Below are positions 1 to 50,852 of a DNA stretch of 50,852 nucleotides, piece after piece; position 1 is the stretch's first letter; every line of letters begins with the position of its first letter. Under the pieces are notes generated by a model. It saw only the letters and a list, made by a program, of their open reading frames with translations. It did not search any database and was not told the DNA's origin. Both the position numbers and the translations under genes were made by a program. The stretch is from the IMG/VR virus record IMGVR_UViG_3300017917_004171, positions 1 through 50,852 of that record. The stretch is one strand, 5' to 3'. The stretch comes from a virus.

Positions 1-57
1 AAGACAATAATTCCAATTTGTTCTCATACGTTTCACTTTTTCCTCTTTGTTTTTCAT
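1..57 (-). CDS. Hypothetical protein, N-terminal fragment (runs off window)
   Basis: An ATG at 55-57 on the minus strand opens a frame that stays open to the left edge. The 19 visible residues are hydrophilic and rich in Lys and Glu (MKNKEEKVKRMRTNW). Nothing here identifies a function. A near-perfect palindrome lies directly upstream at 60-80. The fragment is too short to exclude a chance frame. Confidence 0.35.
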   Translation of the reverse strand, partial: MKNKEEKVKRMRTNWNYCL

Positions 58-59
58 TT

Positions 60-80
60 TGTATTAGTTTAACTAATACA
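60..80. promoter_or_regulatory. 21-base palindrome, operator or hairpin
   Basis: TGTATTAGTT and AACTAATACA are exact reverse complements separated by one base. The site lies three bases upstream of the leftward start codon at 55-57 and 24 bases beyond the HNH gene stop. It could be a protein-binding operator or an mRNA hairpin over the next start codon. There is no adjacent U-run, so a terminator is unlikely. Confidence 0.45.
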
Positions 81-103
81 TGTCGAATTCTTTTTTCATT
101 GTT

Positions 104-634
104 TTAATTTTTATATACCGTGTAATTATTAAATTTTAAAATTTTTTCACACCATTCAAGTAGTTCATCTACTGTTAAATCAGTTTTCATTTTATTAACG
201 ATTTCATGTGTAATACCTAAATTTTCTAAACTATTATCTCCACCTTTACTTGATGGGAAAATATGGTCAAAATTGTAATTGTTTTCAAATAAATTTATTT
301 TTTCACCGGATAAATAACAAACTGTATCAACACCAAATTTATTTATAATATCATCTAAAATAAATGTCTGTTCAATATTTTTATCATGTTTACCATTTGA
401 TGATTTATTAAATTTTCTGACCATTTCTCTAACATATCTTGGTTGTCGATATTTGAATGATTCATATTTTCTTATCAAAACATTTTCCCTTCTTTTTTGT
501 CTTCTTAATAATGTTTTTTCTTTTTGACCATTACCTAAATGATACGATATTGTTCCCTTGGAACAATTTAATATTTTAGAAATCTGACTATAAGATTTCC
601 CTTCATTTTTTAGTTGTAAAATTTTTTCTTTCAT
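104..634 (-). CDS. HNH endonuclease with N-terminal helix-turn-helix
   Basis: A 176-residue DNA-cutting protein, probably a free-standing homing-type endonuclease. Residues 1-35 form a helix-turn-helix (YSQISKILNCSKGTISYHLG) of the kind that recognises DNA. A basic linker covers about 40-80. The HNH fold is at about 103-150, with DHIFP (123-127), the spaced Asn of GGDNSLENL, and a downstream His/Asn segment. It is the last gene before the small leftward gene at the window edge and lies just left of the tRNA cluster, a common place for such genes in T4-like phages. An inverted repeat at 652-681 precedes its start. The HNH family call is solid; the homing role is inferred. Confidence 0.85.
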   Translation of the reverse strand: MKEKILQLKNEGKSYSQISKILNCSKGTISYHLGNGQKEKTLLRRQKRRENVLIRKYESFKYRQPRYVREMVRKFNKSSNGKHDKNIEQTFILDDIINKFGVDTVCYLSGEKINLFENNYNFDHIFPSSKGGDNSLENLGITHEIVNKMKTDLTVDELLEWCEKILKFNNYTVYKN

Positions 635-651
635 ATTTTATAATATAACTA

Positions 652-681
652 TGTTCAAACAAAAAAACAATAGTTTGAACA
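652..681. promoter_or_regulatory. Inverted repeat upstream of HNH gene
   Basis: TGTTCAAAC (652-660) and GTTTGAACA (673-681) are perfect 9-base inverted arms around a 12-base A-rich loop. The element sits between tRNA-Trp and the HNH start codon at 632-634. It may be an operator or a processing hairpin at the 3' side of the tRNA transcript. Confidence 0.4.
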
Positions 682-690
682 CATATTTGC

Positions 691-758
691 ACGGGTTGAA
701 GTAATCGAAACCTCTCCTATGGATTTGGAGTCCATTTGGCTACCTTAGCCTAACCCGT
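691..758 (-). tRNA. tRNA-Trp (CCA)
   Basis: A cloverleaf can be folded on the minus strand. The acceptor stem ACGGGTT/AACCCGT pairs over 7 bp. The anticodon stem ATGGA/TCCAT closes the loop CTCCAAA, giving anticodon CCA. The T-arm carries loop TTCGATT. The D-arm is short, with about a 5-base loop, making the gene only 68 nt. The 3' CCA is not encoded. It is the last gene of a five-tRNA leftward array. Confidence 0.85.
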
Positions 759-766
759 GTATGTGT

Positions 767-839
767 GACCCCTCCGCGACTCGAACGCGGGACTTCTTCA
801 TTAAAAGTGAAGAGCTCTATCCAACTGAGCTAAGAGGTC
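767..839 (-). tRNA. tRNA-Lys (TTT)
   Basis: The acceptor stem GACCTCT pairs with AGGGGTC with one G-U pair. The D-arm is canonical (AGCTC...GAGCT). The anticodon stem CTTCA/TGAAG encloses CTTTTAA, giving anticodon TTT. The T-loop is TTCGAGT. The gene is 73 nt without CCA and lies 8 nt from tRNA-Trp in the same orientation, so they are probably one transcript. Confidence 0.92.
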
Positions 840-846
840 AAAATGT

Positions 847-918
847 GGAGAAAGTTGGTTACGCTCCAACTCCTTCGGATTTTCAGTCCGATGCTTCTAC
901 TAAGTTAGCTTCTTCTCC
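847..918 (-). tRNA. tRNA-Phe (GAA)
   Basis: The acceptor stem GGAGAAG pairs with TTTCTCC with a terminal G-U. The anticodon stem TCGGA/TCCGA encloses CTGAAAA, giving anticodon GAA. The gene is 72 nt without encoded CCA, in the middle of the leftward array. Confidence 0.9.
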
Positions 919-924
919 TTATGT

Positions 925-996
925 TGAAATGATGGGACTCGAACCTATAACCTTCCGCGTATCAGACGGATGCTCTCACCATTGAGCTACATTTCA
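925..996 (-). tRNA. tRNA-Ile (GAT)
   Basis: The acceptor stem TGAAATG/CATTTCA is perfect over 7 bp. The anticodon stem TCCGT/GCGGA has one G-U pair and encloses CTGATAC, giving anticodon GAT. The D-arm TAGCTC...GAGCA and T-loop TTCGAGT are canonical. The gene is 72 nt without encoded CCA. Confidence 0.9.
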
Positions 997-1031
997 ATTT
1001 TTTATCCACGATTTCAAAGAACTATTACTGT

Positions 1032-1100
1032 GGACACGTAGGGAATCGAACCCTTTCATTCTGATTGCAAATCAGATGGTCTGCCATCGACATCCGGCCC
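1032..1100 (-). tRNA. tRNA-Ala (TGC), acceptor stem imperfect
   Basis: The anticodon stem TCTGA/TCAGA encloses TTTGCAA, so the anticodon is TGC. The T-loop is TTCGATT. The acceptor GGGCCGG against CGTGTCC carries the G3-U70 wobble, the main identity element of alanine tRNA, and A73 follows. Pairs 5-68 and 6-67 are mismatched and one T-stem pair is lost. It may therefore be a diverged but charged tRNA or a decaying one. It is the first tRNA of the array and directly follows the terminator at 1107-1138. Confidence 0.7.
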
Positions 1101-1106
1101 AAAAAC

Positions 1107-1138
1107 AAAAAACCCTGAGATTTTGTCTCAGGGTTTTT
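1107..1138 (-). terminator. Strong hairpin terminator, possible attenuator
   Basis: On the leftward transcript AAAAACCCTGAGA pairs with TCTCAGGGTTTTT around loop CAAAA, followed by a T-run. It lies between the 34-codon ORF at 1163-1267 and the tRNA array, so the tRNAs would need read-through. The sequence TGTCTCAGGGTTT in the ORF (1185-1197) can pair over 13 bases with this hairpin's 5' arm and prevent it forming. The hairpin also works on the plus strand. Confidence 0.75.
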
Positions 1139-1162
1139 CTATTATATTATTGTTAAACTTTC

Positions 1163-1267
1163 TTAACTCACCATAATATCAACGAAACCCTGAGACATAC
1201 CAATCTCACCCATCGCACACCATTTGGTTGCGAACGTTGTAAATGCGATATGTGTAAAGCGTTTCAT
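1163..1267 (-). CDS. 34-residue ORF, candidate leader peptide of tRNA operon
   Basis: A complete short frame starting MKRFTHIAFTTFATKW and ending FVDIMVS. It is less AT-rich than its surroundings and uses codons such as CGC, TTC, ACG and GCG that are uncommon in neighbouring genes. It is read from a good Bacteroidota-type promoter at 1287-1317 and is followed after 24 nt by a terminator. Codons 25-28 contain a copy of the terminator's 3' arm. Residues Phe, Ala, Lys, Trp and Ile, the five amino acids served by the downstream tRNAs, make up 13 of its 34 positions, and Phe-Ala-Thr-Lys-Trp is contiguous. A leader-peptide role is inference. It could instead be a small independent protein or a structured RNA. 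Confidence 0.5.
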   Translation of the reverse strand: MKRFTHIAFTTFATKWCAMGEIGMSQGFVDIMVS

Positions 1268-1286
1268 TGAATTTATTATTTTTTTA

Positions 1287-1317
1287 CAAATGTATATATA
1301 AGTATTGACATAATCAA
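1287..1317 (-). promoter_or_regulatory. Host-type promoter for leader ORF and tRNA array
   Basis: On the minus strand TTG, 20 bases, then TACATTTG fits the Bacteroidota primary sigma pattern (TTTG, about 19-21 bases, TAnnTTTG). The -7 element lies about 20 bases upstream of the 34-codon ORF start. The promoter would drive that ORF and, by read-through, the five tRNAs. Confidence 0.55.
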
Positions 1318-1360
1318 GAAAAGTATTAAAAAAAAATTAAAAAAGTTTTCACATACTTAA

Positions 1361-1380
1361 ATGACTTATGTCATATTTAT
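1361..1380 (+). promoter_or_regulatory. TATTTAT promoter-like motif with overlapping inverted repeat
   Basis: ATGAC and GTCAT form a small inverted repeat (1361-1374) that abuts TATTTAT at 1374-1380. The heptamer ends 8 bases before the start at 1389. It belongs to the recurring phage motif and would start the exported-protein cluster. The repeat could be an operator. Confidence 0.5.
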
Positions 1381-1388
1381 TAATAACT

Positions 1389-1907
1389 ATGAAAAATGTA
1401 TCTCTCTCCACATTCATCATAATAGCATTTACTGTGCTATTTTTTAATTTTAACACATTTGGCCAGTCCAAAAAAGTGTATGTTTCAGAAATTGAAAATC
1501 GTATAAAAATTGGTCCTGTTACAGGAAACAGAAATTTTGCATTTGGTGTAAAAAACATTTTTCAAGAAATTTTACAGGACAAAAATTTAGACATTGTTGA
1601 AAATTCTGAAGACACGGATTACATCATTAGTGCTGAAATTATGTATTTCGATGTAAACAGAACTAAAAGAAACGTATCTGTTTTTCATTCGGATAAAGAA
1701 GAAACTCTTGTTATCATTAAGGGTTTAATTAAAACAAAAGAAGGTAAAAAAATTAAAGAGTATGTTGCCGAGGAATCGAGTTCGGAAATTTCGACTTCAA
1801 CGATTTTAACAGGAGAAGGCTCTGACACAGTAAATCAACAGGCGTTATCGTCCGCTATAAAAAAGACATGCGAATCATTAATAAATAAACTTACAGAAAA
1901 AATATGA
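1389..1907 (+). CDS. Exported protein, possibly CsgG-like
   Basis: A 172-residue exported protein. The ATG at 1389 is chosen because it opens directly into a signal peptide (MKNVSLSTFIIIAFTVLF, ending NTFGQ at about residue 26) and lies 8 nt from a promoter motif; an upstream ATG at 1368 would bury the signal. The mature part begins with a beta-strand (KKVYVSEIEN). It continues with a helix and FQEILQDKNLDIVE, then DYIISAEIMYFDV, and ends in a helix (SAIKKTCESLINKL). This order resembles the periplasmic domain of CsgG-family proteins, but the match is weak and no membrane-insertion segment is obvious. It is the first gene of the cluster and overlaps the next start by ATGA, indicating coupled translation. 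Confidence 0.7.
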   Translation: MKNVSLSTFIIIAFTVLFFNFNTFGQSKKVYVSEIENRIKIGPVTGNRNFAFGVKNIFQEILQDKNLDIVENSEDTDYIISAEIMYFDVNRTKRNVSVFHSDKEETLVIIKGLIKTKEGKKIKEYVAEESSSEISTSTILTGEGSDTVNQQALSSAIKKTCESLINKLTEKI

Positions 1908-3559
1908 AAAAACTCTTAGTATCTCTCTCACTAATTTTAATGTCGTTCATTTCATTTGGACAATTAACAATTAGTCAATCAATGGTGCCACCATCCGGAA
2001 TGAAGGTTGGTGATACGATAACAGTTAAATACACATTATCAAAAGGACAGGTAATTAAAAATCCTCGTTATTTGTGGTTTAGATATCAGTATAATAACAA
2101 AGCGTTAAATTACGTATCTACCGCATTTAATCAGGGTGCTTCTGCACAAACATTCTATACAAGTTGGAATAACTATAAATTCAATTTTAATGGTGGTGCG
2201 AGTGATAATGACTTGGATGTTCAATATGGTTTGACTCCTTGGAATTATACCTCAAATCCTGATTGGAATGTTGGCCAATTAACAGTACAAAGAGCCGACG
2301 CTTCAATTAATGGATTAATTGCAACTCAAAAATATACTTTAAAAGACTTAAACAGTTATCAAAACATTTTTAAAATAGATTTGGCTACGGGTACAGACAC
2401 CACAGGTGCGGCCGTTGGAACAATTTATGGTGGTGGTTGGTCATCGTTAGGAAATGTTACGGGTAATACTTCACAATTTAAAGTAAGAGCATTATTTCCA
2501 CAAGGATATACAATTAGTGACCATACAGTTCAGTTAATGAAATTAGCAGCAAATGGTACAATAGATTGGAATCAACAACCAATTGCAACTGCACCTTTAG
2601 ATGCGAGTGGTGAGGCTATATTTACAACACAAGTTAAAGTTGGTGATTCATTAGGTGTGTTTATTGCACCTGCTTGGCAAAAGACTTGGATGAATAACAT
2701 TGTAACAGTATCCGATGCGTATAAAGCGTTTTTAGGGGTATCTCAAACTGATATTAGTGGAACACCAAACTATTTTACATTGCCGGCATTAGAAAAGAAA
2801 GTAGGTAAAGTAACAACAGGAAATAATAATCCATTTGGTGAATCTGATTCGTATTATATATTTGCACACATATTAGGACAAGATGTTTCATCAAAAGCCA
2901 TGTTACCAAAATCAACATCATCAAATGTTAGGTGGTATAGTGGTCTATTAAATCAAAGTTGGTTAAATGGAACGCCTACAAATAAAGTATATATCACACA
3001 ACCTATTCAAGAAGCACATGCAGTATTTGCTTGGGGTGGTGATTTAGATTGGTCACACTCATCTGCACCTTCTGAAATTGCGAGTAGAATTACTGCGGGT
3101 CAATTTACAAATTCAAGTAAAACATCTTCACAACCTATGATGTCAAAAACGATATCTAATCCAATTTCAATGACATATATAAATAAAACATTGGAAACAA
3201 CAAATTTGGGTATTACATCGACAATAGAAAATGGTAAAGTTGTTTTAACAACAAAATTAACAAAAGAAGGATTAGCCGGATTACAAATAGTAATGAACTA
3301 CGATTCATCTAAATTAACACTAGAAAATGTGATTTTTGACACAGGTTCGGCAATAACTAACTTTTCAACAAAAGAAGATGGGAGATTGACTTTTGGGTCT
3401 ATTGACCAATTAAAAACTTCAAGAATTAAAACAGGAAATCCTTATAAGTTAATATTTACTACTAAAGAGACTTTGACAAATACCGCAGGTTTATTCTACT
3501 TTGTTTTATCAGACGCAGTAGACGCAAGTGGTAACAAAGTGACTCTTATAGTGGAATAA
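1904..3559 (+). CDS. Secreted protein with dockerin-like and cohesin-like modules
   Basis: A 551-residue protein with a clear signal peptide (MKKLLVSLSLILMSFISFG, then Gln). The N-terminal half is Ser/Thr/Asn/Gly-rich and beta-like. About 265-330 holds a dockerin-like pair of helices (IVTVSDAYKAFLGVS and ESDSYYIFAHILGQ) with no complete calcium loop. GGDLDWSHS follows. The last ~110 residues resemble a cohesin-type beta-sandwich (GLAGLQIVMNYDSSKLTLENV). The same order occurs in the next gene, so the two are paralogs. It overlaps the previous gene by ATGA and the next by one base. Likely exposed on the cell surface or carried on the virion; the ligand is unknown. Confidence 0.8.
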   Translation: MKKLLVSLSLILMSFISFGQLTISQSMVPPSGMKVGDTITVKYTLSKGQVIKNPRYLWFRYQYNNKALNYVSTAFNQGASAQTFYTSWNNYKFNFNGGASDNDLDVQYGLTPWNYTSNPDWNVGQLTVQRADASINGLIATQKYTLKDLNSYQNIFKIDLATGTDTTGAAVGTIYGGGWSSLGNVTGNTSQFKVRALFPQGYTISDHTVQLMKLAANGTIDWNQQPIATAPLDASGEAIFTTQVKVGDSLGVFIAPAWQKTWMNNIVTVSDAYKAFLGVSQTDISGTPNYFTLPALEKKVGKVTTGNNNPFGESDSYYIFAHILGQDVSSKAMLPKSTSSNVRWYSGLLNQSWLNGTPTNKVYITQPIQEAHAVFAWGGDLDWSHSSAPSEIASRITAGQFTNSSKTSSQPMMSKTISNPISMTYINKTLETTNLGITSTIENGKVVLTTKLTKEGLAGLQIVMNYDSSKLTLENVIFDTGSAITNFSTKEDGRLTFGSIDQLKTSRIKTGNPYKLIFTTKETLTNTAGLFYFVLSDAVDASGNKVTLIVE

Positions 3560-5841
3560 TGAAAAAATTATTAATATTATTTTTATTACTTACATCATTT
3601 TTAGGGTTCGGACAGAGTGTATCTGCACCGGACTCTAAATCTTTTATACAATCCACAAACGGACAAGATGCAAGTGGATTTGTTTTAAATGGATTTAATT
3701 CAACATCAACTTTATTGGCATCAATCAGTTTAGTAGAAGCCCCCGCTGGAACTACATTTTATCTCAACACAACAACTGGTTTGACCGCCGCTAGTGGATT
3801 TACTTTAACGGGTAATAAAACTCGTTTGGTGGTAACTGGTACAATGGCTAATATTAATATTGCATTATCTTCATTAAAGGTTAATACGGGTGCATCAATT
3901 GGTAATGTAAAATTATCAGTAGCAGCAACAATTAATCCAACTGGTTATTATTATAACGGAGTAAATGGTCACTTTTATAGACCGGTAACTGTTGGTACTA
4001 CTTATACTTCAGCAAGAGCAACGTCTTTAACAACTACATTCAAAGGACAACAAGGTTATTTGGTAACAATAACATCCGCATCTGAAGATGCATTTATTCA
4101 AGCCAACGTTCCTCAAACAAACATTTGGTTTGCCGCAACTGATGAAGTAGTTGATGGTAGATGGGTAATAGATGCCGGTCCGGAAAAGGGAACCGTAATG
4201 AAAACTTCAAATGGACAACTTGCGGGAAACATTGCAGGTGTTTATAATAACTGGGCTGCTGGTGAACCAAATGGTAGTAATCATACTGAAGATTATGCTG
4301 TAACAAAATGGAATGGTAATCAATGGAATGATTTATCAAACAATTGGAATAACCCATATGTAATAGAGTATGGTACTTGGTCTAATCCTGATGATGCAAC
4401 ATTTACGGAGTTTTATACCAATTCAGTAAATCACTCAAATGGAGAAGTATTAAGAGCTCAATTCAATATTGATTTTGGTGGAAATGTTGATGAAACAAAG
4501 TTTACAACAAAGGCAAACATTTATGTAAACAATCTATGGGGTACCACAACAAACACATCAAGAGCATTAAATGGTTTGGGTAAAGTAGATATAACAAGTG
4601 ATTTAGATACCGCAAGATTAACAAACGGGAAAAAAGCTGTTATTGTTGTTGGACAAACGGAATGGTCACTTATCAATCCTTATGAAACCAATTTAGGTGG
4701 ACATAGATTACAAATTGATGAAAGAGTATTTTCAGGTGTAAATTTAAATGATATTAAACGAGTAAAATTATTTGATATATATGATGGACCGGTTAATCCG
4801 TTAGATTTTAATGGTTGGTGGAAACAATGGGTGGTGCCGGGTAATATTAATCTCACTAACAAAGTTGCCGCAAGTTCATTTCAAAGTAATATAAGATTGC
4901 AAGATGGTTGGTATGCTTTCAAAGCGGATTATACGTTTGTTGATAATAAAGAATATAAACAACACGGAATTGATATAATTGCAAATTCTCAAACGGAATT
5001 AAACACGTTATATAATAGTATTGTAACCGTGTCAGATGTTTTTTTAGCATTTAAAGAGTTATCAAATAGAGGAATACTTGATAATGAAATGGGTAATGAA
5101 TTTACATCAGGTTTACAATACATGAATGCCGATGTCGATGGAAATGGTATTTTTAATGAAGCGGATACGTATAAATTATTACAACATTTAACCGGAGTTC
5201 AACCACTTACACAATATTCGGCGTTAACATATTTGATGAAATTGTATAGTAAATCAGATTATGATGCAATCACAAAAACAAATTGGAATACTCAATTTAA
5301 TTCAACAAGAAGTTTATTTCCATTTAGTTTGAATACCGGTGTTTTAAATAATACATACAATATAAATGTAACTTGGATTGGTGACGTGAATCTTTCACAT
5401 TCCGCTCAACAAGCAACACAAACAGTACAGACAACAAATAGTGTTGGTACCATGAATAGGGTGGTTTCAAATGAAATAAACGCATCAGTTATGGGTGAAA
5501 ATATTGGAGATAAAGTAATAATAACAATTTCATTAGACCCATTACAACAACAAGTTGTGGGAACTCAATTTCAACTAAATTATGATAATTCATTATTACA
5601 ATTTGAAAAAGTTGAGTATACAACAAAAGGAAATCCAACAAATTTTGGAACCGATAAAGGTACATATGTGAGCTTGGGTTCATTAATTACTGATGGTTCA
5701 ACTACCTTAGATAAAACAACTGAATACAAAATAACATTTACACCAAAAAATAAAATAGATGGTATATTGGGTTTAACTTCAATATCATCGACAGATGCGG
5801 TTAATAAAGACGGTACGCAATTAAAAATAATATTAAACTAG
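3559..5841 (+). CDS. Secreted C-type lectin protein with dockerin-like and cohesin-like modules
   Basis: A 760-residue exported protein (signal MKKLLILFLLLTSFLGFG, then Gln). A C-type lectin domain covers about 129-272: WFAATDE (190-196), NWAAGEPN (231-238) and WND (256-258). The EPN and WND pair is the calcium and sugar site of mannose-type lectins; the usual disulphide cysteines are missing. About 488-547 is dockerin-like with one good calcium loop (ADVDGNGIFNEAD, 524-536). WIGDVNLSHSA follows at about 606-616. The C-terminus (about 648-760) is cohesin-like. It is the paralog of the preceding gene with the lectin inserted. It suggests a calcium-dependent glycan-binding surface or virion protein. 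Translation is coupled at both ends. Confidence 0.82.
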   Translation: MKKLLILFLLLTSFLGFGQSVSAPDSKSFIQSTNGQDASGFVLNGFNSTSTLLASISLVEAPAGTTFYLNTTTGLTAASGFTLTGNKTRLVVTGTMANINIALSSLKVNTGASIGNVKLSVAATINPTGYYYNGVNGHFYRPVTVGTTYTSARATSLTTTFKGQQGYLVTITSASEDAFIQANVPQTNIWFAATDEVVDGRWVIDAGPEKGTVMKTSNGQLAGNIAGVYNNWAAGEPNGSNHTEDYAVTKWNGNQWNDLSNNWNNPYVIEYGTWSNPDDATFTEFYTNSVNHSNGEVLRAQFNIDFGGNVDETKFTTKANIYVNNLWGTTTNTSRALNGLGKVDITSDLDTARLTNGKKAVIVVGQTEWSLINPYETNLGGHRLQIDERVFSGVNLNDIKRVKLFDIYDGPVNPLDFNGWWKQWVVPGNINLTNKVAASSFQSNIRLQDGWYAFKADYTFVDNKEYKQHGIDIIANSQTELNTLYNSIVTVSDVFLAFKELSNRGILDNEMGNEFTSGLQYMNADVDGNGIFNEADTYKLLQHLTGVQPLTQYSALTYLMKLYSKSDYDAITKTNWNTQFNSTRSLFPFSLNTGVLNNTYNINVTWIGDVNLSHSAQQATQTVQTTNSVGTMNRVVSNEINASVMGENIGDKVIITISLDPLQQQVVGTQFQLNYDNSLLQFEKVEYTTKGNPTNFGTDKGTYVSLGSLITDGSTTLDKTTEYKITFTPKNKIDGILGLTSISSTDAVNKDGTQLKIILN

Positions 5842-6188
5842 TGAAAAAAATTTTAACATTTATCTGTTTGATTTTTATGGTATCATGTACCGAGGTTGAG
5901 TTAATACCTGTACCTGAAGTTGTAAATCAAAAAATTTTTACACAACCTGAAAATTTAGTGGTTGATGGACAATCAATATATTTTGAATTGCCTACCGATG
6001 GTAGTTATATTTTTACTTTAATTGATAAAAATAATGGTCAAATAATAAGTAGAGAGAAGTTTACAGGTAAGAGTGGTGAAAATATAAAGAAACTATACAC
6101 AAAATCATTAGAAACGAAGTATTTATATTTAGTATTGGAAGACATAAACAAAAAACAAATAAACAAAACAACAATTATTATAAAATGA
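5841..6188 (+). CDS. Lipoprotein with T9SS sorting-domain-like end
   Basis: A 115-residue protein starting at GTG, which overlaps the upstream TAG by one base. A signal peptide with lipobox (IFMVSC, Cys16) predicts lipid anchoring. The rest is a single small beta-sandwich: YIFTLIDKNNGQIISREKF, then YLYLVLEDINKKQINKTTI, ending IIIK. That pattern resembles the C-terminal sorting domains of Bacteroidota type IX secretion substrates, which is odd on a lipoprotein. A fibronectin-like fold with another role is equally possible. It overlaps the next gene by ATGA. Confidence 0.75.
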   Translation: MKKILTFICLIFMVSCTEVELIPVPEVVNQKIFTQPENLVVDGQSIYFELPTDGSYIFTLIDKNNGQIISREKFTGKSGENIKKLYTKSLETKYLYLVLEDINKKQINKTTIIIK

Positions 6189-6556
6189 AAAAAGTACTTT
6201 TAGTTCTTTTTATTGGATTAGGGTTAACAAGTTGTATAGAAGACAATTTTGCACCTGTAAATTCGGTAAATGTATCTCCTGACTTAAAGATTACCAATAC
6301 TGTTGGTATAAAATTACAAACGGCGTTCGTAACAAATGAAGTCGCTATGAACGTTAAATTAGAAAAAGCTGGAACCGCAACAATTAAAATATTTGATATT
6401 GCAAATAGAGTTGTATCAAAAGAAAATGTTAATGTGGTTGCTGGTGACAATCTTTTAAAAGTGTACACAAATGCATTACCTCAATCGGCTTATAGAATCG
6501 GTCTTTTTGATTCAAATAACAATATGATGGGTATTACTGACTTTAATAAACTATAA
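6185..6556 (+). CDS. Lipoprotein with sorting-domain-like beta-sandwich
   Basis: A 123-residue protein. The signal peptide ends in a good lipobox (GLGLTSC). The C-terminal ~65 residues (ATIKIFDIANRVVSKENV, then LLKVYTNALPQSAYRIGLFD) again resemble a T9SS type A sorting domain. It is similar in size and plan to the preceding lipoprotein, so duplication is likely. Both probably sit in a host membrane and could anchor or chaperone the large secreted proteins encoded just upstream; that role is inference. Confidence 0.75.
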   Translation: MKKVLLVLFIGLGLTSCIEDNFAPVNSVNVSPDLKITNTVGIKLQTAFVTNEVAMNVKLEKAGTATIKIFDIANRVVSKENVNVVAGDNLLKVYTNALPQSAYRIGLFDSNNNMMGITDFNKL

Positions 6557-6578
6557 TAAACTAAATTAAATTAAAACA

Positions 6579-6899
6579 ATGGCAGAAGAAACAGAAAATG
6601 ACGGAACAATGTCTGGTTTGATGAAAACAATCATTGGTACAGTTGGAACAATCGTGACCGCAGGTGGTGCATGGTTAGGTTCTCAAATGTTCGGTGGTGG
6701 AGAACAACCAGCAGCGGCACCTGCAGCCGCACCTGTAATAAACATTCAAAACAATCAAACGCAACAACAATCTGCGGGAGGTGGAAAAACTGTTATTATT
6801 AAGGAAAAAGCAGCATCAGGACAACCTGCGGCGGCACCGGCACCGAAACCAAAGAAAAAGGAAGGTGACGAATTTAAAGAAGAGGCACCTAAGTGGTAA
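6579..6899 (+). CDS. Small membrane protein with Ala/Pro-rich tail
   Basis: A 106-residue protein with no cleavable signal. A Gly-rich hydrophobic segment (about 15-38, MKTIIGTVGTIVTAGGAWLG) can span the membrane once. It is followed by a low-complexity tail of PAAAP, NNQTQQQ and charged Lys/Glu segments. It is not recognised as a family. Its position directly before two other membrane proteins suggests a membrane-associated phage function such as lysis control or anchoring of the secreted products. Confidence 0.65.
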   Translation: MAEETENDGTMSGLMKTIIGTVGTIVTAGGAWLGSQMFGGGEQPAAAPAAAPVINIQNNQTQQQSAGGGKTVIIKEKAASGQPAAAPAPKPKKKEGDEFKEEAPKW

Positions 6900-6920
6900 T
6901 AATTTTTAAATTTTAAATTT

Positions 6921-7529
6921 ATGAGCGAAATACAGCAAAGTCAGAGTTCAGGTTTTAAAGACCTGTTAAACGCAATGATGACTAGAAGATGGTTGATAAC
7001 CCTAATAGTCTTATTAACATTTTTTGGAATAGTTCTTGGTATAGGTTTTGCCATAGTTGGTAAAGCCGAAATTCAAGGTGAATGGAAAGAACTATTATTA
7101 CTTTTACTTGGAGCCTTTATTGGTTCTTACGGTAAAATTATCGATTACTGGTTCTCTGATACTGACAAAGATAAAATGTTAGTACAGAAAATGGATGAGG
7201 AAGATGGTGTATCATTATCAAATACAGGTGGGGCAGCTGAAAGTGGTCCAATATCATCTACACCAATTGTACCTGAAAGTTTTACTGCAGCAATAAACAG
7301 TTCTAAAGAAGAAACATCTAAACCATCAGTTGTCAAGGTTGAAATTGATGAGGATGGTGACGGTGTGATGGACGGATATGATACTGACGGGGACGGTGTC
7401 ATTGACGAATATTTTGAACACAGACAATGTCAACATGTTTGGGGAGACAGTGACAATGACGGTGACTTAGAATGTCTTGTATGTGGTAAAATAAAAGACG
7501 ACGAACCAGAAGAGGATTCGGAAGGATAA
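6921..7529 (+). CDS. Two-TM protein with calcium-loop and zinc-ribbon-like tail
   Basis: A 202-residue protein. Two hydrophobic helices lie at about 24-50 (WLITLIVLLTFFGIVLGIGF) and 56-75 (ELLLLLLGAFIGSYGKIIDY). The GAFIGSYGKIIDYWF segment resembles one seen in many small phage membrane proteins. An acidic linker follows. Then come two calcium-type loops (DEDGDGVMDG and DTDGDGVIDE) and a Cys/His cluster (CQHVW...CLVCGK) that could bind zinc. The mixture of holin-like helices with metal-binding repeats is unusual. A holin or membrane tether is possible; the function is unknown. Confidence 0.7.
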   Translation: MSEIQQSQSSGFKDLLNAMMTRRWLITLIVLLTFFGIVLGIGFAIVGKAEIQGEWKELLLLLLGAFIGSYGKIIDYWFSDTDKDKMLVQKMDEEDGVSLSNTGGAAESGPISSTPIVPESFTAAINSSKEETSKPSVVKVEIDEDGDGVMDGYDTDGDGVIDEYFEHRQCQHVWGDSDNDGDLECLVCGKIKDDEPEEDSEG

Positions 7530-7563
7530 AAAATAAACTACCAAACACAAAAACACAATTAAT

Positions 7564-7815
7564 ATGAAAAATTTTTTTAATAATCTTTTCAGTGATAAAA
7601 ATGATATCAATGAAAAGTCGGTAATCGGATTCGCAGCGTTCGGTGTAATGACATTATTTGCATTAGCAGATTTAATTACAGGATACTTAGGAAAAGATTT
7701 AGTTATAAATGAATTTATTTACAATTCCTTTTTAACAATAACCTTAGGTTCTCTTGGTATTGGTTCGATAGACAAATTTGTCAATCGAAGCAAAAAAGAT
7801 GAGGAAATTGGATAA
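7564..7815 (+). CDS. Small two-TM protein, candidate holin
   Basis: An 83-residue protein with two transmembrane helices (about 20-41, VIGFAAFGVMTLFALADLI, and about 52-70, FIYNSFLTITLGSLGIGSI). It has a charged N-terminus and a short Lys/Glu-rich C-terminus. Size and topology fit a class II holin, but many phage membrane proteins look alike and no endolysin was identified nearby. It is the last gene before a hairpin terminator at 7822-7845. Confidence 0.7.
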   Translation: MKNFFNNLFSDKNDINEKSVIGFAAFGVMTLFALADLITGYLGKDLVINEFIYNSFLTITLGSLGIGSIDKFVNRSKKDEEIG

Positions 7816-7821
7816 AAATAA

Positions 7822-7845
7822 AGGGAGTTTTAAACTCCCTTTTTT
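7822..7845 (+). terminator. Rho-independent terminator after candidate holin
   Basis: AGGGAGTTT and AAACTCCCT form a tight hairpin followed by a run of T. It closes the first half of the exported-protein cluster. A TATTTAT motif begins only three bases after the T-run. Confidence 0.85.
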
Positions 7846-7847
7846 GA

Positions 7848-7854
7848 TATTTAT
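7848..7854 (+). promoter_or_regulatory. TATTTAT promoter-like motif
   Basis: TTGATATTTATTA directly after the terminator, 17 bases before the start at 7872. It would restart transcription of the second half of the cluster. Confidence 0.45.
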
Positions 7855-7871
7855 TAGTAAAAGAAAATATT

Positions 7872-8753
7872 ATGGAAGAAAATGAAAATGTAGAAATATC
7901 GGAGTCTACAAATATTGGAGATGAAAATGTAGGTGCATCCGCAGAAGTTAGTGCAGAAGCTTCTATTGTTGTTACTGATTCGGAAATACATTTGGATGCG
8001 TCCGTAGAAGTTTCAGCAGAAGCACATGCTGGTGTTGATGAGTCAGTATCATATGAAATAATTGATGGTATTGAGGCACACGCAGAAGCTGGTGCACATG
8101 TATCGGCGGAAGCAAGTGCAGAAGCGTCCACACACTTTGATGGTGGGTTTGATGGTCATGACGCATATGTTAGTGGTGGAGCGGAAGCAAGTGTTGAGGT
8201 TAATGTTAGTGCCGACGCGGAAGCAAGTGCCCGAATAGATACACCTTTGGGTGATATTACTACAGGTGTAAGTGCCGAAGGTGAAGTGGGTGCTGAAGCA
8301 CACGCAACGGCGGAAGCTGATGTATCTGTTGGTGAACATGGAGCATCAATTAGTGGTGATTTATCCGCTGGAGCATCAGTTGGTGCAGAGGGAAGTGTTG
8401 AAGGTAATATCGCAGGTGTAAAAGTTGAAACAGGTGCTGAAGTTAGTATTGGTGCACAAGTGGGTATTGGTGGTGATGCACATGCAACATATGAAAACGG
8501 TGATTTAAGTTTAGGTATTAGTGGAGATATTGCATTAATCGCTGGTATTGATGCCGATATTAATGTTGACATTCCTGTAGGCGACGCAATTAACACAACC
8601 GAAAAAGTTGTTCATGAAACAGAAAAAATAGTTGAAAAGGTTCCTGAGGTTGCAAACACAGTTGTACATGAAACTGAAAAAGTTGTTAATACCGCAACTA
8701 AAGAAGTAAATAAAGTAGTTAATAAAATTAAAAATCCTAAAAAATGGTTCTAA
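7872..8753 (+). CDS. VSAEA-repeat protein with helical C-terminus
   Basis: A 293-residue low-complexity protein. About residues 20-235 consist of irregular repeats built on VSAEA, DASVEV and GAEVS, alternating small, acidic and beta-branched residues as in a beta-solenoid or amyloid-like fibre. The last ~55 residues are a charged helix with repeated VVHETEK units, ending KNPKKWF. There is no signal peptide. It is strongly acidic apart from the basic end. It lies 2 nt upstream of the CsgG-like gene at 8756. A filamentous or scaffold role is a guess. The biased composition opens long false frames on the other strand. Confidence 0.75.
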   Translation: MEENENVEISESTNIGDENVGASAEVSAEASIVVTDSEIHLDASVEVSAEAHAGVDESVSYEIIDGIEAHAEAGAHVSAEASAEASTHFDGGFDGHDAYVSGGAEASVEVNVSADAEASARIDTPLGDITTGVSAEGEVGAEAHATAEADVSVGEHGASISGDLSAGASVGAEGSVEGNIAGVKVETGAEVSIGAQVGIGGDAHATYENGDLSLGISGDIALIAGIDADINVDIPVGDAINTTEKVVHETEKIVEKVPEVANTVVHETEKVVNTATKEVNKVVNKIKNPKKWF

Positions 8754-8755
8754 CA

Positions 8756-9478
8756 ATGAATAAGTTTATTTTTACGTTGATTTTTATACTCACAGTATCA
8801 ATATCGGCATTTTCTCAAACCGTAGGTTCTACTAAAACAGAACAATATAAAGCCTCATTTGAAACGGCAATTGACATTTCTCAATTTATGGATTATGAAG
8901 GTCCACAAATTCCTATACAGATTTTAAAATGTGGTATTTCAGATGAAATGTATGAAATGTATCCTGAATTAAAAGAAAAAAGAGTAGGTCTTGGTGTGGC
9001 CAATATTTCAATGGAATATTTAGAAAATCTTAATCGTTTTAAATTTACTGAAGATAAAACAGAAATTAAAAATAGAATGGTTAAACAATTCCAAGCATCA
9101 CAAGCAGGTATTTCTGAAAATAAATTAGATGGTAGAGGTAAAATTAACTTAGCAAAATATTTTGTAACAATTGAGTGTTATGATTATTCGGTTAGTGAAG
9201 ATGAAACCATTAATTTAAAAGATGGTGTTAAAAACATGATGGTTACACGTATTGGTTTACAAGTTAGATTCACAGATGCTGAAACCGGTGTTGTGTTTGG
9301 TGCTTCGGGTTTAGGTGAAGCAAAAACAGTTAGAGAGTTGACATTATTATCTGATGCAACAACTGACCCGGTTAAGTTTAATCAATCAACGATTTCTATT
9401 TCCACCAAAAAAGCACTTGATATTGCTTGTGCAAGAATATTAGATAGAATGATAAAAAAGGGTATTTTCACAAAATAA
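8756..9478 (+). CDS. CsgG-family outer-membrane secretion-channel-like protein
   Basis: A 240-residue exported protein. The ATG at 8756 is preferred over 8744 because it opens directly into the signal peptide (MNKFIFTLIFILTVSISAFS, then Gln). The mature sequence follows the CsgG/HfaB order: VGLGVANISMEYLENL; a helix with RMVKQFQASQAG at about 100-115; AKYFVTIECYDYSV, matching the family's gakylvtG strand; a long strand pair MVTRIGLQVRFTDAETG; then a C-terminal helix (KKALDIACARILDRMI). The family forms lipidated nonameric outer-membrane pores for curli export. Here no lipobox Cys was seen, so it may be a soluble periplasmic relative. Neighbours are all exported proteins. Confidence 0.75.
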   Translation: MNKFIFTLIFILTVSISAFSQTVGSTKTEQYKASFETAIDISQFMDYEGPQIPIQILKCGISDEMYEMYPELKEKRVGLGVANISMEYLENLNRFKFTEDKTEIKNRMVKQFQASQAGISENKLDGRGKINLAKYFVTIECYDYSVSEDETINLKDGVKNMMVTRIGLQVRFTDAETGVVFGASGLGEAKTVRELTLLSDATTDPVKFNQSTISISTKKALDIACARILDRMIKKGIFTK

Positions 9479-9479
9479 C

Positions 9480-9626
9480 ATGAAAACATTTAACGTCATG
9501 TATAAAATAGTATTAGGTTTCATATTTGGAGCACTAATCTTCGATGGACTTATGATTTATACACATTTTTTCAATAATGAGTTGGGAGATGTTATAATAA
9601 AGAATATTGACAGAGTTATATATTGA
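9480..9626 (+). CDS. 48-residue single-pass membrane protein
   Basis: A short complete frame starting one base after the CsgG-like stop and ending two bases before the next start. It has one hydrophobic helix (about 8-28, YKIVLGFIFGALIFDGLMI) followed by a polar tail ending KNIDRVIY. The exact packing between two genes supports it being real. Function unknown. Confidence 0.6.
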   Translation: MKTFNVMYKIVLGFIFGALIFDGLMIYTHFFNNELGDVIIKNIDRVIY

Positions 9627-9627
9627 A

Positions 9628-10455
9628 ATGAAAAAGGATTGTTTAAAAAATTGGTTATCAGTTTTAACTGGTATATTATTATTTTTGGTAACATATCAGG
9701 AAGCGTCATCACAAGTTTCCTCATGGAGAAGTGGGGGTTTAAATTCATCACCATCCACAAATAGCGGTTCTATGAGGATGTCACCATCTCAACAAGATTA
9801 CAGTCAATGGAGAAATCAAAGACCGGCTAATCCATATTATAATAACAGACCCGTAACAATTCATAATCCTATTTGGGTTGGTGGTATGTATCCATGGTTT
9901 AATGGATTTGGTTATTATAACATGTATCCATATTCATGGTATGATAACTATGGATATAGAAATAGAGGACGTATTAGGGTATATAAAGACGGTAAAAAAG
10001 ACACTGTCTATGTAAAACCAATACGTGTTTCATTTGGTATTCAATCATCAACAAGTAATGAAATTGGTGCTTGGTTGACAATTGGTAATAACGGATATTT
10101 TATTGCGGAGTATCAAACAACAATTAACAAAAACAGACCAACATATTTTCCAAATGGTAGATTAAATTCAGTTGATTTTCCTTTGGTTAATGATTGGGTT
10201 AATAATCGTACATTATATCTTGGTGTAGGTAAAAAATACGGAAGAAACGGTATACATATGTCAATTGGTTTTAATAGAGAAATTGTAAGATTTCAGGGAA
10301 AAGATGCGGTTGGTTACATTACATTTCCTAAATCCGATAACTCGTATGCTAGTCTAAAAATTGGTTACTTACGTGATATAAAAAATTCAACAATCAAATT
10401 AGATTACGATGCCGTGAGAGGAGTCGGAATCGTTGGTGTTGGTTTAAATTTTTAA
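9628..10455 (+). CDS. Secreted Tyr/Asn-rich protein with beta-barrel-like C-terminus
   Basis: 275 residues from the ATG at 9628, which follows the previous stop by one base; an upstream TTG at 9607 would overlap it. A signal peptide (about 1-28, ending EASSQ) is followed by a Ser/Asn/Pro/Tyr-rich stretch (NPYYNNRP, GGMYPWFNGFGYYNMYPY). The C-terminal half has alternating beta-strands (RVSFGIQSSTSNEIGAWLTI, YLGVGKKYG, ASLKIGYLRDI) and ends in GVGLNF. A terminal Phe on an amphipathic strand is typical of outer-membrane barrels. The Tyr-rich middle could be an adhesive loop. Confidence 0.7.
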   Translation: MKKDCLKNWLSVLTGILLFLVTYQEASSQVSSWRSGGLNSSPSTNSGSMRMSPSQQDYSQWRNQRPANPYYNNRPVTIHNPIWVGGMYPWFNGFGYYNMYPYSWYDNYGYRNRGRIRVYKDGKKDTVYVKPIRVSFGIQSSTSNEIGAWLTIGNNGYFIAEYQTTINKNRPTYFPNGRLNSVDFPLVNDWVNNRTLYLGVGKKYGRNGIHMSIGFNREIVRFQGKDAVGYITFPKSDNSYASLKIGYLRDIKNSTIKLDYDAVRGVGIVGVGLNF

Positions 10456-10458
10456 TTT

Positions 10459-11103
10459 ATGGCTTACTTAAATCACAATATCCCAACAACTCGTTGTTTA
10501 ATCCGCAACGAGTTTTTATTTAATCACACTAAAGGACATGGTGAGTTTACCCCATGTGATGTTCATTCATTGACAACTATGGAAGGAATGACTCCGTTAT
10601 TTGAAGCTTTTTTGGAGAACGGTGTTAATTGGACAAGAAGACCAATTCACGCATTTTGTTGGAAACAAGAAGCACCGGCGTTACCATTAACTGAACATGT
10701 CTATTGGGATTGTTTTTCTAATTATTGTGACGTACAAGTTCGTAACAGGTTAAGTGGACTAAGAGCCGAACTTATTACCCCATCAATGAATAAAAAAGAG
10801 GGTGTTTATATGTATACAATAGATTGGGGTTTTGAAAATAAAGCGGCTATGTTGGACGTATCTTTCTCTGAAACATTTGAACATAAATGTGCTCACGTTT
10901 TTAAAATGGATGATGGTAACTTTTTTGCGTATCCAAATAACAGAATTATTTGGTATGATAAGGCATGGACATTTAAAAGAATCAAAGATAATCCGGGTTA
11001 TATCATAGACCATAATATTTATTCAGTAGAAGGTGAAGGAAAATTCGAAACTGATGATTCTTATTTCACCAAATTTAAACAATTAAACTCTCTTGATGGT
11101 TGA
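10459..11103 (+). CDS. Hypothetical protein, cytoplasmic
   Basis: A 214-residue protein with no signal peptide and more Cys, His and Trp than its neighbours (RRPIHAFCWKQEAP, YWDCFSNYCDVQ, HKCAHVF). Alternating strands and polar loops suggest a compact globular fold. I do not recognise the family. It starts three bases after the preceding gene and its TGA overlaps the TTG start of the next, so it belongs to the same translation-coupled unit. As the only apparently soluble protein among exported ones it could be a chaperone or enzyme for them; this is a guess. Confidence 0.75.
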   Translation: MAYLNHNIPTTRCLIRNEFLFNHTKGHGEFTPCDVHSLTTMEGMTPLFEAFLENGVNWTRRPIHAFCWKQEAPALPLTEHVYWDCFSNYCDVQVRNRLSGLRAELITPSMNKKEGVYMYTIDWGFENKAAMLDVSFSETFEHKCAHVFKMDDGNFFAYPNNRIIWYDKAWTFKRIKDNPGYIIDHNIYSVEGEGKFETDDSYFTKFKQLNSLDG

Positions 11104-12581
11104 AAAATTTAAAAAAATTCTTAAGTGTATTATTCATATTATTTCTGGGTTTCAGAGCTAATAGTCAAACATATACACAAACTTTTGTAGATAAATGTAC
11201 AAATGAAACTAAAACAGTTACCACAACATATGTCAATGGTAATGCTGTGGTTTCTTTTTATGACCAAGTTAGGGTATTTACTCCAACAGAGGTACAAACA
11301 GGTGTTGTTCAAACATGGTTAATTTTTATTTATAATACTTACGCTAACTTGGCGTGTCAAACAAATCAAGTTATCCAACAAACAATTCAACAAACCGTAA
11401 ATCAAGCAGTACAACAGGCAGCACAATCTGCAGCCACACAGGCGGCATCACAAGCAGCCTCATCGGCGGCGAGTTCGGCGGCGTCGTCAGCCGCAAGTTC
11501 AGCGGCAAGTACCGCAGCATCATCAGCAGCCAGCTCCGCGGCGTCTTCATCAGCATCATCGGCGGCAAGTTCATCTGCAAGTTCTGCGGCAACATCTGCA
11601 GCAGCACCACCCACACCGTCCTCACCTACACCTGCCTCAAGTAATAGTACATCATCTGCACCATCAGGAGGTAGTAATTCTTCTTCGTCACAAAGTGGTG
11701 GTAATTCTTCATCAAATTCATCAAAAAGTGAAGGTAATTCATCATCATCATCATCATCTGAATCTAAATCCGAAACAAAATCTGAAAGTAAGAGTGAATC
11801 TAAATCGGAAAGTAAGAGCGAAGAAAAGAAAGAGGAATCTAAAACAGAATCTAAAAAAGAGGAAAAGAAAGAGGAATCTAAAAAGGAAGAGAAAAAAGAT
11901 GAAAAAAAGAAATCACAAACTAATACAATGAATCCACTTTTAGTTGCATCTGATTTATCAGTTGTACAAGTTTCAGATACTACGTGGAATAGTATTATTT
12001 CGTTGGGTATTAGTAAATCAACATTGATGGGGGATAAAACTTATTCCGCAAACGCGTTAATATGGAGTAGTTTAAATCAATTCGCGTTAAGTGGTGGTAT
12101 GACTCAAATGAATTTAGTTGATGGTAAATTAAAATCAATGAAATCATATTCATTGACTACAGCGTATTTGACCGGTAACTATATGTCTCTATTTGGTTTG
12201 ACAAAAATAATACCACATAAGAAACTTGGAGTTTATGGATACAATATTGGTTTGGTTAATTTATTTTTGAAAGATATTAATGGTGGATTTAATGTATCAA
12301 TGAGTAATTCAAGTGTGGTGTTTTGGACTAAACCATATCAAAAATCTAAAAAATTAACGATATCACCACAAGTATTTTTAATGCCACCGAGTGTAAGTGT
12401 AAGCGCCGAAACAGGAACATATACATTTACTAAAAATGTTGGTGTTTTGGCTGGTGCGTCTTTTGATTTAAAACTAAGTAAAAAATTCGGTTTAAGTTTT
12501 AATTACAAAGTAAACACATCGACAGCACCAGGGTCACCGATATTAAGTAATTTCTTAATAGGGTCAAGGATGATTCTTTAA
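11100..12581 (+). CDS. Exported barrel-like protein with long Ala/Ser and Ser/Lys/Glu linker
   Basis: A 493-residue protein starting at TTG, whose TG is shared with the upstream TGA. Signal peptide at about 1-23, ending RANSQ. A Cys-containing beta-rich head (about 24-85) is followed by a Gln/Ala/Val stretch. Then come about 65 residues of AASSAASSA repeats and about 100 residues of Ser, then Ser/Lys/Glu repeats. The C-terminal ~210 residues alternate polar and hydrophobic strands (FALSGGMTQMNLVDGKL, KKLGVYGYNIGLVNLF, FGLSFNYKVNTS) and look like an outer-membrane barrel. The linker could reach across the periplasm or peptidoglycan like the OmpA or MotB linkers, or display the head. It is the last gene of the cluster. 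Confidence 0.78.
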   Translation: MKNLKKFLSVLFILFLGFRANSQTYTQTFVDKCTNETKTVTTTYVNGNAVVSFYDQVRVFTPTEVQTGVVQTWLIFIYNTYANLACQTNQVIQQTIQQTVNQAVQQAAQSAATQAASQAASSAASSAASSAASSAASTAASSAASSAASSSASSAASSSASSAATSAAAPPTPSSPTPASSNSTSSAPSGGSNSSSSQSGGNSSSNSSKSEGNSSSSSSSESKSETKSESKSESKSESKSEEKKEESKTESKKEEKKEESKKEEKKDEKKKSQTNTMNPLLVASDLSVVQVSDTTWNSIISLGISKSTLMGDKTYSANALIWSSLNQFALSGGMTQMNLVDGKLKSMKSYSLTTAYLTGNYMSLFGLTKIIPHKKLGVYGYNIGLVNLFLKDINGGFNVSMSNSSVVFWTKPYQKSKKLTISPQVFLMPPSVSVSAETGTYTFTKNVGVLAGASFDLKLSKKFGLSFNYKVNTSTAPGSPILSNFLIGSRMIL

Positions 12582-12718
12582 GCAAGTACATCCTTTTCAA
12601 TTGTTAGTGGACGGTTATGTTGTCTTGTTTTTTTAACACCGTGCTCAACTGTTATTTTAGATAAGGTAACCCCTAATGAGCTACACATCAATAAAATTCC
12701 GATTACTAATTGTATCAT
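12578..12718 (-). CDS. 46-residue membrane or exported protein
   Basis: A small complete frame with a hydrophobic N-terminus (MIQLVIGILLMCSSLGVTL) that could be a signal anchor, and a basic, polar remainder (KKTRQHNRPLTIEKDVLA). It converges with the barrel-like protein gene, overlapping its stop by 4 bases. The A/T-rich stretch at 12719-12849 upstream holds no other gene I can support. Function unknown. Confidence 0.5.
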   Translation of the reverse strand: MIQLVIGILLMCSSLGVTLSKITVEHGVKKTRQHNRPLTIEKDVLA

Positions 12719-12840
12719 AATAATTGTGTTTTTTTTATATAATTATTGTAAAAATACAAAAAAGATATTAAAAAACCAAGAAAAATTGTATTTTATTAAT
12801 AACTTGAAAATAGTTCTTTAAATTATACAATTTATATTAT

Positions 12841-12878
12841 AAAAACGAAAATCCCCACAGTCAAAAACCGTGGGGATT
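12841..12878 (-). terminator. Leftward terminator after the cREC/SGNH unit
   Basis: On the minus strand AATCCCCAC pairs with GTGGGGATT around an 11-base loop, followed by TTTCGTTTTT. It lies about 65 bases beyond the stop at 12942. The segment 12879-12941 holds nothing else that I can support. Confidence 0.7.
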
Positions 12879-12941
12879 AAACAAACAAATCATTATAATT
12901 ATGATAAATGTACCTCTCTCCTGATACAATACTAATATACT

Positions 12942-13280
12942 TTAATTTTTTTTATTTGTCAAGTTTTCTAAAATATTTTTTACTTTTTCACATTTTTCGT
13001 ATTCTTCAATACTTTCAAAAAAAGGTATTACGTCTCTTTCTAATACAATGGTATCACTTCTTTCAAATTTAAATTCTGTATCCCATTCTAAACCATGTAT
13101 AATTGCTGCCATGTATAGACTTAAGATTCTTTTTTTATTGCCCACAAAACCATCGAAAACATCAACTATACCATCGTAAATTGAAATTTTATTTTGTTCA
13201 TAAAAATCGGTAAAATCTTCAAACTTACCTTTTATGTACATTTTCTTATATGGTGTACGTGTCATACCCTTATATGCCAT
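12942..13280 (-). CDS. Hypothetical protein
   Basis: A 112-residue soluble protein rich in aromatic and acidic residues (FEDFTDFYEQ, YDGIVDVFDGFVG, IIHGLEWDTEF) with a charged helical C-terminus. I do not recognise it. It lies 15 bases downstream of the cREC gene, and the two were probably transcribed together from further right. Confidence 0.7.
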   Translation of the reverse strand: MAYKGMTRTPYKKMYIKGKFEDFTDFYEQNKISIYDGIVDVFDGFVGNKKRILSLYMAAIIHGLEWDTEFKFERSDTIVLERDVIPFFESIEEYEKCEKVKNILENLTNKKN

Positions 13281-13295
13281 TATTTGAATTAAAAA

Positions 13296-13715
13296 TTAAA
13301 AAGGATTATTGGTGTGTGGTATTTGTACCCTAACACAATTTTGAGGTAATCGGTTTATATGTCTGTAGTTATTTATGTAACCCATAATATTTGCACTACC
13401 GATTGCATTTGCAGAATGTGTAAAAACATCAACTACCGGTTGTCCGTCCATCCATTGACTAACTAACCATTTGGCACAATCATATCCGGTTTTTTCCGTA
13501 ATGTTATTATAATCTAATTTATAGTTATGATATACATTTGTATGCCATTCTTTCATTGCGGTATCACCAAGGTCATGGTCTAAACTAATTAGTTCAATAT
13601 TTTCTAAACCATTATACATAACGGTACTAACAAATTCATCATAATTTCGAACAACAGTCCAACCTTCTTCAATTGGTGTTCTTATATCGTCTAAGTAAAT
13701 TTTGATTTTTGACAT
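13296..13715 (-). CDS. cREC domain protein (cyclic-phosphate processing receiver-like)
   Basis: A 139-residue single-domain protein. It shows the features of the cREC family, a receiver-like fold predicted to act on cyclic phosphates: KIYLDDIRTP near residue 5, ELISLDHDLGD near 41-51, TGYDCAKWLV, then VFTHSANAIGSANIMGYI. The acidic residues of the first two motifs would bind metal. It lies one base from the SGNH hydrolase gene. A role in repairing cyclic-phosphate RNA ends or in signalling is family knowledge or inference, not shown here. Confidence 0.8.
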   Translation of the reverse strand: MSKIKIYLDDIRTPIEEGWTVVRNYDEFVSTVMYNGLENIELISLDHDLGDTAMKEWHTNVYHNYKLDYNNITEKTGYDCAKWLVSQWMDGQPVVDVFTHSANAIGSANIMGYINNYRHINRLPQNCVRVQIPHTNNPF

Positions 13716-13716
13716 T

Positions 13717-14298
13717 TTATAAATTATTTAAAACCCACTTTGAGAATTTACGATGACCCGACGCTTTAAGATGTATTCCATCACCGGAATCTTGATAAGT
13801 CACCGTTGTATCCATAGGAATCACTTTACAACCCAATAATCGTTCCTGCATTCTCTTCTGTAATTTTACATATCGTTCTCTACAAATCTTTGTAGTTGCG
13901 TCACTGTACACGGTTTTCTTTATAACTCTATTCGGGTCGTATCCAACAATAACAATAACTTCCATTTCGTATAGGTTACCTAAATTAACCATTGATTGTA
14001 TGTTATTAATTGTGGTCGATTCTTTTGTACTAGCGAATGAATCATTGATACCCCCATATATTACCAAGGTATTATGATGTGGACCATTTTCTAAATAATT
14101 ACGTAAAGTTTTTAACATCCAATCGGTTCTTTTACCTCCCTTTGAAATATTAACATAACCCATACCCATTCCTTTGGCAACAGTATGTTGCCAACCATTG
14201 GCATAACACGTTAAACTATCCCCGATAAACAATATTTTAACATCTTTATTGGGTGGTACTAAAGATAAAAATAATAGTGTGATTAATAATGATTTCAT
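13717..14298 (-). CDS. Exported SGNH-family hydrolase
   Basis: 193 residues from the ATG at 14298. An upstream ATG at 14349 lies inside the terminator hairpin and would bury the hydrophobic N-terminus. A short signal (MKSLLITLLFLSLV) precedes block I, GDSLT (26-30, nucleophile Ser28). Block III is GGIND (82-86). Block V is DGIHLKASGH near the C-terminus, supplying Asp and His. All catalytic blocks are present, so it is probably an active esterase or deacetylase acting in the envelope, for example on acylated polysaccharide or peptidoglycan. The substrate is unknown. Confidence 0.85.
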   Translation of the reverse strand: MKSLLITLLFLSLVPPNKDVKILFIGDSLTCYANGWQHTVAKGMGMGYVNISKGGKRTDWMLKTLRNYLENGPHHNTLVIYGGINDSFASTKESTTINNIQSMVNLGNLYEMEVIVIVGYDPNRVIKKTVYSDATTKICRERYVKLQKRMQERLLGCKVIPMDTTVTYQDSGDGIHLKASGHRKFSKWVLNNL

Positions 14299-14325
14299 AA
14301 AAGTGATTAAAATTGTGAAATAAAA

Positions 14326-14352
14326 AAATGGCCGGCAGTTACCGGCCAATTT
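14326..14352 (-). terminator. Terminator after the small lipoprotein gene
   Basis: TTGGCCGG pairs with CCGGCCA around TAACTG on the minus strand, followed by seven T. It abuts the lipoprotein stop codon at 14353 and separates it from the SGNH gene start at 14298. Confidence 0.85.
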
Positions 14353-14520
14353 TTATTTTGATTGAGTACTATCTGCGACGATTGCCGTTGAATCTAATTC
14401 AGCCGACGCCGTTGTATCTACAACCACTGAGTCTGCTTGTTCTGTTGTGGCCGACTTTTCACCACATGCTGTCAATGCTAACATCGCACCAACCGCAAAA
14501 ATTAATGATAATTTTTTCAT
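14353..14520 (-). CDS. 55-residue lipoprotein
   Basis: A short complete frame with a classical lipoprotein signal (MKKLSLIFAVGAMLALTAC; lipobox LTAC, Cys19). The mature part is a 37-residue acidic, Ser/Thr/Ala-rich tail with repeated VVVD/DSTA units and no folded domain. It has its own promoter motif 6 bases upstream and its own terminator. Such short lipoproteins are common in phages as superinfection-exclusion or envelope proteins; that role is only a guess here. Confidence 0.82.
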   Translation of the reverse strand: MKKLSLIFAVGAMLALTACGEKSATTEQADSVVVDTTASAELDSTAIVADSTQSK

Positions 14521-14526
14521 ATACTC

Positions 14527-14533
14527 ATAAATA
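14527..14533 (-). promoter_or_regulatory. TATTTAT promoter-like motif
   Basis: TTATATTTATGAG on the minus strand, ending 6 bases before the lipoprotein start, so the message would be nearly leaderless. Confidence 0.5.
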
Positions 14534-14565
14534 TAATTAAAAAAAGTGGTAAAAACAAATTTTCA

Positions 14566-14597
14566 ATAAAAAAACCCCAACTAATGGTCGGGGTTTT
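14566..14597 (-). terminator. Terminator downstream of clp gene
   Basis: On the minus strand AACCCC...GGGGTT closes a hairpin with an imperfect upper stem, followed by TTTTTTT. It ends the leftward clp transcript, or a small RNA starting near 14670. Confidence 0.75.
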
Positions 14598-14708
14598 AAG
14601 GTCTTTCGGCGGGTTCAACCCCGCTTACTTTAAAAACGAAAAGGTAATCGACAAAGAGAACCTATGAGAATATAAATATATATTATCTCACAAAAAGTCA
14701 ATGAAAAT
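14598..14708 (-). ncRNA. Possible small RNA or structured 3' region
   Basis: Between the clp stop and the terminator there is no ORF, yet several structured elements. A TATTTAT motif at 14672-14678 lies inside the imperfect palindrome TGAGA...TCTCA. AGGT...ACCT and GCGGG...CCCGC hairpins follow. A transcript starting just after the motif and ending at the terminator would be roughly 90-100 nt. It does not fold as a tRNA and lacks tmRNA features. It may only be a structured 3' untranslated region. Confidence 0.25.
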
Positions 14709-16727
14709 TTAATTTTTTTTAGAAATCACTAACTGTTCATTTTCAAAAATAAGATGTGATTCTTCATTTTCTACAATATTCTCTTTTAAAATTTCCTCAC
14801 TCAAGAAATCTTCGCAAAGATTTTGAATGATTCTTTTGATTGGTCGTGCACCATATTCCTCTTGTGTATTCAAATGGTGAATTTGTTTTTCAACACTTTC
14901 ATCGAATGTTACTTTATATCCTTTATCAGAAAGTCGAGAAGATAATTTACCTAATTCAACTTTGATGATTTTATATAATGTTTCCTCATTTAATGTGTTA
15001 AATAAAACTATATCATCAATACGATTCAAGAATTCAGGATTGAATTGTTGTTTTAATGATTTTTGAATAATCGATTTACGAACTTCATATTTTTCATTTT
15101 CTGTGTTTGAAGTTACAAAACCAACTCCACCACCAAACTCAGAAACCTTCTTGGCTCCAACGTTTGATGTCATAATAATCAAACAGTTTGTAAAATTAAC
15201 CTTTCTACCAAATGAGTCAGTTAAATGACCCTCATCCAAAATTTGAAGTAGTAAATTGAACACATCTTTGTGTGCCTTTTCAATCTCATCAAATAGCACT
15301 ACTGAGAATGGATTGTTTTTAATCTTTTCAGTTAATTGTCCACCTTCTTCATATCCAACATAACCCGGAGGAGAACCAATTAATCTAGATACATTATGTT
15401 TTTCCATAAACTCACTCATATCAACACGAATGATTTTATCAGGGTCACCAAATAATTGTTCAGCCAATGATTTTGCTAAGAAAGTTTTACCTACACCGGT
15501 TGAACCCAAGAATATAAATGAACCAATAGGTTTGTTCACATCTTTAATACCTACTCTATTTCTTCGTATTGCTCTCGATATTGAACTAATTGCTTCATCT
15601 TGACCAATCACCTTAGCTGAGATATTTTTTTCCATTGTAAGTAATTTCTCGGTTTCTTTTTTGTCCAATTTGGTAATTGGGACACCCGTCATTTGCGAAA
15701 CAACAGAATATACATCATCAATAGAAACAGGAACTTTTTTACTTTTTTGACCTTCTAACCATTTTTTCTTTTCTAACTCCAATTTATCAACAACACTTCG
15801 TTCTTTGTCCCTCAATTTAGCGGCTTGTTCATAATTCTGTGCCTTTACTACTTGGAGTTTTTTATCTTTAATTTGTTCAACCTCTTTCTTTAAGTTTTCT
15901 ATAACTTCAGGGATAAGACTTGACACTCGTTTTTCTGAACCCAATTCGTCTAAAACATCAATCGCCTTATCAGGAAATTGTCTATCAGTGATATATCTAC
16001 CTGATAATTTTACGATTGTTTCAATTACCCCTTCTTCATAGATAACTTTATGAAAATCTTGATAGGATGTTTTTAGGTTTTCTAAAATCATTATTGTTTC
16101 GGTGGCTGTTGGTTCGTTTAATGTGATTTTTTGAAATCTTCTAACCAAAGCACCGTCTTTTTCAATGTGTTTTTTATATTCATCAAATGTTGTTGCTCCA
16201 ATACATTGAATTTCTCCACGAGCCAACGCCGGTTTTAAAATGTTTGCAGCATCCATAGCACCACTTGCATTACCTGCACCTACCATTGTGTGAAGTTCAT
16301 CAATAAACACAATTACATTTGGAGCTTCTTGTAATTCGTTAATGATTGCTTTGATTCTTTCTTCAAATTGTCCGCGGTATTTTGTACCCGCAACTAAAGA
16401 TGTAAGGTCCAAAGACATAATTCTTTTTTCCAATAAAATGGTTGGACAATCACCTTTATGAATCATTAATGCTAACTTCTCAACAAGTGCCGATTTACCA
16501 ACACCGGCATCACCAACAATTACCGCATTATTTTTTTTCTTTCGAGAAAGAATCTGAGCTATTCTCTTAACTTCTTTTTCTCTACCAACAACAGGGTCAA
16601 TTTTACCCTCTTCAGCAAGTTTTATGAGGTCTCTTGAAAAGTTATCCAAAATAGGTGTGTTAGAACCCTTTTTTGTCCGTTTAGGATTAATGGTTGGGTT
16701 TCCATCGTCAAAGAAATCTACCGACAT
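14709..16727 (-). CDS. ClpA/ClpC-type AAA+ unfoldase lacking the N-terminal domain
   Basis: A 672-residue Hsp100 protein with two AAA+ modules. D1 Walker A is GDAGVGKS (72-79) with Walker B VIVFIDE (138-144). A UVR-like middle segment (about 296-325, AQNYEQAAKLRDKE) marks the ClpC branch. D2 Walker A is GSTGVGKT (408-415) with Walker B VVLFDE (477-482). VGF (535-537) sits where ClpA, ClpC and ClpX carry the loop that docks on ClpP, so it may feed host ClpP. The Clp-N substrate and adaptor domain is missing. The gene has a good host-type promoter and diverges from an Hsp20 gene. It could redirect host proteolysis or remodel virion assembly. Confidence 0.92.
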   Translation of the reverse strand: MSVDFFDDGNPTINPKRTKKGSNTPILDNFSRDLIKLAEEGKIDPVVGREKEVKRIAQILSRKKKNNAVIVGDAGVGKSALVEKLALMIHKGDCPTILLEKRIMSLDLTSLVAGTKYRGQFEERIKAIINELQEAPNVIVFIDELHTMVGAGNASGAMDAANILKPALARGEIQCIGATTFDEYKKHIEKDGALVRRFQKITLNEPTATETIMILENLKTSYQDFHKVIYEEGVIETIVKLSGRYITDRQFPDKAIDVLDELGSEKRVSSLIPEVIENLKKEVEQIKDKKLQVVKAQNYEQAAKLRDKERSVVDKLELEKKKWLEGQKSKKVPVSIDDVYSVVSQMTGVPITKLDKKETEKLLTMEKNISAKVIGQDEAISSISRAIRRNRVGIKDVNKPIGSFIFLGSTGVGKTFLAKSLAEQLFGDPDKIIRVDMSEFMEKHNVSRLIGSPPGYVGYEEGGQLTEKIKNNPFSVVLFDEIEKAHKDVFNLLLQILDEGHLTDSFGRKVNFTNCLIIMTSNVGAKKVSEFGGGVGFVTSNTENEKYEVRKSIIQKSLKQQFNPEFLNRIDDIVLFNTLNEETLYKIIKVELGKLSSRLSDKGYKVTFDESVEKQIHHLNTQEEYGARPIKRIIQNLCEDFLSEEILKENIVENEESHLIFENEQLVISKKN

Positions 16728-16748
16728 AGTTTTTAAATTTAGTTACCA

Positions 16749-16780
16749 CAAACATAACACATTTTATACAACAATCCAAA
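16749..16780 (-). promoter_or_regulatory. Host-type promoter for clp gene
   Basis: On the minus strand TTTG, exactly 20 bases, then TATGTTTG matches the Bacteroidota -33/-7 consensus closely. The -7 element ends 21 bases before the clp ATG. No TATTTAT phage motif is present, pointing to early transcription by host sigma. Confidence 0.65.
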
Positions 16781-16898
16781 TAAATGTCAAAATGTCTATA
16801 AATTTTTTTTAGTGGGTGTCTAAATGACAGTTTATTGAGTTTGGTTTACAATTTGTAAAATGAAAATGTAATAATATGTAAACTAAAATTTAAAAATT

Positions 16899-17261
16899 AT
16901 GCTAACATTATTTAAAGACCCATTTTTTCAAGGTTTCGAAAGTATTTTGGAATCTAACATGACTAATACTCCACAAATAACTAAAACTGATGATGATTAT
17001 CAAATTTATCTTGCAGTGCCGGGATTAACAAAAGATGATTTAAAAATTTCAGTTAAAGATAACATCCTTTCTATTTCATATAATAAAGAAAAAACGGATG
17101 ATAAAACTTATTCTTTTACAAGGTCATTTAAAAAATCCTACACTATTCCTGATAACGTTGATGAGAAACACATTAACGGAAGTGTTGAAAATGGTGTATT
17201 AGAGATTATCTTACCAAAAAATAAGAAAAAAAATACGGAAAGATTAATTGAATTGAGTTAA
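16899..17261 (+). CDS. Small heat-shock protein (Hsp20/alpha-crystallin family)
   Basis: A 120-residue protein with an alpha-crystallin domain at about 28-118: YQIYLAVPGLTKDDLKISVK, then a Lys/Asp-rich loop. It continues with FTRSFKKSYTIPDNVDEKHI and the family signature NGVLEIILPK near 104-113. The N-terminal arm is short (FKDPFFQGFESILES). It holds unfolded proteins for refolding. T4-like phages often encode one Hsp20. Here it diverges from the Clp unfoldase, making a small protein-quality module. A terminator follows. Confidence 0.93.
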   Translation: MLTLFKDPFFQGFESILESNMTNTPQITKTDDDYQIYLAVPGLTKDDLKISVKDNILSISYNKEKTDDKTYSFTRSFKKSYTIPDNVDEKHINGSVENGVLEIILPKNKKKNTERLIELS

Positions 17262-17267
17262 TTAAAG

Positions 17268-17291
17268 AACCCCGAATATTCGGGGTTTTTT
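17268..17291 (+). terminator. Terminator after hsp20
   Basis: A perfect palindrome AACCCCGAAT/ATTCGGGGTT followed by TTTTT. A TATTTAT motif starts 7 bases later. Confidence 0.88.
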
Positions 17292-17297
17292 ATTTGA

Positions 17298-17304
17298 TAT
17301 TTAT
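17298..17304 (+). promoter_or_regulatory. TATTTAT promoter-like motif
   Basis: TTGATATTTATTTG directly after the hsp20 terminator, 30 bases before the KTSC gene. Confidence 0.4.
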
Positions 17305-17334
17305 TTGATATATTAACGTTATAAAAACATTAAT

Positions 17335-17580
17335 ATGGGTATTATAACAGAAAAAATTAACGGAACATTGATTGAGGTTGAAATTCAATCGTCAAACTTA
17401 AAAAAAGCAACATATAACACAACTGAAGAAAACTTAACGGTAGTTTTCAACAATGGTGCTATTTATGAATATAATAAGGTACCTTGGGAAAAGTTCACAA
17501 AATTAAGAATGGCTGAATCTCAAGGTAAGTATTTTAACGAGAACATCTCAAAAATACATACATACAAAAAAATTGGATGA
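17335..17580 (+). CDS. KTSC domain protein
   Basis: An 81-residue protein matching the KTSC fold: SNLKKATYNTTEENLTVVF, then NNGAIYEYNKVPWEKF and a C-terminal segment with ESQGKYFNENISKIHTYKK. The family is common in phages and often follows or is fused to DNA- or RNA-handling enzymes; its biochemical role is unknown. Its TGA overlaps the start of the nucleotidyltransferase gene (ATGA), so the two are translated together. Confidence 0.85.
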   Translation: MGIITEKINGTLIEVEIQSSNLKKATYNTTEENLTVVFNNGAIYEYNKVPWEKFTKLRMAESQGKYFNENISKIHTYKKIG

Positions 17581-18335
17581 GTTTATTTGAAGAACTAATT
17601 GAAGACAGAGCCGAAGATGAAAAGATTGTAAAATCTTTTGAATCTAAAGATTCATTATCTAATGAGATATTTGACATTTTAGATGATGAATTTGTTATGC
17701 ATGACGATATTAGAAAAACCTTGTTAGAAATTACCGATAATTTTATAGAATTTTTGGGTATTGAATTTTTTATTCACGATGTAGTTTTAACTGGTTCATT
17801 GGCAAACTATAATTGGTCAGAATACTCTGATGTCGATTTACATATTCTTGTAGATTATAAAGAAACCGGGTATGATTTATCTTTATTAAAAGAATTTTTT
17901 GATTCAAAGAAAAATCTTTGGAACAAAAATCACGATATTAAAATCAAAAATTACGATGTTGAACTTTATGTTCAGGATGTTGATGAAAAACATACATCAT
18001 CAGGTGTTTATTCGGTATTAAATGATGAGTGGTTAATTAGACCTGAAAAAATGAATCCTAAAATTGATGATAGAAAAATTTTAGAAAAGGGTGAGGAATA
18101 TGGAAAAAAAATTGATTTATTATTGAAAAAATCTTCAAAAGGTATTGATGTCACAAAAGAAATTGACCAATTAAAAGATAAAATAAAAAAATTTAGAAAG
18201 AGTGGTTTAGATAAAGGTGGAGAGTATTCATACGAGAACTTAACCTTTAAATTACTACGTAGAAACGGTTATATTGAAAAATTATTAACAACTAAAAGTA
18301 AATTCACGGATAAAAAATTATCTATAACACAATAA
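17577..18335 (+). CDS. Nucleotidyltransferase (Pol beta superfamily)
   Basis: A 252-residue protein. The catalytic pattern is LTGSLANYNWSEYSDVDLHI at about 65-84: a Gly-Ser motif followed by the DxD metal pair. A third acidic residue is likely in YDVELYVQD. The C-terminal half is helical and charged. It would transfer a nucleotide to an unidentified acceptor. The position next to head genes is shared with some other T4-like phages as I remember them. Coupled to the KTSC gene by ATGA. Confidence 0.8.
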   Translation: MSLFEELIEDRAEDEKIVKSFESKDSLSNEIFDILDDEFVMHDDIRKTLLEITDNFIEFLGIEFFIHDVVLTGSLANYNWSEYSDVDLHILVDYKETGYDLSLLKEFFDSKKNLWNKNHDIKIKNYDVELYVQDVDEKHTSSGVYSVLNDEWLIRPEKMNPKIDDRKILEKGEEYGKKIDLLLKKSSKGIDVTKEIDQLKDKIKKFRKSGLDKGGEYSYENLTFKLLRRNGYIEKLLTTKSKFTDKKLSITQ

Positions 18336-18364
18336 GAATCCTTATTTTTTTCCCTATATGTGTG

Positions 18365-18371
18365 TATTTAT
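18365..18371 (+). promoter_or_regulatory. TATTTAT promoter-like motif
   Basis: GTGTATTTATAGG in the 71-base gap before the acidic head-associated gene; 35 bases to its ATG. Confidence 0.4.
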
Positions 18372-18406
18372 AGGTTAAGAATAAGTTTATCTAATTTATA
18401 TAAAAA

Positions 18407-19669
18407 ATGGCAGATTTAAAACCACTTGGTAGTGAGAAACTTAATGGGGATGAAAAATTAAAAAGAATCCTTGAATTGACCTACTACAATCAAAAAAATA
18501 AAAATATCAACGAATCAAAACCTGACCTTGTTAAAGAAAGTACATCGGGCGGTGTTTATGGTATCGTAAGAGAAAAAGATGGTTACTATGTAAAAAAGGG
18601 TTTAAATGAAAGTACTCTTGATTACATTGGTGGTATTTTTATGAAAAATAAAAATAAGTTTTCATCATATGCTGAGGCTTTAAAGCGTCTTGAATTATTA
18701 AAAGGACAAGAAGAATTACAAGAAGCAACAAAATATGTGTTAAAAACAAACAAACCAAAGGAAGAGGCTCCAATGCCGGAACCAGCAATGGATGACATGC
18801 CACCAATGGACGCAGCATTACCACCCGCAGATGGTGGTGAAGCACCGGCATCTGATGAACCTATGCCAGAATTACCTGCAGGTGATGAAATGGGTGGTGA
18901 AGAAGAAGCACCGTCAGAAAGTAAGCGTTCTGATTATATGGCGGAAGCACAAAAACATGCCGGTAGATTAGGTCAAGAATTAAGAGATATTAAAGATAAA
19001 ATGGAAAGTGATGATATTAAGTACATTCTTAATATGATTATTTCCGCGGTTGATTTAGACAAATTAGACGATGAAGATATTGAAGACATTGCAGAAAAAT
19101 TCGAAAGAGATGAAGAACAAGGAGAAGAAGAGGGTGGAGAATTTGATTTTAGCGGTGAAGAACCAGAAGGTGAGGAAGTTCCTGCACCTGCGGAAGAACC
19201 AGCTGATGAAGAATTAGATGAAACAATCGATATGTTGGACTCATTTATTAATTCATCACTTGATGAATATATGGACGAAGAATTAATGGAATTAAATATT
19301 GATGATTATGCCGATTTAGAGGATGAATCTGATTCAGTTGAATATCGTCCAGAATATGTTTCTCCTGAATTAGAAATGGATGAAGAAATGTTGGAGTATG
19401 ACGAAAACATGGGTGATGAAATTGAAATGGGTGAAAATTTAAGAGGATTTAATCCAGGAAAAAATTGGTCCGATGAAAAAAAGGTAATGAAATTAAAATC
19501 AAACGGCCGTGAAAATTTAAGAGGATTTAATCCAGGAAAAAATTGGTCCGATGAAAGAAAGGCGATGAAATTAAACGATAAAGATGATGAAGTTGAAATC
19601 GATTTAGAAGAAATTAAAAGAGAAATCAACAATTCAATTAACAGTACTTTAGGAAAATATTTCAAATAA
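18407..19669 (+). CDS. Acidic protein with duplicated LRGFNPGKNWSDE motif, probable head-associated
   Basis: A 420-residue, very acidic protein. About 110-165 is Pro/Ala/Met/Asp-rich linker (PMPEPAMDDMPPMDAALPP). A helical segment follows (about 175-230), then a long Glu/Asp-rich region. Near 345-385 the motif ENLRGFNPGKNWSDE occurs twice, encoded by a perfect 48-base direct repeat. It has no enzymatic motif. Its place upstream of terminase and portal suggests a head core or neck protein, or a DNA-mimic; I cannot name it. Confidence 0.75.
   Translation: MADLKPLGSEKLNGDEKLKRILELTYYNQKNKNINESKPDLVKESTSGGVYGIVREKDGYYVKKGLNESTLDYIGGIFMKNKNKFSSYAEALKRLELLKGQEELQEATKYVLKTNKPKEEAPMPEPAMDDMPPMDAALPPADGGEAPASDEPMPELPAGDEMGGEEEAPSESKRSDYMAEAQKHAGRLGQELRDIKDKMESDDIKYILNMIISAVDLDKLDDEDIEDIAEKFERDEEQGEEEGGEFDFSGEEPEGEEVPAPAEEPADEELDETIDMLDSFINSSLDEYMDEELMELNIDDYADLEDESDSVEYRPEYVSPELEMDEEMLEYDENMGDEIEMGENLRGFNPGKNWSDEKKVMKLKSNGRENLRGFNPGKNWSDERKAMKLNDKDDEVEIDLEEIKREINNSINSTLGKYFK
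19431..19556 (+). repeat. 48-base perfect direct repeat inside acidic head gene
   Basis: The segments 19431-19478 and 19509-19556 are identical over 48 bases, 78 bases apart (26 codons). The bases just after them are nearly identical too. No synonymous drift is visible within the repeat, so it is recent or kept by recombination. Confidence 0.9.
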
Positions 19670-19672
19670 AAA

Positions 19673-20074
19673 ATGCATCTTATCTATGTCAACGAAATTG
19701 GTTCAGACTACAAAGGTCAAAAACAATATGAGTTCATCTTCAGTGAAGATGTAGAAATTGACATGGATGATTGGTTTACAATACCAGCATCATTAGCCAC
19801 AGGTCCGAAGTCACCGGACGTTGAATATGTTCACATTGTTGGACTATTAAAAGACACAGATTTACAGTTAGAATTAGTTCAAGACTCCGATTATTTCGGA
19901 GTCATTGACGCTGTTGATGGTGTGGTATCTTTGGCATGGGAGAAATTTGATATTGAATCAGACGAAGAAAGATTATTTTTCAGATTTGGTGAATCAATTG
20001 AGAATGTGACGAAAAAATTAAAATTTAGAGAATATTATCTAATAAACCAAGAGGTGAAATATAGTGAACAATGA
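19673..20074 (+). CDS. Hypothetical protein, probable head or neck component
   Basis: A 133-residue soluble, acidic, beta-rich protein (MHLIYVNEIGSDYKGQKQYE; VEIDMDDWFTIPA; YVHIVGLLKD). No family recognised. It follows the acidic protein by 3 bases and overlaps the next gene by ATGA, so it belongs to the head-gene operon. Confidence 0.78.
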   Translation: MHLIYVNEIGSDYKGQKQYEFIFSEDVEIDMDDWFTIPASLATGPKSPDVEYVHIVGLLKDTDLQLELVQDSDYFGVIDAVDGVVSLAWEKFDIESDEERLFFRFGESIENVTKKLKFREYYLINQEVKYSEQ

Positions 20075-21195
20075 AAAGAAAAGATTTAATTAATAAATTA
20101 GTAAACGAGGGTTTTAATGCGAAAACCCTTTCTTCATTAAATGATAAACAAATTGTTGATTTATCTGAAAGATTATTTAATGAACAATCAATTGGTAAAG
20201 GTGCTGTTATAATGAAGAAGGGTTCTAACCCAACTGATATTAAAAGAGTTACAGATTCTGGTATGAATGTTGAATTAAGAGAGAAGGATGAAAAACCTGA
20301 ATTGAATGTTGTTGATACTTTAAAATCTGATGAAATTGAATCTATTTGGGACCACATTAAAGGTGGTGAAAAACCATCAAGAAAAGAAATGAAATTGGAT
20401 ATCTTCAAATATATGAAGAAACATGATTGTTCATTAGATTCGTTAAAAGAAAAATGTTTAAAAGAATCCAATGATGAATTGGATATGAAAGAGTGGATTA
20501 GTAACTTAGCGGAGACAAATTATCATTCGTTTACTTCAAAAGAAGAAATCATGGAATTAATTAAAACTAAGTTAAATGAATCAGTAAAAACAATGCCATC
20601 TTGGTTTTCATCAAAAGAAATTTTGGCGAACAATCCCGCACCTGTTATTGCACCACCAAAAACAAGACCGGGTACAACACCAAAAAGACGTGTTCCATTC
20701 CAACCGGGGCCTGGTCCAAATCCAAGACCTGATGCATTAATGGATATGGGTGAACAAGCGGCACCGGCACCTGTAAAGGCACCACCGAAAGTGAAACCCG
20801 GTCAAAAACCAAAAAGACGTGTTCCATTTCAGCCAGGACCCGGTCCAAATCCAAGACCTGATGCTTTAGTTAAAGAATTTAAATTACCAAAGCGTCAAGA
20901 CGGTACACCAATTAATCCATTGAGACCTCCGTATGAGATAGACCCAATGAGAAGATTTAACGAGCCCGAACCGGAAAAACAAAAGGATAAACCAAAGAAG
21001 GAAGAAGAAAAAAAGAAAAAAGACCATCCTGTTCCTCAAGAGGCTGCAGAACAGGCAGCACCGGCACCTGTAAAGGCACCACCAAAAGTAAAACCTGGTC
21101 AAAAACCAAAAAGAAGAGTTCCATTCCAACCGGGACCGGGACCTAACCCAAGACCTGATGCTTTGGCAGAAAGTAAATTAAAAAGTAAAAAGTAA
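20071..21195 (+). CDS. Protein with three proline-rich PKRRVPFQPGPGPNPRPDAL repeats
   Basis: A 374-residue protein. The N-terminal ~190 residues are helical and charged. The C-terminal half contains three copies (about residues 190-223, 230-265 and 331-366) of a basic, Pro/Gly-rich unit whose core is RRVPFQPGPGPNPRPDA, separated by Ala/Pro and Lys/Glu linkers. Such extended repeats are typical of flexible binding segments. It probably interacts with head or scaffold proteins or DNA; the function is unknown. Confidence 0.78.
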   Translation: MKRKDLINKLVNEGFNAKTLSSLNDKQIVDLSERLFNEQSIGKGAVIMKKGSNPTDIKRVTDSGMNVELREKDEKPELNVVDTLKSDEIESIWDHIKGGEKPSRKEMKLDIFKYMKKHDCSLDSLKEKCLKESNDELDMKEWISNLAETNYHSFTSKEEIMELIKTKLNESVKTMPSWFSSKEILANNPAPVIAPPKTRPGTTPKRRVPFQPGPGPNPRPDALMDMGEQAAPAPVKAPPKVKPGQKPKRRVPFQPGPGPNPRPDALVKEFKLPKRQDGTPINPLRPPYEIDPMRRFNEPEPEKQKDKPKKEEEKKKKDHPVPQEAAEQAAPAPVKAPPKVKPGQKPKRRVPFQPGPGPNPRPDALAESKLKSKK

Positions 21196-21198
21196 AAT

Positions 21199-22734
21199 AT
21201 GGAATTTACAAAGAAAAAATTGTTATCTTTGGTAAAACAAAATTTACAAGAGATGGCTATAGATTATGAAGGTCCTGAAAGACCTGACCCTTCAGTTGAA
21301 AGAGACCTTGAAAGAGGTAACTTACCACTTAGTATTGTTCCAACTCCTTCGACAGGAAGAGCGGACCAAAATTTCTTTGAATTGTTGGCTTCTGAAAGAT
21401 ATAGAGAAGTTGTACAAAAAGTTAGACAGATAACTAATTATCAAGGTCCTATTAGGGGTATGGATATGGGTCCATTGACTACGATGATGTTGCAAGCACA
21501 TGGAACAATTCAAACACTTGAAAGTTCACACAAAGAAGAACTTATTAAGTTGGCAATTGAGATTGTATTGAAAGAAATGGGTTTAGATAGTAGCATCGAG
21601 AAAGACATAAATTTCGTTGTTGACTTAGAACACCCAAATGCTTCAGGATTTAATATGGGTGGACAAATTTCACCTCAAAAGAAAGAATCCCCAAATATTA
21701 ATGATGAAGAACAATTATCGGATGAAGAAATTGCCAATATCTCACCTGAAAATAGAGAAGTTGAGATGGAATTGTTCCAAGACGCACAAAAAATTGATTC
21801 ATCTCAAGAATTGGAGGAATCTAAACTTCGTTTGATTAAAGCGATTATTGCGGGTTCATCTAAAAAGGGTCATTGGATGTATCAACTTTTAGGTGAAAGA
21901 TTAAGACAAATCACTGGTTCAGACCAATTATATAATTTATATGGTGTAATGATGTCAATCAATGATTTAAATTATTGGCAGTTTGATACCGCGTTATTAC
22001 AAATGGCACAAAATCAATCAATTGCTGGTAGAGTAGATGTTATTAGACCGACCCAAACTGATGATGAGGAAGATGATGATGGAGATTTTGGTGGAGATGG
22101 GGATGATGACGGAGGCGAACCAGAAGATTTTTTACCTAAAGACGATAGAATTGACCCAAGAAAAACAAACATCATAGTTAAAGGTGTTAACTTCCCTGTA
22201 TTGATTCACGAAATACTAAAAGGTATGATGAAAACTTTAGCAATTGAAGGTCAACCATCACAAGAAATGTATACGGAAATCAGAGATAAACAAGAATTGT
22301 TGGCATATGAAATTTGGGATTTACGTTTAGGTCCAGCAATTTGGCGTAGATTATATGAGTCATTCCCTCCCGATGTATTAGAAGAACATAATAGAAGTCT
22401 TCAAAATTTCATTGTAATGGAAATTTTTGCATTACCAGCTAAGAAGTTCTTGGTATTAATGAAAGAGATTATGGGTCAAACTGACCGTGGTAGAAGATTA
22501 ATTTCATTGATTTATAATAGTATTGTTAGAGTGTTGACTGATGAAGAATACGAAAAGGCTGTTCAACAATATCAAATAGAACTTGATGATATTTCAGAAA
22601 CCACTAATGATGACCAATTATTAAATGATTTGAATAGTATTTTTAAAGAAAAAGGAATTAGACTTACAAAAGATGATTTAGGTGATGAAGGTGATGAGGA
22701 GTCGGATGATGATTTCATTAATAAGTTCAAATAA
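21199..22734 (+). CDS. Large hypothetical head-module protein
   Basis: A 511-residue, mostly helical protein with a strongly acidic linker near 285-320 (DDEEDDDGDFGGDGDDDGG) and an acidic C-terminal end. Helical segments such as KLRLIKAIIAGSSKKGHWMY and KKFLVLMKEIMGQTDRGRRL are well formed. I recognise no enzyme motif. It is the last gene before the terminase and ends at a terminator. A neck, completion or packaging accessory role would fit but is not shown. Confidence 0.78.
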   Translation: MEFTKKKLLSLVKQNLQEMAIDYEGPERPDPSVERDLERGNLPLSIVPTPSTGRADQNFFELLASERYREVVQKVRQITNYQGPIRGMDMGPLTTMMLQAHGTIQTLESSHKEELIKLAIEIVLKEMGLDSSIEKDINFVVDLEHPNASGFNMGGQISPQKKESPNINDEEQLSDEEIANISPENREVEMELFQDAQKIDSSQELEESKLRLIKAIIAGSSKKGHWMYQLLGERLRQITGSDQLYNLYGVMMSINDLNYWQFDTALLQMAQNQSIAGRVDVIRPTQTDDEEDDDGDFGGDGDDDGGEPEDFLPKDDRIDPRKTNIIVKGVNFPVLIHEILKGMMKTLAIEGQPSQEMYTEIRDKQELLAYEIWDLRLGPAIWRRLYESFPPDVLEEHNRSLQNFIVMEIFALPAKKFLVLMKEIMGQTDRGRRLISLIYNSIVRVLTDEEYEKAVQQYQIELDDISETTNDDQLLNDLNSIFKEKGIRLTKDDLGDEGDEESDDDFINKFK

Positions 22735-22737
22735 AAA

Positions 22738-22767
22738 TAAAAGGAGGTGTTTAACCTCCTTTTTTTG
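22738..22767 (+). terminator. Terminator before terminase gene
   Basis: AAAGGAGGT and ACCTCCTTT pair around GTTTA, followed by a T-run. The GGAGG here is a hairpin arm, not a ribosome-binding site. A TATTTAT motif begins immediately after. Confidence 0.85.
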
Positions 22768-22774
22768 TATTTAT
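22768..22774 (+). promoter_or_regulatory. TATTTAT promoter-like motif before terminase
   Basis: TTTGTATTTATAG fused to the end of the terminator and ending 5 bases before the terminase ATG, predicting a leaderless message. Confidence 0.5.
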
Positions 22775-22779
22775 AGTAT

Positions 22780-24549
22780 ATGAATTCTAAATTAGAACAA
22801 CTTAAAGAGTATGCACGTATATTAAAAGATACACCATACGCATTGAAAACATATCTAACTACATATGATAATACACAAAAAACATTTGTACCGTTAGAGT
22901 TGTTTCCTGACCAAATTCAATTATTAAAAGACTACGAAAATTATAACGAAAATATAACAAGAAAATATCGTCAGGCCGGTGTTTCAACTGTTACCGCTGC
23001 TTGGTTATCAAAAAGAATACAAACAGCTAAACCTGAAAATCCAGATAGAGTTCTTATTATTGCAAACAAAAAAGATACGGCCGTTGAAATGGCGAATAAA
23101 GTTCGTTTCTTTTTAGACCAATGGCCGGATTGGATTAATGTTGGGTTTTCACCTGACAAGAACTCAGAAAGTCGTTTCAAAATGAACAATGGTTGTGAGG
23201 TTAAAGCCGTAGCAACATCTCCCGATGCACTTCGTGGTTATACACCAACAATTCTTGTTTTTGACGAAGCTGCATATATTGAAGCCGGTGAAGACTTTTG
23301 GGCAGCATCAATGGCGTCTTTATCAACAGGTGGTAAGATTATTCTTATTTCCACACCAAATGGTTATGACCCAATTTATTATGGTGTATATGACCAAGCA
23401 ATACGTGGAATAAACGATTTTCATATTACGGATTTAAGATGGTTTAAAGACCCTCGTTATACAAAAGATTTAAGATGGGTTAAATGTCAAGATATTTGTC
23501 ATTACATGTTAAATAGAGAACAATATGACGATAATGAAGTTGTGTTGTATGATTTTGATATTGAAAAATATAGAGAATTAGAGGAACAAGGTTATAAACC
23601 ATATTCAAGTTGGTTTGAATCAATGTCCAAAAAATTCAAATACGATAGACGTAAAATTGCACAAGAATTAGAGTGTGACTTTTTAGGTTCAGGTGACGGT
23701 GTTATCCCCGGTGAAATCCAAGAAAATATAACAAAAAATATGATTAGGGTACCTATTGAGAAATACATGCAGGGTACTTTATGGCAATGGAAAGAACCGG
23801 TACAAGGTCATCGTTATATTATGGGTGTTGATGTTAGTAGAGGTGATAGTGAAGACTTTTCATCAATTAATATAATTGATTTTGATGAGAGGGAACAAGT
23901 ACTTGAGTATATCGGTAAAATTCCACCAGATGATTTGGCTGCAATTTGTTATAAATGGGGAGTAATTTATGGTAACTCATTTATAGTAATTGATATCACC
24001 GGTGGTATGGGTATTGCAACATCAAGAAAATTGCAAGAAATGAATTATAAAAACCTTTATATTGATGGTATTAATACACAGAATATATGGGAATATAATT
24101 CCAAAGCAATGGAAAAAATACCGGGTTTAAATTTTAATAATAAAAGAACACAAATTATTGCTGCGTTTGAGGAGCAATTAAGAAAAGGTTTCTCAGTGAG
24201 GTCATCTCGATTGATGAATGAGTTAAACACATTTGTTTATATAAATGGAAGACCTGACCATATGAAAGGTGCACATGACGATGCTATTATGAGTATGTCA
24301 ATGGCATTATATGCTGGTGATATGTGTTTTAATCAACTTGAAAGAGCCGGTTCAGTTAATAAAGCCATGATTGAATCTTGGACAGTATCTGAAAGAACAT
24401 ATGAACCACAAAAATCATTTTATTCATATGGAACATTTTTTGACCAAATAGGTTCAATGAATTCAGGTAATGGACCTAACAATACCCCAACATATACAAG
24501 AGAACAATATCAAGAGTATTCTTGGTTGTTTGGGGGTGGTAGAAAATAA
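22780..24549 (+). CDS. Terminase large subunit (T4 gp17-like)
   Basis: A 589-residue DNA-packaging motor. The ATPase domain carries a degenerate Walker A (RQAGVST, 64-70) and Walker B TILVFDE (157-163), followed by the coupling motif LISTPNG (189-195). The C-terminal RNase H-like nuclease starts at YIMGVDVSRGD with Asp351 as a metal ligand, followed by VIDITGG and a late Asp in GAHDDAIMSMS. This is the full two-domain architecture at the expected length. It is followed by the portal gene, as in T4-like phages. Confidence 0.95.
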   Translation: MNSKLEQLKEYARILKDTPYALKTYLTTYDNTQKTFVPLELFPDQIQLLKDYENYNENITRKYRQAGVSTVTAAWLSKRIQTAKPENPDRVLIIANKKDTAVEMANKVRFFLDQWPDWINVGFSPDKNSESRFKMNNGCEVKAVATSPDALRGYTPTILVFDEAAYIEAGEDFWAASMASLSTGGKIILISTPNGYDPIYYGVYDQAIRGINDFHITDLRWFKDPRYTKDLRWVKCQDICHYMLNREQYDDNEVVLYDFDIEKYRELEEQGYKPYSSWFESMSKKFKYDRRKIAQELECDFLGSGDGVIPGEIQENITKNMIRVPIEKYMQGTLWQWKEPVQGHRYIMGVDVSRGDSEDFSSINIIDFDEREQVLEYIGKIPPDDLAAICYKWGVIYGNSFIVIDITGGMGIATSRKLQEMNYKNLYIDGINTQNIWEYNSKAMEKIPGLNFNNKRTQIIAAFEEQLRKGFSVRSSRLMNELNTFVYINGRPDHMKGAHDDAIMSMSMALYAGDMCFNQLERAGSVNKAMIESWTVSERTYEPQKSFYSYGTFFDQIGSMNSGNGPNNTPTYTREQYQEYSWLFGGGRK

Positions 24550-24591
24550 CATTCCCATTCAAAATAATTTAGTTTATATTACAAAAAAAAG

Positions 24592-24598
24592 TATTTAT
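24592..24598 (+). promoter_or_regulatory. TATTTAT promoter-like motif before portal
   Basis: AAGTATTTATATAA ending 4 bases before the portal ATG, again predicting a leaderless message. Confidence 0.5.
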
Positions 24599-24602
24599 AT
24601 AA

Positions 24603-26432
24603 ATGGCAAATCAAAATTTAACAGTTTTTCAAAGATTAACCAAAGTATTTGGTTATCCGGGTAGATTAAGACCTGAAGAAACTCCATCTTTTAACTTTTC
24701 AAAAGATGAGTTACTAAAAACTGACAACAGAGAAGATTACGAAAGAGCATTACTCCAAGCTCAACAATCAACATATATTGCGGACAAGTGGACTAAACTT
24801 GACCAGTCATTGTATAACCAATCAGTTTATTACGAACCAAATAGATTGGCGGCTTATTATGATTATGAGTCGATGGAATTTACTCCCGAGATTTCAGCTG
24901 CATTAGACATATATTCTGAAGAATCAACAACTATGTCTGAAAAGGGTGAAATTTTAACCATATACTCTGAATCAAATAGAGTTAAAAGTATTTTAGAAGA
25001 TTTATTCAAAAATGTTTTAGATGTAAACACCAATTTACAGATGTGGACTCGTGGATTGTGTAAGTACGGGGATAACTTTGTATACTTAAAGATTGACCCT
25101 GAAAAGGGTATTATTGGTTGTCAACAATTACCAAATATTGAGGTAGAAAGAATAGAAGGTTCAAGTAGTAAACAATCGAATTTGGGTATTAATCCAAATG
25201 AGAAAATGCCGTCAAGAGAATTAAGATTCCATTGGAAAAACAAGGATTTGGAATTTCAAGCATGGGAAATAGCGCACTTTAGATTATTAGGTGATGATAG
25301 AAAGTTACCATATGGTACTTCTATGTTGGATAAAATCAGACGTATTTGGAAACAATTATTACTTGCGGAAGATGCTATGTTGATTTACAGAACATCAAGA
25401 GCACCTGAAAGACGTGTATTCAAAGTGTTTGTTGGTAATATGGACGATAAAGATATCGAACCGTATGTACAAAGAGTTGCAAGTAAATTTAAGAGAGACC
25501 AAGTTACAGACCCGAGAAATGGTAATGTTGATATGAGATATAATCAAATGGCGGTTGACCAAGATTATTTCATACCAGTTCGTGACCCGGCACAAACTAA
25601 TCCAATCGAAACTTTACCTGGTGCACAGAATTTAGGTGAGATTGCAGATATTGAATATATTCAAAAGAAATTATTGGCAGCACTTCGTATACCTAAAGCG
25701 TTCTTGGGATTTGAGGAAGTAGTTGGTGAGGGTAAAACTTTGGCTTTGATGGATATTCGTTTTGCGAGAACCATTAATAGAATTCAAAAATCAATCATAC
25801 AGGAATTAAATAAAATTGCTTTAGTTCATTTATACTTATTGGGTTTAGAAGACGAACTAAATAATTTCTCATTAGGTTTAACTAATCCATCGGCACAATC
25901 TGATTTATTAAAGATTGAGCAGTGGAAAGAAAAAGTAACACTTTATAAAGACGCCACATCAGACCAATCACAAATGGGTATTCTTCCTGTATCTCATACA
26001 TGGGCTAAAAAGAATATACTTGGTATGAGTGATGCTGAAGTATTGTTAGACTTACAACAACAACGTTTAGAAAGAGCAATAGGTACTGAATTAATGAATA
26101 CTCAATTAATCATTAGACGTTCTGGTATATTTGATAATGTCGATGCTAAGTATGGTATACCTGAGGAGGAAAGAGAAAAAATAGAAGCACAATCTGCAGG
26201 TGGTGAAGCCGGTGCAGAAGGTGGAGGTTTACCTGAAATGGGTGGTGCACCACCAACGCCGCCAGCGGGAGGTGGTGAAGGACCTTTAAGTGAGTCAGTT
26301 ACAAAAAAATCAAAAATTTTAAGTATGTTGGGTGAAGAAAAATTAAAATTTGAAGACCTTTTTGATGTTAATAAGGCTCAACAGAATATTTATGAAGTAG
26401 AAAGTAAAATAAATGAAATATTAAACGATTAA
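24603..26432 (+). CDS. Portal protein (T4 gp20-like)
   Basis: A 609-residue portal subunit that forms the dodecameric vertex for DNA entry. Typical gp20-family stretches are visible: YYDYESMEFTPEISAALDIY, then MWTRGLCKYGDNFVYL. Later come PYGTSMLDKIRRIWKQLLLA and the helical core segment ALRIPKAFLGFEEVVGEGKT. The C-terminus has a Gly/Pro-rich linker and a charged tail that may be phage-specific. Gene order and length agree with the family. Confidence 0.93.
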   Translation: MANQNLTVFQRLTKVFGYPGRLRPEETPSFNFSKDELLKTDNREDYERALLQAQQSTYIADKWTKLDQSLYNQSVYYEPNRLAAYYDYESMEFTPEISAALDIYSEESTTMSEKGEILTIYSESNRVKSILEDLFKNVLDVNTNLQMWTRGLCKYGDNFVYLKIDPEKGIIGCQQLPNIEVERIEGSSSKQSNLGINPNEKMPSRELRFHWKNKDLEFQAWEIAHFRLLGDDRKLPYGTSMLDKIRRIWKQLLLAEDAMLIYRTSRAPERRVFKVFVGNMDDKDIEPYVQRVASKFKRDQVTDPRNGNVDMRYNQMAVDQDYFIPVRDPAQTNPIETLPGAQNLGEIADIEYIQKKLLAALRIPKAFLGFEEVVGEGKTLALMDIRFARTINRIQKSIIQELNKIALVHLYLLGLEDELNNFSLGLTNPSAQSDLLKIEQWKEKVTLYKDATSDQSQMGILPVSHTWAKKNILGMSDAEVLLDLQQQRLERAIGTELMNTQLIIRRSGIFDNVDAKYGIPEEEREKIEAQSAGGEAGAEGGGLPEMGGAPPTPPAGGGEGPLSESVTKKSKILSMLGEEKLKFEDLFDVNKAQQNIYEVESKINEILND

Positions 26433-26434
26433 AT

Positions 26435-27172
26435 ATGAACAAATTCGGTATAGTAAAAAGTAAACTGTTAAGAAAATTGACCGAATCTTACTCAAATAAG
26501 AATAAAAAAGAGGTAAAAGATTTGTTAAGTTTACTTAAAGAAAACAAAGACTTTAAAGAGATGTATCTGTTTTATGAAGATATGGAAAAAAAATATTTTG
26601 AAGATGAAAAAACTGCAAATGTTTATATCGAAGAAATTAAATCTATATTAAAAGAAAAAAACAAAAATATTTCCGAAATCACAAAAAAATTAACAAAGGA
26701 TTTAAAAGATGTAGATATTAATGAAAATGAATTATACAGTAGTTTAGATTTATTAATTCAAGAAGATAGTTTAAATAATGTTGACAAGAAAATATTGGCA
26801 AAAAAAGTTTTAATTGAGCATTTAACAAAACAAAAGAAAGAAGAGAAAAAACCAGACATTACAATAGTTGAAAATGAAAATCTATTATATGCCGTTTTAG
26901 CTAACAATTTCAATGTACTTTATGGGGATAAATTAAATGAATCACAAAAAAACGAGTTAAAACAAATTATTTCACTAAGTGATGATGAATTAAACACCAA
27001 AATTGGTAATTTAAAAGAATCAGTTTTAAACAAGGTAAATACCATTTTAACAGAATCAAATGATACAGACTTAACAAACAAATTAAATCAAGTAAGAAAC
27101 GAAGTAAACGAAATGGAAACGTCGAGGTTTAATTACTATCGACTACAACAATTAAAAAATGGTCTTGTTTAA
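26435..27172 (+). CDS. Coiled-coil protein in prohead module
   Basis: A 245-residue, Lys/Glu/Asn/Leu-rich, almost entirely helical protein with several predicted coiled coils. It starts 2 bases after the portal stop and ends in a terminator whose loop contains its stop codon. It could be a core or portal-associated scaffold component, as the small T4 genes between 20 and 21 are, but there is no sequence signature. Confidence 0.75.
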   Translation: MNKFGIVKSKLLRKLTESYSNKNKKEVKDLLSLLKENKDFKEMYLFYEDMEKKYFEDEKTANVYIEEIKSILKEKNKNISEITKKLTKDLKDVDINENELYSSLDLLIQEDSLNNVDKKILAKKVLIEHLTKQKKEEKKPDITIVENENLLYAVLANNFNVLYGDKLNESQKNELKQIISLSDDELNTKIGNLKESVLNKVNTILTESNDTDLTNKLNQVRNEVNEMETSRFNYYRLQQLKNGLV

Positions 27173-27188
27173 TCAAGACCATTTTTTT
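27160..27188. terminator. Bidirectional terminator holding both stop codons in its loop
   Basis: TGGTCTTG (27160-27167) and CAAGACCA (27174-27181) form an 8-bp stem around TTTAAT. T-runs flank it on both strands. The plus-strand TAA (27170-27172) and the minus-strand TAA of bS21 (27169-27171) lie in the same six-base loop. Confidence 0.88.
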
Positions 27189-27360
27189 TGCTTTGAATAT
27201 AAACTGCTTTAATTTTTTGTTTTCTTTTGGTGACAGATGGTTTAACAAATTCTTGTCTCTCCCTAAGTTTTTGAATTAACTTAGTTCTAACAACCTTTCC
27301 TTTGTAAGTTCTCAAAGCACTTTCAATATTCTTTTCTTTTGTTACATCAACAATTATCAT
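27169..27360 (-). CDS. rpsU: Ribosomal protein bS21 homolog
   Basis: A 63-residue basic protein with the bS21 layout: a first strand (MIIVDVTKEKNIESALRTYK), a basic helix (LIQKLRERQEFVKPS) and a second basic helix with KIKAVYIQSKK. The KPSV...AVYIQ segment matches the Bacteroidota form, including a Tyr at residue 54. In Bacteroidota ribosomes bS21 helps hide the 16S anti-Shine-Dalgarno tail (established for Flavobacterium). A phage copy could replace host bS21 and change which mRNAs are favoured. It is alone on the minus strand inside the head operon, with its own TATTTAT motif and no Shine-Dalgarno sequence. Confidence 0.88.
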   Translation of the reverse strand: MIIVDVTKEKNIESALRTYKGKVVRTKLIQKLRERQEFVKPSVTKRKQKIKAVYIQSKKNGLD

Positions 27361-27384
27361 AGAATTTATTTTTTACGAATATAT

Positions 27385-27391
27385 ATAAATA
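27385..27391 (-). promoter_or_regulatory. TATTTAT promoter-like motif before bS21
   Basis: AAATATTTATATAT on the minus strand, 24 bases upstream of the bS21 start, in the divergent gap with the 27441 gene. Confidence 0.4.
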
Positions 27392-27440
27392 TTTTTGTTT
27401 TTGAAATATTTTTTCATTATATTTTCAATTACACCATAAA

Positions 27441-27887
27441 TTGAAAAAATATGAAGTATTAATGAAAATTGGAAAGTATATCCCATTAGGGGAATACAGT
27501 AATGTTAAAATTGGTTACGGAACAGTTGACCATAAAAACTTAAAAACAGTATACCTAAAATTAAATTCGTGGGTTCAACCCGAAAACGATAATGATGATT
27601 TTGATTCATCAATTTACAAATCAAGAAGGAGAATAAAAGAGTTACTATACAATCTCCGAAATGAAAATTTTAAACCACAATGTATTGTTGATTTGGATAT
27701 TAGAACTAAAGGAATCAAATTAGAGAAACGTTCTTTTATGAATTTGGAAGTCACGTTATTTGTTGAAAAACAATTTGATATTCGAACCAAGGATGTCAAA
27801 ACGCAAATCAAAAGAATAATAGAAAATATTATTGATGATGGTTTAACAAACAAAAATTTATACAATTTTCACAAATCAAAGAAATAA
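27441..27887 (+). CDS. Hypothetical conserved-looking phage protein
   Basis: 148 residues from the TTG at 27441. The next in-frame ATG (27462) would cut into the first beta-strand (KYEVLMKIGKYIPLGEYSNV), so TTG is preferred. A strand-rich N-terminus is followed by a hydrophilic region with RRRIKELLYNLR and a basic C-terminus. The opening motif, a strand ending KIG then PLGEYSNVKI, resembles one I associate with various phage proteins, with no known function. Confidence 0.68.
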   Translation: MKKYEVLMKIGKYIPLGEYSNVKIGYGTVDHKNLKTVYLKLNSWVQPENDNDDFDSSIYKSRRRIKELLYNLRNENFKPQCIVDLDIRTKGIKLEKRSFMNLEVTLFVEKQFDIRTKDVKTQIKRIIENIIDDGLTNKNLYNFHKSKK

Positions 27888-27901
27888 CTTAATTATCGAT
27901 G

Positions 27902-27908
27902 TATTTAT
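27902..27908 (+). promoter_or_regulatory. TATTTAT promoter-like motif before prohead protease
   Basis: GATGTATTTATAG, 14 bases before the protease ATG. Confidence 0.45.
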
Positions 27909-27922
27909 AGTAAAAACTATAA

Positions 27923-28609
27923 ATGAAGGTATTAGGACCAAATGAAACGGGGAGAGGTATATTAATTGAGTATGATGCCGGTCATATCTCCCCTGACGAA
28001 AATAAAAAAATCATTTCTGAAATGAAGGATGTGGACTTTTCTCAAGACCTAATCCTTTATGCTGTTTTACAAAAATTTGATACCCCTAATAAAAACGGAA
28101 GAATTTATCCTGAAGTTTTATTAAAAAGAGAGGTAGAAAAATATCAATCAATTATCAAAAAGGGTAGTGCTCTAAACGAGTTAAATCACCCATCATCATC
28201 TTTATTGGATTTAGATAGAATTTCACATTCAATACTTGAAACGTATTGGGATGGTAAAATACTAATGGGTAAAATTAAAATTTTCACAACACCTGGTTGG
28301 AGAAAAATGGGTATCGTAAGTACAAAAGGTGACCAAGCAGCGTATTTGTTAATGAACGGAGCAACTTTAGGTATTTCATCACGCGGTGTGGGTTCGTTAA
28401 AAAGTGAAGGAGGAAGAAACATAGTTCAAGATGACTTTGAATTAGTGTGTTTTGACTTAGTTTCATCACCATCAACACCGGGTGCTTACATTTTCAAAGA
28501 CCCTTCTGAAAGAGACAACTATCAAGAGTCAATAGAAGAAAAACCACAACTAAATGATAGGATGAAAAAATTAATGGGAAATTTAGATAGTTTTTTATCG
28601 AAAAAATAA
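27923..28609 (+). CDS. Prohead core protease (T4 gp21-like)
   Basis: A 228-residue serine protease of the T4 prohead family. The catalytic His is in NELNHP (His89) and the Ser in LGISSRGVG (about 152), with the conserved FDLVSSPSTPGA segment after it. It would cleave the scaffold and capsid proteins during maturation. It lies directly before scaffold and capsid genes as in T4. Confidence 0.92.
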   Translation: MKVLGPNETGRGILIEYDAGHISPDENKKIISEMKDVDFSQDLILYAVLQKFDTPNKNGRIYPEVLLKREVEKYQSIIKKGSALNELNHPSSSLLDLDRISHSILETYWDGKILMGKIKIFTTPGWRKMGIVSTKGDQAAYLLMNGATLGISSRGVGSLKSEGGRNIVQDDFELVCFDLVSSPSTPGAYIFKDPSERDNYQESIEEKPQLNDRMKKLMGNLDSFLSKK

Positions 28610-28660
28610 ATTTTGTTTGGATTTCAACATTGTAAAAAAGGTTTTTTTAATAAACACAAC

Positions 28661-28667
28661 TATTTAT
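28661..28667 (+). promoter_or_regulatory. TATTTAT promoter-like motif before scaffold gene
   Basis: AACTATTTATAAG, 19 bases before the scaffold ATG, in a 77-base AT-rich gap. Confidence 0.42.
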
Positions 28668-28686
28668 AAGATATTAAAATATAAAA

Positions 28687-29901
28687 ATGACTGAAAAATC
28701 AATTCTAGAACAAGCTTTACTTCAAATTAATACACTTGAAGAAGCCGTTAAGCAGAATGCAAAAGGTATACTTGCTTCAACAATGAAACAAGAACTAAAT
28801 GAAATGCTTAAAGAATCATTAGAAGAAGAGGAGGACGTTGTTGCCAATGAAGAAGAAGAGGAGGAAACTTCTGAAGAAACTTCAATGGAAGAACAGGGTG
28901 CTTCTGAAGAAGAGGAAGAAGATGAAATACCAGCAGACGATGCTGATGATTTAGGTGACCTCGATAACGATGAAACTGAAGGTGGTTCAGACGAACTTGA
29001 TTCAGAAATGGAAGACGAAATGGGAGATGAAATGGATGATGAAGAATCGGACATGGAAGACGAAATGGAAGATGAAATGGATGATGAAATGGGAGATGAA
29101 GATGCTTTAGACTTAACAGGTGCTTCTGATGAAGAAGTTATGAAAGTTTTCAAAGCTATGAAACCTGAAGATGGTATCATCGTAAAGAAAAACGAAGACT
29201 CCGTAGAATTTAGTGATGGTGAAAATGAATACCTAATTAAATTAGATGAGGAGGAAGAAGAAATGTCTGATGAAGAAATGTCTGATGAAGAAATGTACGA
29301 AGAAGAAATGGATGAAGAATCTGTTTACGAAATCGAATTAGACGAAGAAGAGGAAGAAGAGGAAGAAGAAACTCACGAGGAAGAAATGGAAGAAGCAGCT
29401 AGAACAAAATCTAATCCACACGGTAATAAAGGTGGTGCTGATAGAGCTGGTTTACCAAGTAAGAAAACATACAAAGCCGGTTCAGGTGTAGTAAACGAAG
29501 ACTATCAAAATTTATTAAGTGAAGTTGAAAAATTAAAGAAACAAAATGCAATGTACAAAGAGGCAGTTGTTTTATTTAAGGAGAAACTTAATGAGATTGC
29601 AGTTTTCAATGCTAGTTTAGCTTATTCAAATCGTTTGTTTACTGAACACTCAACAACTAAACAAGAAAAAATGAATATTTTGAAAAGATTCGATGCAATT
29701 CAAACTATTGAAGAATCTAAATCATTATTCAAAACAATAAAAAGTGAATTAGATAACAAAAAACCTGTAACTGAATCAGTTGTAGAAAAAATTGTTGCTA
29801 ATCCAACAACATCATCTTCACAAGAAATGTTGTCAGAGTCTAAGGCATACGAGAATCCTCAATTCAAGAGAATGAAGGACTTAATGTCGAAAATAAAATA
29901 A
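28687..29901 (+). CDS. Prohead core scaffold protein (T4 gp22-like by position)
   Basis: A 404-residue, extremely acidic protein. Residues about 45-150 and 190-240 are nearly pure Glu/Asp/Met/Ser runs (repeated EMSDEEM and EDEMDDE units). Between and after them are a short folded segment (VMKVFKAMKPEDGIIVKK) and a helical C-terminus (SEVEKLKKQNAMYKEAVVLF). Assignment as scaffold rests on acidity, helicity and its position between protease and capsid; sequence identity to gp22 cannot be seen. Confidence 0.75.
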   Translation: MTEKSILEQALLQINTLEEAVKQNAKGILASTMKQELNEMLKESLEEEEDVVANEEEEEETSEETSMEEQGASEEEEEDEIPADDADDLGDLDNDETEGGSDELDSEMEDEMGDEMDDEESDMEDEMEDEMDDEMGDEDALDLTGASDEEVMKVFKAMKPEDGIIVKKNEDSVEFSDGENEYLIKLDEEEEEMSDEEMSDEEMYEEEMDEESVYEIELDEEEEEEEEETHEEEMEEAARTKSNPHGNKGGADRAGLPSKKTYKAGSGVVNEDYQNLLSEVEKLKKQNAMYKEAVVLFKEKLNEIAVFNASLAYSNRLFTEHSTTKQEKMNILKRFDAIQTIEESKSLFKTIKSELDNKKPVTESVVEKIVANPTTSSSQEMLSESKAYENPQFKRMKDLMSKIK

Positions 29902-29939
29902 AAATAAATAAAAAAAAAATAAAAACTAAAAACTAAAAA

Positions 29940-31664
29940 ATGGGAGCATTATTAGAATCAGGTATGGTTGGTAACATCGGGTTAAAACACCTACGCGTTA
30001 TCAAAGAAGATACCATCAAAAAATGGGACGAATTAGGATTCTTAGAGGGTCTTGATGGTCACCAAAAAGATAACATCGCACAATTATACGAAAACCAAGC
30101 ATCGTATTTAATCAATGAAGCAGCAGTATCTGATGCTTCTGGTTCATTCGAAACAGTGGTTTTCCCAATCATTCGTCGTGTTTTCTCTAAATTATTAGCA
30201 AACGATATCGTTTCAGTACAAGCAATGAACTTACCTATCGGTAAATTGTTCTACTTCATTCCAAAAATCCAAGAGGCAAACAATGGTCGTCATTATGCAC
30301 CTTACGGATGGCCTGGAACAGGTTCAACAACTGATGGTTATTCAGACAGCAACAGAAACTTATATGACCGTTTCTATGAGGCTGATGATACAGCATCAAG
30401 TGGTTTATATGACTACTCAAAAGGAAGATACTCAGCTGAAACTTTATCAGCAGACGCAGTTGTAACATTCTCTAATGGTGTTGCTGCAGACGTAACTTTC
30501 CCTAACGCTTTAACTGGTTCAACTCAATCTTCAGTTGTGTTGATGTTTAGTGGTTTCACTAAAGATGGTCAAGGTAAATTAATCGGACCTAACGGTAACG
30601 CAATGGATACTGAAGAATTCTTAGCATCTGCTGAGGTTAAATTGTCAGGTACATCTAAAAACTTTACAGTTGTAACTCAAAAATATGGTAAAGGTATTGT
30701 TGAGTACGGTTCAAAAGCAACTAAATCAACTTATCCATCAGGAAGATATGATGATATCTGTGATGAAGAAGGTAAAATCTACGTTAACGTTGATTTACAA
30801 TCATATTCATCAACTGCAGGTTATTCAAATGCAACAATCAATGCTGGTGCAGCTATTGGTGATTTCACATTGACTTTCCGTACTTACGATTCATTAGAAT
30901 TCGAAGAAGAAATCGGTGAAGTATCATTTGATTTAGCTTCAGTAACAGTTTCTGTAACTGAAAGAAAATTAAGAGCTAGCTGGTCTCCAGAATTAGCACA
31001 AGACGTATCAGCGTTCCACAATATTGATGCTGAAGCTGAATTAACAGCTTTATTATCTGAGCAAATCGCTGCTGAAGTTGACCGTGAAATCTTACGTGAC
31101 TTACGTAAAGGTGCTGCTTGGTCATTGAAGTGGGATTACAATGAGTGGAAATATGGTGGAGCATCAGGTGCTACATTACAAGGTTACACTCAAAAAGACT
31201 GGAACCAAACTCTTATCACTAAGATTAACCAAATCTCTGCACAAATCCACAAAACTACTTTAAGAGGTGGTGCTAACTGGATTGTTGTATCTTCTGAGGT
31301 TTCTGCAGTATTCGATGATTTAGAGTACTTCCACGTTTCTAACGCTGGACCTGAGCAAGATTCATACAACATGGGTATTGAGAAAATCGGTACATTAGCT
31401 GGTCGTTACCAAGTGTTCCGTGACCCTTATTTCCCAGCAGGAAAAATCTTAATTGGTCACAAAGGTAAATCATTATTGGATGCTGGTTACATCTACGCAC
31501 CATATGTACCTTTACAATTAACTCCAACAATGTACAATCCATTTAACTTTACTCCTATCAAGGGTATTATGACTCGTTACGCTAAGAAAATGGTTAACAA
31601 CCGTTACTTCGGTGTAATCAACGTAAATGGTATTCAAACATTCTCGTTGGATACTTTAAGATAA
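29940..31664 (+). CDS. Major capsid protein (T4 gp23-like)
   Basis: A 574-residue capsid subunit. A recognisable family stretch near residues 70-105 reads ETVVFPIIRRVFSKLLANDI then VSVQAMNLPIGKLFYF. Further signs are the E-loop region and WIVVSSEVSAVFDDLEYF near the C-terminal third. The N-terminal ~65 residues probably form the propeptide removed by the gp21-like protease. Codon use differs from neighbours: CGT for Arg and C-ending codons for Phe, Asn and Ile are favoured, as expected for the most expressed protein. No TATTTAT motif precedes it, only an A-rich leader, so it is probably co-transcribed with the scaffold gene. Confidence 0.94.
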   Translation: MGALLESGMVGNIGLKHLRVIKEDTIKKWDELGFLEGLDGHQKDNIAQLYENQASYLINEAAVSDASGSFETVVFPIIRRVFSKLLANDIVSVQAMNLPIGKLFYFIPKIQEANNGRHYAPYGWPGTGSTTDGYSDSNRNLYDRFYEADDTASSGLYDYSKGRYSAETLSADAVVTFSNGVAADVTFPNALTGSTQSSVVLMFSGFTKDGQGKLIGPNGNAMDTEEFLASAEVKLSGTSKNFTVVTQKYGKGIVEYGSKATKSTYPSGRYDDICDEEGKIYVNVDLQSYSSTAGYSNATINAGAAIGDFTLTFRTYDSLEFEEEIGEVSFDLASVTVSVTERKLRASWSPELAQDVSAFHNIDAEAELTALLSEQIAAEVDREILRDLRKGAAWSLKWDYNEWKYGGASGATLQGYTQKDWNQTLITKINQISAQIHKTTLRGGANWIVVSSEVSAVFDDLEYFHVSNAGPEQDSYNMGIEKIGTLAGRYQVFRDPYFPAGKILIGHKGKSLLDAGYIYAPYVPLQLTPTMYNPFNFTPIKGIMTRYAKKMVNNRYFGVINVNGIQTFSLDTLR

Positions 31665-31686
31665 TATTTCTTAAGTGTATAACAAA

Positions 31687-31715
31687 AAAGGGACAAGAAA
31701 TTGTCCCTTTTTTTA
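31687..31715 (+). terminator. Terminator after major capsid gene
   Basis: AAGGGACAA and TTGTCCCTT pair around GAAA, followed by a T-run. It closes the head operon. Confidence 0.88.
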
Positions 31716-31734
31716 TTTTATTTAGTTATATTTG
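31701..31734 (+). promoter_or_regulatory. Host-type promoter for dCMP deaminase
   Basis: TTG (31701-31703), 23 bases, then TATATTTG (31727-31734) fits the Bacteroidota TAnnTTTG -7 element. The -35 part overlaps the preceding terminator. The start codon follows after 4 bases. Confidence 0.5.
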
Positions 31735-31738
31735 TTTT

Positions 31739-32179
31739 ATGAATTGGAAAGAATATTTTGTAAACATCGCTGAACAAGTAAAGTTCAAATCAAAAGACTC
31801 ATCAACACAAATAGGTGCGGTAATTGTTGGTAAGGATAAAGAAATATTATCAACAGGTTATAACTCATTTCCTCGAGGTTTAAGAGACGATATTGATGAA
31901 AGACAACATAGACCTCAGAAATACTTTTGGATTGAACACGCGGAAAGGAATGCGGTGTATAACGCAGCAAGAATAGGTGTTTCATTAAAGGGTTCCACAA
32001 TTTATTTAACAAGTGGACTTCCGTGTGCGGACTGTGCAAGAGCAATTATTAATTCAGGAATTACAACAATATATTGTAAGAGTGAATGTACCACTAAAAA
32101 TAAAGAAAAGTGGATGGAATCACAAGAATATGCGAAACAAATGTTAGGTGAATGTGGTGTTGATATAATTTATTATTAA
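31739..32179 (+). CDS. dCMP deaminase
   Basis: A 146-residue zinc deaminase that makes dUMP from dCMP for thymidylate synthesis. The zinc and catalytic site is EHAERN (His67, Glu69) with PCADC (Cys96, Cys99). The nucleotide-binding TGYNSFPRGL and the short length are typical of the phage and bacterial dCMP branch. With the dUTPase at 44273 it forms a dUMP-supplying pair. It converges with the next minus-strand gene, overlapping by 4 bases. Confidence 0.93.
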   Translation: MNWKEYFVNIAEQVKFKSKDSSTQIGAVIVGKDKEILSTGYNSFPRGLRDDIDERQHRPQKYFWIEHAERNAVYNAARIGVSLKGSTIYLTSGLPCADCARAIINSGITTIYCKSECTTKNKEKWMESQEYAKQMLGECGVDIIYY

Positions 32180-32337
32180 TCAATTTTTACTTCAGATAAG
32201 TAATATAATTTATCACTTGCGAAGTAATGAAATTTACATTGTTTTTTAGAAATTAAAATCCCTATCTTAGATAGGGATTCTTTTTCATGTATTGATACTT
32301 CAAAAATATACGTGTTATTATTTTTAGTTACCTTCAT
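32176..32337 (-). CDS. Small hypothetical protein
   Basis: 53 residues from the ATG at 32337; a TTG at 32364 would extend it by nine residues. It is a charged, strand-forming protein (NNTYIFEVSIHEKESLSK, KKQCKFHYFASDKLYYL) with no recognised family. A strong hairpin at 32257-32284 lies inside the coding region, which lowers confidence that it is a real gene. Confidence 0.45.
   Translation of the reverse strand: MKVTKNNNTYIFEVSIHEKESLSKIGILISKKQCKFHYFASDKLYYLSEVKID
32257..32285 (+). terminator. Hairpin terminator downstream of dCMP deaminase
   Basis: AATCCCTATCT and AGATAGGGATT are perfect 11-base arms, followed by CTTTTTC on the plus strand. It probably terminates the deaminase transcript, although it lies within a small minus-strand frame. 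Confidence 0.65.
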
Positions 32338-32373
32338 GAGGTAAAAATAACAATTTTTTATCAATTAAAAAAA

Positions 32374-32844
32374 TTAAACTCCGGATTTTGATGGAGTTGG
32401 GGTCGGTGTTGCGGTTTTTGTTGGTGTTATAGATGGTGTTACAGTATTTGTCGGTGTAACAGTGTTAGTTGGTGTTATAGTAGGTGTGGCTGTTTTTGTT
32501 GGAGTGATAGTTGGAGTAATAGTTGGCGTTGGTGTCGATGTAGTTGTAGGTGTAACCGTATTTGTTGGTGTTATTGAAGGAGTAGGTGTAGGTGTTGGTG
32601 TTGCTGGATTTATATCACCCCAAATAATTTTATAATTTGGACTATCACTATTAAAATTTCTTATTTCATCCAATTGATATCCTGCAGATATAATTGTACT
32701 TTTCATTGCAGCATTAATATATCGTCCATCTACCACAACATGAAATAAACCTTCTTTAGTTGCGCCGGAAATTAAAGAATCAATATATGAAAGTGAACCG
32801 GTAACGGCGTTTGATGCACTAAGAGCGGTTGAAGCATTAATCAT
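32374..32844 (-). CDS. Virion-like protein with Thr-Pro stalk
   Basis: A 156-residue protein. The N-terminal ~80 residues form a small globular domain ([41 protein letters not shown]). The rest is an extended stalk of TPTPTPS, TNTVTP and ITPTKTA repeats. Such stalks are typical of surface-exposed linkers; on phage heads or tails they could be glycosylated or display the domain. No signal peptide, so it is likely a virion component. Confidence 0.72.
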
Positions 32845-32888
32845 TTTTTAAATATTTTTTTATTAATATATCATTTATTTGTATTATA

Positions 32889-32895
32889 ATAAATA
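32889..32895 (-). promoter_or_regulatory. TATTTAT promoter-like motif
   Basis: AAGTATTTATTAT on the minus strand, 44 bases before the Thr-Pro stalk gene. The spacing is longer than at other sites. Confidence 0.3.
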
Positions 32896-32897
32896 CT

Positions 32898-33173
32898 TTA
32901 TTTTTCAGTTAATTTCTTAATTTTAACTATTAAATCACCATTACCTTTAATTATCCTATGATATTCACCTTCAGGGATTAGGATTTCTTTATTTTTAATG
33001 ATTTTTTGTGGTAATCTATTATCTATTTGAAACATCCAATCAGTTTCATGTTCACATACAACTATTCTATCCTGTTCATCAAAGTGCCACTTTAATTCTT
33101 CAGAATTGGTATCAAAAGAAAAGGTTCTATAATAGAACCCTTCATTGTAACTTTCTTTGTATGGTTTTACCAT
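32898..33173 (-). CDS. Small cupin-like hypothetical protein
   Basis: A 91-residue beta-rich protein (YYRTFSFDTNSEELKWHFDE, DRIVVCEHETDWMFQIDN, ILIPEGEYHRIIKGNGDLIV). The HxD-like WHFDEQD and late YHR resemble a minimal cupin strand pattern. I recall similar small proteins in other T4-like phages, function unknown. Its start overlaps the end of the upstream gene by 7 bases. Confidence 0.68.
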   Translation of the reverse strand: MVKPYKESYNEGFYYRTFSFDTNSEELKWHFDEQDRIVVCEHETDWMFQIDNRLPQKIIKNKEILIPEGEYHRIIKGNGDLIVKIKKLTEK

Positions 33174-34246
33174 GGATTAGATGATTTTATTCCTAAAGCT
33201 TTTCTGTATCTTGAAACATTACATGACCAATAACCCGCTTTAGTTCTATCTTTCTTTTGGTCACATTTATGACGTGCTCTAAAAGATTTTGCTGCTGATT
33301 TATTATTATTTCTAACACGTAAATTAGGGTCACCAAATGTTACCTTTTTAATATTACCACCAGGTGTTTTAACATATACGGCGAATTTCTTAGGTCCACC
33401 CGGTGTTCTAAATGGTCTATTCAATTTTACATTTCTACCTCTATGTTTCGCCTCTACCAAATATTCTTCCTCACCATCAACAAACGGTACATCTAAATAA
33501 ACTTCTTCACCTTCGTAAATACCTGTTTCACCAATATCTGTTTTGATTAATTCTAAATCATCACCGGTTAATGATAAAAACCCTTTATTAAATAAATCTC
33601 TTGCTTCATTAAAAATACCAAAGAAATTTTCTGAATAAATTCTAAACACATTTTCTACCAATGGTAGTGATTCATCAATGTGAAATTGTAATCCTTCACT
33701 AATATTTGCCTTACTTTCACATAAAGAAGTTAATCTTGGTGGAGTTTGAATATCATTTAGATTATCAATTGCTAATCTTATTATCTGTGATTCGTCAAAA
33801 CGAGTAAATGTTGGTAAATTACCTTTACCTGTTTTTGGTTCTTTTTTCTCAGCTCTTCTCTTTTGTGAAGTCATTGCCTTTTTTTCTTTTTTGTCATAAG
33901 AACCGGCAGTTTTCGGTGTTTCTTTTGATACTTTTTTCGATGGTCTACATTTTGGATATCCACTTGATTTTGCTTCTTTTCTACCACACGGTGGGTGTTT
34001 ACCTTTAACTTTTTTGGAAACATCTACCCATTTTTCTTTAAACCATCTTCTAAGGTCTTCTTTAAGTACCTCACCATTCATAATGGATTCCTCAATATAA
34101 ATTAAATCTTCTTCGCTAACTTGAATTTTTAATTTATTTTTTGGTGTATTATCACATCCACATTTATGACATGTATATGAGTCATTACCACCCTCGGCTA
34201 ATTTCCATTCCCATCCACAATCTTTACAAGATACTGATTTCTCCAT
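33167..34246 (-). CDS. Zinc-ribbon, DUF5872-like and Cys/His C-terminal multi-domain protein
   Basis: 359 residues from the ATG at 34246, 4 bases after the preceding gene; a longer frame to 34411 would overlap that gene. N-terminal zinc ribbon: CKDCGWEW...CHKCGC. Then a DUF5872-like segment (WFKEKWVDVSKK, HPPCGRKEAKSSGYPKCRPS). A middle helical part follows. The C-terminal ~90 residues contain NRPFRTPGGPKKFAVYVKTP, FGDPNLRVRNNNKSAAKSF and RARHKCDQKKDRTKAGYWSC. Both small domains recur in phage and giant-virus proteins as I remember them. They may bind zinc and nucleic acid. Role unknown; probably packaged or structural. Confidence 0.72.
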   Translation of the reverse strand: MEKSVSCKDCGWEWKLAEGGNDSYTCHKCGCDNTPKNKLKIQVSEEDLIYIEESIMNGEVLKEDLRRWFKEKWVDVSKKVKGKHPPCGRKEAKSSGYPKCRPSKKVSKETPKTAGSYDKKEKKAMTSQKRRAEKKEPKTGKGNLPTFTRFDESQIIRLAIDNLNDIQTPPRLTSLCESKANISEGLQFHIDESLPLVENVFRIYSENFFGIFNEARDLFNKGFLSLTGDDLELIKTDIGETGIYEGEEVYLDVPFVDGEEEYLVEAKHRGRNVKLNRPFRTPGGPKKFAVYVKTPGGNIKKVTFGDPNLRVRNNNKSAAKSFRARHKCDQKKDRTKAGYWSCNVSRYRKALGIKSSNPW

Positions 34247-34250
34247 TATA

Positions 34251-34700
34251 TTATTTTTTTGATTTTCTCCAACCACCACCGTGGCTTTTATACCATTTTG
34301 CCGCCCATCCATTGGCATATGCAGATGGATACACTTTAAATTTTGATTTGGCCAAAGATTTTGCTCTTGACCATAATTCGGGTTTTGTTGGTTTATTTTT
34401 ACCTTCTTCAAGTTCTTGTTCGCTCTCTTGAATTTGATTTTTAGTTTTTTCGTTCATTAAAAAATCAAAAACTTGGTCCATATTGTTTTTTGCTTCAGCA
34501 ATATGGTCAGACGCCCAATCATGTCCGTTTTGTAAAATTGAATCAATCATTTCAGGGTCAAATTCATTTAACAACAATTCACATTGTCTATGCATTTGTT
34601 TTAAATTACTAAAAAACATGTAATTAACCATTTCAGGTTCCATACCTTCATTAAGTAATTTTTGTAATTGTATTTTAATTTTATTTTCTAAGTTTTTCAT
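34251..34700 (-). CDS. Small protein with C-terminal YPSAYANGWAAKWYK motif
   Basis: A 149-residue protein. The N-terminal ~95 residues are helical (IQLQKLLNEGMEPEMVNYMF). The C-terminal ~45 carry KPTKPELWSRAKSLAKSKFK and VYPSAYANGWAAKWYKSHGG, a compact basic, aromatic motif that recurs in proteins of large phages and eukaryotic giant viruses as I recall. It lies next to another protein with virus-recurrent short domains. Probably DNA- or capsid-associated; function unknown. Confidence 0.72.
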   Translation of the reverse strand: MKNLENKIKIQLQKLLNEGMEPEMVNYMFFSNLKQMHRQCELLLNEFDPEMIDSILQNGHDWASDHIAEAKNNMDQVFDFLMNEKTKNQIQESEQELEEGKNKPTKPELWSRAKSLAKSKFKVYPSAYANGWAAKWYKSHGGGWRKSKK

Positions 34701-34704
34701 AACA

Positions 34705-34711
34705 ATAAATA
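34705..34711 (-). promoter_or_regulatory. TATTTAT promoter-like motif
   Basis: AAATATTTATTG on the minus strand, ending 4 bases before the start at 34700. Confidence 0.5.
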
Positions 34712-34714
34712 TTT

Positions 34715-36088
34715 TTATCTTTCTGAAACAATTTCAAATTTAATTATATTCGGATAAAAGATTTCTTCAGTGTGTGTTTTACCTTTTATTTCAATGTAAT
34801 ATTCTCTAGGTATATATATGGAAGTATCAAAAGTAAATGAGTTTTCATTAGTGACATCAGTTTGAGTCCAATCATGAATTACAACTTCAGTTCTACCTTC
34901 TTTTATAAACATTCTGTAGTATACCTCATCAAACAATTGTGGTTTTGGATTTGATATTGATTTAAAAGTTACAACAACTTTTCTTTTCTCGCCACTTAAT
35001 ATTTTTTCATTTTGTTTTATTCCTGAATATTGTATAGCGTAACTATTCAATTCTGTTTGGTTTTCACCAATTGTATACATAGATGTAAATGGTTTTGGAA
35101 CAAATTTTTGTGATATATCACTTAATGAAACACCATCTATTGATAAGTTTTTCCATTTATCATAATAAAACCTTTTACCGTCACATAAAACACCATCTAA
35201 TCCAAATGTCACTTTGTAGACACCTTTTTTTACTTTTGTTGTGGTTAAGTTACCCAAACCGGTAATAGTACCACCAGTTGCGTTAACAATATCAACAACG
35301 GGATTACTATCTAAATCATAAAAGTTAGTACCTTTTGTTACATATAGATAGAGATTTTGATACGCCTTTTCAACAAAATTTAATCTGTCATCATTAATAC
35401 GGTCATCAAAAAATGACTCAACATAAGGTTCAAAAAAAGTTTGTGTGTATTTTGTAAAGAATGCCACTGATTTATCAACATCAGGAGTTAAAGCTTCATA
35501 ATCACTTGTAAATTTAATACCTAAACCATTGTTTGTTGCCCCTGTCAAAATATTATTTACATAATATGTAATATCAAAATCAATGTTTTCGTTTCCATTA
35601 TCAAACTCTATTGGGGAACCAATTGTTGACCCTGTTCCGACATATGCACCTTGTGGAGACCATTCATCTATTGTGGTTCTATAAAACCAGTTTGACGGTA
35701 CCTCACTAAATGTTTTATTACCCGCAGTAAAGTCATAAACACTATCTTCATAGTCAAAACCATAACCTTCATTCCATGATTGGTTTATTTCGAAAATTTC
35801 CAATTTAAAAGAAGATGCACGTTCTCTTCCAGTACTTCTATTTTGACCTTTAAGACCTTCGTCACCAAATATGGTGTTTGTTAAATGTAATGTATGTGTT
35901 GTACCTGTGGTGACAACGTATTCACCGTTATCTACTTTTGATTTTAAATCCGTGAAATCAACTTTAAAAATAAAACGAGAAAATGCAGAACCATAAAAAA
36001 TTTCAGTAGTCGGATTTTTTGATGTGTTGACTTGTGAATTTTTTATTAATGTGTTGTTTTTCTCAAAATATGAACGAAAATATGACAT
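34715..36088 (-). CDS. Tail or fibre-like structural protein with carbohydrate-binding-like fold
   Basis: A 457-residue beta-rich protein. The first half (FKLEIFEINQSWNEGYGFDY, NWFYRTTIDEWSPQGA, FDITYYVNNILTGATNNGLG) resembles DNRLRE-type carbohydrate-binding modules. The second half (about 240-457) consists of Ig-like strands (KKGVYKVTFGLDGVLCDGKR, YYRMFIKEGRTEVVIHDW). No signal peptide, so it is probably part of the virion and may touch host glycans. It has its own promoter motif 11 bases upstream. Confidence 0.72.
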   Translation of the reverse strand: MSYFRSYFEKNNTLIKNSQVNTSKNPTTEIFYGSAFSRFIFKVDFTDLKSKVDNGEYVVTTGTTHTLHLTNTIFGDEGLKGQNRSTGRERASSFKLEIFEINQSWNEGYGFDYEDSVYDFTAGNKTFSEVPSNWFYRTTIDEWSPQGAYVGTGSTIGSPIEFDNGNENIDFDITYYVNNILTGATNNGLGIKFTSDYEALTPDVDKSVAFFTKYTQTFFEPYVESFFDDRINDDRLNFVEKAYQNLYLYVTKGTNFYDLDSNPVVDIVNATGGTITGLGNLTTTKVKKGVYKVTFGLDGVLCDGKRFYYDKWKNLSIDGVSLSDISQKFVPKPFTSMYTIGENQTELNSYAIQYSGIKQNEKILSGEKRKVVVTFKSISNPKPQLFDEVYYRMFIKEGRTEVVIHDWTQTDVTNENSFTFDTSIYIPREYYIEIKGKTHTEEIFYPNIIKFEIVSER

Positions 36089-36099
36089 CTTTTTATTTA

Positions 36100-36106
36100 A
36101 TAAATA
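36100..36106 (-). promoter_or_regulatory. TATTTAT promoter-like motif
   Basis: TTGATATTTATTAAA on the minus strand, 11 bases before the start at 36088. Confidence 0.48.
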
Positions 36107-36110
36107 TCAA

Positions 36111-37619
36111 TTAATTTATTCTAATCGATTTATTTAAAATATCATCTTCAAGTTTCTTATACAACTCTATTAAATTATTATGTTCGTCATAATCTTTTCT
36201 AGCATAAACGGCATTTATATTGTGTTTATGTGTTGATAATACCTCAAACATTGCTCTTAAAAAATTTAATAAATTTTCACCTCTAACCGTAGCATATGTT
36301 TTGGGTTCGATTTCTTCTAAATAATTTGATTGAGTTAATTCATATTTGTCTAATGATTCAAAATTAATCGGTTTTTCTGATGGTATGTTGTTGTCCGTAG
36401 ATAGAAAATAAATTTTATCCGATTTAAGTGCGGCAAATGTTTGTTCACCACCACCTGTGACATCTTTTATAACAGGTTTAATGTTTCTTTTTATTTGTTG
36501 TGGGGGATTAACCGATGACTGTTGAAAAACTAACCCATGTTGAGGACCACAACTACTATTAATTGATATTTTACTAAAAATTAAATTTCTAGTATCTGAC
36601 TCATATGAATTGAGGTTCCTTGTTCTAAATTCCTCTGTCGGTCTAAAATAGAACGGATGTATGTCCCTTATACCATAATTTACATCAATATCAGTTAAAC
36701 CTTTATAATGTAATGATTTAATATCGTTTCTTATGGTTGTATAGATTTCTTCAACACTTGTCACACTTCTTGTAAATGTTGCACCTGTTGTAGTATTATC
36801 TTTATTGATTAATTTATAATACCCATTAATTAATTGTGCCTCATTTAATGAAGGATTATTGGTTTTATAAAGATTATCATATGGTTTACTTAACAAATAC
36901 AAATAATAATTAATATTGTACGTATCACCAGATAAACTTTCTAATGAATATTCTACAAAATACTTTAAATCAGATATTGGTATAGACTTTGTTTCAGTCT
37001 CCTCATTTTTTAATTCTTTTGCGGTATCGAATTTTTTTAAATAAAGTGTTGCCGATTTTTTACTTAAAATCGGTTGATATAACATTTGTGTTTTTTGATT
37101 CGGTCTTGCGGCGTTTTTTGATATTAGTTTTCCACCTCTAAGTTGTAAACCGTTTTCGGTGAATAAAACATCAGAACCATACTTACCATACACACCATAA
37201 TCAGTATGATTGGCTAATGCACCTTTGGAATTTTCATTTACATAATTTCCATTTTCATCTAAAATAGTTTTACCATGTTTATTCGCAATACCGAAACTCG
37301 TTCTTTCTACTTGAATTGAGTGAGTTTGTGAATTAAAATCATGTCTTGTTGTAAATGGTCCCGCAATATATTCAACGTTAGTGGTGTCTTTATTAACATT
37401 GTAATTTAAAATTTTAACTGTTTGACCTATTTCAGGTATAAAGTTAATGTTGTTTGGTAAAAATGGTATTGCGGTAAATAAATCTTTATCATCCCACGCA
37501 TTGTAAGTCATAGCACGTTCTATTTCACCAGTATACGAACTATATCTAATACATCTTATCCTTCCTAAGTTTTCGGGGTCTCTATTATCAATACAAACGG
37601 CAATATCAATTATTTTCAT
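36111..37619 (-). CDS. Baseplate hub or spike protein with gp5-like OB-fold
   Basis: A 502-residue protein. The N-terminus (IAVCIDNRDPENLGRIRCIR, then PEIGQTVKILNYN) is the OB-fold signature shared by T4 gp5 and other baseplate spike proteins. The remainder is beta-rich with YGVYGKYGSDVLFTENGLQL, and ends in a helical segment with HKHNINAVYARKDYDEHNNL. No lysozyme domain or clear triple-helix repeat is visible, so it differs from T4 gp5. Its start overlaps the upstream gene by 4 bases. Confidence 0.75.
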   Translation of the reverse strand: MKIIDIAVCIDNRDPENLGRIRCIRYSSYTGEIERAMTYNAWDDKDLFTAIPFLPNNINFIPEIGQTVKILNYNVNKDTTNVEYIAGPFTTRHDFNSQTHSIQVERTSFGIANKHGKTILDENGNYVNENSKGALANHTDYGVYGKYGSDVLFTENGLQLRGGKLISKNAARPNQKTQMLYQPILSKKSATLYLKKFDTAKELKNEETETKSIPISDLKYFVEYSLESLSGDTYNINYYLYLLSKPYDNLYKTNNPSLNEAQLINGYYKLINKDNTTTGATFTRSVTSVEEIYTTIRNDIKSLHYKGLTDIDVNYGIRDIHPFYFRPTEEFRTRNLNSYESDTRNLIFSKISINSSCGPQHGLVFQQSSVNPPQQIKRNIKPVIKDVTGGGEQTFAALKSDKIYFLSTDNNIPSEKPINFESLDKYELTQSNYLEEIEPKTYATVRGENLLNFLRAMFEVLSTHKHNINAVYARKDYDEHNNLIELYKKLEDDILNKSIRIN

Positions 37620-37816
37620 TTACCTACTCTTTTACCAATTTCTTCATTTACGTTATTATATAATAATTCGATTTTATCTAAATGTCTTGTTAAATCAATA
37701 ATCAAATCTTTTGTATCTTGAAATTCTTTATAAAATAAATTTTGAGCTTCGAATAAATCTTTGTTTGATTGATTTTCAACATTATTTGCAATTTCAATTA
37801 ATTTTTCTTTCTCCAT
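37616..37816 (-). CDS. Small coiled-coil protein
   Basis: A 66-residue helical protein (KLIEIANNVENQSNKDLFEA, DLTRHLDKIELLYNNVNEEI). It is sandwiched between two baseplate-type genes, 1 base after one and overlapping the other by 4. It may be a chaperone or small baseplate component. Confidence 0.68.
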   Translation of the reverse strand: MEKEKLIEIANNVENQSNKDLFEAQNLFYKEFQDTKDLIIDLTRHLDKIELLYNNVNEEIGKRVGK

Positions 37817-37817
37817 T

Positions 37818-39692
37818 TTATCTTACATTTCCTACAACTCTAAATATACCTTCAGGTATTCTTATTGGATTACCTGGTATTGGTATTGTAATTGGTTTAT
37901 TTGATGTTTCAACGTATGAATTGGTATCTTGCTCCTCAATATGACCATCAATTATTGATTTAACCAAATCATTTAAATTATTTGATTCACCATAAATTGG
38001 TCCCATAGAAATTCCGGCAGCTTCTAATCTTTGTGAAATATTCATATAAGACCTTTCAGGACTGTAACCTGGTTTAAAGTCCGCAAAAGATAAAAGTAAA
38101 TTAGGTACATTTAAATTAGTTGGTAATCCCAATAAAGAAAGGTCAATTGCACTTTGAATCGCTTTGTATAAATCGTTACAATTTTTTAAATTTAAACTAA
38201 GTATTCTGGTTAAAAAGGCTATTAATACACTAATTAGTAAATAATATCTTTTGAATTTAGTTTTCAATATTTTTTTTGCGAACTTTGAAAGTAATACCAA
38301 TAATTCAATTTTAACAAGTCTCCAAAATTCAGTAATAAAAATCCAGTATAGGTCTCTTATAATTTGATTAAACATCTTACTAAGAGCCTTCATAAATTCT
38401 CTAACTAATTGTGGTATTTGTTGAATAGACTTATACATCATAACAATTGGTAACATGTATTTTGGTGCCAATATTGTACCTATTAATGCTTTAGGTAAGT
38501 TCTTTACAAAACTTAAAGTAAGTGATAATTGAAAATTAAATAAGGGTTGTGTTTGTCCTGAATTTTCATATGCCTCACCTGCAGCATGTAACAATGTATT
38601 ATTAATTGAATCATTTAAAGTTTTTTTATTAAAAAGATAAACAAAATCCTCAAAATGTTGTGGGTTTACTGGAGATTCAAAGTTATTACAATCTTTAAAT
38701 AATAAAACTCTTCGAAATCTAGCGTTTTCCTCATCAAAATCTACTCCAGTTGGATTATTAAAATCAAAGTATTCCGTAACGTCTTCATCATTCTCATTTA
38801 TTTGTGTTGTTGGATTTTGATTTAGACTTGAGGGTTGACTTGGGTTACCACATAACGCACATAATTTATTTAATAGACGATTTAAATCATTTGTTGCTTT
38901 TTGAAATAGAGGGGTTTCGGTACCATCACCTTGTAATACCATTAACATTGCGTTTTTAGTTACACCACTAAGGTCTAAAAACTCAATACTTGAATAATAG
39001 TCGTTAAAAAATGTTTCAATATTATTTGAGTTAGTTAGATTGGAAAAAATATACTCTTGATTTGTCGAATCCCAAGTCATATCAAATAAAGTATTACCAT
39101 TATTTGATGTGAATGTATAAACGCCACCAGAAAAATTTTCATAAAGTTTTTTATTCATTTTGACGAAATTTTTGTCTTTCTCATCTTCATATAAAACTTT
39201 ACCGGTTGTTGATGATGGGTCTATTTGTAACGTATCAAAAAAGTCAAATTCGGATGGTTTTAATCTTACTTCACTTAACGGCATTTCAAGGTTGGTACCA
39301 CAAATACCGTCACCCGCAAAAAACGCTTTCTTAACATTATCCATGATAACGTTTTGTGATGACTTTAAAGTTTTGTCTGCCGACTGTAATGAAATATTTT
39401 TTAATTTTTGGTAATTACTTAATCCTTCAGAATCTTCAATTGTTCTATCTTTTTCGATAAATTGTTGTACAATTTCTAAAAGGTCATCAAAAACATTGTT
39501 ATTGTTTTCTTTATTTTTTCTTTTTTTGTTTTGTAAATCAGATAAATTCTTTTTTAGTAAACTATCTGTTGATGGTAAATCTTTAACTAATTTATCAAGA
39601 ATTGCGCTACTTTTTTTGGGGTCATCATTTATTCTTTTGATGGCCTCAATTTGGGCTTTAATTCTATCTTTTGCTATTTTTACTTTACTCAT
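37818..39692 (-). CDS. Large hypothetical tail/baseplate protein with hydrophobic helices
   Basis: A 624-residue protein. The N-terminal ~110 residues are charged coiled coil. A middle beta-rich part follows. About 380-520 holds several amphipathic or hydrophobic helices (LPIVMMYKSIQQIPQLVREF, RYYLLISVLIAFLTRILSL). The C-terminus is Pro/Ile-rich (ITIPIPGNPIRIPEGIF). The helices could insert into a membrane or pack in a tail tube-end or tape-measure-like assembly. It lies in the baseplate operon and overlaps the next gene by one base. No family recognised. Confidence 0.7.
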   Translation of the reverse strand: MSKVKIAKDRIKAQIEAIKRINDDPKKSSAILDKLVKDLPSTDSLLKKNLSDLQNKKRKNKENNNNVFDDLLEIVQQFIEKDRTIEDSEGLSNYQKLKNISLQSADKTLKSSQNVIMDNVKKAFFAGDGICGTNLEMPLSEVRLKPSEFDFFDTLQIDPSSTTGKVLYEDEKDKNFVKMNKKLYENFSGGVYTFTSNNGNTLFDMTWDSTNQEYIFSNLTNSNNIETFFNDYYSSIEFLDLSGVTKNAMLMVLQGDGTETPLFQKATNDLNRLLNKLCALCGNPSQPSSLNQNPTTQINENDEDVTEYFDFNNPTGVDFDEENARFRRVLLFKDCNNFESPVNPQHFEDFVYLFNKKTLNDSINNTLLHAAGEAYENSGQTQPLFNFQLSLTLSFVKNLPKALIGTILAPKYMLPIVMMYKSIQQIPQLVREFMKALSKMFNQIIRDLYWIFITEFWRLVKIELLVLLSKFAKKILKTKFKRYYLLISVLIAFLTRILSLNLKNCNDLYKAIQSAIDLSLLGLPTNLNVPNLLLSFADFKPGYSPERSYMNISQRLEAAGISMGPIYGESNNLNDLVKSIIDGHIEEQDTNSYVETSNKPITIPIPGNPIRIPEGIFRVVGNVR

Positions 39693-40069
39693 TACAATTT
39701 ATATGTACTCGAATCATTATTATTGGTATCGTTCATTAATTTATCCAAAATTTCTCTGTCCTCATCTGTTAAACTTAATTTACCCATCGGCATATTTTTA
39801 CCGCCAGTTCCTTGTGTTTGTTTTAATAATGCACCTTGTAGTTTTACCAATGATATTTTTTTCTCAGTACATTCATTTAAGATTTTTTGTTGTTCTTTAA
39901 TAACCGGTCCAATTACACTCATATCTTCAGCATCTTTCATGAATGATAACATTTTTTTCATGATAAGTGATGCTGTGTTTTTTTGTTCAACAATATCGTT
40001 GTAAATTTCTTGCATTAAGGATAACGCTGAATCTACTTCCAACGTTATCAAATTTCTTTTCGGTCTCAT
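39692..40069 (-). CDS. Hypothetical helical protein
   Basis: A 125-residue, mostly helical protein with a Gly/Met linker (QGTGGKNMPMGKLS) before a final acidic helix (DEDREILDKLMNDTN). It heads the baseplate operon with a TATTTAT motif ending 4 bases before its ATG. No family recognised. Confidence 0.7.
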   Translation of the reverse strand: MRPKRNLITLEVDSALSLMQEIYNDIVEQKNTASLIMKKMLSFMKDAEDMSVIGPVIKEQQKILNECTEKKISLVKLQGALLKQTQGTGGKNMPMGKLSLTDEDREILDKLMNDTNNNDSSTYKL

Positions 40070-40073
40070 ACTA

Positions 40074-40080
40074 ATAAATA
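40074..40080 (-). promoter_or_regulatory. TATTTAT promoter-like motif heading baseplate operon
   Basis: TCTATTTATTAG on the minus strand, ending 4 bases before the start at 40069. Confidence 0.5.
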
Positions 40081-40083
40081 GAT

Positions 40084-40782
40084 TTATTCTAAAAATCCAC
40101 CTAAAATACCATCATACAATCTTTTGAATTTTTTTAATGATATTCTAATTTCTTTAGTGGAAAGAGATGTCATTTCCCTCAATGATAAAAGAATGAGGTT
40201 TTTATTGAATTTATTACCATCCCCAATTTGAAATATTTTATCAAAATTGCTGAAAATTTCAAGTAAAGCGTATCCTAATTTCTGTTCATTTTCAGTGAGT
40301 TGTTCATTTTCCATGAATTCCTCTAATCTCATGGTTAACTTAATGATGACATCTCTATAGTCGACAACATATTCATCTAATGTATATGACAAATTATAAT
40401 TGTCCTCAATATCGGACGAAATATCATCATAAGAGACACTTCTATTTGTTTCTTTGGTGTCTTTTTGAATTGCCCCCATCAAATAGTTTTTACATATTGT
40501 CCCAAAATAGGAATATGCCTTGTGTCCTGATGTAGGATTAAATTTGTTTACTTTAGTAATTAGAAAAGACATAGTATCTGAATGTATGTCTTCAAATTCT
40601 AAGTCTTTTCTGTATAATTTATAACGTCGAATAATTGATTCGACCATTATAATTAGGGGGTCTCTTAAATATTCATTGAATATCTTATTCCTTTCTACTT
40701 CGGATTCGGATTGTAAGTATCTTATTACCGCTTGTTCTTGTTCCTCCCCAAAATATATTTTTTGGGTTCTTTTTCTCGGCAT
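40084..40782 (-). CDS. Late transcription sigma factor (T4 gp55-like)
   Basis: A 232-residue protein with a sigma region 2-like core at about 55-115: DLEFEDIHSDTMSFLITKVN, then KFNPTSGHKAYSYFGTICKN and YLMGAIQKD. This is the part that binds the RNA polymerase clamp and the -10 element. The C-terminal part is helical and no ordinary region 4 is seen, as in gp55. It is the natural candidate to read the TATTTAT motif. It lies one base from the glycosyltransferase gene upstream. Confidence 0.82.
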   Translation of the reverse strand: MPRKRTQKIYFGEEQEQAVIRYLQSESEVERNKIFNEYLRDPLIIMVESIIRRYKLYRKDLEFEDIHSDTMSFLITKVNKFNPTSGHKAYSYFGTICKNYLMGAIQKDTKETNRSVSYDDISSDIEDNYNLSYTLDEYVVDYRDVIIKLTMRLEEFMENEQLTENEQKLGYALLEIFSNFDKIFQIGDGNKFNKNLILLSLREMTSLSTKEIRISLKKFKRLYDGILGGFLE

Positions 40783-41568
40783 TTACGATTCTACATAAGT
40801 AATATCTCGTTTATTCTTAAAGAAAAATTCTTTTTTAGCGGTGTCTAACCAAAACTTACTTTCTTTTTCAGATAATTTTGTTTCATCATCATTTTTATAA
40901 TTCCAAAATAACGAATCCTCTCTAAAATTAACATGTTGATATCCCACTCTTGGAACAGTTAAAATCTTTGCACCATTATGTGTTAATCTTAATAAAAATT
41001 CATATCCAAAAGTTAACTTGATATTTTCTTTAAATTTACCATTATTTTTTACTACTTCTGTTTTATAAAGACCTCCACTAATTTGATAATTTTGAAAATC
41101 TAAAAGAACCTCGTTATCTAAAAATCCTTGTTTGTCGGTAAAACCATACGCCCAAGTTGATTCGTTTGTAAAATTAATAAACTTTCCTTCGACGTTAATA
41201 TCTTTAACTATTGGTAGAAAAATATCAACATCTTTATATTCGTTCATGTGTTCGTTCATTGATTTTAACCAAACACTTTTAAACTCATCATCAACCTCTA
41301 ATATGGTAAACCATTCAGTATCACAATTATCAATACCATAATTCACTTGTGAACAAAAATCTGTGTTACCATTATGTGATTTTAATATAATTTCTAAATT
41401 GGATACGATATTATTTATTTTTGAATTACCTAATTCAGATTCGGGTGCTACGATAATGACTTTTACATCATTATAAAAACTAGCAATTGAATTTAATGCA
41501 TTGTCTAACATTTGGTTATATTCATCATTAAATTTATGAATTGGTATAATTACTGAAATATTTTTCAT
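40783..41568 (-). CDS. GT2-family glycosyltransferase
   Basis: A 261-residue enzyme with a GT-A fold. The N-terminal strand ISVIIPIHKFNDEYNQMLDN is the family signature. FTILEVDDEF near residue 95 supplies the metal-binding acidic pair, and a later GGLYKTEVVKN segment fits the acceptor loop. It should transfer a sugar from a nucleotide-sugar donor; the acceptor is unknown (DNA base, virion protein or host surface polymer). Overlaps the next glycosyltransferase gene by 4 bases. Confidence 0.85.
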   Translation of the reverse strand: MKNISVIIPIHKFNDEYNQMLDNALNSIASFYNDVKVIIVAPESELGNSKINNIVSNLEIILKSHNGNTDFCSQVNYGIDNCDTEWFTILEVDDEFKSVWLKSMNEHMNEYKDVDIFLPIVKDINVEGKFINFTNESTWAYGFTDKQGFLDNEVLLDFQNYQISGGLYKTEVVKNNGKFKENIKLTFGYEFLLRLTHNGAKILTVPRVGYQHVNFREDSLFWNYKNDDETKLSEKESKFWLDTAKKEFFFKNKRDITYVES

Positions 41569-42629
41569 ACTGTTTCTTCTTGTTTTAAGTTGGAAATCGC
41601 TTTCTTAATTCCATCAACTCTTTTACTCTTAATTGAATTAAAAATTGATATAATGTTATTTTCTGTTATTGATTTTTCATATGGTAATAATGTGTCTTTC
41701 ATCTTGGTTTTAACTTCTTCATCTAATTCAACACCATCAACCCAAGCCAATACATAGGTACCCAATAATTCAACTAATTTAGTTAAATCATACGTCCATA
41801 TACCATTATCACCTAACCAATCCGGTTCAGTGTTCGGAATTTTACCAACCACAGGTACATCACATTTCATTGATTCCAAAGGGAAAGTACCAAAAGTTGA
41901 TTCGTCGTCAACCCATACAGAAACCATACATTCAGATAAATTTTTTGAAAAATCATCATATGTCATTTGAACCATATCTTTAAATGTAATCCATCTAAGT
42001 TGTGGGAATTTTAAATAAAATTCAGAAATAATTCTTCTGTGAATTAATCTATCACGACTACTAATTGCAATAAATGGTTTTTTAGGTTTTGATGAAGGTT
42101 TAAAATTATCACCAATAATTGGTGGAATAAGAAAAACTAAAGATTCAGGAAAGTATTCCAAAATATATTTTTTTGATTCTTCTGTTGTTGTGATTACAGT
42201 GTCAAATCCGTAATCTGACCATCTACTACCAATAGATAGGTTTTCAAAAATATAGTCTTTTTGTTGAACCAACATAATCTTAACACATCTCACGTTTGAT
42301 AATTGTTCTAATGTATTTGAATAATATTCCGGCACCACCAAAATATCATAAATGTTAAGTTCTATTTTATCCTCTTTAATTGTAACAATTTCAATATCTT
42401 TATATTCTTCTCCCAACCATGAGGACACTCCTTGATATGATTTACTCTCTACAATTAATTTTGATTTGATTCCGTTATTTTTAAGTGTTAAACACATATC
42501 ATAAATGTGTTTTACTCCTGCCCTTGCATTGTTTTTAGTATCGTAGGTTAAAAAGTACACTGTACTTTCACCACTTTCAATTTTTTCCAATGCCGTTTCT
42601 AATTTACTAATGTTGTTTTGATTACTCAT
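41565..42629 (-). CDS. GT-B-fold glycosyltransferase (GT4-like)
   Basis: A 354-residue protein with two Rossmann-like halves. The N-terminal half starts near STVYFLTYDTKNNARAGVKH. The C-terminal half contains KPFIAISSRDRLIHRRIISE and the donor-site-like EDE-type segment DESTFGTFPLESMKCDVPVV. That last segment is characteristic of GT4 enzymes. It works with or beside the GT2 enzyme immediately downstream. Overlaps the preceding gene by 8 bases. Confidence 0.82.
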   Translation of the reverse strand: MSNQNNISKLETALEKIESGESTVYFLTYDTKNNARAGVKHIYDMCLTLKNNGIKSKLIVESKSYQGVSSWLGEEYKDIEIVTIKEDKIELNIYDILVVPEYYSNTLEQLSNVRCVKIMLVQQKDYIFENLSIGSRWSDYGFDTVITTTEESKKYILEYFPESLVFLIPPIIGDNFKPSSKPKKPFIAISSRDRLIHRRIISEFYLKFPQLRWITFKDMVQMTYDDFSKNLSECMVSVWVDDESTFGTFPLESMKCDVPVVGKIPNTEPDWLGDNGIWTYDLTKLVELLGTYVLAWVDGVELDEEVKTKMKDTLLPYEKSITENNIISIFNSIKSKRVDGIKKAISNLKQEETV

Positions 42630-42912
42630 CTTCTTCCTTTATAATTTGATTTTTTAATAATGTATTAAACGCTAACTTAAATGATGCTGAAGTTTTGTTT
42701 GCACTAAAAACACCCAATTCCTCATCAACATCTTCATAATCATTCAAAACTTTTTCAATACACATTTTTAATAATTCATATTTAAAAATGTTTAAACTAC
42801 CCCTATCCTCATATGTGTCACCATTCTCCTCTTCGATTGTTTCTGTTATTTGGCATCGTTCTGTGACTGAGTCGATATCAATGTAGTATTCTTTTCCGTA
42901 TAGTTCAAGCAT
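42622..42912 (-). CDS. Small acidic hypothetical protein
   Basis: A 96-residue acidic protein, strand-rich at the start (YGKEYYIDIDSVTERCQITE) and helical afterwards. It overlaps the upstream HAD-like gene by 67 bases, which is unusual here; a later internal start is possible. No family recognised. Confidence 0.6.
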   Translation of the reverse strand: MLELYGKEYYIDIDSVTERCQITETIEEENGDTYEDRGSLNIFKYELLKMCIEKVLNDYEDVDEELGVFSANKTSASFKLAFNTLLKNQIIKEEDE

Positions 42913-43481
42913 GGTTCTGTTATTTCAGTTAATTTAGTTATTTCTTTATTATTAGTAAAGTATTCGTTGTATGGTGTATTAAATTTAATTACTGTTTTAT
43001 CTTGTGGACACAAATCAATTATTTTTTTTGAATCGGTAATCCATATATCACAGTTTGACCACGTATCTTCAATTTGACTACTTTTGATAAACTTTACGTT
43101 GTTACCTAAGAAACCATTTTTTGAAAGAAAAAATAAAGTTGCGGGTTTTGATTTACCAAACTCGTCCAAACCAATTAATGTGAAATTGTGTTCAGGGTTA
43201 TCATAAATTAATTTATGTAAATCAGTAAATGTAGTTGAATAACTTAAACCAGCATGTCCGAAAATTTCTATTGGATATTCCATATAGAAAAAATATTCGT
43301 ACTCTTCTCTTGATTGAAATTTGTAATAATTGAACAAATCGTCATTGTTCACCGGTTCGATTTTCCCATATTCAAATGTGTTGTCCTCTATTTCGGACTC
43401 AATATAGGCATCATTATAATGATAATCGAATTTTTGAATTGTATTTCGTATAACTCCGTCAATACTAATTAATATTTCCAT
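42846..43481 (-). CDS. Degenerate HAD-like protein
   Basis: A 211-residue protein. The opening MEILISIDGVIRNT resembles HAD motif I (DxDGV) with the nucleophile Asp replaced by Ser. It continues with FTLIGLDEFGKSKPATLFFL (like motif II and the following helix) and WSNCDIWITDSKKIIDLCPQ (like motif III/IV). The fold looks like 5'-nucleotidase-type HAD proteins but the catalytic Asp is missing, so it may bind rather than hydrolyse. It is upstream of glycosyltransferase genes. Confidence 0.62.
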   Translation of the reverse strand: MEILISIDGVIRNTIQKFDYHYNDAYIESEIEDNTFEYGKIEPVNNDDLFNYYKFQSREEYEYFFYMEYPIEIFGHAGLSYSTTFTDLHKLIYDNPEHNFTLIGLDEFGKSKPATLFFLSKNGFLGNNVKFIKSSQIEDTWSNCDIWITDSKKIIDLCPQDKTVIKFNTPYNEYFTNNKEITKLTEITEPCLNYTEKNTTLISTQSQNDAK

Positions 43482-43520
43482 ATTATGAAATATACATCAA
43501 TATTGACGGAATGTAAACCT

Positions 43521-44234
43521 TTATTCGTATCTCTTTAAAATTTCACCGATTAATGGGTTTCTTACCACATCATTAATACCAAATTCAAAGACACCGATAC
43601 CTCTTAAATCATCAAGTCTTTTTTTGGCATCATATAGACCTGATTTTGTTTTGTCTTTATATTTGTCTGATTGTTCTAAATCCCCTGAAATAAAGAATTT
43701 TGAATTAAACCCGATACGAGTTAATAATAATTTTATTTGAGCTGGTGTGGCGTTCTGTGCTTCTTCAAAAACCAAAATGGTATTATCAACATTCCAACCT
43801 CTCATATATGCAAGTGCAGCAACTTCAATGAAACCTTCATCTTTTAGTCTTTCCCTTGCTTCTTTACCAATAATTTTATTTAAAAGATAATATGATGGAT
43901 AGATATATGGGTCTAACTTTTCTTCTAACCCACCCGGTAATGAACCAAGTTTTTCTTCTGCTTCAACTGCCGGTCTGACAATAATAATTTTTTCGTACTT
44001 ATTGTCTTCATCATATAATAAATCTACCGCCCTTTTCATTGCGATATATGATTTTCCAACACCTGCGGGTCCAAAACATAATGTGATTTGATTATCTCCA
44101 AGTATTTTCCAATACTCTTCCTGTGACTTAGTTAAGAACTTTTCTTTGGGTCTTTTGATAAGTTCTCTAATTCTTTGTTTGTTAGGTGTCTTTTTTTCTT
44201 CTGTGACGGTTGTTTTGTTTCTTTTATTAATCAA
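43521..44234 (-). CDS. phoH: PhoH-like ATPase
   Basis: 237 residues from a TTG at 44234; no upstream ATG is available. Walker A is GPAGVGKS (55-62), and the family stretches IIIVRPAVEAEEKLGSLPGG, DNTILVFEEAQNATPAQIKL and FISGDLEQSD all match PhoH. PhoH ATPases are among the most common phage auxiliary genes and are thought to act in RNA metabolism or as helicases. It has a TATTTAT motif 31 bases upstream. Confidence 0.92.
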   Translation of the reverse strand: MINKRNKTTVTEEKKTPNKQRIRELIKRPKEKFLTKSQEEYWKILGDNQITLCFGPAGVGKSYIAMKRAVDLLYDEDNKYEKIIIVRPAVEAEEKLGSLPGGLEEKLDPYIYPSYYLLNKIIGKEARERLKDEGFIEVAALAYMRGWNVDNTILVFEEAQNATPAQIKLLLTRIGFNSKFFISGDLEQSDKYKDKTKSGLYDAKKRLDDLRGIGVFEFGINDVVRNPLIGEILKRYE

Positions 44235-44265
44235 AGTAGTAAAATTTATACTAAATTATTATGAT

Positions 44266-44272
44266 ATAAATA
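44266..44272 (-). promoter_or_regulatory. TATTTAT promoter-like motif before phoH
   Basis: ATGATATTTATATC on the minus strand, 31 bases before the TTG start, abutting the dUTPase stop codon. Confidence 0.35.
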
Positions 44273-44869
44273 TCATTTACCTGTACTTCCAAACCCTCCA
44301 TCACCACGTTCAGTATCTGACAATTCGTCACTCTCAACCATAACTACTTGAGGATAAGGTAGTATTATTATTTGTGCTCCTCTATCTCCTACATTATATT
44401 TTAATGAATCTAACCCATTTGTTTTTTTAAATGTTGCTTGTAACTCCCCTCGATACCCACTATCAATAACTCCCACACAATTCGTCAATAACAAATCTTG
44501 ATTTCTCACAGATGAACGGGGAAACACTAAACCAACATAACCAAATGGTATTTCCATTGCAATACCGAAACCATATGACACACTAAATGTTGTATTTTCG
44601 ATTTCACGAGTAATTGTTAAATCCATACCCGCATCACCGGGTTTAGAGTATGTGGGAATGACAGCATTTTCGTGAAGTTTTTTAACTTTAATTTTTAAAC
44701 TATAATCAATAGTTGTTGGATTTAAGGTTTGATTAACTTCTGATGAAATTTTACTTAAAATATTATCCAATGAAGATATAAAATTTTCATCGATATCATC
44801 ATTTGTTGATAACGCTTCTTCGTATTCTTTTAATTGTTCAATAATCTCTTCTATTTGTCTTTTTTCCAT
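44273..44869 (-). CDS. dut: dUTPase
   Basis: 198 residues from the ATG at 44869; an upstream GTG at 44884 lies in the preceding terminator. A helical N-terminal extension of about 65 residues precedes the trimeric dUTPase core. Motif 1 is PGDAGMDL, motif 2 FPRSSVRNQDL, motif 3 GVIDSGYRGEL, motif 4 VGDRGAQIII, and motif 5 ERGDGGFGSTGK. All five are present, so the enzyme should be active, removing dUTP and supplying dUMP. It complements the dCMP deaminase. Confidence 0.94.
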   Translation of the reverse strand: MEKRQIEEIIEQLKEYEEALSTNDDIDENFISSLDNILSKISSEVNQTLNPTTIDYSLKIKVKKLHENAVIPTYSKPGDAGMDLTITREIENTTFSVSYGFGIAMEIPFGYVGLVFPRSSVRNQDLLLTNCVGVIDSGYRGELQATFKKTNGLDSLKYNVGDRGAQIIILPYPQVVMVESDELSDTERGDGGFGSTGK

Positions 44870-44874
44870 AGTAT

Positions 44875-44900
44875 AAAAAAACACCGGTGTTACCCGGTGT
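44875..44900 (-). terminator. Terminator between DUF4494-like gene and dut
   Basis: ACACCGG and CCGGTGT pair around a six-base loop, followed on the minus strand by TTTTTTT. It isolates the upstream gene from dut. Confidence 0.8.
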
Positions 44901-44909
44901 TGTGTAATT

Positions 44910-45143
44910 TTAAGCTTTATAACACTCAGGTCGAGATTCAGGAGTGATGACTGTATCGATGGCCATCTTTACAATACTTAAAGATTGACTTGACCTCATG
45001 TCGTCTTTTCTAAAGTTTGCCATGACAATGTTTGCTTCCTCAATGGATTCAGCTTCAACAACGTATTTAATTTTTTGAATACGTGGGTTACCTTGTCTGT
45101 CTAATTGTTCGGATTCGTATCCTACTGTTACTAAATAATGCAT
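44910..45143 (-). CDS. DUF4494-like small protein
   Basis: A 77-residue protein: YLVTVGYESEQLDRQGNPRI, then KIKYVVEAESIEEANIVMAN, and a C-terminal strand with VKMAIDTVITPE. The strand, then V-E-A-x-S-x-x-E-A pattern matches the DUF4494 family found in Bacteroidota and their phages, function unknown. It is followed by its own terminator. Confidence 0.72.
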   Translation of the reverse strand: MHYLVTVGYESEQLDRQGNPRIQKIKYVVEAESIEEANIVMANFRKDDMRSSQSLSIVKMAIDTVITPESRPECYKA

Positions 45144-45147
45144 AATT

Positions 45148-46377
45148 TTAATTGTTTATAATTGATTTAAAAAATTGTACTCTATCGTTACATACATTTC
45201 TTAATGAAAATTTATCTTTAACAGTTTCATATAATCTGTTACCTAAATCTTCTATTAAGTTTGGGTTTTCAACTAATTTTTTCATGTGTTTTCCCCAATC
45301 TTTATGGTTTCTTCGTGTTGAGACTAATAGTGCGTTACCTTTACTATTAAAATTACCATTATCAAAACCATTAATCAAATCTAAAGTATATGGTTCCACT
45401 TCACTTGCAATCATTGCTTTTTTATGAAAACCGGCTTCAATTACTTTTAATTCTGATTTATTCCTATTAAAATAGTTATCAAAAAGTGGTGCCAAAGATA
45501 CATCAAAATAGTTATAATTTTTAGCATAACTACTTATTTCTTCAGTCCATCTTCTTATGTAATTTTGATTACCAAACATATCAGGAATATTTCTGTCAAA
45601 GGTAAGTAAAAAATTTTTATAATCACTATCTAAAACACTATAATTTTTTGTGAACATTTGTTCATATCTATACCAAACTGATTCTGTTGGTCTGATATCT
45701 CTTGTTTTTCTTTCACCGGTATCTTTATTGATTTCGGTAATTTTACCTCGTAAATCAAATCCACATAGAACAAATTGAACTTTATCTTTATAATTGTCAT
45801 GTGTTGATGAAATACCATCAACCATCAATTCGATATCATGTAAGTGAGATGAACCACCAAGCCAACCAAATCGAACTTTATCTGATTTAATAGGATTAGG
45901 TTTAAATTGAGGTTCTTCATCATTTACCGCATTAGGAAAAACAAAAACATTTTTTAAATTTAATTTAGTTTTTATTGTTTGGGCAAATATTGATGTTGTG
46001 GTTGTCACATAATCAACCTCTTTTAACATTTCGATTTTTCTTTCGGGAAATTTTTCGGCAACAATAGTACGGTACATTGGATGTTTTTGGTCTGGTAACC
46101 AATAATCATCAATATCCATAATGGTAATTATACCTTTACTTCTTAACCATTTAATTCTATCAACATTTGATTCGTGAGTTGTTTGGTGAATAAATGAATG
46201 AAAAACTACTATATTGTAATCTTTAAAAAAATCATCATCTTCAGGTACATTGAAGTTAAAATCAACATGTACTTCATTTAAAAAATTATCACCTATAAAT
46301 TTAAAAGGGTCAAGTATTCTATACTTTCCTACACCATGGGTGTCGGGAGGTATCGCTAAAATCTTAATTTTTGACAT
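45148..46377 (-). CDS. GT-B glycosyltransferase-like protein
   Basis: A 409-residue protein. The opening KIKILAIPPDTHGVGKYRIL is a nucleotide-binding strand-loop of GT-B enzymes. IVVFHSFIHQTTH and TIMDIDDYWLPDQKHPMY follow. The C-terminal half has VRFGWLGGSSHLHDIELMVD and SELKVIEAGFHKKAMIASEV, which occupies the donor-binding E-x7-E-like position. Third glycosyltransferase of the window; acceptor unknown. It lies 4 bases upstream of the DUF4494-like gene. Confidence 0.85.
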   Translation of the reverse strand: MSKIKILAIPPDTHGVGKYRILDPFKFIGDNFLNEVHVDFNFNVPEDDDFFKDYNIVVFHSFIHQTTHESNVDRIKWLRSKGIITIMDIDDYWLPDQKHPMYRTIVAEKFPERKIEMLKEVDYVTTTTSIFAQTIKTKLNLKNVFVFPNAVNDEEPQFKPNPIKSDKVRFGWLGGSSHLHDIELMVDGISSTHDNYKDKVQFVLCGFDLRGKITEINKDTGERKTRDIRPTESVWYRYEQMFTKNYSVLDSDYKNFLLTFDRNIPDMFGNQNYIRRWTEEISSYAKNYNYFDVSLAPLFDNYFNRNKSELKVIEAGFHKKAMIASEVEPYTLDLINGFDNGNFNSKGNALLVSTRRNHKDWGKHMKKLVENPNLIEDLGNRLYETVKDKFSLRNVCNDRVQFFKSIINN

Positions 46378-46426
46378 AAGTTTATTATTCTGTTAAAATA
46401 ATAAACAAAATTTTTGAGAAAACAAA

Positions 46427-47026
46427 TTATTTGCTTTTATTTACTCCCGTAATTTTTCCTTTGAAAATTGAATCACCAACCTTTAAAACCAAATTTTCAT
46501 TAATTGTTGATGTTTGTTGTGCGGTTAATATTTGATTTAATTTTTCATCCATCACCTTACGAACCGTATTTTCAATTAAAATTGCCAAGGCCCCCATATC
46601 CATATTGGAAGTAATACTTTGTTGTGGTTTTGGTTGTGTTTTTTGTTTTGGTGAAACACCTTCTTGTTCCATCAATCTTTTTGCACCTTGTATAAAATTC
46701 ATATCCAAGGTTTCATTGAGAGAAATTTGTGATAACTGTTGAATAGGTTTATCAATCATTGCTTGTTTAATTGCGTCAGGTAGTTTAGAGTTTTGAATTT
46801 TTTCAACATTACCTTGTTGTGGTATATTGATATTTGTTCTTGGTTGGGGTATTGAATTATTTTCTATTAATTCTTCAGGTGATGATAAAAACATATCAGA
46901 GTTTACATTACCTTTAGTGTATGTACCACCCTCAACTTTTTGCATAACTTTGCCGGCCTTAGCTAATTTTTCCATTAAGGTATTAGCTGAAATTGGACCA
47001 TTAATTAAACCTGTATTTTGTGACAT
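46427..47026 (-). CDS. Hypothetical Gln-rich protein
   Basis: A 199-residue protein with Pro/Gln/Asn-rich, probably disordered segments (SPKQKTQPKPQQSITSNMDM). Near the end is a helix (ALAILIENTVRKVMDEKLNQ), and finally a short strand pair (LVLKVGDSIFKGKITGVNKS) like an OB or SH3 strand. No family recognised. Structural or assembly role by context only. Confidence 0.68.
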   Translation of the reverse strand: MSQNTGLINGPISANTLMEKLAKAGKVMQKVEGGTYTKGNVNSDMFLSSPEELIENNSIPQPRTNINIPQQGNVEKIQNSKLPDAIKQAMIDKPIQQLSQISLNETLDMNFIQGAKRLMEQEGVSPKQKTQPKPQQSITSNMDMGALAILIENTVRKVMDEKLNQILTAQQTSTINENLVLKVGDSIFKGKITGVNKSK

Positions 47027-47048
47027 AATCTTTTTTCTTTAATAATAA

Positions 47049-47735
47049 TTAATTTAATAATAACATTAAACTCTTTATTCTGTTAATGTTTTCTTGAAGA
47101 TTTTTATCTTCTTCATCCTCTTCAGGATTTTCTGATGGTTTCTCTTCCGGTTTTGGTTGTGGTAATTCTTCTTCAGGTTCTGATTCAGGTTCCGGCTCAA
47201 CTGTTGGTTCAACTGTTGGTTCAGGTTTAACCTCAGGTTTTGGTTCAGGTTTGATTTCCGGTGTTGGTTCTATTTTTTCTGGTTCTGTTTGTTGTGTAGG
47301 TTTAACCTCAGGTTTTGGTTCCGATACCACATCCCAATCAGTTTTTACATATGTAACTGTCATGGATTTATCGTCCCCTTCCTCATAACCTGGTCTTTTT
47401 TCATTAAATGTTTCATTATCAAAAACCCTTACATTACTCATTCTATTAATTAAGAATGTTCTCCAACCATGTTTTTGAAACCCTGTTTTAGATGTTGAGG
47501 GTGGTTTTACAAATGCTCTAACAATTAAATTACCTCTTTTACTTAATCCCAACGCAACGGCTTCGGCTTTAACCCTGTAACCGTTTTTTACTCTTGTTTT
47601 TCTTGGTCGTTGTGGTCCGGCGTAATAGAATGATATTGGGAATCTATTTTTTATTGCACTAACAATAGGTTGAGTTTTTGTGGTTCTCAAATTTTGTTCG
47701 TTTAATAAAGATTCTATTACATTAAAAAAAGACAT
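47049..47735 (-). CDS. WYL-like domain protein with long Pro/Glu linker
   Basis: 228 residues from the ATG at 47735, one base after the upstream stop; a longer frame to 47801 would overlap that gene. Residues about 20-105 (IKNRFPISFYYAGPQRPRKT, RVKAEAVALGLSKRGNLIVR, KHGWRTFLINRMSNVRVF) follow the WYL-domain strand pattern, a ligand-sensing SH3-like barrel. About 90 residues of PEPKPEVKPEP repeats follow, then a helix (ENINRIKSLMLLL). A WYL-like module on a linker in a virion operon is unusual; it may be structural rather than regulatory. Confidence 0.7.
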   Translation of the reverse strand: MSFFNVIESLLNEQNLRTTKTQPIVSAIKNRFPISFYYAGPQRPRKTRVKNGYRVKAEAVALGLSKRGNLIVRAFVKPPSTSKTGFQKHGWRTFLINRMSNVRVFDNETFNEKRPGYEEGDDKSMTVTYVKTDWDVVSEPKPEVKPTQQTEPEKIEPTPEIKPEPKPEVKPEPTVEPTVEPEPESEPEEELPQPKPEEKPSENPEEDEEDKNLQENINRIKSLMLLLN

Positions 47736-47736
47736 T

Positions 47737-48387
47737 TTAAAAATCGGGATATGTTTTATTTCCACTAAATTTATTTCTCGCAATTGATTCGGTTCTAACA
47801 TTTATATCTTTTTTAGACCCAACAATACCATTAACATCACCCTTACCTTTATCATCACCATCAGATAGTGCATTCGGATTATTACTACTGTACTCGAAAG
47901 ATTTTTCTTTATATGTGTTTTTATTAATTAAGTCGTTTCTTGTGTTAATATCAGTTAAAGAACCAACTTTCCCATCAACATCACCTTTACCTTTTTCGTC
48001 ACCCGTAGATAGTGCATTCACATTTGAACTTGAGTATTGCTTTTGTGTATTGTAAATATTTTTTGCTAACAATTCATTTCTTAATTGTATATCAATTGAA
48101 CTACCAATTTCATTTTTACCTTTTTCATCACCATCGGACTTTACATTTGGATGATTACTATCATAAATGTTATTTGATGAGTAAGTATTTTTTACGATAT
48201 TACTCTTTCGATTTTGGATATCAACCGATGAACCTATATTACCTTCATTTTCACCTTTACCTTTTTCGTCACCGTTTGCTAATGCATTTGGGTGATTTGA
48301 ACTATAATTTTTACCGGTATCGTAAATGTTTCTCGATAAATGTTCTTGTCTGTATTTGTCTGATAATATTTCTAACTGTGTTGCCAT
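47737..48387 (-). CDS. Tandem-repeat protein (four GDEKGKG repeats)
   Basis: A 216-residue protein made of four repeats of about 43-48 residues (about 28-74, 75-117, 118-165, 166-212) after a partial N-terminal unit. Each runs YSSNHPNALSDGDEKGKG, then GxxGSxxDI, then a helix ending R-x-x-L-x-x-KN-x-Y. The charged GDEKGKG turns could bind ions or nucleic acid. The regular spacing fits a repeating partner such as a tail or sheath ring, but that is speculation. Confidence 0.75.
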   Translation of the reverse strand: MATQLEILSDKYRQEHLSRNIYDTGKNYSSNHPNALANGDEKGKGENEGNIGSSVDIQNRKSNIVKNTYSSNNIYDSNHPNVKSDGDEKGKNEIGSSIDIQLRNELLAKNIYNTQKQYSSSNVNALSTGDEKGKGDVDGKVGSLTDINTRNDLINKNTYKEKSFEYSSNNPNALSDGDDKGKGDVNGIVGSKKDINVRTESIARNKFSGNKTYPDF

Positions 48388-48388
48388 A

Positions 48389-48886
48389 TTAATAAGTAAT
48401 TAGTTTTTTAATTTTTTCTACCTCCTCAAACAACTTTAATGAAGTTAAAGAAGAAATTGAATTTTTATTTGAATTACTCTTAAGTAAATTTGTTGGAATT
48501 AATAGACTATCACTCTTCTTGTGTGTTTTTAGGTGAGAATTTTTTCTTTCTCCGGTAATACCACCAATTTCATCGGCACGTTTTCTTGAGTCTTTTTTAT
48601 TACTTACTAAATCTCTTTCACCTTGCAAATGTTGTTTTGCCCAATTTAACATCAAATCACCACCAGCTAATTGAAACTTTGTATTGTCTTTTACTTTATC
48701 CATGTTTTCCATATCATGAATAATTTTTTTCAATTGACCGTATTTTACTTTTTTGTCGGTGATAAGTTTTTTCGCTCTTTCAATACCGCGAGTATTTTTA
48801 TCCGCCAAACCAGAATAAACTGTTTTTATTCGATTGTGAATATTGTCCGGTAATTCAAAAACTCTATCTTTTAATTCGTTATTCAT
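48389..48886 (-). CDS. Hypothetical basic helical protein
   Basis: A 165-residue, Lys-rich, helical protein (IERAKKLITDKKVKYGQLKK, MLNWAKQHLQGERDLVSNKK). The C-terminus is Ser/Asn-rich and ends in a helix. It has no recognised domain, and overlaps the upstream gene by 8 bases. Confidence 0.7.
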   Translation of the reverse strand: MNNELKDRVFELPDNIHNRIKTVYSGLADKNTRGIERAKKLITDKKVKYGQLKKIIHDMENMDKVKDNTKFQLAGGDLMLNWAKQHLQGERDLVSNKKDSRKRADEIGGITGERKNSHLKTHKKSDSLLIPTNLLKSNSNKNSISSLTSLKLFEEVEKIKKLITY

Positions 48887-49628
48887 CGTTTTTTAAACTC
48901 TTAATTATTTGGTCAACGGTTATATTGTTTGATTTAAGAGTGTTTTTAAGTGATTTAATTTGTTTTTTAATGATTGGATTTAAGTCTTCTTCCTCAATTT
49001 CTTTTTCATTTGATAAAATATCGTTGTGTTTTGTTTTATCCTTAAGTAATTCATCAATATATTCTTCAATATATTTTTTCGGGTTTTCAACAACAATTAT
49101 TTTATCGTCAGGTAATTCTTCATGATATCCCAAGTCTGCCATTTTGTCCAATGCCTTCTCTCTTGTGAGTCCTAACTCTTTTGTAAAGTATCTAAATGCT
49201 TCTTTAAATGATTTATCTTTTAAAATTGTTTCATCGGCACCTAAAGTGTCACCTAATTCAACTTCTGAAATTTCTCCCCAATATCTTCTGTAATTTTGAA
49301 CACCTGTTACACCATAATTTCCCATTGAATTACCCACCGCCTTTTCAACCTCATCTGATGTTTTCTTTTGTGATAAAACTTTTTTACCCCAATCGGATGG
49401 TTTTTTTCCTCTCTTTATATTTCCTTTATCATCAACAATTTCATCAATTTCAATTTCTTCGACTTTATCGGGTATGTTTTCGTAATCCGTATCATCAGAA
49501 AACTCTTTCGCCCATTTTGCCCATTTCTTACCCTTTTTACCACCTTTACCTGCTTGAGCAAAGAAATATCTTTGTTGTGCTTTTGATGCAAATTTTTCTT
49601 CAATAACCTGTTTTATAAAATTATTCAT
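48879..49628 (-). CDS. Hypothetical protein with SKAQQRYFFAQA motif
   Basis: A 249-residue protein. The N-terminus carries FASKAQQRYFFAQAGKGGKK then GKKWAKWAKEFSDDTDYENI, a basic motif that recurs at the ends of many phage structural and unknown proteins in my experience. The rest is acidic and helical. It heads the leftward operon and has a TATTTAT motif 16 bases upstream, divergent from the tail genes at 49682. Function unknown. Confidence 0.72.
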   Translation of the reverse strand: MNNFIKQVIEEKFASKAQQRYFFAQAGKGGKKGKKWAKWAKEFSDDTDYENIPDKVEEIEIDEIVDDKGNIKRGKKPSDWGKKVLSQKKTSDEVEKAVGNSMGNYGVTGVQNYRRYWGEISEVELGDTLGADETILKDKSFKEAFRYFTKELGLTREKALDKMADLGYHEELPDDKIIVVENPKKYIEEYIDELLKDKTKHNDILSNEKEIEEEDLNPIIKKQIKSLKNTLKSNNITVDQIIKSLKNDE

Positions 49629-49644
49629 TCTATGTAGTTTTTAT

Positions 49645-49651
49645 ATAAATA
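49645..49651 (-). promoter_or_regulatory. TATTTAT promoter-like motif (leftward)
   Basis: TTTGATATTTATATAA on the minus strand, 16 bases before the start at 49628. It is back-to-back with a rightward copy at 49669-49675. Confidence 0.5.
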
Positions 49652-49668
49652 TCAAACCAAATGAAAGA

Positions 49669-49675
49669 TATTTAT
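49669..49675 (+). promoter_or_regulatory. TATTTAT promoter-like motif (rightward)
   Basis: AAGATATTTATTAAAAT, ending 6 bases before the ATG at 49682; forms a divergent pair with 49645-49651. Confidence 0.5.
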
Positions 49676-49681
49676 TAAAAT

Positions 49682-50761
49682 ATGAATACACAAAATATTT
49701 TAAAGTATTATGGGTCAAAATTAGATATCAAATTAGACCACTCTGAATTTTATGACTTAGAATTATGTGGTGTTAATAATGACTATGATTCCAATTTGCT
49801 GGATTTTTCAACACCATATATCCACGATTCATTAGTTGTTGACTCTCGTTGTATAATTGGTAGTACAATTAATACAATAAAACCTTGGATATTTAACATT
49901 GGAGAAAATTATACAGGATATACATGTAATTTTACAATAAGAACAAGAACTGAACTTGGTTGGACCGCAGATTTTATTTTTAATAGAAATAATCTCGATT
50001 GGAATCTTGGTAATGATTTTTTTTATTGGGGCGGGGATGTTTTTCATCCGACTTTACACGATTATTTAAAATTATCATTTACTCCAACCGGAACAATTTC
50101 ATATGAATGTAACAGATTATCTGGTTATTGTCATACAGTTTCAGGTTTTACATATAGCGCGGTCACAGAAACGGGTCAAACTGAAATACTACCAAGTGGA
50201 AAAACTTCCGAAGATTTTCAAATAACAGTTACGTTTCAAAGATACAACGAATATTATGGATGTGATATTGCAAATGAAGGAGGATATAATGATTTAATAA
50301 CTGGTGTCACTGTGAATAATATAAGAGATGTAATTACGGGTGCAACCGAAAGTGTAACATATAATGAGGGATTAAGTGAAAAGGTTTGGAATGAGAGAAA
50401 TAAAAGATTGGGTGTTTTTAAAATATATTTAAATGGTAGTTTATTATTCAAAAAAGAAAACTTTGAAGAAATAATCGTTATACCTGAGGTGTCGGGTGAA
50501 AATTTAAATATGGTTGTTGGAAGTGGCTATAGTGGTTTAACCGACACAAACTTTGAAATTTTAAGTTTTCAATATTATGAATCACCTTTAAATTTTATAG
50601 AAGTAAAACATAATTTCATATCTTATGCCAAAGAAAATTTTAATATATCTGAAACATCAATTGAATGTTCAGATGATTTGATTGGATACACAGATATCGG
50701 TTTATTAACCGAGGACTCAATAAATTTAATAAGTGAAGATAACAACATACTGGTATACTAA
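49682..50761 (+). CDS. Tail or fibre-like structural protein
   Basis: A 359-residue beta-rich protein without signal peptide. It is rich in Asn, Tyr, Gly and Thr (NIGENYTGYTCNFTIRTRTE, WTADFIFNRNNLDWNLGNDF, GVFKIYLNGSLLFKKENFEE). The strand pattern with FKIYLNGSLLFK is similar to concanavalin/LamG-like sheets. It is probably a receptor-contacting or baseplate-peripheral protein. It starts a rightward tail operon. Confidence 0.7.
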   Translation: MNTQNILKYYGSKLDIKLDHSEFYDLELCGVNNDYDSNLLDFSTPYIHDSLVVDSRCIIGSTINTIKPWIFNIGENYTGYTCNFTIRTRTELGWTADFIFNRNNLDWNLGNDFFYWGGDVFHPTLHDYLKLSFTPTGTISYECNRLSGYCHTVSGFTYSAVTETGQTEILPSGKTSEDFQITVTFQRYNEYYGCDIANEGGYNDLITGVTVNNIRDVITGATESVTYNEGLSEKVWNERNKRLGVFKIYLNGSLLFKKENFEEIIVIPEVSGENLNMVVGSGYSGLTDTNFEILSFQYYESPLNFIEVKHNFISYAKENFNISETSIECSDDLIGYTDIGLLTEDSINLISEDNNILVY

Positions 50762-50763
50762 AA

Positions 50764-50770
50764 TATTTAT
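50764..50770 (+). promoter_or_regulatory. TATTTAT promoter-like motif
   Basis: AAATATTTATTTAA ending 4 bases before the ATG at 50775. Confidence 0.48.
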
Positions 50771-50774
50771 TTAA

Positions 50775-50852
50775 ATGGCAAGCAAAAAAATATCCGAATT
50801 AATAAGTTCATCATTACCACCATTAAGTGGTACAACTACAGTTGTTTATAGT
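50775..50852 (+). CDS. Tail fibre-type protein, N-terminal fragment (runs off window)
   Basis: The frame stays open from the ATG at 50775 to the window edge. Its 26 residues start MASKKISELISSSLPPLSGT, similar to the N-terminal attachment segment (KISELP...SGTD) of many phage tail fibre proteins. A TATTTAT motif lies just upstream. Confidence 0.65.
   Translation, partial: MASKKISELISSSLPPLSGTTTVVYS

Follow-up and report, generated by a model that had tools for sequence, protein, structure and literature searches.

Leader peptides matched to downstream tRNA genes suggest ribosome-mediated attenuation of phage tRNA operons

It has been asked for decades why phages carry tRNA genes, the expression of which is generally treated as unregulated. 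The locus described here raises the question of whether a phage tRNA operon is controlled by the supply of the tRNAs it encodes, as the first-pass annotation had proposed. We refer to the entire analyzed stretch, a virus record of 50,852 bases, as the window. The window encodes a T4-type portal protein, with the best matches in phage records to Microcystis phage Mel-JY01 (42%) and to Flavobacterium phages vB_FspM_immuto (36%); these matches, combined with the promoter type described below, suggest a Bacteroidetes host.

Transcription towards the tRNA genes would start at a Bacteroidetes-type promoter on the minus strand (1287..1317), in which a -33 TTG (1315-1317) and a -7 box TACATTTG (1287-1294) are separated by a 20-nt spacer. 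The leftward host-type promoter annotated at this position is indeed present and fits the flavobacterial pattern TTG / TAnnTTTG, of which TAnnTTTG is the flavobacterial sigma-A -7 box (PMC9723704); it was not reported by an E. coli-type promoter scan of the window. The promoter is followed by the 34-codon minus-strand ORF noted in the first pass (MKRFTHIAFTTFATKWCAMGEIGMSQGFVDIMVS; 1163..1267), here called leader 1, of which codons 2-22 (KRFTHIAFTTFATKWCAMGEI; 1202..1264) make up the sampling core. Using the tRNA pattern and the leader peptide as scan queries, we identified about 26 distinct homologous leader-1 sequences, with the consensus M(R/K)QFTHTMSFTICSKWADER; within the window's clade, leader 1 reads MKRFTHI(A/T)FTTFATKWCAMGEI. 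TAnnTTTG is found at most 75 nt upstream of leader 1 in 22 of the 26 distinct upstream sequences, vs. 7% in shuffled sequences, and pN/pS in the 15-codon core of the homologues is 0.33, which indicates that the leader ORF is under purifying selection. In one lineage, L117/L118 (IMGVR_UViG_3300020198_000006, 3300020222_001274), a leader-1 copy has an altered tail and no proper terminator, and is followed by almost no tRNA genes; apparently, the system decayed together with the array, with loss of both terminator and array.

Between the leader and the tRNA genes, on the minus strand, lies an intrinsic terminator (1107..1139) with a 14-pair stem and a T tract, in agreement with the strong terminator previously placed at 1107-1138. 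Its 5' arm, segment B (AAACCCTGAGACA; 1124..1136), can pair either with the 3' arm, segment C (TCTCAGGGTTT; 1110..1120), after which the T tract follows, or, over 13 bases, with the antiterminator strand, segment A (TGTCTCAGGGTTT; 1185..1197). This 13-base complementarity, which was part of the original proposal, exceeds that in shuffled sequences: the A:B duplex has a predicted energy of -22.4 kcal/mol, compared to -9.4 ± 2.1 kcal/mol in dinucleotide shuffles (0 of 300). The leader region as a whole also folds clearly better than shuffles (z = -7.5; 0 of 200). When the window and 17 related loci were scanned for exact repeats, segments A and B gave the sole triple consisting of A, the reverse complement of A, and A. 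In relatives, the pairing of segment A with its own terminator is kept despite different letters, with own A:B pairing averaging -13.3 kcal/mol vs. -8.3 kcal/mol between families; this comparison of own and cross pairing was used in place of column-wise covariation, MAFFT shifting segment A by nine columns between subgroups. Weak A:B pairing, within the range of shuffles, was observed in G031 L2, G042 C and G018 L2. A terminator between leader and tRNA genes is found in relatives, in the other leader families and in the Cellulophaga phages discussed below. A separate tRNA promoter past the terminator would argue against control by the leader; direct reading of the interval between the terminator and the first tRNA gene identified no TAnnTTTG.

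Downstream of the terminator, the window contains, on the minus strand, a tRNA-Ala-like gene (TGC) with an unusual D arm (1031..1100; Rfam RF00005, 31.3 bits; not called by ARAGORN at default settings), followed by tRNA-Ile(GAT) (923..996), tRNA-Phe(GAA) (845..918), tRNA-Lys(TTT) (765..839) and tRNA-Trp(CCA) (689..758), each identified by both ARAGORN and Rfam. The five tRNA genes of the first-pass annotation are real, but their number is an artefact: the left end of the window cuts the array, so that only five are visible. The nearest relative, G001 (84% identity over 559 bp), carries about 22-24 tRNA genes on the same strand. In G001 and about 20 other contigs, the array extends up to about 5-13 kb, and the complete cases include about 20-25 tRNAs on one strand that cover nearly all amino acids (ARAGORN; Rfam), several of the calls in relatives resting on a relaxed ARAGORN threshold. 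Past tRNA-Trp, the first block continues in relatives with Arg(acg), Cys, His, Met, Thr or Asp, Ser and Glu.

Several other features were observed in and around these arrays. The Ala(TGC)-like tRNA, with its short D arm and poorly paired acceptor stem, follows a pattern detected in 49 viral-contig stretches; it is conserved in many phages, including arrays without the leader, and is replaced by an ordinary tRNA-Ala in some relatives. An HNH endonuclease gene lies in the array of the window (104-634, minus strand), and homing endonucleases often sit in tRNA arrays. GOLLD RNA and a tmRNA gene are located kilobases past the array, on the same strand, in L131 (10222-10604), L136, L138, L141, L148 and L150. 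The freshwater-1 RNA (RF02979) occupies the interval between the Leu and Arg genes of the second block in L140 (3364-3425), L143 (3695-3757), L144 (3654-3716) and L145 (3834-3896). Anticodon-CTA tRNAs (Pyl in ARAGORN), present in or near the array in L135 (5377), L139 (18472) and L144 (9137; all in oriented coordinates), are possible amber suppressors. The window also encodes a Clp-family ATPase (AAA_2 and ClpB_D2-small domains; PHROG ATP-dependent protease; 14709-16727, minus strand). In L015 and L025, inspection by eye found a tmRNA-type-looking sequence, and not a tRNA array, upstream of the homologue of window 1904-3559. A link between a neighboring protein gene and the system was considered and rejected, as the genomes found through that gene mostly have no adjoining tRNA array.

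Ala, Ile, Phe, Lys and Trp account for 13 of the 34 leader codons, exactly as counted earlier. The idea that the leader samples the downstream tRNAs stands, but its restriction to five amino acids does not, because the whole first block of about 11 is sampled. In the window, the tRNAs of the G001 first block read 19 of the 20 non-Met core codons (1 of 200,000 permutations), and the five visible tRNAs read 11 of the 20. Across the homologues, the amino acids present in the leader-1 core are those for which the first block supplies tRNAs (Ala, Ile, Phe, Lys, Trp, Arg-acg, Cys, His, Met, Asp, Ser-tga and Glu), and those of the second half of the array are mostly absent. Because the latter were mostly missing, we suspected a second leader before the second half; such a leader was first seen by eye in L141 and then found at the same place in 16 genomes. 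Leader 2 (MKNLNNILTLSTRPLNNGNGYGVQPL...) has its own A/B pair (AGTTCGG / CCGAACT) and, in 13 of the 16 genomes, its own TAnnTTTG promoter 25-28 nt upstream of the ATG, and its codons list the second block: Leu, Arg(AGA), Pro, Asn, Tyr, Val, Thr, Gly, Gln and Ser(AGY). Over the 16 related genomes, the ratio of own-block to other-block codons is 240:26 for leader 1 and 305:32 for leader 2, a pooled table that is descriptive, given the relatedness of the genomes. When tRNA labels were permuted genome by genome, 0-5 of 20,000 permutations reached the observed agreement in most genomes, and 35 did so for one truncated array. The genomes compared are kin and not independent, so that pooled p-values overstate the case; the core boundaries and block lists were our choice, and most of the data are metagenomic contigs.

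Comparison of genomes that differ in the placement of individual tRNA genes suggests that a codon usually moves between the leaders along with the block of its tRNA gene (Val, Asp, Ser and Thr), although the fit is imperfect. With tRNA-Val in the first block (L140, L143-L145), leader 1 has Val (KWAEV) and the leader-2 core is without the GVQP Val, an early Val codon being kept in three of these four genomes. With Asp and Ser(tga) in the second block (L131, L150 and the window's clade), Asp and TCN codons are absent from the leader-1 core and found in leader 2 (NDNG; TCG, TCA). Leader 2 contains no core Thr in 5 of the 8 genomes in which the Thr tRNA is only in the first block, and has Thr in 8 of the 8 genomes in which it is in the second block. 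L147/L148 have neither tRNA-Lys nor tRNA-Phe near the leader; there, Ile takes the place of the conserved Lys codon, though Phe stays.

Mutually exclusive terminator and antiterminator structures, combined with matching codons, hold not only in the roughly 26 homologous leaders but also in several unrelated leader families, including leaders that were found only because the idea predicted them. The sister clade (G004, G005, G006, G008, G011 and G016) has one leader and one, differently ordered array. These single leaders contain all 20 amino acids within 32-43 residues (e.g., MKTLTIHTANYLPMLERTWAGICVFSNLDKQD of L173, 32 residues); based on composition, a peptide of 32 residues would contain all 20 by chance in about 7 of 100,000 cases, and one of 42 residues in 1.8 of 1,000. 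Five of the leaders with all 20 amino acids are mutually homologous. A third clade (L042, L065, L043 and L067) has two leaders, one of which lists the first block without Ala, Asp, Glu and Gly, and the other (MKNLHISLLGGDLAE...) precedes Leu, Met, Gly, Ala-like, Glu and Asp. The leader of L179 likewise matches its first block. In the 65-kb phage G042 (L176), four operons are preceded by four matching leaders: LHQQPQQRRP before Pro, Gln, His and Arg(acg); SYSLSLSYSLS before Leu, Tyr, Ser, Ser and Leu; TNIGTRTNATKWCVGIAMFEK before Trp, Thr, Met, Ile, Glu, Gly, Cys, Met, Ala-like, Val, Lys and Arg(tct); and NFNFDFDN (MKTINFNFDFDNRT) before only tRNA-Asp, -Asn and -Phe. In this genome, 43 of 50 codons fall in their own block (0 of 200,000 permutations).

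Among cultivated phages, full arrays were examined in the Cellulophaga phages phi4:1 (NC_021788.1) and phi38:1 (NC_021796.1) only, which we take to be Bacteroidetes phages; immuto carries three tRNAs and Mel-JY01 one. Inspection of the sequences upstream of the tRNA arrays identified three matching leaders in each. In phi4:1, leader 1 (QRLHLQELEQP) precedes Pro, Glu, Gln, His, Leu, Leu and Arg; LTKTGITVIDKTKGAR, for which a GTG start was assumed, precedes Ala, Lys, Ile, Gly, Met, Asp, Thr, Val, Arg and Met; and NYCTYNNSNWSFSY precedes Tyr, Ser, Ser, Asn, Trp and Phe. The phi38:1 leaders IMNIATDIRTKGVK, NMTYNNFSWYSNCSFSSYN and LLHQEPLEQLRLP precede the corresponding blocks. Codons fit their own block in 38 of 40 cases in phi4:1 and in 42 of 44 in phi38:1 (0 of 200,000 permutations each), and every isoacceptor of each block is sampled. 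None of these leaders is annotated as such in the two records, some being unannotated and others lying within 'hypothetical protein' genes. A search for the leader-1 pattern in 84,980 bacterial and archaeal genomes gave no confirmed relative, and tblastn with the leader peptides (leader 1, leader 2, G042 C and G011) against 50,697 deposited phage records gave no significant match.

The promoter, the ORF, segments A, B and C, the matching of codons to blocks, its recurrence in separate families and its shifts with gene position can all be read in the sequences themselves, and from this comparative anatomy we infer, with high confidence, a mechanism that would involve leader translation, stalling, read-through and a biological trigger. 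Very probably, the locus is a ribosome-mediated transcription attenuator that adjusts the transcription of a tRNA block to the supply of that block's own tRNAs. RNA polymerase would start at the leader promoter and a ribosome would translate the short ORF. With charged tRNAs for all core codons plentiful, the ribosome would run on and cover A while B is made, B would pair with C, and transcription would stop. If any sampled tRNA is scarce, perhaps through demand, through codon mismatch or because a defense nuclease destroys host tRNAs, the ribosome would stall in the core; A, left uncovered, would then pair with B ahead of the synthesis of C, so that no terminator would form and the tRNA block would be transcribed. 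One leader goes with each block, and where an array has a single leader, that leader contains all 20 amino acids.

We modeled this scheme by placing a ribosome footprint at each codon and folding the transcript to the end of B, with footprint and folding models that are crude. For most of the 29 leaders modeled, the stalls predicted to free A:B coincide with the sampling core and end where A becomes covered; two second leaders show a gap mid-way in these positions. The Phe-Ala-Thr-Lys-Trp stretch, where the first-pass annotation had placed the stall, is not decisive, as in the model any core codon (2-22) can stall the ribosome. A ribosome at the stop codon largely abolishes the antiterminator in about 20 of the 29 modeled leaders, the window not being among them. 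The leaders of the window, G001 L1, L173, L179 and L139 L1 have their stop codon 15-22 nt beyond A, and a ribosome waiting there leaves A uncovered in the model; in these leaders, termination would depend on timely crossing of A by the ribosome or on a second ribosome. Without any ribosome, the truncated model favors the antiterminator, that is, read-through, in most leaders. Taken together, the location of A:B-freeing stalls in the core, the loss of the antiterminator at the stop codon and the own A:B pairing are the basis for the proposed sign of the response, from shortage to read-through.

The same anatomy could serve another purpose or have another sign, with the leader reporting on general translation of phage mRNA (for timing or host shut-off) or with read-through as the default. 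The modeled preference of many leaders for the antiterminator without a ribosome and the distance of the window's stop codon from A fit this possibility, but a general sensor needs neither block-by-block codons nor Val, Asp, Ser and Thr codons that move with the genes, and we consider it improbable. Still less credence is due to a nascent arrest peptide of the TnaC/Erm type that senses a metabolite or drug, with the codon match incidental. Such a peptide was our initial idea, based on the conserved FTICSKWA, and one leader-1 group shows strong conservation of 8-10 residues (SF[TI]ICSKWA); the idea was dropped once the second leader and the other families appeared. In the window's clade, the core is another one (THIAFTTFATKWCAMGEI) and matches the block that follows it, the leader families of other phages have no common motif and yet all match their own blocks, and NFNFDFDN, SYSLSLSYSLS and QRLHLQELEQP are low-complexity peptides that resemble codon lists rather than arrest motifs.

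A structured leader RNA before tRNA genes also brings to mind a T-box-like element that binds tRNA, with an accidental ORF. Yet Rfam at gathering scores yields only tRNA matches and no T-box in the window, the ORF evolves under purifying selection, at the pN/pS given above, many codons are sampled instead of one specifier, and the start codon and promoter spacing are kept, which leaves this explanation hardly any probability. Equally slim are the chances of an ordinary terminator with a chance repeat beside a small unrelated gene: intergenic terminators are common, but the 13-base complementarity is beyond that of shuffles and is conserved in about 26 leaders with block-specific codons, and the comparative data rule this candidate out.

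The attenuator reading places these leaders next to several known systems. Like the attenuators of amino acid operons (trp, his, thr, ilv, leu, phe), they combine a promoter, a short ORF with codons that report charged tRNA, and alternative antiterminator and terminator hairpins; in a flavobacterium, leader-peptide attenuation has been inferred upstream of amino acid operons (PMC9723704). Unlike those attenuators, the phage leaders would control tRNA genes, so that the product's own supply serves as the signal; they sample 3 to 20 amino acids as opposed to one to three, and the phage arrays are partitioned among several leaders. In attenuators of aminoacyl-tRNA synthetase operons (pheST type; a comparative study is cited in PMC4833913), codons likewise report tRNA charging and the synthetase product acts in charging, but one amino acid is sampled and the output is protein-coding, whereas the output of the phage leaders is tRNAs. 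T-box riboswitches also sense tRNA charging and control a terminator/antiterminator switch, but they bind tRNA directly, without translation. Phage tRNAs have been found to replace depleted host tRNAs and to defeat tRNA-cutting defenses (PMC10264068, PMC11555353), their expression being ascribed in these papers to a strong promoter and anticodon-loop changes, without description of feedback control; a tRNA-cutting defense would be a plausible trigger for the leaders. In a literature search limited to open-access papers, no account of tRNA operons under leader control was found. Attenuation as such is known; its use on tRNA genes, the closed loop, the sampling of many codons, the division of arrays and the phage setting appear to be new.

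Judging from the genomes compared here, the arrangement is widespread, with many phages of the Bacteroidetes-host type carrying a block-matched leader and a switchable stop before tRNA blocks. We consider it likely that these are self-correcting, multi-input tRNA operons representing a general phage strategy, an inducible counter-defense and tRNA homeostasis circuit; in this probable scenario, leaders would list the tRNAs of their operon (up to 20 amino acids), and a shortage, such as that caused by the firing of an anticodon nuclease, would switch on the matching block. The proposed system is testable in the cultivated phages phi4:1 and phi38:1 (host Cellulophaga baltica), and the leaders with all 20 amino acids, which would be natural sensor peptides, might find use as reporters of tRNA sufficiency. 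The range of attenuation would be extended from one to three to up to 20 amino acids. That the leaders spell out their own tRNAs implies that what is regulated is the supply of tRNA, and this lends support to the view that phage tRNAs answer a tRNA shortage during infection.
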